NCBI GenBank assembly: GCA_017617035.1
Contig: JAFZWV010000012.1
Span: forward strand, 1-50,997
DNA: 50,997 nucleotides
Source: Bacteroidales bacterium
GTDB lineage: Bacteria > Bacteroidota > Bacteroidia > Bacteroidales > UBA932
Direction of reading: 5' to 3'
Made by a program: the position numbers and the translations under genes. Positions 1-50,997 of this stretch are shown here, piece after piece. The notes beneath the pieces were generated by a model. The model did no database searches, was not told the origin of the DNA, and was given only the letters and a program-made list of their open reading frames with translations. Each line of letters opens with the position of its first letter. The stretch's first letter is position 1.

Positions 1-108
1 AGCAGAACAAACTGCACCCCTGAGCCGCTTTTTGCCCGGACTAGGGTCGCCGTCAGACGCGGAGCGTCCTAAGGCGATAGCGGTATCAGGGGTGCAGTTT
101 GTTCTGCT
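1..108. repeat. Structured palindromic element, copy 1
   Basis: The outer arms 1-23 and 86-108 are perfect reverse complements (23 bp). Inside them, GCCGC 24-28 pairs with GCGGT 80-84, CCC 35-37 with GGG 44-46, TCGCC 47-51 with GGCGA 73-77, and GACGC 56-60 with GCGTC 64-68 around a gga loop. The core 22-86 closely matches 13991-14055 (copy 2), but the outer arms are unrelated in sequence between the copies. The element begins 4 nt after the stop codon of the minus-strand gene at 113-1054, so it could act as its 3' end structure or terminator. The left arm starts at base 1, so the element may extend beyond the window. It could be a structured RNA, a REP/MITE-like mobile palindrome, or an insertion into a terminator hairpin. 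Confidence 0.75.
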
Positions 109-112
109 TATT

Positions 113-1054
113 CTAGCGAAGGATTGTTTTGTTAGCTAGATTGATTCGAATTTTGGTCATGGAACTGCCCTTGTAGTAGATCATTGCAAGGGTGGTTTCA
201 TTTTCGAAATAGAAGTTTTTCAGGTACCACTGGGTCTGGCGGTTGGTACAGACGGGTACAGCCCAGACGAGGATATAGTTGCCAGTCGAGGAATTGCGGA
301 CAACAAGGCAGGTATAGCCGCGGGCGTCGATGGCGGCGCACTGGTATTTTCCCTTGCTCTCTTTGCGGGCTGTTTTGAACGCCGCAGCCAGCGAACTTTC
401 GGCTGCGACAGAGCCTATCTCAAAGCGTTTAGCCGATCCCATAGCATTGGGATTGCGCTCCAGCCACCACTCGATAGACTTGTCGGTGAGATAAATATCT
501 TCCGAGAGAACGACCAGACGCTCGTCAGCTGCGACCAATGCGGCCAGATAATCCACCGCAGGAGAGGGATTCTCAACGAAACCGAGGTTCGACATACCCT
601 CTATCTTATAATCCGGCAGAGCCGATGGGCTCAGGAGGTTGCGACCGTTGAAATTGACGGTTTCTACATAGTCTCCTGTCAGACGAACTACGGAAACCAC
701 ATAATCCAAGTCCTTCCCGCCTTCGTTGACCCTCAGATAGGAAAGCAAAGCGTATCTCTCACCGTCGATTGTAACAAGTCCCAAAGAATCGGTCGGAATG
801 ATTTGTTCCGCCTCATCTAAACCAAGGACTATAGGCTCGCCCATCGCAAGCCATTTCTTTCCGGCGAGCCTGAAATGCTTCAGGGTAGCTTCACTCTCGC
901 CGTAAGTCAGACCGACGGTATACAGCCTTTTACCTTCCTGATACTCGACCGTATACTTGCAGTCCTCGCGGGGGTCTACGGCTTTCTTCTTCGCCGCGGA
1001 AGCGGGAAGACAAATCGCGATCAGCGCGAGGACTGTATACAGGCGTTTAAGCAT
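113..1054 (-). CDS. Secreted protein of unknown function
   Basis: The product is 313 aa. A Sec signal peptide is visible (MLKRLYTVLALIAICLPASA, cleavage about residue 20), followed by a lysine-rich stretch and a mainly beta-like soluble sequence with no transmembrane helix. I do not recognise a family and see no catalytic motif. Its ATG overlaps the TAA stop of the trigger factor gene as TAATG at 1052-1056, so the two are probably translationally coupled. It is the last gene of the gyrB-HD-tig cluster. Its TAG stop at 113-115 is followed almost at once by the structured element at 1-108. It is probably periplasmic or surface-exposed. The lack of a lipobox cysteine after the hydrophobic core argues against a lipoprotein. 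Confidence 0.85.
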   Translation of the reverse strand: MLKRLYTVLALIAICLPASAAKKKAVDPREDCKYTVEYQEGKRLYTVGLTYGESEATLKHFRLAGKKWLAMGEPIVLGLDEAEQIIPTDSLGLVTIDGERYALLSYLRVNEGGKDLDYVVSVVRLTGDYVETVNFNGRNLLSPSALPDYKIEGMSNLGFVENPSPAVDYLAALVAADERLVVLSEDIYLTDKSIEWWLERNPNAMGSAKRFEIGSVAAESSLAAAFKTARKESKGKYQCAAIDARGYTCLVVRNSSTGNYILVWAVPVCTNRQTQWYLKNFYFENETTLAMIYYKGSSMTKIRINLANKTILR

Positions 1055-2046
1055 TACTTGAGCTCGCGGAATTTCTCGGAAGTGATCTTCTTGGCCTTGA
1101 GGGTGATGGTCTCCTTGATCTTGGAGAGAACCTTCTGATCCTCGACCTGCTCTGCGAGGCGGTCGATCTGCTTCTGATCGTTAAGAACGTTCTTTACGGC
1201 CTCTGCAATCATATCCTCGGGGACGTTGCCGATACCGTACATGGCGTACTGGTAGGTAACGAAAGCCTTTGCGGCCTCCTCGATATCCTGCTTGGTAATC
1301 TCGAAGCCGAACTTCTTCATGAGGTAACCGCGGACCATCTGCCACTTGAAATCCTCAAGGAATGCCGGGAACTCCTTCTCGAGCTGCTCCTCGGTAACCT
1401 TGCCTTCATTGGCATGGAGAAGCCACCTGCGAAGGAACGCCTCGGGAAGCTCGATGCCTGCCTTAGCGACGTAGAAGTCGCGGATATCTTTATTCAGACG
1501 CCATGCAGCTTCGTCTTTATTGGAAGCCTCGAAACGCTCGGCGACCTCTTTGTCGATCTCCTCGTCGGACTTCTCTTCCTTCTTTCCTTCGTAGTACTTC
1601 TTCATCGAAGCGGCCATATCGGCTTTCTCCTTCGCGGAAACGCTGATGGTATAGGTAGGAACGGAATCTTCCTTCACTACGTCGACGTTGATCTCAGGCG
1701 AAAGGGCGATATCGAACACGAAAACGAAGTCGTTGCCGCTCTGCCAGTCGATTTCAGGCTGATTCTCGCTGCCGAGGGGCTCGCCGAGGATGTGGAGCTT
1801 TTCGTCGTCGATGTACTTGCCGAGCGACTCACCCACTACCTGGTTGACTGCGTCTGCCAGGACCTGTCCGCCATAAACCTTCTGGATGAGGGACATGGGG
1901 ACATTACCCTTACGGAAACCCTTGAAATCTGCGTTGCGCCTTACTTCGGCGAGTTTTTTCCTTTCGATTTCGGCATAGTCTGCCGCTTCTACGTTCATGG
2001 TCAGCTCAAGATTGAGCTTGTCTACCTGTTTCTTTGTGATTTTCAT
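1054..2046 (-). CDS. tig: Trigger factor, short form without PPIase domain
   Basis: Trigger factor is the ribosome-bound chaperone that shields nascent chains near the exit tunnel. The N-terminal ribosome-binding signature is clear: FKGFRKGNVP at about residues 41-50, matching the family GFRxGxxP loop. The C-terminal helical arm region (about 150-330) is rich in E, K and A, as in the family. The protein is 330 aa, whereas usual trigger factors are about 430-450 aa. The sequence passes almost directly from the ribosome-binding domain (ending near the VKEDSVPTY stretch) to the chaperone arms, so the FKBP-like peptidyl-prolyl isomerase domain appears to be absent. It lies 13 nt after the HD-protein gene and its stop overlaps the start of the next gene, so it sits inside an operon. 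Identification is firm; loss of the PPIase domain is inferred from length and from the missing FKBP region. Confidence 0.93.
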   Translation of the reverse strand: MKITKKQVDKLNLELTMNVEAADYAEIERKKLAEVRRNADFKGFRKGNVPMSLIQKVYGGQVLADAVNQVVGESLGKYIDDEKLHILGEPLGSENQPEIDWQSGNDFVFVFDIALSPEINVDVVKEDSVPTYTISVSAKEKADMAASMKKYYEGKKEEKSDEEIDKEVAERFEASNKDEAAWRLNKDIRDFYVAKAGIELPEAFLRRWLLHANEGKVTEEQLEKEFPAFLEDFKWQMVRGYLMKKFGFEITKQDIEEAAKAFVTYQYAMYGIGNVPEDMIAEAVKNVLNDQKQIDRLAEQVEDQKVLSKIKETITLKAKKITSEKFRELK

Positions 2047-2059
2047 ATATCGTATGTAG

Positions 2060-4087
2060 TTATTTTTTTCTTCTGGTCGGGTACTTGATCCTTTCGTGGT
2101 GGATCTGTGCTATGTAGCTCTTTATCACCTGTTTAGCTGTCGTCAGCTCTTTTACGGTGATATCTGCCTCCTCGAGCTGGCCGTCGTCGATCTTATCCTG
2201 GATGAGTCTCTCCACGAGATTGGAGATAGCCTCAGGAGAGTAGTCTCTGAGGGCTCGCGACGCGGCCTCGAGGGTGTCGCAGATCATCAGGATGACCTGC
2301 TCCTTAGTATGGGGCTTACGACCCGGATAGCAGAACTCCGGTTTTTGAGCGGGATCACCGCCCTCCTTAAGGAACTTGTCGTAGAAATATGATACGCAAT
2401 TCGTTCCGTGGTGAGTCAGGATGAAATCCGAGACAACCGTAGGGAGATGGTGGTCGTGGGCCAGTTCCATTCCGTCTGTGACATGCTTGATGATGTCCTG
2501 GGCGCTTTGTAACGGAGTAAGTTCGGAGTGATATTTTGCTTCATCGGAAGTGATGAGCGATTCATTCTCCACAAAGCAGAGAGGGTTGTTCATCTTACCG
2601 ATGTCGTGATACAAAGCTCCCACTTTCACCAGCGACTCGTCCGCTCCTATCGCACGGGCGATTGACTGGGCAAGAGCCGAAACCTGCAGCGAATGCTGGA
2701 AGGTACCGGGCGCCTGCTTCTCCAGATCGCGAAGCAGTTCGTTGGAATTCTCTGCAAGTTCATCGAGGCGCGAAGTGGAAACCAGATTGAATATCCTCTC
2801 CATCAGATAGATGATGGGATATGCGGCAATCTGGAGGAACGCTGCGACCAGCAGGAATATGAAGTCGTTCGGGAAATTCAGGGTTACCAGTCCGGTGAGG
2901 CTGCATGCGAAATAGACCAGGGCGCTGATTACGAATGTGACAATGGCCAGCACAAACTGCTTGACTCCGCGTGAGAAGTAATTGAACACGTAGAGGGTCA
3001 CTGTGCCGGAAGCAACATACATAAGGAATAGCGCCTGACCGTTAGATGCGAAAAGCAGCAACGGGAGCAGCGACACTATGTAGACCGGATAGATGACTCT
3101 GGTCCTGAAGAAAGCCTTGAGGTAAAGCGCGAATACCGGGAACGGTACCAGGAGTAACCACTTGGGCCAAAGCCTTATGAAGGACATCTCCAGGGCCGCC
3201 ATCAGGGCAAAGAGCGTAAGGATGTACAGATATCTGTTGTAATCCTTGAACACAAGCGGATTCGAGAAATGAATCGCGAAATAGAAGCAGACCAGGATAG
3301 CCAGACATATGAGGATGTTAGCCAGCCAGAACTGCCAGTCTTTTCCGCCGGAGAGCACGCTGTGTTCGTATTCCGCTTTGTAGGAATCAAGAACCTGGGC
3401 AAGTTCTTCGGTAACTATATCCCCCTTCGAGATTATGACATCACCTGCTCTGACAAAGCCAACAGTCTCAGAGACAGTGTTTTCTGTCTGACTGCTGACA
3501 AGTGAAGTAAGCTGCTCGTCAAATACCAGATTGGGAGCAATCAGTTCATACGCCCCGCAAGCGCGAAGCACAGAATCCGCCCTCATCTCCGGAAAAGCCT
3601 CCGTCACCTTGGCGAGCAAGGCAGTACGGGCTGATGCAAGTCCATAAAGTTCGGTGGCGGGCACTTTTTGTGCGCGCTTGTCTTTCTGGACATAGGCTAT
3701 TTCCTGGCCTTCGAGGGCAGTGAGACCGGCATCTGAAACAACACCTTTGGCGTAGATACCCCTGAGCGAGGATACTATCGCCGGCTCAAGTTCGGGATAC
3801 GCCAGATAATCGAGGCCCGAAGCCTTAGCCAGGTTCTCGGCGGCCACAGCCTCAGAAAGCTTGAAATAAGGCGGGCGGACCGAGGAATTTCTAAGGGCCT
3901 CCTCGGCTTTCTGGGCTTCGGTCTTGAGGATGGGGAAATCCAATCTGGCGCGACAGGTCTCATACTGCCACACCGAGCCTTTCCTGTATTCATAACTCCA
4001 TTTCGCTGTCCTTGGCGTGAAGGCTATCAAGACGGCGAAAAGAAAAATGAGAGGCGAAAAGACCTTGAGTCTGAAGGGTATTTTCAT
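2060..4087 (-). CDS. 7TM-HD family phosphodiesterase (PgpH-like)
   Basis: The 675-aa protein has one N-terminal membrane anchor (about 8-27), a large extracytoplasmic 7TMR-HDED-type region (about 30-240), a block of about seven membrane segments (about 250-430) and a cytoplasmic HD domain. Metal-binding residues are visible: H465 in the HSLQV motif, H494-D495 in YHDIGK, and later H residues in HDHHLP and LTHHG. Members of this family, such as Listeria PgpH, hydrolyse cyclic di-AMP, a regulator of potassium and cell-wall homeostasis. That substrate is inferred from family membership only. The gene starts 4 nt after the gyrB stop and precedes tig, which is compatible with one transcript. The TrkH gene elsewhere in this window would be a plausible physiological partner for a c-di-AMP enzyme, but nothing in the sequence links them. 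Confidence 0.9.
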   Translation of the reverse strand: MKIPFRLKVFSPLIFLFAVLIAFTPRTAKWSYEYRKGSVWQYETCRARLDFPILKTEAQKAEEALRNSSVRPPYFKLSEAVAAENLAKASGLDYLAYPELEPAIVSSLRGIYAKGVVSDAGLTALEGQEIAYVQKDKRAQKVPATELYGLASARTALLAKVTEAFPEMRADSVLRACGAYELIAPNLVFDEQLTSLVSSQTENTVSETVGFVRAGDVIISKGDIVTEELAQVLDSYKAEYEHSVLSGGKDWQFWLANILICLAILVCFYFAIHFSNPLVFKDYNRYLYILTLFALMAALEMSFIRLWPKWLLLVPFPVFALYLKAFFRTRVIYPVYIVSLLPLLLFASNGQALFLMYVASGTVTLYVFNYFSRGVKQFVLAIVTFVISALVYFACSLTGLVTLNFPNDFIFLLVAAFLQIAAYPIIYLMERIFNLVSTSRLDELAENSNELLRDLEKQAPGTFQHSLQVSALAQSIARAIGADESLVKVGALYHDIGKMNNPLCFVENESLITSDEAKYHSELTPLQSAQDIIKHVTDGMELAHDHHLPTVVSDFILTHHGTNCVSYFYDKFLKEGGDPAQKPEFCYPGRKPHTKEQVILMICDTLEAASRALRDYSPEAISNLVERLIQDKIDDGQLEEADITVKELTTAKQVIKSYIAQIHHERIKYPTRRKK

Positions 4088-4091
4088 CCGG

Positions 4092-6113
<2,022 letters not shown>

Positions 6114-6126
6114 TTAAAAAAGTGCG

Positions 6127-6134
6127 CGAATTTA
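6127..6134 (-). promoter_or_regulatory. Possible -7 box for gyrB
   Basis: The minus strand reads TAAATTCG, one base from the Bacteroidota -7 consensus TAnnTTTG, 25 nt before the gyrB ATG in the 40-nt gap after the beta-barrel gene. No clear -33 element is seen. Confidence 0.4.
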
Positions 6135-6141
6135 CTAAAAA

Positions 6142-7797
6142 TTATCTGAAATTCAGACATAAACCGGCGGTGACATGGACGCCGTGTTCCGCTATGAACG
6201 GAACCTTCTCTATAGTCTGATTGAGGAGGTTGCCTCCGCGGACCCAGAGCGACAATACCTGTCCGAATTTGTACTCGCCGTAAAGGCCGAGGTCATACCA
6301 TGCAGGCAGTGTATAGGTCACGGGGGTAGCGGCCGAAGATGTCATCTTGCGGGCCAGGGCCATATCGAGCGAAGCGCCCAGATAGATGCGCCTGCGCAGG
6401 TTGTATGTAAGGCTGAAGTCCGACGAGAACATTGGCAGATCAAATACGTCTGCAAGTCCTGCTATGTCGGTCTTCCTATAGTGCAGTCCCGTCTCGAATT
6501 CAAGGGAGCGGAGGTCGAGAACTGCAGTAAAGTCTCCATAAGTCATATCGTAGTCGGCGAACTTGACGACAGCACTGTTCGCCGCTGCGTTAATGCCATC
6601 CAGAGGCGAATTCTCAAGCGCCGCGTGGCCGAAACGGAGGTCATATTCGAACAGAGAGCTTATGCTGCCGGTCAAACCTACGAAGGCATTGTATTTCTCA
6701 CGGGAGAACCTAAGGTCGTCATAGGCCTCTGCTGCATCGTAGTGGAAGTGATGGTTGCGCCTCTTGAGCCTCGAATAGGAGTTCAGTTCGTCGCCGCCTG
6801 TTACGCCTGCGAACAGATCCAGTTTGTCGCCCACCATCTTGATATCGATCTTGAGATGGGGATAGACATAGAACTGGTTGTTGGCCATCCTGTTGATGAA
6901 TGAGAACTTGGCTCCGGTCGAGAAATGGAATTTCCACAAATCGAAATCGACCTTCGGAGTTGTAGCGATATTGTAAATAGCCGAACTCAGGGCTCCGTAA
7001 TAGCCAGTGTAGCCTGTATTGAAGTCCATGGCGAAGCCTACCGGGGCCTCCGAAACCGGAGCGAGAGTTCCCCTGATAACGAACTTGCTCTCCTTAAGGG
7101 CGGCGACAGCATTCTCTACCGCCATGTTGTAGCGAGCCTCGACATCGTAGGCCATGAAGTTATCGGCCCAATCGGCAGAGGCTATTCTAATCTGGCCACC
7201 GAAGTCGTGGTATGTTCCTGCGGTAATAATCTCATCCCTGACAAAAAGGCCGTTGTATGCGACATTGAACATGAGGTCTGTCTTGGCGAGCCTAAGGGTA
7301 CCCTGAATACCGGCGCGCTCGGAGAGGTCCATTCCATCGTAGGTAGAAGTTCCATCCCACCTGATGGTATTGTCGAAATGCCTGTAGGGTCCATAATAGC
7401 CCTGGAAGTCCTGATACGCAGTGATGGCGAACTTCCCTTTAGTACGGGGAGACAGGACTGCGGTAGCCACCGGATGAAGGGTGTAACCCGCACCCAGGTT
7501 CATGAAGAAGACCGAGCGTTTCTCGCGGGTCGTCTGCGGGATGAACATGATGTTGTACGGAGTGAAGTCGTAAGAGCCTTTGTAGGGCTTTGCGAACACG
7601 TCGTAGTCGAAATTGAGGTTGAATTGCACCACTGAATCCGGAACGGCCGGGTCTACGACTACCTTGTTGTAATCGTCGACCGAAGACAGGAAGTCGTTGG
7701 TAACCTCAACACTCGGGTTGATGGTCTGGGCCATCGAAACGCCGCAGGCGATGAGCGCCAGGAGCGCGCTGAGTATGATATGTCTGGTTTTCATCAT
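6142..7797 (-). CDS. Outer-membrane beta-barrel protein, TonB-receptor-like
   Basis: The 551-aa protein has a signal peptide ending near GVSMAQ (about residue 24) and then many alternating hydrophobic/aromatic strands (for example FFMNLGAGYTLHP, KFAITAYQDFQGYYG, DLGLYGEYKFGQVLSLWVRG). It ends in the terminal strand GLCLNFR. The NLLNQ turn near the C terminus resembles the last strands of TonB-dependent receptors, but there is no plug domain or TonB box, so it is not a complete receptor. It is probably an outer-membrane barrel of unknown cargo. Its ATG lies 7 nt after the stop of the TPR gene, which suggests that the exported TPR protein and the barrel work together, for instance as an envelope assembly or secretion pair. 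The partnership is inference from gene order. Confidence 0.8.
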   Translation of the reverse strand: MMKTRHIILSALLALIACGVSMAQTINPSVEVTNDFLSSVDDYNKVVVDPAVPDSVVQFNLNFDYDVFAKPYKGSYDFTPYNIMFIPQTTREKRSVFFMNLGAGYTLHPVATAVLSPRTKGKFAITAYQDFQGYYGPYRHFDNTIRWDGTSTYDGMDLSERAGIQGTLRLAKTDLMFNVAYNGLFVRDEIITAGTYHDFGGQIRIASADWADNFMAYDVEARYNMAVENAVAALKESKFVIRGTLAPVSEAPVGFAMDFNTGYTGYYGALSSAIYNIATTPKVDFDLWKFHFSTGAKFSFINRMANNQFYVYPHLKIDIKMVGDKLDLFAGVTGGDELNSYSRLKRRNHHFHYDAAEAYDDLRFSREKYNAFVGLTGSISSLFEYDLRFGHAALENSPLDGINAAANSAVVKFADYDMTYGDFTAVLDLRSLEFETGLHYRKTDIAGLADVFDLPMFSSDFSLTYNLRRRIYLGASLDMALARKMTSSAATPVTYTLPAWYDLGLYGEYKFGQVLSLWVRGGNLLNQTIEKVPFIAEHGVHVTAGLCLNFR

Positions 7798-7804
7798 TTT
7801 CGGA

Positions 7805-10762
7805 TCAGAGGGTTGATAATTTGTGTTCGACTGCCTCGAGGACGTCGTCGCCCTCTTGCGTAGGAGTATATCCGTCGCGGACGCTTTCGTAAGTCACGAC
7901 GGCCTGCTCGATATTGCCCCTTTCCACGAAGGAGTCTCCGAGCACTATGAATGCCTTGGCAAGCCAGTAGGACTGGTCCCCTGCCTTAGAGGCGAAATCG
8001 TAGACGAGATTCTCGACCTCGGCGAAGTTGCCGCCGTCGAACGTAGACTGGATAATGAGGTAACGCGCCTCTGCGCCCTCGGAAGTGGAAGGTTCTGCTG
8101 CGAGTCTGCGCAGAATCTTGAAGGCTTCGTCGCGCTGGCTCATGGTCATGTAGGACTTGGCCTGGATATACAGGGCCTCACGGCGAAGGGCCGGAGTATC
8201 AGCGCTGGTCTCAACCGATTTGGCAGAAGAGATTGCCTCAGAGTACATTCTGGCCCGGTAGGCAGAACGCATCTTACCTGCAAGGGCGTCCAGTTTGCTG
8301 GAGAGCATCTCTCTCTGGGCGAGGAGGCTCGAATAAGCGGCGAATGCATCCTCGAAGTGCTCCAGAGAGTAGGACAGCCCGGCATAATTGACCATGGCCA
8401 GTTCAGCATAAGAACCGCTCAGGCCTTCGTCGATGGCCTTGCGATAGTGTTCGCAGGCTTTCTCTTTCTGGCCTAAGTTCTTGTAGGATTCGGCCATGTA
8501 ATAATACGCAGTCGGGACGTTCTTGGCGTCGGGATAGGTAGTGATAAAGCGTATGAACGACGATACCGCGACAGAATAGTTGCCGGCCAGGAAGACCTGC
8601 TCCGCGGTATTGTAATAGAGCTGCATCTTATCGGCCTCGCTGGTTCCGACCGTGAGATTATTGGCCTCGAGGTACTCGATATACTTCTCAGGCTGCTTTT
8701 TAGCATTGTAGATAGACTGGATCGAGAGGAGGGCGTCGTTGGAGTACTCAGTACCCGGAAGTTCGGCAACCACCCTCTTATAGCAGTCAAGGGCCTCGTC
8801 GAACTTCGAAGAATTCCTGAGGACCATACCCTTACCCATCAGAGCCTTTGCAATGTACTCTTTGTCGGTAGTATTGTCTTCCAGAAGCGCAAAGACACTG
8901 ATTGCCATTTCAGGATCTCCGACTTCGTTGTATGCCCTTCCCAGTTCGTAGAGAGCCTGGTTGTAGTATTTGCTGCCGGGGACGGCGTTCTTGACTTTCG
9001 ACAAGGCATTTACCTTACGGGCCTTATCTCCGACCAGACCGTATGCTACACCCTGATGATAATAAGCATAGAGATCAGTTGCAGACGGCGGGTATTCCTT
9101 GATATACGCCTCATAACCGGCTGCGGCGCCAGCGTAATCCTTGCGGGCGAAATCGCAATCTGCACGCCTCAGCAAAGCGTCGGGCCTGGCAATGGCATCC
9201 CTGGTTCTGAGGTAAGTGTCGAACCACTTCGCGGCTCCGGCGTAATCGCCCTGCTTGAAATAAGTATATGCGATACTGTATGGGATTAGTTTGCCTTCCT
9301 GACGGCCATCCAGAGCCGAGAGGTTATACAGGTCGTTGTAAAGCTTAAGAGCCTCCTTATACTGCTCCGTTCTGTAATAGGTCTCGGCGAGGGTATACCT
9401 GCAGAGCTGATTAAAACGGTCACTCTTCGGGAAATAATACGCCGAAGCGGCCTTAAGGTAGCGGACGGCGTCTTTATAAGCGCCCTGACGGATCAGCTGA
9501 TCCGCCCTGAGGTAGTTGGCCTTAACGTAATTGATTTTCTGGGGATCAGTAAGGTCGTCGATATTGTCGTAAGCCTCAACCGCTGCCGCATAATCCTTTT
9601 TCTTAAGAGCAGACATGGCCAGATAGTCGTAAATCATCTCGCCCTTTCGGGAAGTGTTGTACTTGGCAATGTAGTCTGCAAAGACGGAATCGTCGCTGTT
9701 GAGGTCGAAGGCAAGTTTTGCGTAGTTGAAGAAGGCATCTTCCTTAATGACGTCGTCGTAATCCTTCGCAGAGGCTTCCTGGAAGCAAGTAAGAGCCTTA
9801 ACCTTATTCTTGAGTTTGATGTAGGAATGGCCCAGCTGATAGGAAGCGATCTGGCCTATGGAGTCGGTCCTGTCTGTCATCTGCTCGAAGTACCTGATTG
9901 CATTGGTGTAGTCTCCGAGTGCATAATAAACCGAGCCGGCGTGGAAATAATCCGAGCTGGAGCCAGCCGAAATGTTTTCCCATCCAAGATACTCCTTCGC
10001 TTTACCGGCATCGCCTACAACCAGATAGGACTCGGAAAGGAGCCTGGACATGTGCTGCTTGCTTTCCGGAGTAAGCTCGGGGAAGATTTTCTCGCCGTTG
10101 GTGACCACATAATTGTAGTCCTTCATCATGAAGTGACAATCGACAAGGTAGAACTCGCTTAGAACGCGGAAACGTTCGTCTGTCTTAGTCAGCTCGAACC
10201 ACGATGCGGCCTTCTCGAAATCGCTCTGTCCGTAGGCTATGCTACCGAGGGCAAAGCGCGAGGGGTTCATGTACTGCGATTCGCGGGAAGTACACTCGAG
10301 GAAGCAGTCCGCGGCTTCATCCATATTGCCGACATTGTATGCGGCAAAGCCCTTTTTATACCAATACTCGCTGACTTCGGCCCTCGAGAGGCGGTTCTTG
10401 CTGACCTTTGCAAACTCTTCCGAGGCTTTGTCGTACTCGCCTTCGTCGAAGAGGAGCAGAGCATATTCGAAGTGAACTGCGGAGTTGATCATGGTCTTGG
10501 GGTGAGCGGCGTCCATAGCCTCCACCCTCCGGCCGCAGTTGCGGCTGCGAAGTTTTACTGCACAAAGCAGAGCATAGTCTTGGCATAAATCGTCTCCGGT
10601 CTGCAGCTCGAACAGGGCCATAGCCCTTTCGTACATACCGTGGCGGTACATATCCAGCGCTGTTTTATAAGCTTTCGTATCTTTTGAGAAAGCCGAAGGG
10701 GTGCTCAGCAGAGCGAGAACCGCCGCAAGAACGGCGAACTTTCGTAGCGGGAAAACCCTCAT
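7805..10762 (-). CDS. Large exported tetratricopeptide-repeat protein
   Basis: The 985-aa protein has a signal peptide (MRVFPLRKFAVLAAVLALLS, ending near SAFS) followed by TPR units almost to the end. Recurrent patterns are visible, such as YDKASEEFAKVS, GNMDEAADCFLEC, GDYTNAIRYFEQ, KDYAGAAAGYEAYI, KFDEALDCYKRVV and GNIEQAVVTYESV. Some of these resemble the YbgF/BamD style of periplasmic TPR. Such proteins act as protein-interaction scaffolds in the periplasm. No enzymatic domain is visible. It is the first gene of a two-gene unit with the beta-barrel gene 7 nt downstream, and it is divergent from ftsE. A -7 box lies at 10800-10807. Confidence 0.88.
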   Translation of the reverse strand: MRVFPLRKFAVLAAVLALLSTPSAFSKDTKAYKTALDMYRHGMYERAMALFELQTGDDLCQDYALLCAVKLRSRNCGRRVEAMDAAHPKTMINSAVHFEYALLLFDEGEYDKASEEFAKVSKNRLSRAEVSEYWYKKGFAAYNVGNMDEAADCFLECTSRESQYMNPSRFALGSIAYGQSDFEKAASWFELTKTDERFRVLSEFYLVDCHFMMKDYNYVVTNGEKIFPELTPESKQHMSRLLSESYLVVGDAGKAKEYLGWENISAGSSSDYFHAGSVYYALGDYTNAIRYFEQMTDRTDSIGQIASYQLGHSYIKLKNKVKALTCFQEASAKDYDDVIKEDAFFNYAKLAFDLNSDDSVFADYIAKYNTSRKGEMIYDYLAMSALKKKDYAAAVEAYDNIDDLTDPQKINYVKANYLRADQLIRQGAYKDAVRYLKAASAYYFPKSDRFNQLCRYTLAETYYRTEQYKEALKLYNDLYNLSALDGRQEGKLIPYSIAYTYFKQGDYAGAAKWFDTYLRTRDAIARPDALLRRADCDFARKDYAGAAAGYEAYIKEYPPSATDLYAYYHQGVAYGLVGDKARKVNALSKVKNAVPGSKYYNQALYELGRAYNEVGDPEMAISVFALLEDNTTDKEYIAKALMGKGMVLRNSSKFDEALDCYKRVVAELPGTEYSNDALLSIQSIYNAKKQPEKYIEYLEANNLTVGTSEADKMQLYYNTAEQVFLAGNYSVAVSSFIRFITTYPDAKNVPTAYYYMAESYKNLGQKEKACEHYRKAIDEGLSGSYAELAMVNYAGLSYSLEHFEDAFAAYSSLLAQREMLSSKLDALAGKMRSAYRARMYSEAISSAKSVETSADTPALRREALYIQAKSYMTMSQRDEAFKILRRLAAEPSTSEGAEARYLIIQSTFDGGNFAEVENLVYDFASKAGDQSYWLAKAFIVLGDSFVERGNIEQAVVTYESVRDGYTPTQEGDDVLEAVEHKLSTL

Positions 10763-10799
10763 ATGTTTTAGCTAATTTTTATTAACGTTTCCAATCTTA

Positions 10800-10807
10800 C
10801 AAATTTA
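10800..10807 (-). promoter_or_regulatory. -7 box for the TPR/barrel operon
   Basis: The minus strand reads TAAATTTG, an exact match to TAnnTTTG, about 38 nt before the ATG at 10762. It lies only 13 bp from the oppositely oriented ftsE box, so the two divergent promoters overlap in their upstream regions. No convincing -33 box is seen. Confidence 0.6.
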
Positions 10808-10820
10808 CTAAAAATGTCGC

Positions 10821-10828
10821 TATATTTG
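10821..10828 (+). promoter_or_regulatory. -7 box for ftsE-nth
   Basis: TATATTTG matches the Bacteroidota -7 consensus exactly. Transcription would begin about 10835, which rules against the GTG at 10831 as the ftsE start and supports the ATG at 10861. Confidence 0.6.
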
Positions 10829-10860
10829 TAGTGTTTCACTACAAAAATTTCAAGTTTTTG

Positions 10861-11580
10861 ATGGCCCAGGAAAAGGAAGCCCTGATTACCCTCAGGAAAG
10901 CCCACATCAAAGGTGGAGAAGACACCGTTCTGTACGATGTCGACATGGACATTTATCCCGGCGATTTCGTCTACATAGTCGGCAAAGTCGGTTCCGGTAA
11001 AACATCCATAATCAAGACTTTCATAGCCGAGTACCCCCTCGAAGAAGGCAAGTGCGACGTCTGCGGATTCAGGATCCAGAACCTTCGTACCAGAGACATT
11101 CCCCTGCTGCGCCGCAAATGCGGAGTCGTATTCCAGGATTTCATGCTCCTTACAGACAGGAGCGTCCACGACAACCTTGAGTTCGTCCTGAAAGCTACGG
11201 GCTGGAAGAACAAGGCCGACATTGAAAAGCGCATCATGGAAGTGCTTGAGGCGGTAGGGATGGAGACCAAGGAGCATAAAATGCCCCACCAACTCTCCGG
11301 AGGCGAGCAGCAGCGTATCGCGATAGCCCGCGCCATCCTAAACAAACCCGAAGTCATCCTGGCCGATGAGCCGACCGGCAACCTCGACGCAGAGACTGCC
11401 CATGGCATCATGAACCTGTTCCGCAAGCTCAACGAGACCGATGGAACCGCGGTAGTGATAGTTACCCACGACCGCCACATCTTCGAAAACTTCCCCGGAA
11501 GGGTCTTCGTCTGCGCCGACGAGCATTGCCGCGAGCTCCAGAGCTCGAGCGAAGTAATCGACCTGAGCATCACCATATGA
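10861..11580 (+). CDS. ftsE: Cell-division ABC ATPase FtsE
   Basis: FtsE is the ATPase of the FtsEX complex, which couples septal ring assembly to activation of peptidoglycan hydrolases. With ATG 10861 the product is 239 aa, close to the family length. Walker A is GKVGSGKT (residues 41-48), the signature is LSGGEQQR, Walker B is VILADEPTGNLD, and the switch histidine is in VTHD. A GTG 30 nt upstream is in frame but falls at the predicted transcription start. No ftsX follows. The next gene is nth, whose ATG overlaps the ftsE TGA as ATGA at 11577-11580. FtsE resembles MacB/LolD ATPases; the FtsE call rests on the overall sequence and on the absence of an adjacent permease. Confidence 0.82.
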   Translation: MAQEKEALITLRKAHIKGGEDTVLYDVDMDIYPGDFVYIVGKVGSGKTSIIKTFIAEYPLEEGKCDVCGFRIQNLRTRDIPLLRRKCGVVFQDFMLLTDRSVHDNLEFVLKATGWKNKADIEKRIMEVLEAVGMETKEHKMPHQLSGGEQQRIAIARAILNKPEVILADEPTGNLDAETAHGIMNLFRKLNETDGTAVVIVTHDRHIFENFPGRVFVCADEHCRELQSSSEVIDLSITI

Positions 11581-12212
11581 CGCGCAAAGCCCGCTTTGAA
11601 GCCATAGTCGACTGGTTCGCCGCGAACCGGCCGGAAGCGCAGTCGGAGCTCGACTTCGACTCCCCTTTCCAGCTGATCTGCGCCGTGGTCCTGTCGGCCC
11701 AGTGTACCGACAAACGGGTGAACATGGTCACTCCCGCGCTGTTCGAGCGCTATCCCTCCCCCGACGCCCTCGCCAAAGCCGAGGCGGCCGAGGTGTACGA
11801 GCTGATCAAATCGGTCTCCTACCCCAACTCCAAGGCCGCACATCTAGTGGGCATGGCCCGCAGGCTGGTCGAGGTCTACGGAGGGCAGGTTCCTTCCGAT
11901 ATCGACGAGCTCATGACCCTGCCCGGCGTTGGCAGGAAAACGGCGAACGTAGTCGCCTCCATAGTCTATGACAAGCCCGTAATCGCCGTAGATACCCATG
12001 TCTTCAGGGTAGCCCACAGGCTCGGCCTATCGGACGGCAAGACCCCCGAGGCCGTGGAACGTGACCTGGAGGCCCACATCGCCGAAGAGTTGCGCCCGGT
12101 CGCGCATCACTGGCTGATTCTCCATGGCCGCTATATATGCACTGCACGCACCCCCCGTTGCGGAGAGTGCGCGCTGAAACAGTGGTGCAAATCTTATAAG
12201 GCCGACCGCTAG
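11577..12212 (+). CDS. nth: Endonuclease III
   Basis: Endonuclease III is a base-excision-repair DNA glycosylase/AP lyase that removes oxidised pyrimidines. The 212-aa protein carries the helix-hairpin-helix motif LPGVGRKTANVV with the catalytic-type Lys at 121, the catalytic Asp at 139 (IAVDTH) and a C-terminal 4Fe-4S ligand pattern C-x6-C-x2-C-x5-C (CTARTPRCGECALKQWC). The ATG at 11577 is chosen because it gives the family N terminus and the ATGA overlap with ftsE. The TAG stop lies inside a palindromic CTAG (12209-12212) that also supplies the stop codon of the convergent phosphohexomutase gene. Confidence 0.96.
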   Translation: MTRKARFEAIVDWFAANRPEAQSELDFDSPFQLICAVVLSAQCTDKRVNMVTPALFERYPSPDALAKAEAAEVYELIKSVSYPNSKAAHLVGMARRLVEVYGGQVPSDIDELMTLPGVGRKTANVVASIVYDKPVIAVDTHVFRVAHRLGLSDGKTPEAVERDLEAHIAEELRPVAHHWLILHGRYICTARTPRCGECALKQWCKSYKADR

Positions 12213-13870
12213 CTGCAGAACTGCGCCTTGAGAGCGGCGATCTTCTCGTCTGCATCCGCGCCCTTGGCCCCGAAGTAGAACTTGATCTTCGGCTCAGTTC
12301 CGGAAGGACGTACGCTTACAACATCCCCCGCCTCGTCGAAGAACTGAAGGACGTTGGACTTCGGCTGACCGGTCTTTTCGGGCTCGAGGTAGTCTATGAC
12401 TTTGGTGACGGGGCTGCCGCAGAGCTCTTTTGGAGGATTGGCCCTGAGGCCAGCCATGATGGCGGCGATCTCCTCGGCGCCGGACTTACCCTTGCGCACT
12501 ACCGAGACGAGGCCTTCCTTGCGATAGCCGTATTCCTTGTAAATCTTCTGCATGAGCTGGTAGAGGGTCAGGCCCTGCTCGGCGGCCCAGGCTGCGGCTT
12601 CTGCGACCATGGCCGAGGCGATCTGGGCGTCCTTGTCGCGGACGAACTGGCCCACGTTGAAGCCGTAGCTCTCCTCGCCGCCGCAGATGAACTCACCGTC
12701 CTTTTCGTTGCGCTTGACGACCTCGGCTATGTACTTGAAGCCGGTGAGGACGTTGTATACGGGGATTCCGAAGCCATCGCAGATCTCGCGAATGAGCTCG
12801 GTGGTGACTATAGTCTTGACGACATACTGGCCGGGCTTCTGGAGGCCGAGTTCCTTGCGGCGGCTCAGAATATAGTAAGTCATCAGGGATGCGGTCTGGT
12901 TGCCGTTGAAAAGGACCATCTTTCCTTCGGGATCGCGCACGGCGATACCCATTCGGTCAGCATCAGGGTCGGTGGCGATAACGATATCGGCACCCGTCTC
13001 ATCGGCCTTGGCGATAGCCATCTTGAGGGCCGAGGGCTCCTCGGGATTCGGGGACATGACTGTCGGGAAGTTTCCGTCGCTGACGTCCTGCTCGGGGACA
13101 TGGATGACGTTCTCGAAGCCGAGCCTCTTGAGAGTCTCGGGGACGAGCCTTACGCCGCAGCCATGGAGAGGCGTATAGACGAACTTGAAGCCTGCGTGCT
13201 TCTTGCAGATATCCTTGCTCAGGGTCAGCGAAAGGATGTCGCGAAGGTAGCACTCATCCTCTGCTACGCCCATCATCTCTATCTTACCTGCGCCTGCGCC
13301 AGGATGGAACTTCACCTGTGAAGGAGAGGTGATCTTCGCGACCTCGGCGACTATGTCTTTGTCTACCGGAGAAGTAATCTGTCCGCCGTCGGACCAGAAA
13401 ACCTTATAGCCGTTGTACTCCTTCGGGTTATGCGAGGCAGTTACCATAACGCCGGCTGTAGCGCCCTTCAGACGTATGCTGTAGCTAAGTTCGGGAGTAG
13501 GACGGATGTCGTCAAAAAGATAGACATGGAGGCCGTTTGCACTCAGGACGTCCGCGGTGATGCGGGCGAACTCGCGGCTGTGGTTACGGCTGTCGAAGGA
13601 GATGCAGACCTTGATGTCTTCACCCTTCACGTTTGCGAGAATGTAGTTGGCAAGGCCTTGGGTGGCCATTCCGACCGTGTACTTGTTCATCCTGTTGGTT
13701 CCTGCGCCCATAATGCCGCGAAGGCCGCCGGTACCGAATTCGAGATTACGGTAGAAAGCGTCTTCCAGAGCGACGGGGTCGCCTGCCATCAATTCCTGAA
13801 CTTCCTTTCGGGTTTGCTCGTCGAACTCCTCAGAGAGCCACGACTGCGCGATAGACTTGTAATCTGACAT
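12209..13870 (-). CDS. Phosphohexomutase (phosphoglucomutase/phosphomannomutase)
   Basis: The enzyme interconverts hexose 1- and 6-phosphates in the cytoplasm. The 553-aa alpha-D-phosphohexomutase shows the phosphoserine loop TASHNPKEYNGYK (Ser146), the metal-binding loop DPDADRMG, the sugar-binding loop GGEESYGF and the phosphate-binding loop RPSGTEPKIKFY, in the expected order. Length and the SHNP-KEYNGYK motif fit the PgmB-like/phosphopentomutase-2 branch common in Bacteroidota. The choice between glucose, mannose and pentose phosphates cannot be made from sequence alone. It is a single-gene unit convergent with nth (4-bp overlap) and preceded by its own -7 box and a GC hairpin. Confidence 0.93.
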   Translation of the reverse strand: MSDYKSIAQSWLSEEFDEQTRKEVQELMAGDPVALEDAFYRNLEFGTGGLRGIMGAGTNRMNKYTVGMATQGLANYILANVKGEDIKVCISFDSRNHSREFARITADVLSANGLHVYLFDDIRPTPELSYSIRLKGATAGVMVTASHNPKEYNGYKVFWSDGGQITSPVDKDIVAEVAKITSPSQVKFHPGAGAGKIEMMGVAEDECYLRDILSLTLSKDICKKHAGFKFVYTPLHGCGVRLVPETLKRLGFENVIHVPEQDVSDGNFPTVMSPNPEEPSALKMAIAKADETGADIVIATDPDADRMGIAVRDPEGKMVLFNGNQTASLMTYYILSRRKELGLQKPGQYVVKTIVTTELIREICDGFGIPVYNVLTGFKYIAEVVKRNEKDGEFICGGEESYGFNVGQFVRDKDAQIASAMVAEAAAWAAEQGLTLYQLMQKIYKEYGYRKEGLVSVVRKGKSGAEEIAAIMAGLRANPPKELCGSPVTKVIDYLEPEKTGQPKSNVLQFFDEAGDVVSVRPSGTEPKIKFYFGAKGADADEKIAALKAQFCS

Positions 13871-13898
13871 ATATTATGCGGTTTTAGTTTCAATCTCT

Positions 13899-13906
13899 CA
13901 AATTTA
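13899..13906 (-). promoter_or_regulatory. -7 box for the phosphohexomutase gene
   Basis: The minus strand reads TAAATTTG, an exact TAnnTTTG match, 28 nt before the ATG at 13870. A hairpin (13920-13951) occupies the region where the -33 contact would lie. Confidence 0.6.
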
Positions 13907-13919
13907 CAAAAAGTTTTTG

Positions 13920-13951
13920 GACTTCTCCCCCTAAAAAAGGGGGGAGTAGTC
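13920..13951. promoter_or_regulatory. Hairpin upstream of the phosphohexomutase promoter
   Basis: Arms 13920-13931 and 13940-13951 pair over 12 bp with one mismatch, around an A-rich loop, with a run of C facing a run of G at the loop end. It lies just upstream of the minus-strand -7 box and 18 bp from structured element copy 2. It could be a regulator site or a terminator remnant; no function is shown. Confidence 0.4.
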
Positions 13952-13969
13952 GAAAAATCGCATGTAGAG

Positions 13970-14075
13970 CGAAAAGCAACCGGTGCCCCAGAGCCGCATT
14001 TGCCCGGAGTAGGGTCGCCGCCAGACGCGAAGCGTCTCCAGGCGATAGCGGCTATGGGGTACCGGTTGTTTTTCG
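13970..14075. repeat. Structured palindromic element, copy 2
   Basis: Outer arms 13970-13990 and 14055-14075 pair over 21 bp with two G-U type positions (13976/14069 and 13985/14060). Inner pairs match copy 1: GCCGC 13993-13997 with GCGGC 14048-14052, CCC 14003-14005 with GGG 14012-14014, TCGCC 14015-14019 with GGCGA 14041-14045, and AGACGC 14023-14028 with GCGTCT 14032-14037 around a gaa loop. The shared core blocks include TTTGCCCGGA, TAGGGTCGCCG and AGGCGATAGCGG. It lies between two divergent genes and its right arm ends exactly where the methyltransferase -7 box begins, so it would occupy that promoter's upstream region. Confidence 0.8.
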
Positions 14076-14083
14076 TATATTTG
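14076..14083 (+). promoter_or_regulatory. -7 box for the THUMP-like methyltransferase gene
   Basis: TATATTTG fits TAnnTTTG exactly and lies 5 nt before the ATG at 14089. Initiation about 7 nt downstream of the box would give a leaderless or nearly leaderless mRNA. The -33 region would fall inside the right arm of the structured element. Confidence 0.5.
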
Positions 14084-14088
14084 CAGAG

Positions 14089-15195
14089 ATGAAGAAGTCG
14101 TTTGCAGAGATAGTGGCAAAAGAGCAGTCGCGGGCGCTCGAAAGGGTGCTTGCGAAGGTACCGCTATGGGCCGGCATCGACCTCCAGATACCAGGGAGTC
14201 TTGCTGCGGAGCAGTGCTCTTCGGCCGCTACAGCCCTGTACAAGGCCGAATTGCTAAACGATTGCAAGACTATAGCGGATCTCACTGGCGGGCTGGGCGT
14301 AGACTGCTGGGCTTTCGCGCAGAACGCGAAAACTGTCTACCACAACGAACTGAACGCGGAACTGTCGGAAGCTGTGCAATCCAATTTCAGCAAACTTGGC
14401 ATAACAAACGTCGAATTCAGTGCGGCAAAAGCAGAAGACAGACTGGCGAGCCTGCCGGATGTCGACGCCATCTACCTCGACCCTTCGCGGCGCGACGGCA
14501 CAGGCCGAAAGGTCTTTCTGGTCGAAGACTGCAGGCCTGATGTTCTGGCCATGCTTCCGGCCCTGCTCGGCAAAGCAGCAACCGTTCTGATCAAGCTTTC
14601 GCCCATGGCAGATCTCACCATGCTGCGCGAACGTTTCGGCAGGAATCTCAGGGAGTTACACATCGTCAGCTCAGGCGGAGAAGTAAAAGAATTGCTGCTC
14701 AAACTCACTCGCGAGCCAAACAAGAGTGTCAGCATTATTGCAACAAATCTCCACGACAAGTTGGAGTTCGCTCCAGAGGAAGAGGTAGAAGCCCAGGCTG
14801 CTTATCCGACGAGCGCAGATGACCTTCACAATGGACTGCTCTTCGAACCCGATCCGGCAATCACTAAAGCCGGAGCCTTCAAACTCCCCTGCACCCGATA
14901 CAACCTAACGAAACTCGGCCGCTTTACGCACCTCTACCTAAGTCCTGACAAGCAGGCATTCGGCAAATACTACCACGTAGAAAACATATTCGACTGGGGA
15001 CGCGAGGGCTTCAAGGCGTGCGCAGCGAAATATCCATGCGCCGAAGTTTCGGCCAGAAATGTACCTATGAGTTCCGACGAACTCAAAGCACGCCTCAAAG
15101 TCCGCCCGTCGGCAGACTTTCATATCTTCGGTGTAACTATTGACCTGCCTACAGGTCAGCAGCGCAAGCTTATTGCTGCAAAGAGAGATTCCTGA
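14089..15195 (+). CDS. THUMP-like domain class I SAM methyltransferase
   Basis: The 368-aa cytoplasmic protein has a Rossmann methyltransferase core with the SAM-binding motif IADLTGGLGVD (about 64-74), a downstream acidic strand (VYHNELN) and a DPSRRD motif in the position of the catalytic DPPY/NPP-type loop. The C-terminal part (about 280-360) fits the THUMP-like domain that accompanies this family. Such proteins are annotated as putative RNA methyltransferases; the target is unknown. Its 3' end overlaps the convergent S9 peptidase gene by 26 bp. Its start lies directly beyond structured element copy 2. Confidence 0.87.
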   Translation: MKKSFAEIVAKEQSRALERVLAKVPLWAGIDLQIPGSLAAEQCSSAATALYKAELLNDCKTIADLTGGLGVDCWAFAQNAKTVYHNELNAELSEAVQSNFSKLGITNVEFSAAKAEDRLASLPDVDAIYLDPSRRDGTGRKVFLVEDCRPDVLAMLPALLGKAATVLIKLSPMADLTMLRERFGRNLRELHIVSSGGEVKELLLKLTREPNKSVSIIATNLHDKLEFAPEEEVEAQAAYPTSADDLHNGLLFEPDPAITKAGAFKLPCTRYNLTKLGRFTHLYLSPDKQAFGKYYHVENIFDWGREGFKACAAKYPCAEVSARNVPMSSDELKARLKVRPSADFHIFGVTIDLPTGQQRKLIAAKRDS

Positions 15196-16987
15196 TCCAG
15201 AATTCCTTGTCCGCTTCGTTGTCGTGGCGAGCCTGCTCTCCACGGTAACCGTGCATACCGTCGGTGTACAGCATCAGATCGAACTGCTTACCGCAGCGCT
15301 GAAGCGAATCGACCAGCAGCAAAGTGTTCTGAAGGTGAACATTGTCGTCGCCGGTGCCATGGGTCAGTTTCAGACGCGAACGCGAAGGATCGTAGTTGCG
15401 AACATAATTCAAGGCGCGCGCCTTGGCATAGCCCTCGGGATTGCGCTGAGGGGTATCCATAAAGCGCTCGGTATAGTGAGTGTCGTACAACTCCCAGTCG
15501 TATACTCCCCCGCCCGCAACGCCGCAGCGGAACAGGTCGGGATGGTTCATGACCAGCATCGCGGTCATCGTGCCCCCGAAGGAAAAGCCCTCGACGCCTA
15601 TGCGTGAGGCGTCCACATAAGGCAGCGCCGCGAACCAGCGTGCCCAGGTGCAGGCGTCCTCCACCGGAACGCTCACTACGTCGCGGTAGACCAGGTCGGT
15701 GCCACGGCGACCATTGTGGCCGGCAGCGCGAGTATCGATTATCGCCCGTATAACGCCCGTCTCCCAGAACCAGCGGACCATGGGGCTGACCCTGCGACGG
15801 TTGTCGCGGACGTACGGGTTGTCGGGACCGCCATATATCTCCATCACCACCGGATACTTTTTCGAAGGGTCAAAGTCACGCGGCAGCGCCACCGCGGCAG
15901 GGACCTTCAGGCCATCGGACATCTCGGCGTAGACTATATCGAAGTGCGGTCCTTCAGGTTCCGGTTCCGCTGCCGATTCGGGCACAGACAGGGCTTTGCG
16001 CAGGTCTATCGTGTATGGGGCCGGATTGTGGTTGATGTCGGCATACTCGACTTTCGCCTTCTTTGCGGCCAGGTCGAGCGATTTGACGCTCACGGCCATG
16101 TCCGGATCCGAGAGCAACTTCTGGCGTCCCTTTCGGTCGACCGAGTACAGACACTGATGGACGTCAGAATCGCGGTAGGACGTAAAGAATACCATCCCCG
16201 AATCCACTGCCAGCAGCGAAATCCTCCAGTTGACGCCCGAAGTGAGGCGTTTCAAGGTCTTGCCGTCGTAGGATAGGAAATAAATCTGCTGCCAGCCAGT
16301 CTCGAATGCCCTGGCCATATACAGACCGTCCTTGGTAAAGAGCATGTCCTGCAGCCAGTCCAGCCAGGTCGGATAGGTCTCATGGTAGATGGACCTCTTG
16401 GCTCCGGTCGCAGCGTCAACCGCATAGAGGTCCAGTTCCTGCTGAACGCGCGGCTCGCGCTGCACGAACAGCTGTTTGCTGTCTGCGCCCCAGAACGGGG
16501 TCCCGAAATACTGGTCTTCATTCTCGTCGAAATCGGCCCATACTATCTTGTCCGGTGATGCCAAATCGATGATGCCTATGCGCACGCTGGGGTTGGGATC
16601 ACCGGCCAGCGGGTAGCGCGTCTCACTCAGGCTGCCGCCCTTGGCCCCGTAGGGCGAATAAATCGGGAACATCTCCACCACCGAATTGTCGAAGCGGTAG
16701 AAGGCAAGCTTTCGCGAATCGGGGCTCCACCAGAAGGCCTTGTAACGCGACGGACGGCCGAAGATTTCCTCGTAGTATACCCATGAAGCGTAGCCGTTGA
16801 GAATGACGTCGGTGCCATCTGAAGTCAGCTTGAGGGCGTCTCCACCGTCGGCCGGTCGTACATATAGGTCTCCTTCCATGGTGAATGCTACCATGGTCGA
16901 ATCGGGTGAATATGTAGGATTTGTTTCCTGGGCGTTGGCGAAGCCGAGCGGCAGGATAGCCGCAAGAAGCAGTATCAAACGTTTCAT
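15170..16987 (-). CDS. DPP-IV-like S9 prolyl oligopeptidase, shortened propeller
   Basis: This is a secreted serine exopeptidase of family S9 that probably removes dipeptides from peptides in the periplasm. With the ATG at 16987 it is 605 aa with signal peptide MKRLILLLAAILPLGFANAQ. The DPP-IV N-terminal hallmark ASWVYYEEIFG is present, and the catalytic triad is visible as S469 in GFSFGG, D547 in THGTGDDNVH and H579 in DGMHG. Typical DPP-IV proteins are about 720 aa with GWSYGG at the serine. Here roughly the first 120 residues of the propeller are missing, because the signal peptide runs directly into the NPTYSPDSTMVAF strand. The start is supported by an ATGA overlap with the stop of the helicase gene. 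Longer in-frame sequence upstream lies inside that gene. Confidence 0.9.
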   Translation of the reverse strand: MKRLILLLAAILPLGFANAQETNPTYSPDSTMVAFTMEGDLYVRPADGGDALKLTSDGTDVILNGYASWVYYEEIFGRPSRYKAFWWSPDSRKLAFYRFDNSVVEMFPIYSPYGAKGGSLSETRYPLAGDPNPSVRIGIIDLASPDKIVWADFDENEDQYFGTPFWGADSKQLFVQREPRVQQELDLYAVDAATGAKRSIYHETYPTWLDWLQDMLFTKDGLYMARAFETGWQQIYFLSYDGKTLKRLTSGVNWRISLLAVDSGMVFFTSYRDSDVHQCLYSVDRKGRQKLLSDPDMAVSVKSLDLAAKKAKVEYADINHNPAPYTIDLRKALSVPESAAEPEPEGPHFDIVYAEMSDGLKVPAAVALPRDFDPSKKYPVVMEIYGGPDNPYVRDNRRRVSPMVRWFWETGVIRAIIDTRAAGHNGRRGTDLVYRDVVSVPVEDACTWARWFAALPYVDASRIGVEGFSFGGTMTAMLVMNHPDLFRCGVAGGGVYDWELYDTHYTERFMDTPQRNPEGYAKARALNYVRNYDPSRSRLKLTHGTGDDNVHLQNTLLLVDSLQRCGKQFDLMLYTDGMHGYRGEQARHDNEADKEFWIRNLSLQQ

Positions 16988-18396
16988 TTCACGAAAAACC
17001 TGTCTGGGAAATTGACCAGATATACTTTCTCCACGGCCCTGGTCAACGCCGTGTACAGCCACTTCAAATCGTCGGTGGTCTGAATCTCCTGCCAGAACGG
17101 ACAGTCGATGAACACGCAACTCCACTGTCCGCCTTGAGATTTGTGGCAGGTAACTGCCTGGGCGTATTTGAGTTGCAATGCATTATAGTAGGGGTCTTCA
17201 CGAACTGCCATCCAGCGTTTCTGCTTGGATTTGATATCCGAATAATCCTCGTTAACCCCCTGATACAGCGCATTTTGCTGTTCGTAAGTCAACGAGGCTG
17301 ATTCAGACTCGAGGGTATCGAGGCAGACTTTTGCAACTACCTCTTCATCGTCGTAATCCGGGAACACAAGGGTGGCCTCCGCAAAGTGCAGTCCATAGCG
17401 GTCTTCAAAGCCGCGAATGCGTTTCAATTCAGCGATATCTCCGTTCGCGATATAGCCCATTTTTGAGTCCTCGTCGAGGAACTGATAGCAGTTCTTCACT
17501 ATCATCAGTTTGTCGCCGCGAAGCAGCCTTTCTTCCTTGAACTGGACCGTAGAACGTATGCCCAGGTTATATCTGATGGCCCTTTTGTTGGAGCGACACA
17601 GGATGATGGTTTCGTCTTCTCCGTAGTGGTCGTAGGCCCAACCTATCTTCTCGATTAGTTCTTCCCCACCGATGCGCTCTATATCCGAGTATCCGTCGAG
17701 TTTCAGACGTACAGTTCCGGCATCGAGATTCTGCCGCAGAGCGGTAGCGTTCATGAGTATACCGGAAGATTCCGCCTGCCTGACAACTGTAGTTAGAGTA
17801 GCGAAGCGGACGCCGCCGAAGGCCGCCATGTAATCGGGCGAGAGCGCAGGGCTCTCGTCCATACCCACCGGCGGCAGCTGCGCGGCGTCGCCCACGAGTA
17901 TCAGCCGGCAGTCGGTCCCAGCCCTGACAAAGCCTATGAGGTCCTCCAGAAGGTTCCCTGTACCGAACTGACCGGGGCCGTCGGCCGCATCGATTCCTAT
18001 AAGCGAAGCCTCATCGACTACGAACAGCGTGCTTTTGAGTTTATTTGGAGCAAGCGAGAACTGGCCGAAGCCGTCCGCGCCGACTCCTTTCTGCCGATAA
18101 ATTGCTTTGTGGATGGTCTGGGCCGGGGCTCCGGCAAACGATGAGAGCACCTTGGCGGCGCGGCCGGTAGGAGCCAACAACACCGACGGCACTTCCAACG
18201 CACGCAGAGCTTCAACCACTGCGGCCACGGCTGCGGTCTTACCGGTTCCGGCATAGCCGTTGACGACCATTATGTCGCCGTCGTCCGTAGTAAGGAACTC
18301 CCCCACCTCGCAGAAAAGCTTCTCCTGGCATGGAGTGGGTTCATAACCGAATTTCTTGAGGAATTCGCCTGTAAGGAATGCCGCCCTGGTAGCCAT
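16984..18396 (-). CDS. RecD-like/Dda-like ATP-dependent DNA helicase
   Basis: The 470-aa cytoplasmic superfamily 1B helicase shows Walker A NGYAGTGKT (about 46-53), motif Ia LLAPTGRAAKVL, Walker B LFVVDEASLI, motif III LILVGDAAQLPPVG, a UvrD-C-terminal motif AVTCHKSQGGQW and motif VI YTALTRAVEKVYLV. It is shorter than RecD2 (about 700 aa) and lacks its N-terminal region, so it is closer to the compact AAA/UvrD_C_2 helicases widespread in Bacteroidota. Its role is probably in DNA repair or recombination, 5'-3' by family. It starts 2 nt after trkH and its TGA overlaps the ATG of the peptidase gene, so it lies inside a four-gene transcript. Confidence 0.9.
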   Translation of the reverse strand: MATRAAFLTGEFLKKFGYEPTPCQEKLFCEVGEFLTTDDGDIMVVNGYAGTGKTAAVAAVVEALRALEVPSVLLAPTGRAAKVLSSFAGAPAQTIHKAIYRQKGVGADGFGQFSLAPNKLKSTLFVVDEASLIGIDAADGPGQFGTGNLLEDLIGFVRAGTDCRLILVGDAAQLPPVGMDESPALSPDYMAAFGGVRFATLTTVVRQAESSGILMNATALRQNLDAGTVRLKLDGYSDIERIGGEELIEKIGWAYDHYGEDETIILCRSNKRAIRYNLGIRSTVQFKEERLLRGDKLMIVKNCYQFLDEDSKMGYIANGDIAELKRIRGFEDRYGLHFAEATLVFPDYDDEEVVAKVCLDTLESESASLTYEQQNALYQGVNEDYSDIKSKQKRWMAVREDPYYNALQLKYAQAVTCHKSQGGQWSCVFIDCPFWQEIQTTDDLKWLYTALTRAVEKVYLVNFPDRFFVK

Positions 18397-18398
18397 TT

Positions 18399-19850
18399 CT
18401 ACCTCCTGTGACGGTCGAAGATCATAGCCACCACGGCCACTATAGGATACATCTCCACACGACCGAGGAACATATCGAACGCGAACAGGAATTTCGCACC
18501 GCTCGACAAAGCTCCGTAGTTGCCCATCGAGCCTATATCACCGATAGCCGGTCCGACGTTACTCAAAGACACGACCGAGCCGGAGAATGCGCTCTCTGCA
18601 CCAAGTCCCAGGCAAAGGGCTATAACGGTCGAAATCACCAGCATAACTCCGTAGAACGCTATATACAGCAAATACTGGGTTACCTCTTCTTCGTGGAGGA
18701 CGCGGGAACCGACCTTAACCTCATTGACGAGGTTGGGATGCAGGGTCTTGCCTATCTGGCGACCGATAGTCTTCAGGAGTATGAACACACGGTCGGCCTT
18801 GATACCGCCGGAGGTGGATCCTGCGCAACCGCACATTACAGCCATCGCCAACAGGAGTATGTTGGTCCACATCGGGAATACTGAGTTGTCTGCTATGGCG
18901 AAGCCGGTAGTGGTTACGGTACTAATTGTCTGGAAGGCTCCGCACCAGAGCGCACGGCTAAAGGTCGGGATGGTGCCGCTGAACTTGAGCGAAAGGCCCG
19001 TAACAATAGAAACGACGAACACCGAGATCAGATAGAACTTTAGTACGGGGTTGTTGAGAGGCTTGAGCGAACGGTTTACAACCGAGAGGAACAGCAGGCC
19101 GAAATGCAGCGAGGAAAGCAGCATAAAGACCATGGTAAGTCCCTCAATAAGGGTCGAATGGAAACCGAGTATCGACGCGTTTTTGGTGCTGAAACCACCC
19201 GTTGCGCTAACGCTGAAAGCCTGACACACGGCATCCAGAGGCTGCATTCCCGCGAGCAGATAACTGACGCTCGAGAGCACGAAGATGCCCAGGTACACAT
19301 AGGTGAACATGAACACCGTCTTACCTGAACGTGCCGCATAGTTGGACTTCGACAGCGAAGAGAGTTCCATATTCGTCAGGCGCGAGCGAATTGGGCTGGC
19401 AGACGGAATCAAAAGGATGAGGAACACGGTTACTCCCAAACCTCCGATGAAATGGGTGGCGGAGCGCCAGAAAAGAAGGCTGGGCGGCAGGGCTTCCACA
19501 TTGGAAATCACAGTAGCGCCAGAAGCCGTAAAGCCCGAAACGCTCTCAAACCATGCGTTGGCAAGGGTAAAAGGATCTCCCCACAAGGCATATGGCAGCA
19601 TACCGAATATGAACGACAGCAGCCATGAGATCACTATTATCATATAGCCGTCCTTAATGGTAATCGGCTGGGCGCCACGCACGAAAATGAACGGGAAGAC
19701 ACCCGAAATGAAAGTGATCAGGAAACTGATGAAAAGGCCGGTCTGCGCTCCGTCTTGTGTCCCCCACGACACGAACAGAGCGAGCAACATGAACAATGCG
19801 CTGACGAGCAACGCATAGCCCACATTCCTACTGACCGCCTTTAGGTTCAT
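18399..19850 (-). CDS. trkH: TrkH/KtrB-type potassium uptake membrane protein
   Basis: The 483-aa inner-membrane protein belongs to the potassium transporter superfamily. All four pore-loop repeats are visible: GFTASGATV, SATGGFSTKN, TVTTTGFA and LSNVGPA, with pore glycines present in each. There are about ten hydrophobic segments. TrkH needs a cytosolic RCK subunit (TrkA); no trkA lies in this window. The start region (first 23 nt) overlaps the 3' end of the upstream sensor-like gene, which suggests coupled translation and perhaps joint function. The RecD-like helicase gene follows after 2 nt. Confidence 0.94.
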   Translation of the reverse strand: MNLKAVSRNVGYALLVSALFMLLALFVSWGTQDGAQTGLFISFLITFISGVFPFIFVRGAQPITIKDGYMIIVISWLLSFIFGMLPYALWGDPFTLANAWFESVSGFTASGATVISNVEALPPSLLFWRSATHFIGGLGVTVFLILLIPSASPIRSRLTNMELSSLSKSNYAARSGKTVFMFTYVYLGIFVLSSVSYLLAGMQPLDAVCQAFSVSATGGFSTKNASILGFHSTLIEGLTMVFMLLSSLHFGLLFLSVVNRSLKPLNNPVLKFYLISVFVVSIVTGLSLKFSGTIPTFSRALWCGAFQTISTVTTTGFAIADNSVFPMWTNILLLAMAVMCGCAGSTSGGIKADRVFILLKTIGRQIGKTLHPNLVNEVKVGSRVLHEEEVTQYLLYIAFYGVMLVISTVIALCLGLGAESAFSGSVVSLSNVGPAIGDIGSMGNYGALSSGAKFLFAFDMFLGRVEMYPIVAVVAMIFDRHRR

Positions 19851-20661
19851 TCTTGAGTGCTATGATTCTTTTGCGAAGAGTCTGGTTTTCGTCTGTTATT
19901 TCAGCTATGCCGTCGTTTATCTCTCGCAGCTGGTCATCTCCCTCGAAACTGACGTTGTATTTCTTATTGTAGGACCGGTAGGCGCTTAGTCCTGCCGCCA
20001 TGCGATAAGTCGGATTGACGTAGTAGGATAGCATGAATAGCAGCAGCATCACTACCAGAAGCAGTCCTACTCCCACCGCAACGATACCCGGAATAATACT
20101 CCTGTAAAGGCTGCTGTCCATATTGTCGGCATTGAAGCTGAGGTCTCCGTAGATGGCGAGACTCAGGTTGTCGATATCCCTGCGCAGACGGTTGAAACGA
20201 GGCTGAAGGCGGTCGAAGTACCAACCTCTGGTATTGATAAAGTCTGCCTTGATGACATAGCCCAGCTCCAGGGAGGTGAGCATATATGCAGAATAGGCGT
20301 ATTTGACGGAGTCCGCAAGTTCCGAGGTACCGGTAAAGGCGGCGCTGAGACTGTCGCACTTCTGCATGAAGGCCTGGGCGTCGAAATCGGGGAGTTCAGT
20401 AACCGAACCGTCTCCGATTGCAGCAAGTATTGCAAGGTTATATTCCTCTGCGGCCTCACCCAAACGACGGGCGTCGTTAATGCTGTCTACGTCCTTGGCA
20501 ATGAGGTCCGACACATACGAACTCATCTTGCTGTACTCCAATACGGAGATAACGCTGGAGAGAAGCAGGACGACGGCAATCGCGCCAAGGCTGAGGATCA
20601 GCTTGCCACGCATGCCGATGTGTGTTTCTTTTATTATTTTTCTTACTTTCCCCTTCGCCAT
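19828..20661 (-). CDS. Two-TM sensor-like protein without output domain
   Basis: The 277-aa protein has a basic cytoplasmic N terminus, TM1 (about 21-41), an extracytoplasmic helical region (about 42-188) like a four-helix-bundle sensor, TM2 (about 189-214), and a HAMP-like cytoplasmic tail (about 215-277) ending in a coiled coil (DDQLREINDGIAEI to RIIALK). This is the architecture of the N-terminal half of a histidine kinase or chemoreceptor, but the gene stops after the HAMP-like region, so no kinase, cyclase or methyl-accepting domain is present. The next gene, trkH, overlaps it by 23 nt, and no frameshifted kinase remnant is seen. It may modulate TrkH or signal by protein contacts; both ideas are inference. 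Confidence 0.8.
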   Translation of the reverse strand: MAKGKVRKIIKETHIGMRGKLILSLGAIAVVLLLSSVISVLEYSKMSSYVSDLIAKDVDSINDARRLGEAAEEYNLAILAAIGDGSVTELPDFDAQAFMQKCDSLSAAFTGTSELADSVKYAYSAYMLTSLELGYVIKADFINTRGWYFDRLQPRFNRLRRDIDNLSLAIYGDLSFNADNMDSSLYRSIIPGIVAVGVGLLLVVMLLLFMLSYYVNPTYRMAAGLSAYRSYNKKYNVSFEGDDQLREINDGIAEITDENQTLRKRIIALKNEPKGGQ

Positions 20662-20696
20662 TATTAAATAATTTCAAAAAATTTTTAAACAACCTC

Positions 20697-20704
20697 CAAA
20701 TATA
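20697..20704 (-). promoter_or_regulatory. -7 box for the sensor-trkH-helicase-peptidase unit
   Basis: The minus strand reads TATATTTG, an exact match, about 36 nt before the ATG at 20661. It is 14 bp from the divergent ROK-gene box. Confidence 0.6.
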
Positions 20705-20718
20705 CGCATTTTATTTTA

Positions 20719-20726
20719 TAAATTTG
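20719..20726 (+). promoter_or_regulatory. -7 box for the xylose operon
   Basis: TAAATTTG matches TAnnTTTG exactly, 23 nt before the ATG of the ROK gene at 20750. The box is in the 88-bp divergent gap where the ROK operator would be expected. No clear long inverted repeat is seen in the 5' leader itself. Confidence 0.55.
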
Positions 20727-20749
20727 TCAGCAATCAGACATATATCCCG

Positions 20750-21949
20750 ATGACAGCCAGACTCATTACGGAAGAAAGTAAGAATGCACAGCTCAAGAAA
20801 GATATCTTGCGCCTCTGCATTGACCACGGAACCTACAGTATCTCCGACTTCAGCCGGGATCTCGATACCAGCGTTCCGACCATCACGAAAATCATCTCCG
20901 AGATGATTGCCGACGGCTTGCTTCAAGATGAAGGAAAAGTCGGCACCAAGGGCGGACGCCGCCCCAGTACTTACGGCCTGAACCCCGAAGCCGGTTATTT
21001 TGTAGGCGTAGATGTAGCCAGACAGCATTTCCATATCGCCATTTGCGATTTCAAAGGAAATGTCATCCGCTTCATCCAGGACATTCCATTCGTGCTTGAA
21101 GCCAACGCCGAGTCCTTCAAGAACATCTGCCTCCGCATCAAGGAGGAAGTATCAGGAGCCAATATCGAGTGGGCCGACGTACTTGGAGTCGGAGTATCGC
21201 TCTCCGGCAGGGTCAATCCCGAAAAAGGCTATTCCCTTACCTACTTCGTAAGCGAAGACATCCCGATGAAGAACCTGTTCGAGCAGCAGCTCGGAGTTCC
21301 GGTCACCATCGAGAACGACTCGCGTGCGATGACTTACGGCGAGTATATGAACCTTGGCCAGGGCCGCGAGAAAGACGTAATCTTCGTCAATCTCAGCTGG
21401 GGCCTCGGAATGGGTATGATACTCGAAGGAAAACTCTTCTACGGAAAATCCGGTTTCTCGGGCGAGATAGGACACTTCCCAGTTCTTACAAACAACCTTA
21501 TCTGCCGTTGCGGCAAGGTCGGTTGCCTTGAGACGGGAGCCTCCGGCAGCGCCCTCCACCGTATGATCACCGAGCGCCTGCGCGAGGGCCGCAAGTCCTC
21601 CCTGGCCCCCATCTACGAGGCCAACGGAGACCTTCACCTCAAAGACATCCTCAAAGCTGTCGAAGAGGAAGACGTTCTCGCTATCGAAGGCATCGAGGAG
21701 GTTGGAGCCACCCTCGGCCGCGGACTAGCTGGAGTGATCAACATCTTCAATCCCGGCCTTGTAATCATTGGCGGGCGCCTGATAGTAGGTAAAGACTACC
21801 TCATGCTCCCCGTCAAGACTGCAGTGAACCGCTTCTCGCTTACCAAGGTAAGTTCCGACACCAAGTTCAAGTTCTCCAAACTCGGGAACAGGGCAGCCGG
21901 TATCGGCAACTGCCTGCTCAGCCGCGACAAACTCCTCGGCCTCATTTAG
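20750..21949 (+). CDS. ROK-family transcriptional regulator (XylR/NagC type)
   Basis: The 399-aa protein has an N-terminal winged HTH (about 12-75: SISDFSRDLDTSVPTITKIISEM... GLLQ) and a C-terminal ROK sugar-kinase-like domain. The ROK signature is clear: GEIGHFPV with the zinc-ligand histidine, and the cysteine cluster CRCGKVGCLE. The HTH marks it as a regulator rather than a sugar kinase. It is the first gene of the GH31-esterase-xylE-xylB-xylA unit with a 1-nt gap to GH31, so it most likely represses its own operon and responds to xylose or a related sugar. The ligand is inferred from context. Confidence 0.9.
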   Translation: MTARLITEESKNAQLKKDILRLCIDHGTYSISDFSRDLDTSVPTITKIISEMIADGLLQDEGKVGTKGGRRPSTYGLNPEAGYFVGVDVARQHFHIAICDFKGNVIRFIQDIPFVLEANAESFKNICLRIKEEVSGANIEWADVLGVGVSLSGRVNPEKGYSLTYFVSEDIPMKNLFEQQLGVPVTIENDSRAMTYGEYMNLGQGREKDVIFVNLSWGLGMGMILEGKLFYGKSGFSGEIGHFPVLTNNLICRCGKVGCLETGASGSALHRMITERLREGRKSSLAPIYEANGDLHLKDILKAVEEEDVLAIEGIEEVGATLGRGLAGVINIFNPGLVIIGGRLIVGKDYLMLPVKTAVNRFSLTKVSSDTKFKFSKLGNRAAGIGNCLLSRDKLLGLI

Positions 21950-21950
21950 A

Positions 21951-24755
21951 ATGAAACTTTCATCTCGATTTGCCGCGCTTCTGCTCGCGGTCTCCCTTCT
22001 GGCTTCCTGCCAGGAAGGCACTTTAACAGTGAGTATAGCGAACGGCTCCAGGGTAAGGCTCACCGCCGAGTCCCCCACCATTATTAGAGTGCGCGCCGTG
22101 CCCCGCGGGGCATGGTTCTCCTATAAACCCAGCCTCTGCGTCGTCCCCCAGGAGGGCTTCAAGGAAGTAATCATCACCAAAGAAGGCTACAACGTCTGCA
22201 TGTCGACAGGTGTCATCACCGCTTCTGTCGACCGCAGGACAGGCTGCGTTACTTTTACCGACAGTCTTGGCAACGTCCTTCTCAGCGAGGCGGGGCGCGA
22301 GTTCAAGCCCATCAGAGTCGATAAGACCAACGCCTATACCGTCCGCCAGACTTTCGAGCCTCAGAACGAAGGCTTCTACGGCCTCGGCCAGCACCAGGCC
22401 GATGAATGGGACTACAAGGGCCGCAATGAGGAACTCTATCAGTACAACACTAAGATAAGCATACCCTTCGTGGTGTCCTCCAAGCGATACGGAATCCTTT
22501 GGGACAGTTACAGTTTCTGCCGCTGGGGAGACCCCAGACCTTACGCCCAGCTGGGCGAGGTGTTCACCCTGCGCGACAAAGACGGGGTGAAGGGAGCCCT
22601 TACCGGAACATACATCCCCGCGAGGGGCGATATCCTCGTGCGCAGGGAGACCTCCCTCGCCCAGGAATATCTCCGTACCCCGGAGTGCGATAAAGTCATC
22701 AACGCACCCGACGGCTTCGAATTCGAAGGTTCACGCGTCATCTATGAAGGCACTCTAGAGCCTTCTGAGAGCGGTTTCTTTAACTTTTACCTCTACTATG
22801 CGGGCTATGTCAAGGTCTTCGTCGAAGGCAGGCAGGTAATGCCGGAAATCTGGCGAACTGCCTGGAATCCCAACGGCCGCAAGTTCGAGCTCAGGATGGA
22901 GGCAGGCAAACCAGTCCCCGTCCGCATTGAGTGGATACCCGACGGCGGCGTGAGCTATTGCGCCCTGCGCGTACTGTCCCCCGTCGATCCCGAGCAGCAA
23001 TCCGCCATGTCGTGGTGGGGCGAAATGCAAGACCAGATTGACTACTACTTCATCGCAGGCGAGAGCATCGACGGAGTAATAGCCGGCTACCGCACCCTCA
23101 CGGGCAAGTCCCCGATCGTTCCCAAATGGGCCATGGGCTACTGGCAGAGCCGCGAGCGCTATACCTCCCAGGACCAAATCGTCGGTACGCTTAAAGAGTT
23201 CCGCGAGCGCCACATCCCCATCGACAACATAGTCCAGGACTGGCAGTACTGGGAAGACGACGGTTGGGGCAGCCACGAATTCGACCGCACCCGCTTCCCC
23301 GACCCGAAAAAGATGGTAAAGGACATCCACGCGATGAACGGCCGCTATATGATCTCCGTCTGGCCCAAGTTCTACGTCGGGACCGAGCACTTCGACGAGC
23401 TCAACGCGAAGGGCTGGATCTACCAGACCGCAGTGCGCGACAGCGTGGAGGACTGGCTGGGCTACCAGCAATCGTTCTACGACGCCTACGCGCCTGGGGC
23501 GCGCAAGCTCTTCTGGAAGCAGATGAAGCGCCATCTCTACGGCCTGGGCGTCGACAGCTGGTGGATGGACGCCAGCGAGCCGAACATCCACGACTGTACG
23601 GACATGGATTATCGCAAGGCCATGTGTGGCCCCACCGCCCTCGGCCCGTCTACCAAATACTTCAACGCGTACGCGCTCATGAACGCGCAGGCCATCTATG
23701 AAGGTCAGCGCGCTACCCATGACAACCGCCGCGTGTTCCTCCTGACCCGCAACGGTTTTGCCGGCCTCCAGCGCTACTCCACAGCCAGCTGGAGCGGCGA
23801 CATCGGCACCCGCTGGGAGGACATGAAGGCGCAGATAAGCGCCGGCCTCAACTACTCCATATCGGGCATCCCGTTCTGGGGCCAGGACATCGGAGGATTC
23901 AGTGTCGAGAAGCGCTTCATGCAGGCCCAGGCCCTCTACAACAGCACCGGTCGGGTTGGCGACGACCTTCTCGAGTGGCGCGAGATGCAGGCCCGCTGGC
24001 ATGAATGGGGCGTGTTCTGCCCGCTTTACCGTGCCCATGGCCAATGGCCCGAACGCGAACCGTGGAACATCGATTCTGCAGGCAGCGAGACCTACGAGGC
24101 GATACTGGCAGCCGACCGTCTGCGCTACGAACTGATGCCCTACATCTACACCATGGCCGCGCGTGTCCATTTCGACGACTATACCATCATGCGACCGCTG
24201 GTGATGGACTTTACCGACGACGCCCGCGCCCGCACGATCAGCGACGAATTTATGTTCGGCGACGCCATCCTCGTCTGCCCCGTCTATACCTACAAAGCCC
24301 GCAGCCGCCAGGTCTACCTGCCCGCTGGTTCCGATTGGTACGACGCCAATGACGGCTATTATTGCTACCATGGCGGACAGACGATTACCGCAGCGGCGCC
24401 CTACGAATTCTGCCCGCGCTTCTGGCGTTCAGGCCAGATAGTTCCCACCGGCGAGGCGGTAGAGTCCACGGCCGAACCCCAGAACGACCTCACCCTTCTG
24501 GTATTTACCGGCAAGAACGCCTCGTACAGCCTGTACGAAGACGAAGGCACCAACTACAACTACGAAAAAGGCAAGTACAGCCGTATCTCGATGGACTGGA
24601 ACGAAGAGTCACGTACTTTTGTAATAGGAGATCGCGAAGGGAAGTACAAGGGTATGCCGAAAAAACGTATCTTTACAGTGAAGATAGTCTCCCCCGGCGG
24701 AGTGCTCGAAAAAAGCGTCGCCTACGAAGGAGCGTCAACCACATTGAACTTCTGA
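21951..24755 (+). CDS. GH31 lipoprotein with PA14 insert, probable alpha-xylosidase
   Basis: The 934-aa exo-glycosidase removes terminal alpha-linked sugars outside the cytoplasm. A lipoprotein signal (LLASC, Cys20) points to membrane anchoring. The GH31 N-terminal beta-sandwich (GFYGLGQ) is followed by a PA14 domain at about 225-345, then the (beta/alpha)8 barrel with nucleophile D540 (WWMDASEPN) and acid/base D617 (WSGDIGTRW). PA14-containing GH31 enzymes such as the Cellvibrio and Bacteroides xyloglucan-locus enzymes are alpha-xylosidases, and the downstream xylose genes support that specificity. The ATG follows the ROK stop by 1 nt. An alpha-glucosidase role is the main alternative. Confidence 0.93.
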   Translation: MKLSSRFAALLLAVSLLASCQEGTLTVSIANGSRVRLTAESPTIIRVRAVPRGAWFSYKPSLCVVPQEGFKEVIITKEGYNVCMSTGVITASVDRRTGCVTFTDSLGNVLLSEAGREFKPIRVDKTNAYTVRQTFEPQNEGFYGLGQHQADEWDYKGRNEELYQYNTKISIPFVVSSKRYGILWDSYSFCRWGDPRPYAQLGEVFTLRDKDGVKGALTGTYIPARGDILVRRETSLAQEYLRTPECDKVINAPDGFEFEGSRVIYEGTLEPSESGFFNFYLYYAGYVKVFVEGRQVMPEIWRTAWNPNGRKFELRMEAGKPVPVRIEWIPDGGVSYCALRVLSPVDPEQQSAMSWWGEMQDQIDYYFIAGESIDGVIAGYRTLTGKSPIVPKWAMGYWQSRERYTSQDQIVGTLKEFRERHIPIDNIVQDWQYWEDDGWGSHEFDRTRFPDPKKMVKDIHAMNGRYMISVWPKFYVGTEHFDELNAKGWIYQTAVRDSVEDWLGYQQSFYDAYAPGARKLFWKQMKRHLYGLGVDSWWMDASEPNIHDCTDMDYRKAMCGPTALGPSTKYFNAYALMNAQAIYEGQRATHDNRRVFLLTRNGFAGLQRYSTASWSGDIGTRWEDMKAQISAGLNYSISGIPFWGQDIGGFSVEKRFMQAQALYNSTGRVGDDLLEWREMQARWHEWGVFCPLYRAHGQWPEREPWNIDSAGSETYEAILAADRLRYELMPYIYTMAARVHFDDYTIMRPLVMDFTDDARARTISDEFMFGDAILVCPVYTYKARSRQVYLPAGSDWYDANDGYYCYHGGQTITAAAPYEFCPRFWRSGQIVPTGEAVESTAEPQNDLTLLVFTGKNASYSLYEDEGTNYNYEKGKYSRISMDWNEESRTFVIGDREGKYKGMPKKRIFTVKIVSPGGVLEKSVAYEGASTTLNF

Positions 24756-24759
24756 GATC

Positions 24760-26181
24760 ATGAAAAAAATAATAGCCGCCGCAGTTCTGCTGCTGATCTG
24801 TTTCAGCGCACTTGCAAAACTGTCCGTCAAGGAGCCCTGCTCCGATGGTATGGTACTCCAGCAGAAGACCGAAGCCCTCGTATGGGGACACGCCTCCTCT
24901 GGAGCCGCAATCAAGATTACTACCGGTTGGGACAACAAATCCTATAAGGCCACGACAGACTCCAACGGAGTATGGAGGGTTAAGGTTTCCACTCCCGCAG
25001 CATCATACAACAAGTATGAGATCAAAGTCAAAGGCGACGGCGGTTCTCTTACTATAAAGAATGTTCTTGTTGGAGAAGTCTGGATTGCCAGCGGCCAATC
25101 CAATATGGAGATGCCCGTTCGCGGCTACTTCAACTGTCCTGTCGAAGGCTCTTCCGAAATAATAGCCAATACACAACTGAAGGATAAGGTGAGGATGTTC
25201 TCCGTCTCCCAGGACCAGTCCGACGAGCCTCTGGACGATGTCCGAAAGTGCAGTGGCTGGAAGGATGCCGACCATCAGGGTATACTCTGGATGAGCGCAA
25301 CGGCGTTTTTCTTCGCCCGCGAGCTGAATGCCGTGCTCGGCATACCGGTTGGCATCGTAGCTTTCCCCTACGGCGGAACCCGCGTCGAGAGCTGGCTGCC
25401 CAAAGAAATACTCGAGCAGTACGGAGAGCCCCTGGAGCGCATCGAACAGAATCACTACCATAATCCGTTCAGGATGTACAACTCGATGCAGCGCCCCATG
25501 CAAGGCTATACTGCAAAGGGATTTATATGGTATCAGGGTTGCTCGAACGTAGGCCATGACGACGTCCTGGTCGAAAGGATGAGCGCCCTCGTACAGCGCT
25601 GGCGCGAAGACTGGGGCGACAAAGACGCTGCAATGCCTTTCTATCAGTGCGAAATCGCGCCCTGGGAGGGCTACGGCGGCAGCGGTCCGGCCTTCAGGCA
25701 TGCCCAGCATCAGGCTGCGGCAGCTATTCCCAACGGTGGAATAGTGGTTACCAACGACCTTGTATACCATTACGAATTCGACCAGATTCACCCGTGCCAG
25801 AAAAGGCAAGTCGGCGAGAGGCTCGCGTATCTTGCCCTCCACCGCGACTATGGTTTCGAGACCATAGCCTGCTACTCGCCCGAGGCAACCGAACTCATCA
25901 AGGTCGAGGGCAAACCCAATGAACTTGGTGTCGTGCTGACCAACTGCCAGAATGGACTCGACAGATGGAACGGTATCGTCGGTCTTGAGATAGCCGGTGC
26001 AGACGGAGTCTTCTACCCCGTCGACTTCGCCCCCTTTGACTGGCAGCGCAGTTACATCCACGTAAGCAGCCCGAATGTCCCCGAGCCCTGCGAGGTACGC
26101 TACGGTTGGGGAGATTTCGTTCCCGGCAATCTCCACAACGTCGAAGGCCTTCCGGTCTCGCCCTTCCATTTTAAACTGTAA
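24760..26181 (+). CDS. SGNH carbohydrate acetylesterase (sialate O-acetylesterase family)
   Basis: The 473-aa secreted protein has a signal peptide ending near FSALAK. The catalytic serine S114 lies in ASGQSNMEMP, and the Asp-His pair D341-H344 in FDQIHP completes an SGNH-type triad. The block that normally reads WYQGESN reads WYQGCSN here (Cys261), a change worth noting. Family members deacetylate sialic acids or plant glycans. CE20 enzymes that act on acetylated xyloglucan have this fold and are encoded beside GH31 alpha-xylosidases. The operon context (4 nt after GH31, before xylE) favours a plant-glycan acetylesterase, but the substrate is inferred. Confidence 0.87.
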   Translation: MKKIIAAAVLLLICFSALAKLSVKEPCSDGMVLQQKTEALVWGHASSGAAIKITTGWDNKSYKATTDSNGVWRVKVSTPAASYNKYEIKVKGDGGSLTIKNVLVGEVWIASGQSNMEMPVRGYFNCPVEGSSEIIANTQLKDKVRMFSVSQDQSDEPLDDVRKCSGWKDADHQGILWMSATAFFFARELNAVLGIPVGIVAFPYGGTRVESWLPKEILEQYGEPLERIEQNHYHNPFRMYNSMQRPMQGYTAKGFIWYQGCSNVGHDDVLVERMSALVQRWREDWGDKDAAMPFYQCEIAPWEGYGGSGPAFRHAQHQAAAAIPNGGIVVTNDLVYHYEFDQIHPCQKRQVGERLAYLALHRDYGFETIACYSPEATELIKVEGKPNELGVVLTNCQNGLDRWNGIVGLEIAGADGVFYPVDFAPFDWQRSYIHVSSPNVPEPCEVRYGWGDFVPGNLHNVEGLPVSPFHFKL

Positions 26182-26192
26182 ACCCTTTTAAC

Positions 26193-27605
26193 ATGACAGA
26201 TACAAGCAAAGGATCAAGGTCCTACCTCTTCGGTATAGTGCTCATCGCCGTGCTCGGCGGCCTCCTGTTCGGATACGACACAGCCGTTATCTCAGGAGCT
26301 GAGCGTGGACTTCAGGCGTTTTTCTCAAGCGCCACCGACTTCACCTACACTGATTTCCTCCATGGCTTCACTTCCTCCAGCGCCCTTATAGGATGCATCA
26401 TAGGAAGCGCCATCTCAGGTCTGCTGGCCGGCCGCCTGGGCCGCAAACGCTCGCTTTTCATCGCAGGCATCTGTTTCTTCCTTAGCGCCGCCGGTTCCTA
26501 CAACCCCGAATTCCTCTTCTTCGAGAAGGGCGTTGCGACCAGGAGCCTTTGGATTATGTTCAACTTCTACCGCGTCCTCGGCGGCGTCGGAGTCGGTATG
26601 GCATCGGCCATCTGCCCTATGTACATAGCCGAGGTGGCGCCCGCCAACAAGCGCGGCAAGCTTGTGTCATGGAATCAATTCGCGATTATCTTCGGCCAGC
26701 TGGTCGTTTATTTCGTGAACTTCCTTATCATCCAGTCCCATAAGAATGACCCGGCCATCGTCGAATGGACCAACTCTATCGGCTGGCGCCTCATGTTCGG
26801 TTCAGAGTGTGTGCCCGCAGGCTTGTTCACCCTGCTCATCCTGCTCGTACCTGAGACTCCCCGTTACCTCGTCATGTCCGGCAAGGAAGACAAGGCTCTC
26901 GATGTTCTTACACGCATCAACGGAAGCGCGATCGCCTCGCAGATTCTCTCCGATATCAAGAACACCGTCGTGGAGAAGAAGGAAAGACTGCTGGCCTATG
27001 GTTTCATCGTCATCTTCATCGGCTGCATGCTCAGCGTGTTCCAGCAGTTCGTCGGAATCAATGCCGTGCTCTACTTCGCCCCCCGTATCTTCGATTCCAT
27101 GGGCATGGGCGACCCGATGACCCAGACCGTGCTGATGGGCGTCATCAATATAACCTTCACGCTCGTCGCCATCTTTACCGTAGAGAAGCTCGGCCGCAAG
27201 CCGCTGCTTATCACCGGTTCGCTCGGCATGGCCCTCGGCGCCCTTGGCGTAGCTCTGGCAGATGCCATTCCAAGTCTGCCCGGCATCGTAGGTGTCGTCA
27301 GCGTGATGGTCTACAGCGCCTCCTTCATGTTCTCATGGGGCCCGATTTGCTGGGTGCTCATCTCTGAAATCTTCCCTAATACCATACGCGGCGCCGCAGT
27401 TGCAATCGCAGTGGCTTTCCAGTGGATTTCGAACTTCATCGTGAGCTCCACCTTCGTGCCGCTCTACACCTGGAGCCCGGCTTTCACCTATGGCCTTTAC
27501 TGCGCGATGTGCCTTCTCGCCGCATTCTTCGTGTGGCGTTTGGTGCCCGAAACTAAGGGCAAGACCCTGGAAGATATGACAGCACTCTGGAAAAACAGGA
27601 AATAA
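26193..27605 (+). CDS. xylE: D-xylose:proton symporter (MFS sugar porter)
   Basis: The 470-aa inner-membrane protein has 12 predicted membrane helices. Sugar-porter signatures are present: GYDTAVISGAE in TM1, the GRLGRKRS loop, RVLGGVGVG, PETPRYLV, QQFVGINAVLYFAP (sugar-binding QQ), EKLGRKPLL and the C-terminal PETKGKTLEDM. Length and motif spelling fit the Bacteroidota XylE branch. It would import xylose released by the upstream glycosidase. The stop overlaps the xylB start as TAATG at 27603-27607, so the two are translationally coupled. Confidence 0.93.
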   Translation: MTDTSKGSRSYLFGIVLIAVLGGLLFGYDTAVISGAERGLQAFFSSATDFTYTDFLHGFTSSSALIGCIIGSAISGLLAGRLGRKRSLFIAGICFFLSAAGSYNPEFLFFEKGVATRSLWIMFNFYRVLGGVGVGMASAICPMYIAEVAPANKRGKLVSWNQFAIIFGQLVVYFVNFLIIQSHKNDPAIVEWTNSIGWRLMFGSECVPAGLFTLLILLVPETPRYLVMSGKEDKALDVLTRINGSAIASQILSDIKNTVVEKKERLLAYGFIVIFIGCMLSVFQQFVGINAVLYFAPRIFDSMGMGDPMTQTVLMGVINITFTLVAIFTVEKLGRKPLLITGSLGMALGALGVALADAIPSLPGIVGVVSVMVYSASFMFSWGPICWVLISEIFPNTIRGAAVAIAVAFQWISNFIVSSTFVPLYTWSPAFTYGLYCAMCLLAAFFVWRLVPETKGKTLEDMTALWKNRK

Positions 27606-29089
27606 TGTACTCACTAGGAATAGACATAGGATCCTCCTCCGTGAAGGTGTCGCTGCTTGACATCCAGTCCGGCAAATGCATAGCGACCGCCACCAACCCC
27701 AAGACCGAGGCGCCGATTACGGCAGTCCGCAAAGGCTGGGCCGAGCAATCGCCCGACATGTGGTGGATACAGATCCTCAATGGCATAGCCGAAATCGCCG
27801 CTTCAGGGCACTCCATGTCGGAGGTTGACTGCATTGGTATCACTTATCAGATGCACGGTCTGGTGGCCGTGGACGCCAAGGGCAAGCCCGTACGCGACTC
27901 AATCATCTGGTGTGATTCTCGCGCAGTGGACCTTGGGCGTGAGGCCTTTGAGGCTATTGGCCCGCAGAAGTGCCTCGACCACCTTCTGGGCTCCCCCGGC
28001 AACTTCACCGCAAGCAAGTTGGCATGGGTAAAGCGCAACGAGCCTGAGGTATTCGCGCGCATCAAGCATTTCATGCTCCCGGGCGACTATATCGCTTATA
28101 AGCTTTCCGGCAAAATCGCGACTACTGAGACAGGTCTTTCGGAGCAGATTCTTTGGGACTTCAAAGAAGGCCGCAGGGCAGATTTCGTGGCCGATTACTA
28201 CGGTATCCCTGTTGAGTTGATTCCCGAGACTGTACCGTCCATAGGCATCCAGGCGTACACGAACGCAGCCACCCAGAGCCTGCTTGGAATACCGGAAGGA
28301 ACGCCTATCGCCTATCGCGCTGGTGACCAGCCTAATAACGCATTCTCCCTCGACGTACTCCGTCCCGGCGAGATTGCCGCTACCGGCGGGACCAGCGGCG
28401 TGGTCTACGGCGTTACCGATATACCGAAGGCAGACCCAGAATCCCGAGTCAATACTTTCCTTCATGTAAACCATACGGCTAAGGATCCGCGCCTCGGAGT
28501 TTTATTGTGCATCAACGGAACTGGTATCCTCAATTCGTGGATACACCGCAACATTTGCCCCGAACTCTCGTACAATCAGATGAACGATATGGCCGCGACC
28601 GCCCCTGCAGGCAGCGACGGACTTACAATACTCCCCTTCGGCAACGGAGCGGAGCGCGCGCTGGGGGGCAGGAGTGTCGGAGCCTCCCTCGGCGGGGTTG
28701 ACCTCGTGCGCCACTCCCGCGCGCACATCCTCAGGGCAACACAGGAAGGCATAGCTTTCTCGTTCCTTTACGGAATCGACGTAATGCGCGGCCTGGGGCT
28801 CTCCCCCAGCGTTATACGCGCCGGAAAGGCAAACCTCTTCCTGAGTCCGCTCTTCCGCCAGACTCTCGCGACTGTCTGCGACGCCTCCATCGAGCTTTAC
28901 AACACCGACGGCTCGCTCGGTGCGGCCCGTGGCGGAGCTCTCGGCGCAGGCTTCTACAAGAATCCGGAGGAAGCCTTCGCGACGCTCGAAGTAGTCGGCC
29001 GCACCGAGCCCGATCCGTCATGGAAACCGGCTCTCGACGAGGCCTACGCCCGCTGGAAATCAAATCTTGAATCTATAATCAAACAATAA
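27605..29089 (+). CDS. xylB: Xylulokinase
   Basis: Xylulokinase phosphorylates D-xylulose to xylulose 5-phosphate in the cytoplasm. The 494-aa FGGY kinase shows the N-terminal phosphate-binding stretch [25 protein letters not shown], the WCDSRA motif, the catalytic-type aspartate in AGDQPNNAF, and the C-terminal ATP-binding glycine-rich part [14 protein letters not shown]. The length is as expected. The ATG at 27605 overlaps the xylE stop, and xylA follows after 8 nt. Together these make the standard xylose route. Confidence 0.96.
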
Positions 29090-29097
29090 TCACACTT

Positions 29098-30411
29098 ATG
29101 GCACTTAAAGAATACTTCCCCGAAGTCGGCAAGATCCGCTTCGAAGGCAAAGACAGCAAGAATCCCCTGTCCTTCCGTTACTACGAACCCGAAAAGGTGG
29201 TCGCTGGAAAGAAAATGAAGGACTGGCTCAAATTCGCCATGGCCTGGTGGCACACCCTCTGCGCAGAAGGAGCCGACCAGTTCGGCGGTGGAACCAAGAA
29301 CTTCCCCTGGAACGAAGGCGCTACCGCTCTTGAAAGGGCAAAGCACAAAGCAGATGCGGGTTTTGAGATCATGCAGAAACTCGGAATCGGCTACTACTGC
29401 TTCCACGATGTAGACATCATTGATCCTTCGGACGACCCTGCAGAGTATGAGGCCAACCTCAAGGCTATCGTCGCATACCTTAAGCAGAAGCAGGCTGAGA
29501 CCGGAATCAAGCTCCTCTGGGGCACGGCCAATGTCTTCAGCCACAAGCGCTACATGAACGGCGCCAGCACCAACCCGGACTTCGCCGCCGCAGCGCGCGC
29601 AATGCTCCAGATCAAGAACGCCATCGACGCCACCATCGAGCTCGGCGGCGAGTGCTACGTCTTCTGGGGCGGCCGAGAGGGCTACATGAGCCTTCTGAAC
29701 ACCGACATGAAGAGGGAAAAGGAACACATGGCTACAATGCTGCGTATGGCCCGCGACTATGCCCGCAACAAGGGGTTCAAGGGCACCTTCCTCATCGAGC
29801 CTAAGCCCATGGAGCCGACCAAGCACCAGTACGATGCCGACACCGAGACCGTTATCGGTTTCCTCCGCGCCCATGGCCTCGACAAGGACTTCAAGGTCAA
29901 TATCGAAGTGAACCATGCTACCCTTGCCGGCCACACCTTCGAGCACGAACTCCAGTGCGCCTCCGACGCCGGCCTTCTCGGCTCGATCGACGCCAACCGC
30001 GGCGACTACCAGAACGGCTGGGACACCGACCAGTTCCCTATTGACATCTATGAGCTCGTCCAGGCCATGCTCGTTATCATCCGTAACGGTGGCCTCGTAG
30101 GCGGAACGAACTTCGACGCGAAGACCCGTCGCAACTCAACCGACCTGCAGGACATCCTCATCGCCCATGTCGCCGGAATGGACGCCATGGCGCGCGCCCT
30201 GCTCGCGGCTGCGGAAATCCTCGAAAAATCTCCGATCCCGGCTATGGTCAAGGAGCGCTACGCGTCCTACGACGCCGGCATCGGCAAGGATTTCGAAGAC
30301 GGCAAACTCACCCTCGAGCAGGCCGCCGACTACGCCCGTAAGAACGGCGAGCCGGACATGGTTTCCGGCCAGCAGGAACTCTACGAAGCGATAGTCAATA
30401 TGTACATCTAG
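29098..30411 (+). CDS. xylA: Xylose isomerase
   Basis: The enzyme converts D-xylose to D-xylulose (and often glucose to fructose) using two divalent metals. The 437-aa protein is a class II type isomerase with the catalytic histidine in [18 protein letters not shown], the metal ligand stretch [32 protein letters not shown] and the late DANRGD motif. Codon choice is strongly C-ending and the gene is markedly GC-rich (42 of 60 bases at 29941-30000), which suggests high expression. It is the last gene of the operon, followed by a strong terminator at 30454-30487. Confidence 0.98.
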
Positions 30412-30453
30412 CAGGGCGTGTAACGCAATCGCCTGAAAATCAGTAGAATACGC

Positions 30454-30487
30454 AAAAACGCCTCCCTTATTTGAGGGAGGCGTTTTT
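30454..30487. terminator. Bidirectional intrinsic terminator
   Basis: Arms 30454-30467 and 30474-30487 are perfectly complementary (14 bp) around the loop TATTTG. The GC stem is flanked by five A on the left and five T on the right, so it can terminate both xylA (plus) and creD (minus). It lies between convergent transcription units. Confidence 0.93.
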
Positions 30488-30512
30488 ATGCATCTTGTTG
30501 ATTTATAGGATT

Positions 30513-31745
30513 TTAGACTTCACGCTCTGCGGGTTCCAATTGCATGTTACGGGTTAAGAACATAATAACACAGAGGATGACGAAGAGCAGCAGTGTGCCT
30601 GTAAGGAAAGCATAGGTCTCCATCTGAAGAAGTATATAGATGACACCATATGCCACAGCCACCAACGCGGTAAGGAGTACTGCCCACTTGTTTTTCACAA
30701 GGCCCATGAAGTATCCTCCCAGAGCGGCAGTTGTCATTACTGATGCAATGAGGTATGCAACCGCGAAGGACATAAAATCCGAGAATGCAAGGAGAAGCGA
30801 GTAGAAAAGAACCAGCGAGGCACCAATCACCAGATATTGTATAAGATTGATAGGCCTTTTCGAAATCATCTCGACCACAAATCCTGCAATGAAGATGAGG
30901 AATATGATCAGAATGCCGTATTTAGTAGCCCTCTCTGTTTGATGATACTGAGTAACGGGCTTAATCATCTTAACGCCAAAATCACTGCTGGACGGACTTG
31001 ATATCGCAATTTGCGAGATAAGCCACTTTGCGCTGAAACCATCATCCCTGATCTCGCGTTCTATAGGCAGGAAATCCCCATCAAAAGAAGGATTTGGATA
31101 GTCTGATGTAAAATCAACCTCATTAAGACTGCCTAGAGGGGTAAAGTACATGGATTCCGATCCCTGAATCGTCAAGTTTAAGCTGAATGGCAACTTATCC
31201 CCTTCTTTCGCGCCCTTGGGCAAAGATACCTCCGCTTTAATACTCTTGCTACCTGATTTTACTTTCCACTCTTTCCCACAAAAAGAAAAAACAGGATTTC
31301 CCTGTATGCCCTTGAGATCACTCAAATTCAGCACCAGGCTGGTTGACCCTTCAATTTGTTCTTTATCGTCGAGAATAATGTTACCTGTTATCGTAAGATC
31401 GGCGGTATAGACCTGAACATCATAAATTGATCTGTGAAGTTCTTTCGAGGTGGTGTTTACCACATATTTCAGATCATCAGGATACAAACATCCCTCTAAG
31501 ATTGCCTTTGTTTTATCCTTGTCGTCCTTTTCAACAAGATACTTGTATGATAGAGAGGGACCGCTTATTTTTTGCGGAAGTCCCCAGCTCTTTGTTATAT
31601 CAAGTACTGATTTGGAACGATGAGATGACCTTTCGGCCACCTGCCCCTTAACCATCGCCAGAGGAATTAGGAGAAGAAGCGCCATAATAGAAATGGCGCA
31701 GATCTTAACGACCGGGTTCTGTAGGGAGTGCTTTACCTTATCCAT
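30513..31745 (-). CDS. creD: CreD-family inner-membrane protein
   Basis: The 410-aa protein has an N-terminal TM (about 14-34), then the CreD signature region with conserved RSSHRSKSVLDITKSWG and GPSL, a periplasmic domain with FTPLGSLNEVDF and FLPIEREI, then the TERATKYGILIIFL motif and a block of about six C-terminal TMs. CreD is an envelope protein named from the E. coli cre regulon; its biochemical role is unclear. The gene is conspicuously AT-richer than its surroundings (25 of 60 GC at 31141-31200 and 23 of 60 at 31381-31440, against 38 of 60 in glnS at 33541-33600). That suggests later acquisition or low expression. No creBC genes lie nearby. It is the last gene of the minus-strand unit. 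Confidence 0.92.
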   Translation of the reverse strand: MDKVKHSLQNPVVKICAISIMALLLLIPLAMVKGQVAERSSHRSKSVLDITKSWGLPQKISGPSLSYKYLVEKDDKDKTKAILEGCLYPDDLKYVVNTTSKELHRSIYDVQVYTADLTITGNIILDDKEQIEGSTSLVLNLSDLKGIQGNPVFSFCGKEWKVKSGSKSIKAEVSLPKGAKEGDKLPFSLNLTIQGSESMYFTPLGSLNEVDFTSDYPNPSFDGDFLPIEREIRDDGFSAKWLISQIAISSPSSSDFGVKMIKPVTQYHQTERATKYGILIIFLIFIAGFVVEMISKRPINLIQYLVIGASLVLFYSLLLAFSDFMSFAVAYLIASVMTTAALGGYFMGLVKNKWAVLLTALVAVAYGVIYILLQMETYAFLTGTLLLFVILCVIMFLTRNMQLEPAEREV

Positions 31746-31750
31746 ATCTT

Positions 31751-33028
31751 CTATTTCTTCAAGTGTTCAAACATGGAGTCGAACAGATCGGATGGTTCGT
31801 CTGAAGGAGAGGTGGTATCCGGATCCGTATCTATTGTGTCGTCGAACAGGAATTCGCCCTCGATGTCGTAATCCACTTCGGCGACGAATCTGAGGGAGCT
31901 GATAAACTCCTCGGGGGTGAAGCCCAACCCGGTCGCGAGATGTCCGGCCTTCGCGGCCACGGTCATCTTCACCTGGCTCTTTCCGTCAAGAATGATATGA
32001 CAATAGTCCTGCTGGAATTCCTCCCTCAAAACCGGCGAAGAAGGTACATACACTCGAGGGTAGTAATTGTCCGGTAATGTCTTGTTGATTGCAGTGCCGT
32101 AATCTTCGTCCGAGATGTGGAGTTCATTTGCAATTTTGACATGGAGGTCAAAACCGGTATCCGTATCGGGATCGAGCAGAAGCAGATACCATAGATTCTC
32201 GATATGGTTCATCGCTATATCGTGCGGCACTGGAACCAGATATCGCCCCCAGTAAGGATCTACCAGGCTCACTGTTTTAGGTGCCTTCGGTGTCCCGGTA
32301 AACAAACCGATCAGGCCTATCGCTTCCACTAATCCGCCGACTCCCAGGTAGAGCCCGATATTGTCCATCGAATACGCGACGAACGGGAACCACAGCCATG
32401 AGATGCCGAGAACCAGCGCGAGGCCAAGAACTCTGGCGCCCCAGCCGCCGATCTTCTTCACGATTAGGGTCAGAAGCGGCCAGATAATAAAGAATCCGCC
32501 TGCACCTACCAGAAGTATGAACAGGATGCCCGCGATAATCACAAGATACTTCAGAGCGCCCTCAGCGTTTCCCTTCATGACCGCTACCTCTCTGGTGCCG
32601 AATTCAGTGTCTATCATCTTGAACGCCAGAGGATTGAGGTTCAGGACCTTTGCGCAAAGGCTCTCCCTCTCATCGGCTTTGTCGAGCTTGAGGGAAGCGG
32701 CGATGCCGTTCTTGAACTGAACGGTCATGTCTCTTACGATATGCTCCTCCCCTTTTGTGAAAATCTGCAGGTCAGTGTAATGGGCGGAAAAATACCCGCT
32801 TTTCTTCTTTCCTGTAATCTTCTCCGCAGGTTCGTAACGCTTGGTGATTTCGTCGTAAGGAAGGCCTATGATCTTCTGCTCGAGGGTAGCGGCATTGAAA
32901 ACGACGCTATACTTTACAGTCTGATCCTTTCCGGCCTCCTTATCGCGAGCATCGTCTATACGCGTATAGCCGACTATTCCCAAAGTCAGCAGGCAGAATA
33001 ATAATGATAACCAGTAACTCTTGTACAT
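31751..33028 (-). CDS. Membrane protein of unknown function
   Basis: The 425-aa protein has an N-terminal anchor (about 5-22), an extracytoplasmic region of about 130 residues (contains GLPYDEITKRYEPAEKITGKK), a cluster of three membrane segments (about 158-250), and a long C-terminal soluble region with VDPYWGRYLVPVPHDIAMNHIENLW, ending in an acidic, serine/threonine-rich tail. I do not recognise a family. Its start overlaps the glnS stop as TAATG (33026-33030), and creD follows 5 nt downstream, so it may work with CreD in the envelope. That pairing rests on gene order only. Confidence 0.8.
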   Translation of the reverse strand: MYKSYWLSLLFCLLTLGIVGYTRIDDARDKEAGKDQTVKYSVVFNAATLEQKIIGLPYDEITKRYEPAEKITGKKKSGYFSAHYTDLQIFTKGEEHIVRDMTVQFKNGIAASLKLDKADERESLCAKVLNLNPLAFKMIDTEFGTREVAVMKGNAEGALKYLVIIAGILFILLVGAGGFFIIWPLLTLIVKKIGGWGARVLGLALVLGISWLWFPFVAYSMDNIGLYLGVGGLVEAIGLIGLFTGTPKAPKTVSLVDPYWGRYLVPVPHDIAMNHIENLWYLLLLDPDTDTGFDLHVKIANELHISDEDYGTAINKTLPDNYYPRVYVPSSPVLREEFQQDYCHIILDGKSQVKMTVAAKAGHLATGLGFTPEEFISSLRFVAEVDYDIEGEFLFDDTIDTDPDTTSPSDEPSDLFDSMFEHLKK

Positions 33029-34683
33029 TATTCGGGCTTATAGGAATCTTTTAAGGCAACAGTCTTATTGAAGATCGGGTGCTCGGGAGTGCTGTCCTTG
33101 TCAGCGATATAGTAGCCGACGCGCTCGAACTGCACGGCGATGCCGGACTTGTCTTCGAGCAGAGCGGGCTCCGCGTAACCCTTTTCGATCACGAGACTCT
33201 GAGGATTGAGGAAATCCTTGTAATCCTTGTCTTCAGGGACCTGGCTCATGTCTGCGAGGGTGAAGAGACGGTCGTACTGACGGAGTTCCAGCTCTTTCAT
33301 GAACTGGGTCGATACCCAGTGGATAGTACCCTTAACGGAGCGCCATTCGCCGCCGGGACCGGTGGTCGGGTCATAGGTACACTTCAGCTCCACGACCTTT
33401 CCATCAGCATCCTTGACAAGTTCATTGCACTTGATGATGTAAGTGTACTTGAGGCGCACTTCCCCGTCGGGCTTGAGTCTGAAGAACTTGTTGGGAGCGT
33501 CTTCCATGAAATCGGCCCTGTCGATAAGCAGTTCTCCGGTGAACGGAACCTTGCGCTTTGCGCCTTCGGGATCCGCCGGGTTAAGCGGGCAGTCGAACCA
33601 CTCCACCTTGCCTTCCGGCCAGTTGGTAAGAGTAACCTTAATGGGGTCATCGGATACGACCATATAGCGGTTACTGCGGGCGTTGAGATCCTGCCTTACG
33701 CACCACTCCAGCAGCTGGATGTCCATGAGCTGGTCGCGCTTCGTAACGCCGATCTTGTCGCAGAACATCTTCAGCGCCTCGGGAGTATATCCCCTGCGCC
33801 TTACGCCGCAGAGTGTAGGCATACGGGGATCGTCCCAGCCGGACACGAAGCCCTTCTGGACGAGCTCGAGAAGCTTGCGCTTGCTCATGAGCGTATAGGT
33901 TAGGTTCAGGCGGGCGAACTCGTACTGATGCGAAGGGTAGATTCCAAGGGTCTGGATGTACCAGTCATAGAGCGGACGGTGGACGTCGAACTCGAGCGTG
34001 CATATGGAATGGGTGATGTGCTCGATTGAGTCGCACTGTCCATGGGTGAAGTCGTACATCGGGTAGATACACCACTTGTCGCCGGTACGGTGATGGTGGG
34101 CATGCTTGATGCGGTACATCAGCGGGTCGCGGAACATCATATTCGGGTGAGCCATGTCGATCTTGGCGCGAAGCACCTTCTCGCCGTCGGCATACTTGCC
34201 CTCCTTCATCTCGCGGAATAGCTTCAGATTCTCCTCCACGCTGCGGTTACGGTAAGGGCTTTCGATACCCGGTTTATCGACCGTACCGCGGTGCTCGGAA
34301 ATCTCTTCCTGAGTCTCATCGTCGACATAGGCAAGTCCGCGCTTGATCATGTCCTCGGCCCACTCGTAGAGTTGGTCGAAGTAGTCGGAAGCGTAGAGTT
34401 CCTTTTCCCACTGGAAGCCCAGCCACTTGATGTCTTCCTTGATGGCGTCGACATACTCGGTGTCTTCCTTGGTGGGGTTCGTATCGTCATAGCGGAGATT
34501 GGTCTTTCCACCGTATTTCTGCGCCAGGCCGAAGTTGATGCAAAGGCTCTTGGCATGGCCCAGATGGAGGTATCCGTTGGGCTCCGGAGGGAAACGGGTA
34601 AGAATGGAGTCTACCTTTCCTGTCCTTAAATCTTCCTCGATGATTTCCTCAAGAAAATTGAGTTTTCTGCTTTCTTCTTCCAT
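33028..34683 (-). CDS. glnS: Glutaminyl-tRNA synthetase
   Basis: GlnRS charges tRNA-Gln directly. The 551-aa class I synthetase shows the HIGH-type motif PPEPNGYLHLGH (residues 32-43), the adjacent AKSLCINFGLA, the zinc-free GlnRS core (YDDTNPTKED, SSPYRNRS-like PYRNRSVEEN) and the KMSKS-type loop MSKRKLLELV. The C-terminal beta-barrel anticodon-binding domains occupy about 340-551. The absence of a long extra domain and the length match bacterial GlnRS. The gene lies 3 nt after yicC and is coupled to the next membrane gene by TAATG. Confidence 0.97.
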   Translation of the reverse strand: MEEESRKLNFLEEIIEEDLRTGKVDSILTRFPPEPNGYLHLGHAKSLCINFGLAQKYGGKTNLRYDDTNPTKEDTEYVDAIKEDIKWLGFQWEKELYASDYFDQLYEWAEDMIKRGLAYVDDETQEEISEHRGTVDKPGIESPYRNRSVEENLKLFREMKEGKYADGEKVLRAKIDMAHPNMMFRDPLMYRIKHAHHHRTGDKWCIYPMYDFTHGQCDSIEHITHSICTLEFDVHRPLYDWYIQTLGIYPSHQYEFARLNLTYTLMSKRKLLELVQKGFVSGWDDPRMPTLCGVRRRGYTPEALKMFCDKIGVTKRDQLMDIQLLEWCVRQDLNARSNRYMVVSDDPIKVTLTNWPEGKVEWFDCPLNPADPEGAKRKVPFTGELLIDRADFMEDAPNKFFRLKPDGEVRLKYTYIIKCNELVKDADGKVVELKCTYDPTTGPGGEWRSVKGTIHWVSTQFMKELELRQYDRLFTLADMSQVPEDKDYKDFLNPQSLVIEKGYAEPALLEDKSGIAVQFERVGYYIADKDSTPEHPIFNKTVALKDSYKPE

Positions 34684-34686
34684 ATG

Positions 34687-35553
34687 CTATAAGATATTCA
34701 TTGACTGTTCGCGAATTTTTTCAAGTTCGTCCTTGCAGCGGACGACACATTTCTGTATCCCTGCGTGGGATGCCTTGGAACCGGTAGTATTAATCTCACG
34801 GCCCATTTCCTGGATTATGAAGCCCAGCTTCTTTCCGGGATAAGGTTCGCCCTCGATAGTGTCGAGGAAATACTTGCAATGCTGGCGAAGTCGGACTTTC
34901 TCTTCGTTGATGTCCAGTTTCTCCAGATACAGTATCATCTCCTGCTCGAAGCGCTCTCCTCCAAGGCTGACTTTGAGGTCTTCCGCCGCCTTGAGTATCT
35001 TGGCGCGCACGGTCTCGATGCGCTCGCCTTCCATGGCTTCGATTTCGTCGTAGAGGCTCTGAATCAGCCCTACCCTTCCGACTATGTCTTTATGGAGCGC
35101 TTCACCTTCGTGGATGCGGTATTGGTCGACCTTCTTCAGACACTCATCGAACGCCGCCTCAACCAGAGGCCAGTTCTCCTCGGTGATAAAGTCCTTCTTT
35201 CCACCGTCTACTACGTCGGGGAATCGAAGAATGGACGCGAGGACTGCGGGGTCAGGCTTTGATGTCCCCATCACAGGTTCCAGCTGAGCGCAGTACTCTT
35301 TGACAAGATCGGTGTTAATCTTGCCCGCTGCCGCGGCGGCCGTTGGCTCCCAGGTCAGGAATACGTCGATGGTCCCGCGGACCAGGGCGTCGGCTATCTT
35401 GCGTCTGACGGCTATATCCTTGTCCTTGGGAATAAGAGAGGTCTTGAGGCTGATATCCGCACTCTTGGCATTGAGGCTTCTGATCTCAACCGTAAGATTT
35501 CCCCCTTCGAGCTGCGCCACGGCCTTGCCGTAGCCTGTCATCGACCTTATCAT
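34687..35553 (-). CDS. yicC: YicC family endoribonuclease
   Basis: The 288-aa cytoplasmic protein has the family N terminus MIRSMTGYGKA, the EIRSLNAK motif, and the typical C-terminal part with GERFEQEMILYLEKLDINEEKVRLRQH (shown in parts), FLDTIEGE, GKKLGFIIQEMGREINTTGSKA. Family proteins include E. coli YicC (a stress-linked endoribonuclease, with RNA decay roles) and Bacillus YloC. The gene is in a tight minus-strand cluster: 3 nt to glnS downstream, and 3 nt after the 5'-nucleotidase gene. Function assignment is by family. Confidence 0.95.
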   Translation of the reverse strand: MIRSMTGYGKAVAQLEGGNLTVEIRSLNAKSADISLKTSLIPKDKDIAVRRKIADALVRGTIDVFLTWEPTAAAAAGKINTDLVKEYCAQLEPVMGTSKPDPAVLASILRFPDVVDGGKKDFITEENWPLVEAAFDECLKKVDQYRIHEGEALHKDIVGRVGLIQSLYDEIEAMEGERIETVRAKILKAAEDLKVSLGGERFEQEMILYLEKLDINEEKVRLRQHCKYFLDTIEGEPYPGKKLGFIIQEMGREINTTGSKASHAGIQKCVVRCKDELEKIREQSMNIL

Positions 35554-35556
35554 ATA

Positions 35557-36369
35557 CTATTTCACTATTATTTCTCCTATGTCGTAGCCCCAGCAACCGT
35601 CGGTGATAATCGGGACCTGCTTGCCATCGGCATCCGAGACATAGACAAAGCCGTCGACGAAAGTGTGTGTATGGCCGCCTATCACTATATCCACGCCATG
35701 AAGATGGGGCACAATAGCCTGATCCTCATCATAGCCCAGATGAGAAAGGAAAACGACCATATCGCACTTCTGCATTTTTCTCAGATACTCGCTCCAGTAA
35801 TTCACTTCCTTGACATTGTCAAGCTGAGTAAGTCGCGAAGAAATCGAGCTGGCGACCATGGTTGCAAGATCTGAGGTTGCACCTATGATACCTATCTTCA
35901 GGCCTCCCTTACGGATTACAGCACAAGGCTTTACAAGGCCTTCCAGGGGCGTTCCGCTGAAATCGACATTGGCGCAAACCACAGGGCAGTCGATAAGCTT
36001 TACACGGGCAGCGAGATCCTCGAGCCCGTTATCGAATTCGTGGTTGCCAAGGGTAATGCAGTCGTAACCGATTGTATTGATCAAATCGACTTCCAACAGG
36101 CCCTTGAAGGTAGTATAGTACGATGTTCCCTGATTGAAATCGCCGGCATGGACCAGCAGGACGTTGCCGCTTCCGCGCGAATTACGGACGCTGTCGATGA
36201 TGGCAGTACGTTCTATCACACCGCCATGCCCGGCACGGGCTCCGCTTCTGACAGGGTCATGATGGGAATGAGTGTCATTGACATGGAGGATAACCATACT
36301 GGTGTTGGTCGTACCGCATGATACGGCTATCATAGCCGCCAGCGCAAGGACAAATAAGTTCTTTTTCAT
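35557..36369 (-). CDS. 5'-nucleotidase/UshA-type metallophosphatase lipoprotein, N-terminal half
   Basis: The 270-aa lipoprotein (AVSC, Cys18) contains a calcineurin-like phosphoesterase domain alone. Metal and catalytic motifs are visible: HVNDTHSHHDP, HAGDFNQG, TLGNHEFDNG, and GGHTHTF. In UshA this domain is followed in the same chain by a nucleotide-binding C-terminal domain; here that domain is a separate gene 11 nt upstream. The two lipoproteins probably assemble into one periplasmic 5'-nucleotidase or related phosphatase. Such splitting is known in Bacteroidota. Confidence 0.92.
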   Translation of the reverse strand: MKKNLFVLALAAMIAVSCGTTNTSMVILHVNDTHSHHDPVRSGARAGHGGVIERTAIIDSVRNSRGSGNVLLVHAGDFNQGTSYYTTFKGLLEVDLINTIGYDCITLGNHEFDNGLEDLAARVKLIDCPVVCANVDFSGTPLEGLVKPCAVIRKGGLKIGIIGATSDLATMVASSISSRLTQLDNVKEVNYWSEYLRKMQKCDMVVFLSHLGYDEDQAIVPHLHGVDIVIGGHTHTFVDGFVYVSDADGKQVPIITDGCWGYDIGEIIVK

Positions 36370-36380
36370 CGCTTTCCCTC

Positions 36381-37214
36381 CTAATTGATTATGGTTACAC
36401 GTCCGTCGGTCTGATAATCGACAGTCTTGCCTTCCGCCTCAAGTTTCTGGACTCTTGGAAGAATAGCATCAATCACAGCGACATCGGTCACAATTGTCTG
36501 CAGCGCATTCTCTCCCAGTTTGTATCCGTCGCCTCCAGTAAGAAGGAAATCTATGGTGGCAACATTGTATGTTTTATTATCGTCGAGCGGTTCTCCTCCG
36601 ACAAGCGCGCTTTCAAGCTGGTTGCCTTTGATGACAAGTTTCACTCCGCCTACGACCTGAACTCCTGTCTGGGCCATTTGCTCGAAAATCTGACGAAGCC
36701 TCCAGCCAGGAAGCGTTACTACAGTCAGATAATTCTTGAACGGGAACATCGATACGAGATCGTCCTTGAGGACATCACCCTGAGGGATTTCGGAGCGAAT
36801 GCCGCCGAAATTGGCGATTCCCAAGTCCACATCAATTCCGGTGTAATTCTCGGCTTCCTCCATGATGATATCGACGGTCCAGTTTGAGAGCGGGCTTTCG
36901 GGTCTTCTCGCCTTCATACCGCGCTGGGAGTGGCCAATGACAGTCTTAAGGTCAGCCATTTCGGCTTGAGCTTCATAGAGAATCCGGGCCACTTCCGGAG
37001 TTGCTCCTCCGATAATGATCTTGCCGTTCGGAGCGGCGTAAAACTCGCCGTTGCTGACTCCCAGCTGATACTCGGGATAATCCGCGCTGGGGGCTGTCAC
37101 TCCGGTTCTGTGGCCATCGGCCGGGATTTTATGCCAATTGAAGCCCGACCACACCACTGTCCCGCATGAGGACAGCAGCAAAGCCGTTGATAACAAAACA
37201 AGCAGTTTTCTCAT
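36381..37214 (-). CDS. 5'-nucleotidase C-terminal domain lipoprotein
   Basis: The 277-aa lipoprotein (LLLSSC, Cys17) carries the UshA C-terminal substrate-specificity domain. Motifs: SPLSNWTVDIIMEEAEN, IANFGGIRSEIPQGDV, VSMFPFKNYL, PGWRLRQIFEQM, and LLTGGDGYK. It lacks the metal site and so cannot be a phosphatase alone. It is encoded just before the metallophosphatase half, which is consistent with a two-chain enzyme. About 50 extra residues between the lipobox and the domain could be a linker. Confidence 0.92.
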   Translation of the reverse strand: MRKLLVLLSTALLLSSCGTVVWSGFNWHKIPADGHRTGVTAPSADYPEYQLGVSNGEFYAAPNGKIIIGGATPEVARILYEAQAEMADLKTVIGHSQRGMKARRPESPLSNWTVDIIMEEAENYTGIDVDLGIANFGGIRSEIPQGDVLKDDLVSMFPFKNYLTVVTLPGWRLRQIFEQMAQTGVQVVGGVKLVIKGNQLESALVGGEPLDDNKTYNVATIDFLLTGGDGYKLGENALQTIVTDVAVIDAILPRVQKLEAEGKTVDYQTDGRVTIIN

Positions 37215-37218
37215 ATTG

Positions 37219-38565
37219 CTATTTCATTTTGAGCCATTTCCAAAGGTCTTTGAAGGTCGACTTCTTGCCGAACATCAGGACGCCTACTTTATAGATCTTC
37301 GCCGAAAGCCAGGCGCAGCCGAAGGTAGTAAGGGCGAGAAGAACTATCGAAAGGATAATCTGCCAGCCAGGTACTCCGAACGGAATGCGGGCGAGCATCA
37401 CGATAGGCGAAGTGAACGGGATCATCGAGCCCCAGACCGCGATGCTGCTATCGGGCGCGTTAAACGCATACAGCGCAATGAAGTAGCCCAGCATCAGAGG
37501 GATTGTAACCGGCAGCTGGAGCTGCTGGGTATCACCTTCATTCTCCACAGCCGAGCCTATAGCCGCATAAAGTGAAGCGTAGAGCAGGTAGCCGAGGATG
37601 AAGAATACTACGAAGTAGAGCAGGATGCTGCCAAGGTTCAATCCTTGGATGGTTCCGATGATGGAGTCGATCTCGGCGTTACCGGTTGCGAACGGCATGT
37701 TGACCATCTCGGGGTTCACACCGGACATGGCTTCGACCATCTCCATAGGATCGGCGTTGGCGGTCATCTTAGGCAGTATGATACCCATGGCGGCGCCGAC
37801 GATGGCCCCGGTCAGGAGTATCCACAGCAGGAACTGGGTGAAAGCCACCAGAGCGATACCGATTATCTTGCCGAACATGAGCTCGGTAGCTTTTACCGAA
37901 CTGATAAGAACCTCAATGACGCGGCTCGACTTCTCTTCTATGACGGCCGACATGACCATCGCGCCGAACATGGTAATGAAGATGAAGATAAAGATGCCCA
38001 GCACCATGCTGAGTATGGAGTTGACGCTTGCGTCGCTTATCTTTTCCTTACCCTCTTCGTCGCGGGTGAAGGAGTTGATCCTGACGTTGGACTTTATTTC
38101 CTTCATTATCTTGTCGAGATCCTTAATGCCGTATGTGCTTACCCTGTAAGCTTCCACCGCGGCATTGATTCGGCCGTTCATCATCTCGGTAGTGCTCATT
38201 CCCACAGGTTTCTGCGAGGTAAAGTCGGCCGAAACGCTCTTCTCTGCGTTAAGCTCGGAAATATGGAGTACGCCGTCGAAGCCGCGAGCCGCCATATACG
38301 CCTTAACTGAATCCAAGGGTTCAGCGCTGCAGTCGGTATAGTTCAGGACGTCGTTGTCTTCCAGGTAAGGCATCACTATGCCGGACTGGTCGACTACGGC
38401 TATCTTCTTTGTCTTTTCCTTGCTGTTCATCATCAGGACGAGAGGCACTATGCAGAGCGCAGCCATCAGGATGGGGACCACGAAGGTGGTTACAAGGAAA
38501 CTCTTTTTCTTGACGCGGTTAAGATATTCACGCCTTATAACGATTCCTATAGTGTGCAGTTTCAT
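37219..38565 (-). CDS. ABC-2 family transporter permease (NatB-like)
   Basis: The 448-aa inner-membrane protein has an N-terminal TM (about 21-45), a large extracytoplasmic domain (about 50-180), and a C-terminal group of about five TMs (from VNSILSMVLGIFIFIF). The pattern MKLHTIGIVIRREYLNRVKKKSFLVTT (N terminus, in parts) and VIEEKSSRVIEVLISSVK is typical of ABC-2/NatB exporters. It is 4 nt after the matching ATPase gene. The exported substrate is unknown; sodium export and drug or lipid export are both possible. Confidence 0.92.
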   Translation of the reverse strand: MKLHTIGIVIRREYLNRVKKKSFLVTTFVVPILMAALCIVPLVLMMNSKEKTKKIAVVDQSGIVMPYLEDNDVLNYTDCSAEPLDSVKAYMAARGFDGVLHISELNAEKSVSADFTSQKPVGMSTTEMMNGRINAAVEAYRVSTYGIKDLDKIMKEIKSNVRINSFTRDEEGKEKISDASVNSILSMVLGIFIFIFITMFGAMVMSAVIEEKSSRVIEVLISSVKATELMFGKIIGIALVAFTQFLLWILLTGAIVGAAMGIILPKMTANADPMEMVEAMSGVNPEMVNMPFATGNAEIDSIIGTIQGLNLGSILLYFVVFFILGYLLYASLYAAIGSAVENEGDTQQLQLPVTIPLMLGYFIALYAFNAPDSSIAVWGSMIPFTSPIVMLARIPFGVPGWQIILSIVLLALTTFGCAWLSAKIYKVGVLMFGKKSTFKDLWKWLKMK

Positions 38566-38569
38566 AGCG

Positions 38570-39424
38570 CTACTTCCCTTCTGTTACGAGTTTGATGAAT
38601 ATGTCGTTCATTCTGGGCATCAGTTCCTTGTAGGAATTGATGGTGACACCCTTTGCGATATAAGCTTCCAGAGTAGTAGTTCCGTCCGTCTCGCGAGGAA
38701 GAATCTCTGTATGGCGGCCGTCGGCGTCTGTATAGACCAACTCGATGTTGTTGTTTCCGTACTTGCGGCGGATTTCGTCGACTCCTCCGGTAATCACGAG
38801 TTTGGACTGGTTGATGAGGGCAATGTTGTCGCAAAGCTCTTCAACGCTCTCCATATTATGCGTGGAGAGGATGATGGTTGCGCCTTCATCCTTAAGCCTC
38901 AGTATCTCCTTTCTGATTATATCTGCGTTGACAGGATCGAAACCGGAGAACGGTTCGTCCAGTATCATGAGCTTCGGTTTGTGGACCACCGTAGTGATGA
39001 ATTGGAGTTTCTGGGCCATACCCTTCGAAAGCTCTTCAACCTTCTTGTCCCACCAGCCCTGGATCTCGAAACGGACGAACCATTTCTTGAGTTCGCGCTG
39101 GGCATCGGCCGAACTCATGCCCTTTAGCTGGGCCAGATACATCGCCTGATCGCCAACCTTCATCTTTCTGTAAAGGCCGCGCTCCTCAGGCATGTAGCCT
39201 ATCTTCTCGACATCGCTCTGGGTGATCTTGCGGCCCTGGAAATAGACCTCACCCGCGGTGGGGATTGTTATGCGGTTGATAATACGTATCAAGGTAGTCT
39301 TACCGGCACCGTTGGGGCCCAGCAGACCGAAAATACCGCCCTTGGGGATGTCGAGGCTCACATTGTCCAGCGCCACTTTCTCCCCGAAAGTCTTGGTTAC
39401 GTTCTTAATCTCGATAATTGCCAT
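38570..39424 (-). CDS. ABC transporter ATPase (NatA-like)
   Basis: The 284-aa cytoplasmic ATPase has Walker A GPNGAGKTT (about 36-44), Q-loop YMPEERGLY, signature LSKGMAQKLQ, Walker B LMILDEPFSGFDP and switch histidine LSTHNM. The EERGLY Q-loop type is common in exporter ATPases of the ABC-2 class. It is the first gene of a minus-strand series of eight closely spaced genes (ATPase, permease, two 5'-nucleotidase parts, yicC, glnS, unknown membrane protein, creD) ending at the terminator 30454-30487. Confidence 0.95.
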   Translation of the reverse strand: MAIIEIKNVTKTFGEKVALDNVSLDIPKGGIFGLLGPNGAGKTTLIRIINRITIPTAGEVYFQGRKITQSDVEKIGYMPEERGLYRKMKVGDQAMYLAQLKGMSSADAQRELKKWFVRFEIQGWWDKKVEELSKGMAQKLQFITTVVHKPKLMILDEPFSGFDPVNADIIRKEILRLKDEGATIILSTHNMESVEELCDNIALINQSKLVITGGVDEIRRKYGNNNIELVYTDADGRHTEILPRETDGTTTLEAYIAKGVTINSYKELMPRMNDIFIKLVTEGK

Positions 39425-39464
39425 TTTTCACGTAAAGATTATATCGTGTAAATATACAAATTAT

Positions 39465-39472
39465 TATCTTTG
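39465..39472 (+). promoter_or_regulatory. -7 box for holA
   Basis: TATCTTTG matches TAnnTTTG exactly and ends 6 nt before the ATG at 39479, which puts the expected transcription start at or next to the start codon. Confidence 0.6.
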
Positions 39473-39478
39473 TATGGA

Positions 39479-40522
39479 ATGGCAAAGCAAGGAATTAATG
39501 TAGCTTCCCAGTGCCGCGAGCTCATAAACGAGATTCAAAGCGGACAATTTAAGCCCGTCTATCTTCTGATGGGCGAGGAAGCCTACTATCCCGATCTGGT
39601 CTGCCAGGCTATCATCGACAACTGCATCGACGAATTCTCAAAGGACTTTAACGAAACTATTTGCTACGGAGCAGACGTTACCGCCGAGCAGGTGATCTCG
39701 GCCGCACGTCAGTTTCCCATGATGGCAGACAGGGTGCTGGTGGTCGTTCGCGAGGCCCAGCTGATGAAGACCCTCGAACAGCTCAGCCTTTATTGCGAGG
39801 ATCCGCTGGATTCTACCGTTCTGGTTATCCTTATGCACGGCGCCTCGGCAGACAAACGCAAGTCCCTCTACAAGTCGGCCCTTAAGATAGGCGCGGTCGT
39901 AGACAGCCAGCCCGTAAGAGACTACGAAATTCCCTCCTGGATTAGCTCATACTACGAATCAAGGGGTCTGAGGATTGATCCAGATGCCGCAGCTCTGCTC
40001 GGCGAATCGGTCGGCAGTAATCTTTCGACCATAGTCCTGGAAACCGACAAACTCCTCAAGGCGCTACCCGAAGGAACCACCCGCATCACTGCCGCCGATA
40101 TAGAAAAGAACGTCGGAATTTCCCGCCAGTTTACGGTATTCGAGCTCAATAAAGCCATCTCCACCCGCAATGCACCAAAAGCCCTTAAGATAGCCGCCCA
40201 CATAGGAAATGGAGCCAGGTTCGCCATGCCGGCAGCCGTAAGCGCCATGTTCAACGAATTCAGCAGAATTCTGCGCTACGGAACCCTTCTCCAGAGTAAT
40301 CCTTACCCGTCTCAAGACGACAAAGCGAAGGCTCTCCCTGGAGTTAACCCTTATTTCTATCGCGACTACGACCAGGCCGCCAGGAATTACCCCGTCCCTA
40401 AAGCGATGAGGATTATTTCACTTCTCTGTGAATACGATTATCTGGGAAAAGGCGGCGACGGAGGAAATATTGATCCAGGAGAATTACTGGTCGAGCTTAC
40501 CGCCAAGATACTGAGCATATAA
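39479..40522 (+). CDS. holA: DNA polymerase III delta subunit
   Basis: HolA is the clamp-loader delta subunit that opens the sliding clamp. The 347-aa protein has the N-terminal FKPVYLLMGEEAYYPD motif, the mid-region SLYCEDPLDSTVLVIL, the DKRKSLYKSA motif and the all-helical C-terminal part with LIRRYG-like ILRYGTLL. A TTG 9 nt upstream is in frame but lies inside the -7 box, so ATG 39479 is preferred, and the mRNA is probably leaderless. The 3' end overlaps the convergent AddA-like gene by 26 bp. Confidence 0.93.
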   Translation: MAKQGINVASQCRELINEIQSGQFKPVYLLMGEEAYYPDLVCQAIIDNCIDEFSKDFNETICYGADVTAEQVISAARQFPMMADRVLVVVREAQLMKTLEQLSLYCEDPLDSTVLVILMHGASADKRKSLYKSALKIGAVVDSQPVRDYEIPSWISSYYESRGLRIDPDAAALLGESVGSNLSTIVLETDKLLKALPEGTTRITAADIEKNVGISRQFTVFELNKAISTRNAPKALKIAAHIGNGARFAMPAAVSAMFNEFSRILRYGTLLQSNPYPSQDDKAKALPGVNPYFYRDYDQAARNYPVPKAMRIISLLCEYDYLGKGGDGGNIDPGELLVELTAKILSI

Positions 40523-43500
40523 TCTCATCCTTGTCGACATACCATAGATAGGCGCTCACCTTCGAGTAGCCCATCTCCCTGTACAACTCAGCATAACGAC
40601 GTACCTGCTTCATGTAGGTACCGCGTTCCTCAGCGAACTTATAGTCGACTATCTCAACCGAACCGTCGTCTTTGAGAACCACCCTGTCGGGGCGCAGAGT
40701 AGTGCCTTCTGGAGTTATTATCTCCCTCTCGTCCAGCAATTTAGCCGGATCTGCCGGGAACCATCCGCGCGGGGTGACGAACTCTATGGCATGGGCAAGC
40801 ATATTCTGAGCGTCAGCTGCCTCTGCCCTGGACAAAAGGCCCTCCCTGACCGCAGCCGCCACCGAACCGGCCAGATCCTCAGGCCCGGCAACGGTCTCGA
40901 GTATCTTGTGGAGCACTGTGCCACGTATGCGACGCGAAGCCGCAATTCCAATCTCCCCTTCAGGGTCGAAGAAATCGGACGAATCGGTCTTTATCTCAAC
41001 CTGCAGACGGGCGTTGGCACCGGCCTCTCCTGCGCTGTAGTACTTCAGGGGCAAGCTCGTTTTAGGGGGCATGGGCTTTTTCCATGCGCGTTCAGGCAAC
41101 TCTTCCTTCGGGGAGACCGTGCCGAACAGGTAGCGCTCTAGGAAACCGTCCGCATTTTCAAGCGGCTGCGCCTCCACGGCCTGAGCGGCGTCGGTGCAAT
41201 ACTCGTAGAGCGCCTCTCCGAAGCCGCCGAACTTGACCCATGGATCGCCTTTAGCCCTCTGGCAGACCGCATCGGAAGGCCTGATGCCGATTATGTGCAT
41301 GGCCTGGGCTGCCCTGGTAGTTGCCACATACCAAACGTTGGCCTTGTCGATATATGTCATGCGGAGTTCATGGCAGTAGTTGTCGGCAAATAGGGTGTCG
41401 CGCGAACCCGAACTGAGGCCGGTGTTGTAGAGGGCCTTTTCGACCTTCTCCAGCGGTGTACCTTTCACGTCCGGCGCCTCCCAGAACTTCGCGAGCGAGT
41501 AAATCCAGAACTCCGAGCCCACGGGCAGGATTACGCACGGGTAGTCCAGGCCCTTGACCGAATGGATGGTGATGATAGTTATGGCGTCAGTCCCCTCGGG
41601 CGAGGAGATGCTCTTACGTATGCCTTCGTCGGCCCAGTACTTGAGGAACGAGTGCAGCGAGTTGCCATTGGCCGAGACAAAGTCGCGCACCAGGTCCATG
41701 AAGGCCAGCACGTACAGGGTGTCGTCGTTGACCTTCTCGGCCGGGAGGCCGGCAAGCAGGCGCTCGCAAAGATCCACCAGAGACTGGCATGAATCCACTT
41801 CCTCCGGCTTGAAATCGCCCGCATAGAAGCTGTTTATCTTGTCCGCCGGATTGTCGATGCGGTAGAGCCTTGCCACCAGCATCCTTACCGACCAGCCGCT
41901 GCTGATGCGAAGCGAGTCGTTGGTGATGACATGGAGCTGCTCCCCAATCAAACGTGCGGCGACCTCCTGGCCCATGGCGTTGGTCCTCACGATCACGGCT
42001 ATGTCCTTTGGTTTGAAGCCCCTGGCCATGGCCTCCCTTACGGCGGCTACCGTGTAATCGTAGAGATATTGCTTCTCGCAGTAGGTAACCTCAACGCTGC
42101 CCGGGACAGTGAAGCGGCTCATATGGACCTGCTCCACGTCGGAGTAGATGTCGGCAATCGAACGTTGCGACGCTTCTTCGGCCGCGACGCTGCCCGCAAT
42201 CTCGGCGCCCAGCTGGTTGTCCAGCTTCTCCGCCCAGGTCTTGTAGAACCTGTTGTTGAAGTCCACTATCTCCCCCGCGCTACGCCTGTTGTTCAGAAGC
42301 GGGTGGAGCGCGGTGCGCTGGAGTTCGCCCTGGACTTTCTGGTCGAGGATGTCCCAACGGGCGCTGCGCCAGCGGTAGATGCTCTGCTTTACGTCGCCCA
42401 CTATGAGGTTGTAGCAGCCTTCGGATATGCTGTTTGCCAGCAGCGGGCGGAAGTTGTCCCACTGTGTGGAAGAGGTATCCTGGAATTCGTCCAACAGGAA
42501 ATGTTGGTAGCGCACTCCGACTTTCTCATAGATAAACGGGGCGTCCGAGCCGCCGATTATATCCCTGAGAATAGAGTTGGTATCGTCCAGACTCAGCACG
42601 TTCTTTTCCTTGAGGAGATTCTGGAACTGCTTGTCGAGAGCGTCGGCCACCCTGAACACCGATATCTGCGTGCGAAGTATCTGCGCGGTCTTGTAGATTC
42701 TGAGCGGCTCCAGCCCATAGGCCGCCACCTCAGTGACAAGGCCCGCTTCGAGGGCATCGGTCCAGAACTTTGGCGGTTCGGAGGTGAATTCCTTTCTGGT
42801 GCCGTCGAGACCGTACCGAGCTATTTCCTGGAGCCTCGAAACAAGGCTCTTGTTGGGCTTGTCCAGGGCCTCTACGGCAGAAAGTGCCGCCGCGGCTGCG
42901 GCCTTGAGACCGGCATCGTAGTCCTTTATTATCTTACTGCAGACCTGTTTCAGGGCCTTTAGGTTCTCTTTGGAGAAGGCCTTTGTCCTGTCCATGCCCA
43001 TGGCCATCGCCTTGTCGCGGTAGTCCTCAGACATGTAACCGTCGGCAAAAGTGCCGAGGCTGTCTCTCAGACGATAGCCGTCGCCGGAAGAGATACTCTC
43101 GACCGAGGTTTTGGAAAGCCAGTCGAGCAGGTCGCCGTCTCCTTCGGAGAGCGAGTCCAGCACACGATCCACGGCCTCAGAGACCAGGGCGTCGCGGTTG
43201 AGTTCCACCTGATATTCGGCAAACTGTCCCACCTCCCTCGAGAACGCCCTCAGGACCCTCTGGAAGAAGTGGTCTATGGTGCTCACAGAGAAGGCGCCGT
43301 AATCACCAAGGATATCGGCCTGGGCGCGCTTGCTCGCTTTTTGGAGTTCGGCTTCGGATTCGAAGCCGCAGTATTTCATCAGATAATCCCGATAGAGAGA
43401 GTGTTCCGGATATCGCGCCAGGGTGTCCAAAGAATCTATGATTCTGGACTTCATCTCTTCAGTAGCCTTGTTGGTGAAGGTGACAGCAAGTATGTGACGG

Positions 43501-43652
43501 TAAGGATGGTCCTCCTCCCGGTTTTTCAGGAGGAGTCTGATGTACTCGCGCGCGAGGGAGAACGTCTTGCCGGAACCAGCAGACGCCTTCATCACCTCTA
43601 CTCCGCCTCTTTCCCGGACGGGCTTGAGTATCTTATCCAACTCTTCCATCAT
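40497..43652 (-). CDS. AddA/RecB-like UvrD helicase-nuclease
   Basis: The 1051-aa protein is the helicase-nuclease subunit of an AddAB-type double-strand-break resection machine. Helicase motifs: Walker A ASAGSGKT (23-30), VTFTNKATEEMK, LLDEFQDTSSTQWD, LIVGDVKQSIYRWR, TIHSVKGLDYPCVIL and VATTRAAQAMHI. The C-terminal RecB-type nuclease is seen as RGTVLHKILE followed by LRPDRVVLKDDGSVEIVDYKF, which contains the D-x(n)-D-x-K catalytic set. ATG 43652 overlaps the stop of the AddB-like gene (ATGA), supporting this start and joint translation. The name AddA is given at family level; Bacteroidota enzymes are divergent. Confidence 0.93.
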   Translation of the reverse strand: MMEELDKILKPVRERGGVEVMKASAGSGKTFSLAREYIRLLLKNREEDHPYRHILAVTFTNKATEEMKSRIIDSLDTLARYPEHSLYRDYLMKYCGFESEAELQKASKRAQADILGDYGAFSVSTIDHFFQRVLRAFSREVGQFAEYQVELNRDALVSEAVDRVLDSLSEGDGDLLDWLSKTSVESISSGDGYRLRDSLGTFADGYMSEDYRDKAMAMGMDRTKAFSKENLKALKQVCSKIIKDYDAGLKAAAAAALSAVEALDKPNKSLVSRLQEIARYGLDGTRKEFTSEPPKFWTDALEAGLVTEVAAYGLEPLRIYKTAQILRTQISVFRVADALDKQFQNLLKEKNVLSLDDTNSILRDIIGGSDAPFIYEKVGVRYQHFLLDEFQDTSSTQWDNFRPLLANSISEGCYNLIVGDVKQSIYRWRSARWDILDQKVQGELQRTALHPLLNNRRSAGEIVDFNNRFYKTWAEKLDNQLGAEIAGSVAAEEASQRSIADIYSDVEQVHMSRFTVPGSVEVTYCEKQYLYDYTVAAVREAMARGFKPKDIAVIVRTNAMGQEVAARLIGEQLHVITNDSLRISSGWSVRMLVARLYRIDNPADKINSFYAGDFKPEEVDSCQSLVDLCERLLAGLPAEKVNDDTLYVLAFMDLVRDFVSANGNSLHSFLKYWADEGIRKSISSPEGTDAITIITIHSVKGLDYPCVILPVGSEFWIYSLAKFWEAPDVKGTPLEKVEKALYNTGLSSGSRDTLFADNYCHELRMTYIDKANVWYVATTRAAQAMHIIGIRPSDAVCQRAKGDPWVKFGGFGEALYEYCTDAAQAVEAQPLENADGFLERYLFGTVSPKEELPERAWKKPMPPKTSLPLKYYSAGEAGANARLQVEIKTDSSDFFDPEGEIGIAASRRIRGTVLHKILETVAGPEDLAGSVAAAVREGLLSRAEAADAQNMLAHAIEFVTPRGWFPADPAKLLDEREIITPEGTTLRPDRVVLKDDGSVEIVDYKFAEERGTYMKQVRRYAELYREMGYSKVSAYLWYVDKDEIICSVSWR

Positions 43653-46513
43653 CTTTCCTTGCTTGTGCGGCCGCAGATGGCTTTGAAATCACAATAAGCG
43701 CAGGGGCTTCCCATCTTGTCTTCAACCCGTGCAAAGCCCCTGTCGGGGTTTTCCATATCTGCGAAGAGTGCTTCAAGGGCCTCTTCTACCTTTTGATTGA
43801 AATCTTCATCCTGAGGATACGACTGGACATCTTCTTTGAAGAAACTTCCCATCGCATACATTGCGTTGCGAACCTCCTTTCCTGCGAAGCGTTTGTCAGC
43901 CTCGACAAGGCGGTCGTAGATAAAGAACTGCAGCGCCGCTTTATATTTACGATCCAGAACTTTAGCCGGATTGTAGGTTGGAGACAAGACCTCGGGCTTG
44001 TCGCTTCCGGTCTTATAATCCACCACCCTCACGACTCCATCGTCGAAGGAGTCGATTCTATCTATGTAACCGTAGAATTTATGACCGGCTATCTCGACCG
44101 TGTTCATAGGCTCTTCAAGGCCTAGTATGTTAAACGAGGCGCGAGACCCCATGAGTTTGAGATCGCTCTCAATAACCCTCAGGACGTACCTTACGATAAT
44201 ATCGGCCGTCACCAAATCCTCCCCGACCACTTCGACGCTTTTGAGTTTGTGGCGTATAAGCGACAAGACCTTGCGCTTGACATCCGCTTCGCGTTTGAGC
44301 CAACCTTGAAGATAATCTTTAGTAACTGTTCTTGTAAATCCCTTTTTCTTCCTGTCGCGTTTGTCGAAATCTTTGTCGGATTTCATCGCCTCCTCGCCCT
44401 CATAAAGGGCTTCCAGGGTGTCGTGGCAAACGCTGCCCAGGGTTCCAGGGTCAAGGGTTTCCTTGATCTCTTCCTCGGGTTCCAGGTTCTGGATTACAGC
44501 ATAATAGAACTGAGCCGGACAGGTTATGTACTTGCTTAGAGAACTCGCGGAGAATTCCTTGTTCCTGATAAAGTCTATGTCTTCCTGAGTCTTGGGGATT
44601 TCCTCTACCTCGTCGGAGCCGGATACATCGGTCTGGGCCACCGATTCCTCAATATCGAAGCGGTCGGAATAAAGATAGCGGAGTTGCTTTGCATAGCGGC
44701 TCTCCTCCCCCGTCTTAAGCCCCTCGGTACGGGAATCGTACAACATCCAGACATTCTCGGCCCGGGCTATCATCCTGTAGAAATAGTACTCCCAGACTGC
44801 ATCCTGGCGTTCATATGTTGGCAGGCCGAAGGCTATTCTCAACTCGGCCGGCACGAACGAAGCGCTGGCGCTGATGCGCGGGAATACCCCTTCGTTGGCG
44901 CCAAGTATGACTATGTGTTTAAAGTCGAGCGCGCGCGTCTCGAGCGGGCCCATAACCTGAAGTCCGCGGAGCGGTTCTCCCTCAAAGGGGACGCTGATCC
45001 CCGCGAGAATCTGCTCGAGAAGGTGTATCCATGTTCGCGGGAGCACCGGGAGGGCGAGGTCGCGAAGGCGGTTCACGGCGCAGTAGTAGCGCTGCGCGAA
45101 ATCCAGCTGCAGCACATCGGCCTGCGGAGCGCCGCGCAGCAGCGACGCGAGGGTTACGGTAGCCCCGAGAAGGTAGTCTGCCAGCGCGTCCGTCTGCGCG
45201 GCGCTCGCGCTCGCGAGATCTTTCACTACCGGCCGGAATATGGCATTCAGGACGGGGCCGTCGCCGAAATCGGACTGCGGGATATAGTATTTGGCCGCCT
45301 GAACGATTTCCTTTACCTTATCCTTCTCTTCTTCGGAAAGCAGGGCCTGCACGATGGCCGAAGAAACTATGTCATGGACATTCCTGTGGTAGAAGAACCA
45401 CTCGCCTCCCTTCTGGCGCAGATGGGTCTGCAAGGCCAGCACGTCGTGCATCAGCGATGACCATTCGCTTGCGCCCATAGGATAGCCCATGGTCACATTC
45501 ACCCCGCCCTCGCAGTGAGGCAGGCTGTTGAGCACGGGCATCAACATCGTCTCGTCGGCAAGGACCACGGCGAAGTCCAACCCCCGCTCGCCCTCGGGCA
45601 CCCTGGCGAGCAGGCCCGGAAGCAGCTTCGCCTGGCCGGTCGCCGACGGGACGCTGCAAATATGGACCTTGGGCTTTGCGGCCGCGATCTCGGGCGTGAA
45701 GGCGCTTGGGAAAAGCGCCATGTTTTCCCGTATGAACTTTCCGTCGTAGTCCCAGCAGAACTCAGCGAGACCGGCATTATGGAGCTTTTTCATAACCGCT
45801 TTCTCGCATTCGTTAAGGGCGTTCAGCCCCACGAAAACGCAGCCTCCGGCTCCGGGATAAGCCCCTTTGAGCACGTCCGTGACCGGGGTTTCTTCCAGCC
45901 TGTCGGCAAGGTCCCTGTAGACCATGCCTTCATAGGCCATGCCCTTAGCTTTCAGGGCTTCGCGAAAACCAGTATAGAGCGGGTAAAGTATATTCCAGAT
46001 TTGCAGGAAGTTCTCCTTGACGTCCTTGCGTGGATTGCCTGTATGGGGCACCGTTTTGAAGTGCTTTGCCAGCTTTTCGATAGCGGCGAGCTGGGTCTTG
46101 TCGGCATACTCGAAATCGTCCTTGAGGGCCTTCAGGTCGGCAATGTTTGCGAAAAGCATTCTTGCATCGACTCTGTATTTGTCGACATCGTCGAAATCCG
46201 ACAGAAGAACGTCGCCCCAAAAAATGAAGTCGTCAAGGCTCTCCGCCTTGGGATTCAGCTTACTGTAAACCGGATAGAGTTCGAGAAGCAGCGATATCCT
46301 GTCCGAAGACGATGCACCCGTCATCGTGCAGAAGAAATCGTTGATAGTAGTGAACCTGGGGGCAAGCAGCGTTTTTTTATCCTCGGCCGCGCAGTCGCAA
46401 AGATGCTTGCGAAAAAACGCAAGCGAGCGACGGTTGGGGAAGACGAATATCTTCTCTCCCAAGCCCTCCTGACTGTAGTAATGGAGTGCGACCTGTCTGA
46501 GGAACGGATTCAT
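43649..46513 (-). CDS. AddB-like PD-(D/E)XK nuclease subunit
   Basis: The 954-aa protein is the partner of the AddA-like helicase. Its N terminus (VFPNRRSLAFFRKHL, then PRFTTINDFF) resembles inactivated helicase motifs of AddB. The C-terminal nuclease has YGYIDRIDSFDDGVVRVVDYKTG-like residues (D-x(n)-D-x-K), bracketed by the iron-sulphur staple: one cysteine in KYITCPAQFYYAV and three in the C-terminal CAYCDFKAICG (C-x2-C-x5-C). The stop overlaps the AddA-like start. A gap of 6 nt separates it from rmuC upstream. Two nucleases in one complex would allow processing of both strands, as in AddAB. Confidence 0.92.
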   Translation of the reverse strand: MNPFLRQVALHYYSQEGLGEKIFVFPNRRSLAFFRKHLCDCAAEDKKTLLAPRFTTINDFFCTMTGASSSDRISLLLELYPVYSKLNPKAESLDDFIFWGDVLLSDFDDVDKYRVDARMLFANIADLKALKDDFEYADKTQLAAIEKLAKHFKTVPHTGNPRKDVKENFLQIWNILYPLYTGFREALKAKGMAYEGMVYRDLADRLEETPVTDVLKGAYPGAGGCVFVGLNALNECEKAVMKKLHNAGLAEFCWDYDGKFIRENMALFPSAFTPEIAAAKPKVHICSVPSATGQAKLLPGLLARVPEGERGLDFAVVLADETMLMPVLNSLPHCEGGVNVTMGYPMGASEWSSLMHDVLALQTHLRQKGGEWFFYHRNVHDIVSSAIVQALLSEEEKDKVKEIVQAAKYYIPQSDFGDGPVLNAIFRPVVKDLASASAAQTDALADYLLGATVTLASLLRGAPQADVLQLDFAQRYYCAVNRLRDLALPVLPRTWIHLLEQILAGISVPFEGEPLRGLQVMGPLETRALDFKHIVILGANEGVFPRISASASFVPAELRIAFGLPTYERQDAVWEYYFYRMIARAENVWMLYDSRTEGLKTGEESRYAKQLRYLYSDRFDIEESVAQTDVSGSDEVEEIPKTQEDIDFIRNKEFSASSLSKYITCPAQFYYAVIQNLEPEEEIKETLDPGTLGSVCHDTLEALYEGEEAMKSDKDFDKRDRKKKGFTRTVTKDYLQGWLKREADVKRKVLSLIRHKLKSVEVVGEDLVTADIIVRYVLRVIESDLKLMGSRASFNILGLEEPMNTVEIAGHKFYGYIDRIDSFDDGVVRVVDYKTGSDKPEVLSPTYNPAKVLDRKYKAALQFFIYDRLVEADKRFAGKEVRNAMYAMGSFFKEDVQSYPQDEDFNQKVEEALEALFADMENPDRGFARVEDKMGSPCAYCDFKAICGRTSKER

Positions 46514-46519
46514 CGGCGG

Positions 46520-47803
46520 CTATTCTGCTGTTTCTGGCAGGGTCTTTCCGGGAGTGAGTTTTACTCCGGCATCGATTACTTCATTAGCCGCCTTCACTAT
46601 GCTCTGACGACCTTCGACCAAACGCTGTGTGTTCTCATTAAAGAGCTTAACCGTCCTGTTAAGGGCATTCTCGACCTCGGCATTCTTCTCGCAGAAAGTC
46701 GCCACACGGTCAACCATCTTCTGGGCTCCGTTAACTATATCCGCCATATTGTCCAGCTGGTCTTTCTGGACCCACGCGGAACGAATCAGGCGAAGGAACG
46801 GGATCAGGGTTTCCTCGGTAGTGATAAGCACATTCTGCTTGAAAGCCTTGGCGAATATGTCCGGGTCCTCAAGTTTGGCCAGCTGATACGCGCCATAGTT
46901 GGGGATGAACATTATGACATATTCTAGGGTCGTACGGCCTTCTACATACTTCTGGTACTCTTTTGAAGTGAGTTCCGCTATGTGGGAAAGGATAGACTCG
47001 AGATTGCGCTTGGAGGCATCCTTGCGCTGCTCGTCGGTTTCCGCACTGTAGTAGTCCGAAAGGGCGGTAAGAGACACCTTTGAGTCCAGCAGTACGTCTG
47101 TATTGTCCGGGAAGTGGAGGGCGAAGTCCGGGCGCATCTTGCGACCGGTTTCTTCGTTCTGGATGATATTGCCCTTGCGGTCACGCAGGTAGAACTCGGC
47201 GTCGTAGTCGCGCCCGGGGGTCAGGCCCTCCTTGATAAGGATATTCTCCAGAATAGTCTCTCCGAAGATACCCTGCATCTTGTTCTGGCCCTTGAGGGCT
47301 TTGGCAAGATCGTCGGCCTGGTTGCCTATGGACTCGGTCTGCTTGCGCAGGTTGTTTACAGTCTCATCGAACTTGGTCTTGATGGAGACGGAGTCCTCGG
47401 TATGGGCCTTCTTCTGGGCCTCGAAGGCCTCTTTCATCTCCTTGATGTTCTTGTCCAGGCCTTCAGTGATGTTCTTGATAGTTTCGGCCGCCTCTTTCTT
47501 GATGGACTCTTCGCGGGCCTTCATACGCTCTTCGTTCTCGAGGGCAAGTTCTTTCTTGGTTGCCTCGATAACAGCCTTCTGATTCTCCTTCAGGTCGGCA
47601 AGAGTCTTGTCGTAGTTGGCCTTCGCTTCGTCCAGTCGGGTCTGAGCCACCTCGGATTCATGGGCGCGGAGCGTCTTCTCGGCGTTCAGTTCGCCTTCCA
47701 GCTTTGATATCTGGCGGGTATAGTTAGCCTTGGCGATGAAATGAGTCAGCGCCCAGGCTACCAGAGCGGCCGCGACCGCGGCAATTGCTATATAGACTAT
47801 CAT
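46520..47803 (-). CDS. rmuC: RmuC-family DNA recombination protein
   Basis: The 427-aa protein has an N-terminal membrane anchor (about 2-22), a long coiled coil (about 30-170) and a PD-(D/E)XK-like RmuC domain with MRPDFALHFPDN, DVLLDSKVSLTAL, FIPNYGAYQLA and LRLIRSAW. E. coli RmuC limits inversions at short inverted repeats and is predicted to be a nuclease. Its ATG overlaps the mscS stop by 3 nt in an ATGA arrangement, and the addB/addA-like genes follow on the same transcript. The operon therefore joins a membrane channel with three DNA-processing genes. Confidence 0.93.
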   Translation of the reverse strand: MIVYIAIAAVAAALVAWALTHFIAKANYTRQISKLEGELNAEKTLRAHESEVAQTRLDEAKANYDKTLADLKENQKAVIEATKKELALENEERMKAREESIKKEAAETIKNITEGLDKNIKEMKEAFEAQKKAHTEDSVSIKTKFDETVNNLRKQTESIGNQADDLAKALKGQNKMQGIFGETILENILIKEGLTPGRDYDAEFYLRDRKGNIIQNEETGRKMRPDFALHFPDNTDVLLDSKVSLTALSDYYSAETDEQRKDASKRNLESILSHIAELTSKEYQKYVEGRTTLEYVIMFIPNYGAYQLAKLEDPDIFAKAFKQNVLITTEETLIPFLRLIRSAWVQKDQLDNMADIVNGAQKMVDRVATFCEKNAEVENALNRTVKLFNENTQRLVEGRQSIVKAANEVIDAGVKLTPGKTLPETAE

Positions 47804-50394
47804 TTTACGTTCTGCTTGATGTAGACGTCTCTCTGAGGGAACGGGATTTCGATTCCGTTTTCATTGAGAGTGTTGTAAATAAGCTCTTTTGCAGCGGCTA
47901 TGTACGGGATTCTTTCCTCAACCAGCACATACTGTTTTACGACCAGATCCACGCTGCTGTCGCCAAAATCGCTGAAAGCTACTGATATACCCCTCTTCTT
48001 ATCCACGACTTCCCTGCCGTAGTGATCTTTCCTGTAAAGGGACTTGAGCGCTTCGGTGAGTTTCTCGCGGACGACATTTACGTCGGAACCGTAGGCAACG
48101 CCCACAGGGATAACGACCAGCTCGTAGGAGTTGTTCTTCGTAAGGTTCTTGAAGTTCTCGTTGAACAGAGTACTGTTGGTAAACGCCATCAAGGCGCCGT
48201 CCATAGTCTGAATGGTAGTAGTCTGGTATGAGATACTCTCGACCTTACCCCTGATTCCGTCGCACTCGATATAGTCGCCAACCCTGAGGCGCCCGGACAT
48301 GAGCTGTATACCATAAATGAAGTTATTCAGGACGTCCTTCAAGGCCAAACCGATACCGGTAGCGAGACCGGCAGCCACGATCGAGAGGGCTCCCATAGGG
48401 ATCTTCAGGAGAATAATCGAGAAGATAATGTAGATACCCCATACGATGAAAGCGATAACGTTGTTTGCAAGCGTAAGGTTCACTTCGTTGTCCATCAGGA
48501 CGGCCTTTCCGCTCTTGGTCTTCACGCTTTCGTATTTACGCATCTTATATACCGCCTTGCCCAGATAAGAGGCATATCGGAAGATGAAGAATGATGCGCT
48601 TACGACGACCAGTTTAAACAGCGACAGATGCAGGATGGGATTACCCTTGGTATCGCTGAGGTTGAAGAACGGATTGTAGAAGATGGTCTTGCAGATGGAT
48701 GTCAGGTCGAAAATACCCGCAGCAAGCCATATACTGAACAGAACAGACAGAATCGCCGCGACCGGAACTACTGCCATCTCCACAAAATCGAACAGCCATG
48801 TAAGGGCGATATGTTCTCCGTCGCGCTTCTCTGTAGATTCAAACTTGCTGAAAAGGAACCTCTCCTCGTAGATATCGAGCAGGTCGTAAACCGCCGTGAT
48901 GGTTCCGATTGCAGCGAGTTGGAACAGCCACCAGATAAAGATCTGGACCGCCATCAGGACATATCCTGCCCAGGACATGACAGTTGCCGCCAACATAACC
49001 ATTAAGGTTATCCACGCATAGATGCGATCGCTCCTCCTTACCTTTTCTCCGGCCTTTATACAAATCACCAGCTGCCATATAGCAAAGCCCAGCAATACGG
49101 GCGGATAAATCAGATTCAGGAGCCTGTTAGGGATAAAGATGATACGGAAACTGATCACAATGAGTCCCATGATAATCACGGGAGTATAAAGCTTCAAACT
49201 GCTCTTCAAGGCATCCGGGTCGAGCCTGATAAGGAGAGAAGCCAGGATCGCGATAAGCAGCCATGCAAAGATCAACAGCGGAATCGAAGCTTCTACTATA
49301 AAGTTCTGATGTACGCAAAGCCGCGCTATCATCACCGAAATCGCGAATATAAAGGCACCGATCAGCATGATCATTATATGGCGGCGTTGGCGGAAGTCTT
49401 CGGTTTGGAAGTACTTCACCTTATGCATGGTAATCCTGACTATAAGATTGCTCAACACGACCGCGATAGCAAGATAGAACAGGACAAAGAAGATAAAACC
49501 GACTACTATAGGGCCTCTCCATTCACTCTTCTCTCCTGTCATAGAGTACTTCTGGACAGCATCCTGCCAGGCGCGGTTGACGTATGAGGGGAAACTCTTG
49601 ATAACTGTGATATAATCATCCTGTCCCTCCACGAAGATGCGCCTCTGTATAAGCCTGTACTTATTCTGGGCATAATCGTAGCTGCTCTTGAGGCGCTCGT
49701 TCATAGCCGTGTAGTGTTCGGAGTCGCGAACGACCTTCTCGCGCTGAGCCTTGTACATCTTGAGCATACTGAGGGCATAGTAGATACAGGAATCTCTGTC
49801 TACCTGCCCCAGCGAATCAAGCACGAAAGTGCGGCGCTCCTTTTCCAGCTCGGCCCTGCGCGCCGAATCAAGCTGCGGCATCTGGGCCGCAGACGGCATT
49901 CTGCGCGGCATGCGCCTGGTCTGGAAACTCGGGCCGCCTATCTCTCTTACGATGCTGTCAGGGACTTCTTCAATCTCCTCCAGTGCCGGAGGGAGACGAC
50001 GCAGCGACTCGATAAGACGCTCATGACGATCGATCTCAAGGTCGAGTTTAGCGAGCATATCGTCGAACGGCAGACGGGTCTTGCTGAACGACTCATACTG
50101 CTTGGTTACCTCGCCAAGAGCATAGGTATGATCGAAGGTGAAATCCTGATTCTGCGAATAGAGCATGAGCGATAGCTCGTTGCACTTCTTCATCAGGGTA
50201 ATCATCTGACGGCGACGGCCATCGTTTCTCGAGTTGAGCCTCTCTTCCCTGGCTGTGAGTTTTTCGTACTCCGACTTCAATTCGAATCTCAGAACCGAGA
50301 TAGTCTGACCGAGGTCCTTCTCATTGAACACGGCCAGCGCCGGAATGCTTATCGCCATCGCCGCAATCACCGCAATTATTCCTTTCCTTTTCAT
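47800..50394 (-). CDS. Large MscS-type mechanosensitive channel
   Basis: The 864-aa inner-membrane protein has a signal-like N terminus (MKRKGIIAVIAAMAISIPALA), a periplasmic region of about 270 residues with coiled-coil stretches (for example VRFELKSEYEKLTAREERLNSR in parts), about ten membrane helices, and the conserved MscS channel core: pore helix GALSIVAAGLATGIGLALKD and the following beta domain VGDYIECDGIRGKVESI. MscS/MscK-like channels open on membrane tension during osmotic downshock. The extended periplasmic part is larger than in MscS and nearer to MscK/MSL types. Whether its N-terminal region has a partner is unknown. Confidence 0.9.
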   Translation of the reverse strand: MKRKGIIAVIAAMAISIPALAVFNEKDLGQTISVLRFELKSEYEKLTAREERLNSRNDGRRRQMITLMKKCNELSLMLYSQNQDFTFDHTYALGEVTKQYESFSKTRLPFDDMLAKLDLEIDRHERLIESLRRLPPALEEIEEVPDSIVREIGGPSFQTRRMPRRMPSAAQMPQLDSARRAELEKERRTFVLDSLGQVDRDSCIYYALSMLKMYKAQREKVVRDSEHYTAMNERLKSSYDYAQNKYRLIQRRIFVEGQDDYITVIKSFPSYVNRAWQDAVQKYSMTGEKSEWRGPIVVGFIFFVLFYLAIAVVLSNLIVRITMHKVKYFQTEDFRQRRHIMIMLIGAFIFAISVMIARLCVHQNFIVEASIPLLIFAWLLIAILASLLIRLDPDALKSSLKLYTPVIIMGLIVISFRIIFIPNRLLNLIYPPVLLGFAIWQLVICIKAGEKVRRSDRIYAWITLMVMLAATVMSWAGYVLMAVQIFIWWLFQLAAIGTITAVYDLLDIYEERFLFSKFESTEKRDGEHIALTWLFDFVEMAVVPVAAILSVLFSIWLAAGIFDLTSICKTIFYNPFFNLSDTKGNPILHLSLFKLVVVSASFFIFRYASYLGKAVYKMRKYESVKTKSGKAVLMDNEVNLTLANNVIAFIVWGIYIIFSIILLKIPMGALSIVAAGLATGIGLALKDVLNNFIYGIQLMSGRLRVGDYIECDGIRGKVESISYQTTTIQTMDGALMAFTNSTLFNENFKNLTKNNSYELVVIPVGVAYGSDVNVVREKLTEALKSLYRKDHYGREVVDKKRGISVAFSDFGDSSVDLVVKQYVLVEERIPYIAAAKELIYNTLNENGIEIPFPQRDVYIKQNVK

Positions 50395-50413
50395 ATACGT
50401 GGTTCTAGTCTTA

Positions 50414-50421
50414 CAAATATA
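50414..50421 (-). promoter_or_regulatory. -7 box for the mscS-rmuC-addB-addA unit
   Basis: The minus strand reads TATATTTG, an exact TAnnTTTG match, 20 nt before the ATG at 50394. The upstream side of the promoter runs towards the hairpin cluster at 50454-50611. Confidence 0.6.
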
Positions 50422-50453
50422 ATAAAATGAATGGCAATACGCAACGGCTTAGA

Positions 50454-50611
50454 GGCCCGGAGGGCCGAAGGCGCCATCAGGCGCCGTGCCGTGAGGGAGG
50501 AGCGAGGCGACGACCGGAAGGCACCCGCCGGGAGCGAAGCGGAGGCGGTATGCCCCGGTGGGGCAGCTGCGAAGCAGCGGGGGTTGAAAGACTGGGGAGC
50601 GCCAGCTCCCC
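50454..50611. repeat. Cluster of seven consecutive GC-rich hairpins
   Basis: Seven short inverted repeats follow one another: GGCCC/GGGCC (454-458/462-466 of the 50,000s), GGCGCC/GGCGCC (470-475/480-485), GTGCC/GGCAC (486-490/520-524), CCGCC/GGCGG (525-529/544-548), GCCCC/GGGGC (552-556/560-564), GCTGC/GCAGC (566-570/574-578) and GGGGAGC/GCTCCCC (594-600/605-611). Five have 3-4-nt loops. The block lies between the mscS promoter and the ssrA terminator. No protein-coding gene is credible here. It may be a BIME-like repeat cluster or a structured RNA. Confidence 0.7.
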
Positions 50612-50626
50612 GAGTCCGACCGTCGA

Positions 50627-50662
50627 CACAAAAAGGGTGACCAGCTGGTCACCCTTTTTGTG
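50627..50662. terminator. 36-bp perfect palindrome, ssrA terminator
   Basis: Arms 50627-50644 and 50645-50662 are exact reverse complements with no loop. GC-rich GGGTGACCAG is flanked by A5 and T5, giving an intrinsic terminator that works on both strands. It overlaps the last two bases of the tmRNA 3' end (mature end about 50661). Confidence 0.85.
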
Positions 50663-50997
50663 GAGATGGGCGGACTCGAACCGCCGTCCAAACATTATAC
50701 CCAACAGCTTTCTACACGCTTATTCTTCCTTTGGTGTCGGCTTCGGAACGCCGGAAGACGGGCTATGCCGAAGCTTATCCTTTTAATCTTAACGGGGCTT
50801 AAAGGAGTCGCCCCGAGCATCCGGTCTGGATGATACCCCGTGTGCCAGAAAGGACCGGCCTGAATCCTGGCGGGATATACGTCAGTGCCGCAGCCTTGGC
50901 GGCTCTGATTAATGCGTGTCACTTGGTGACTTAGCAAGCGTATGAATAGTTGTAGTTGCCTACTATTGGTTGAAGACTGAGATTAACGGGAGGGCCT
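50661..50997 (-). ncRNA. ssrA: tmRNA, 3' part (5' end beyond the window)
   Basis: tmRNA rescues stalled ribosomes and adds a degradation tag. On the minus strand the 3' acceptor arm ends CATCTCCA with discriminator at 50661; CCA is not encoded. The T arm GGCGG-TTCGAGT-CCGCC occupies 50669-50685. A pseudoknot-type stem GGGGC/GCCCC lies upstream of it, and a tag reading frame is seen at 50931-50960 followed by the hairpin GTCAC-CAA-GTGAC. The 5' half of the acceptor stem lies past the right edge, so the gene is partial. The identity rests on the tRNA-like end plus the tag frame. Confidence 0.9.
50931..50960 (-). other. tmRNA tag reading frame (GNYNYSYAC)
   Basis: Codons GGC AAC TAC AAC TAT TCA are followed by TAC GCT TGC TAA. 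The resume codon GGC is preceded by AATAGTA, like the TAGT-type context before resume codons. The deduced tag is GNYNYSYAC. Bacteroidales tags usually end ALAA (for example GENNYALAA), so the Tyr-Ala-Cys end is unusual. The other two frames give no tag-like peptide. Confidence 0.65.

Follow-up and report, generated by a model that had tools for sequence, protein, structure and literature searches.

The analysed window, a stretch of 50,997 nucleotides that constitutes the entire contig C30 of a 1.64-Mb Bacteroidales MAG (80% complete; hereafter G000), carries two copies of a palindromic repeat of about 100 bases, which belongs to a dispersed family seen so far in one genus of the Bacteroidales. 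The repeat consists of a locus-specific palindromic stem of ~20-30 bp enclosing a junction with two hairpins, which together form the conserved core (Table 1). Hairpin 1 reads CCC-GGACTA-GGG, and hairpin 2 occurs either in a long form, TCGCC..GACGC-GAA-GCGTC..GGCGA, or in a short form, TCGC-GAA-GCGA. Perfect palindromes are expected to decay by mutation, yet the stems of this family drift and stay paired, and their loops turn in place. The account that we find somewhat more probable than its competitors taken together is that of a REP/RPE-like miniature palindrome, the stem of which is re-templated and the loop flipped by template switching, and which has perhaps been co-opted as a 3'-end hairpin.

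Table 1. Parts of the two repeat copies in the window
Feature	Position	Strand	Remarks
Copy 1, 5' arm	1..29	+	subfamily with CAAACTGCACCCC arms; starts at the first base of the contig
Copy 1, core	30..78	+	35-46, hairpin 1; 47-77, hairpin 2 in its long form
Copy 1, 3' arm	79..108	+	paired with 1-29; the minus-strand ORF 113-1054 has its stop codon 4 nt away
Copy 2, 5' arm	13970..13997	+	
Copy 2, core	13998..14047	+	14003-14014, hairpin 1; 14015-14045, hairpin 2 in its long form; opposite orientation at the orthologous place of G062
Copy 2, 3' arm	14048..14075	+	the gene 14089-15195 has its ATG 13 nt further on

A sequence-only reading of the window had proposed an element in two copies, at 1-108 and 13970-14075, with a common core and unrelated outer arms of 23 and 21 bp that pair within each copy. 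The element is real, as the copies have 53 nt in common at 89% identity with the same hairpins, and the arms do pair within each copy, albeit over greater lengths than given there, with 29 pairs counted in copy 1 and 25 in copy 2. The count of two falls well short: a BLAST search of G000 with copy 2 returned 31 places at E<0.01 (the query itself included), the 16-mer CCCGGANTAGGGTCGC occurs 47 times in this genome as against 0 for its reversed control, and a covariance model likewise gives 47 matches, with 24 each in two relatives, the yak-rumen MAG RGIG10170 (G061) and the MAG SRR873595_bin.18 (G062). The exact core pattern, run on a named genome collection, matched these two Bacteroidales MAGs as well. 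Across the genus, the covariance model has matches at E<=0.01 in 11 of 61 genomes and, in a broader sample for which fewer candidates were scored in each genome, at E<=0.001 in 41 of 220, G000 being counted in both cases and the E-values of the model being rough. Hence the prospect, also raised by that reading, of just two copies devoid of homologues is set aside.

The exact 16-mer is absent from all 60 relatives scanned, and a pattern for the short core matched none of 393 genomes of the order, a set with three members of this genus, among them G000, whose long core the pattern misses. A viral link of the 16-mer was considered and dropped, as three viral contigs carry it in one identical context that has no TTT junction and in which no palindromic arms were seen by eye. 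At the gathering score, Rfam has no match to the repeat copies in the window; at E up to 10, the nine matches listed for copy 2 all lie under the cut-off, and seven of them are microRNA hairpins. Among the matches listed in literature searches on RAYT and palindromes in Bacteroid-, on extragenic palindromes and Bacteroidales, and on palindromes and Cryptobacteroides (a guessed genus name), no title describes the repeat, and its encoded peptides were not found in the literature searched, a scope that excludes most subscription papers.

Covariation of the outer arms, which the sequence-only reading had put forward as a check, is pronounced. In 33 aligned copies from three genomes, 95.1% of the cells are paired, versus 69.6% in shuffles and 33-43% in slid structures; 17 of the 18 outer pairs have changed on both sides with 93.8% of the outer cells paired, and the covariation score of 0.618 compares with 0.147 in shuffles and 0.07-0.14 in slid structures. 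Watson-Crick pairs account for 1205 of 1280 stem cells in G000 and 609 of 635 in G061, tallies that include some false or partial members (window 11493, L185 2260, L143 2320 and the partial units at L084). Arm sequences vary from locus to locus, although one subfamily, to which copy 1 belongs, comprises several near-identical copies. Nevertheless, the arms are not unrelated as had been claimed: among 31 mutually dissimilar G000 arms, taken at positions 5-18 in the register from the junction, the common column information is weak and significant, at 2.40 bits versus 1.16 +- 0.20 in shuffles, a value reached by 0 of 1000 shuffles. Thus, the arms of different copies are diverged members of one family.

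Orthologous copies allow these changes to be followed locus by locus. Both flanks could be matched in 20 comparisons, namely 14 loci between G000 and G061, five between G000 and G062 and one between G061 and G062. Left uncounted were cases with a single matched flank (L013/L179, L074/L179, L016/L096, L057/L096), those with flanks away from the copy (L124 comparisons, L028 cross pairs), the L084 partial units (vs L183), the within-genome pairs L117/L119, L095 and L185, and L103/L106, which has the same orientation and repeats the L030 locus. Copy 1, whose 65-base centre is identical to that of L014, was treated as a duplicate and is therefore missing from the stem-cell, orthologue, arm-information, coding, position, hairpin-2 and G-U tallies. 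At the 14 G000/G061 loci, 309 pairs are unchanged (a few of these being unpaired in both genomes), 31 have changed on both sides and are still Watson-Crick, 23 have changed on one side and 4 otherwise, and a further 8, of which 7 are Watson-Crick, have appeared or vanished as whole pairs. Over all 20 comparisons, two-sided changes outnumber one-sided ones by 60 to 33. Six comparisons of coding copies from other genomes, in which the arms are short and the alignment loose, give 80 pairs the same, 19 changed on both sides, 5 on one side and 2 otherwise, with 16 pair indels. Compared with sampled non-orthologous pairs, the arms at the G000/G061 loci score above the 95th percentile in 13 of 14 cases; measured against all other G000 copies, they are nearest to the orthologue at 10 of the 14 loci, tied at 2 and further from it at 2. 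In all five G000/G062 comparisons, arm similarity lies within the background, and these may therefore represent separate insertions at one place.

The core behaves differently from the arms. At the 14 G000/G061 loci, it has the same orientation relative to the flanks in 8 cases and the opposite one in 6, with clearly orthologous arms at five of the six inverted loci (the exception being L087/L111). It is also inverted in two of the five G000/G062 comparisons, copy 2 included, and in the sole G061/G062 comparison. At one and the same linker of dnaX, G018 has the core as AFARTGSRSDAEE and G079 has it inverted, as SASLRDPVRANAPE; its orientation is unchanged in the remaining five coding pairs compared. 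Further, the loop variants travel apart from the arms, and the second hairpin is partly homogenised within a genome. The hairpin-2 variant CTCACAGACGCGCAGCGTCATACGAG is found in 6 of the 23 rows from G061 and in none of the 48 from G000, the converse holds for CCGTTTGACGCGAAGCG (8 of 48 in G000, 0 of 23 in G061), and 20 of 22 rows from G062 have the hairpin-1 loop GGAATA. At 9 of the 14 loci, and in both genomes, hairpin 2 resembles another copy of the same genome more closely than it does the orthologue, long and short forms having been exchanged at two of these loci; of the other five, an own-genome copy is nearer in one genome at 1, the orthologue at 3, and 1 is a tie, in a test biased toward paralogues, since a single orthologue competes with whichever of about 20 to 47 paralogues is closest. 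The sharing of exact hairpin-2 variants is independent of this sampling bias. The copy-2 locus of G061 (L219, reverse complement of 1270-1560) holds a different long palindrome, which adjoins an apparent remnant end of the old 3' arm, CCGGTTGTTTTTTGT.

In the favoured account, the polymerase would switch template at the hairpin during replication. A switch within the stem would copy one arm from the other, yielding compensated substitutions and paired indels, whereas one that enters at one arm and leaves at the other would copy the loop from the opposite strand, inverting it without altering its length. Now and then, copies might also exchange loop variants by switching or gene conversion via the conserved loop ends. 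The copies would once have been dispersed by some agent, a plausible candidate being a Y1/HUH transposase that acts in trans on hairpins, and at gene ends the stem would be tolerated or serve as a two-way 3'-end hairpin. As template switching predicts an excess of two-sided over one-sided changes, paired indels and length-neutral inversion, it fits the above comparisons, from which the individual events are inferred. Template switching has been published as both a maker and a keeper of hairpins, and loop inversions have been described for RNA genes (PMC8794818). A site-specific invertase of the kind that acts on the conserved inverted recombination sites of Bacteroidales phase variation seems disfavoured, because the arms are not conserved between loci. 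Orthologous copies such as these offer natural replicates for testing the proposed role of template switching as a maker and keeper of hairpins, and they warn that stem covariation need not imply a selected RNA.

Selection for a two-way terminator could alternatively keep the stems paired. In its full form, this explanation, which we regard as unlikely though deserving of a hearing, holds that the repeat is a two-way 3'-end hairpin (an intrinsic terminator or mRNA end protector), with selection on both strands keeping the stem perfect and the loop flipping freely. It is consistent with the strong positional bias of the copies, which counts for the favoured account as well, as determined from the longest neighbouring ORFs with near stop defined as -15 to 12 nt: 30 of 44 copies in G000, 16 of 22 in G061 and 10 of 19 in G062 lie near a stop codon. 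In G000 this involves 32 of 50 three-prime sides versus 5 of 34 five-prime sides (Fisher p 7e-6), with the same bias in G061 (p 1e-5) and a weaker one in G062 (p 0.03). However, 14 of the 44 copies lie away from any stop codon, including copy 2, which sits between divergent genes 13 nt before the start codon of a gene with PG_1098_Fer and Thump_like Pfam domains (copy 1, outside the count, conforms to the bias). Of 32 exits, 10 have at least 6 U in 12 nt, in favour of a terminator, and 22 lack such a tract, against it. The copies within essential ORFs of sister species also count against such a role, and the paired indels and conserved loop are left unexplained by it. The arm mismatches would suit selection at the RNA level, G-U being in excess of A-C by 15 to 5 in G062 (p 0.04) and by 45 to 25 in the three genomes together (p 0.022); the two do not differ significantly at 24 to 13 in G000 (p 0.10) or when G000 is pooled with G061 (p 0.20), where the counts are 6 to 7, and all these tallies contain the same false or partial members as those of the stem cells. 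In genomes found only via the structure model, the ratio is 19 to 1, but that model favours G-U. The modest excess speaks against a pure DNA process, so some RNA-level selection may be at work. The same excess, together with the strong pairing and covariation and the invariant loop positions, could be claimed for a cis-acting or free structured RNA, one of the possibilities that the sequence-only reading had entertained. To this we assign only a very slim chance, because the core inverted at 6 of the 14 orthologous loci would put the other strand toward the same genes; additionally, sites are found within ORFs as well as at the starts and the ends of genes, and Rfam, as noted above, offers no match at its gathering score.

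That reading had also considered insertion into the loops of pre-existing hairpins. As the main process this is unsupported, because the arms of different loci are related, while replacement of the loop within standing arms did find support. A corresponding explanation would make the core a mobile cassette, able to enter the loop of a standing palindrome or to take the place of the core already there, in either orientation, and it accommodates the loci at which related arms enclose differing loop variants, long and short forms, and both orientations. Conversion between copies also accounts for such loop exchange, however, the arms at different loci are diverged relatives, and no core-less orthologous palindrome was noticed in passing among the loci read; accordingly, we judge this explanation to be distinctly improbable. 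A bolder proposal, that the core (~50 nt or shorter) is an active cassette, the current variant of which in a genome is time and again copied into resident palindromes and re-oriented there by a dedicated machinery, is a quite unlikely one; were it true, the palindromes would be standing landing sites and the core the selfish unit. Among the three possibilities raised at the outset, that of a REP-like mobile palindrome fits best, given the many dispersed palindromic copies in what is so far one genus.

In the sister species, short-core copies lie in frame within dnaX, cysS, fmt and atpG, which adds a further bacterial group with coding palindromes beside Rickettsia. An open frame spans 25 of 28 rows in G018, G027, G070, G036 and G079 taken together (one G079 row being no element), 1 of 2 in G005, 1 of 4 in G019, 0 of 2 in G074, 6 of 48 in G000 (some of them false rows), 2 of 23 in G061 and 5 of 22 in G062. 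Pfam domains around the insert identify DnaX (twice), CysS, Fmt, AtpG, UvrA, DnaG, MetG, prephenate dehydrogenase and AtpB. These 10 confirmed genes use one core frame per orientation, encoding an AFARTGSRSD-like peptide in 4 and an SLRDPVRA-like peptide in 6; at L196, L146, L130 and L149 the longest ORF is a shadow frame, and the gene frame was taken instead (by eye at L149). Other core frames occur among loci with unconfirmed ORFs. For fmt, 9 of 30 loci (L279-L308) were parsed, of which 2 carry the repeat, 6 have no insert and one, in G018, is occupied there by an unrelated insert.

The defining feature of MITEs is a conserved pair of terminal inverted repeats, to which the present family does not conform, as its centre is conserved and its arms vary among loci. 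It is like the MITE BrickBuilt of Porphyromonas gingivalis in being small, non-autonomous and intergenic, as that element is described (PMC4596501, PMC10969869), and is set apart from it by description. The Rickettsia palindromic elements (RPEs) form several families of short palindromic repeats; nearly half of these repeats are reported to sit in frame within unrelated protein genes, where they encode a conserved peptide (PMC10969869), and the occurrence of a palindromic element in frame in conserved protein genes is a feature that the sister species have in common with them. RPEs are reported to lose repeat identity over time (PMC6649704), unlike the present copies, whose arms remain paired, whose loop flips and whose loop variants are shared within a genome, a contrast drawn from descriptions. 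In the mitochondria of Nematomorpha, perfect coding palindromes are kept over time, and the authors name template switching as one possible mechanism (PMC6649704); palindromes are similarly kept in genes here, although in bacteria, as a dispersed repeat family and with a conserved loop. REP/BIME/REPIN elements with RAYT and TIRs with TIRYT are abundant and mostly extragenic palindromes with paired stem variants (PMC3733652). The many dispersed short palindromes (47 in G000) and the Y1 transposase genes of the same genomes recall these systems. Conversely, the stem of ~20-30 bp differs from the mostly 6-9 bp reported there for the GTAG families, and the loop has two hairpins. In a reading by eye of some of the copies, no GTAG or CGTC end tag was noticed.

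The search for a RAYT-type transposase, also proposed in advance, did not yield a cognate enzyme. Among 30 Y1_Tnp (PF01797) matches in 8 genomes, i.e., G000 and 7 others, no gene was found flanked on both sides by the repeat in motif scans of ~1.5 kb either side of each locus in these incomplete MAGs, a motif match at L178 being left out. In the only case of proximity seen, a single copy lies ~0.3 kb downstream, on one side, of the Y1 gene L160 in G019; motif matches at L173 and L176 were discarded as repeat copies because the sequences read proved to be other ones. The Y1 ORFs of G000 have palindromes on both sides at L089, L091 and L093 and on one side at L092, with a tandem repeat in the flank of L090 and a weak sixth match at L094. 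The transposase-like ORFs L089, L092 and L093, with palindromes of their own, are TIRYT-like.

Several other palindromes and pieces accompany the family. A second palindrome family, GGACTTCTCCCC..GGGGAG[AT]AGTC, lies beside copy 2 (window 13919-13951) and several other copies, and also flanks the Y1 transposase-like gene on contig C19 (L091) on both sides. G018, G027 and G036 have palindromes of a related class, in which the core is longer, CATGGCCACCCTCGGCC..GGGAGGGGTCGCGAAGCGAC (L249, L257, L259, L263, L265, L273 and L234); Rfam was also run on four loci of relatives, and L249, L257 and L263 have no match up to E 0.1. Partial units, comprising the 5' arm, hairpin 1 and the start of hairpin 2, are found directly upstream of a full copy at L020, L021, L078, L084 (which has two) and L105, spaced 54-78 nt apart and representing the 5' part in all five cases; the solo pieces L033 and L035 have retained the 5' part as well. 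At a contig end of G061 (L117), there is an inverted 175-base piece of the L119 flank, 95% identical, perhaps owing to differences between strains or to the way in which the palindrome was assembled. Finally, the far end of the window contains a tmRNA gene on the minus strand (50658-50997), truncated at the contig end.
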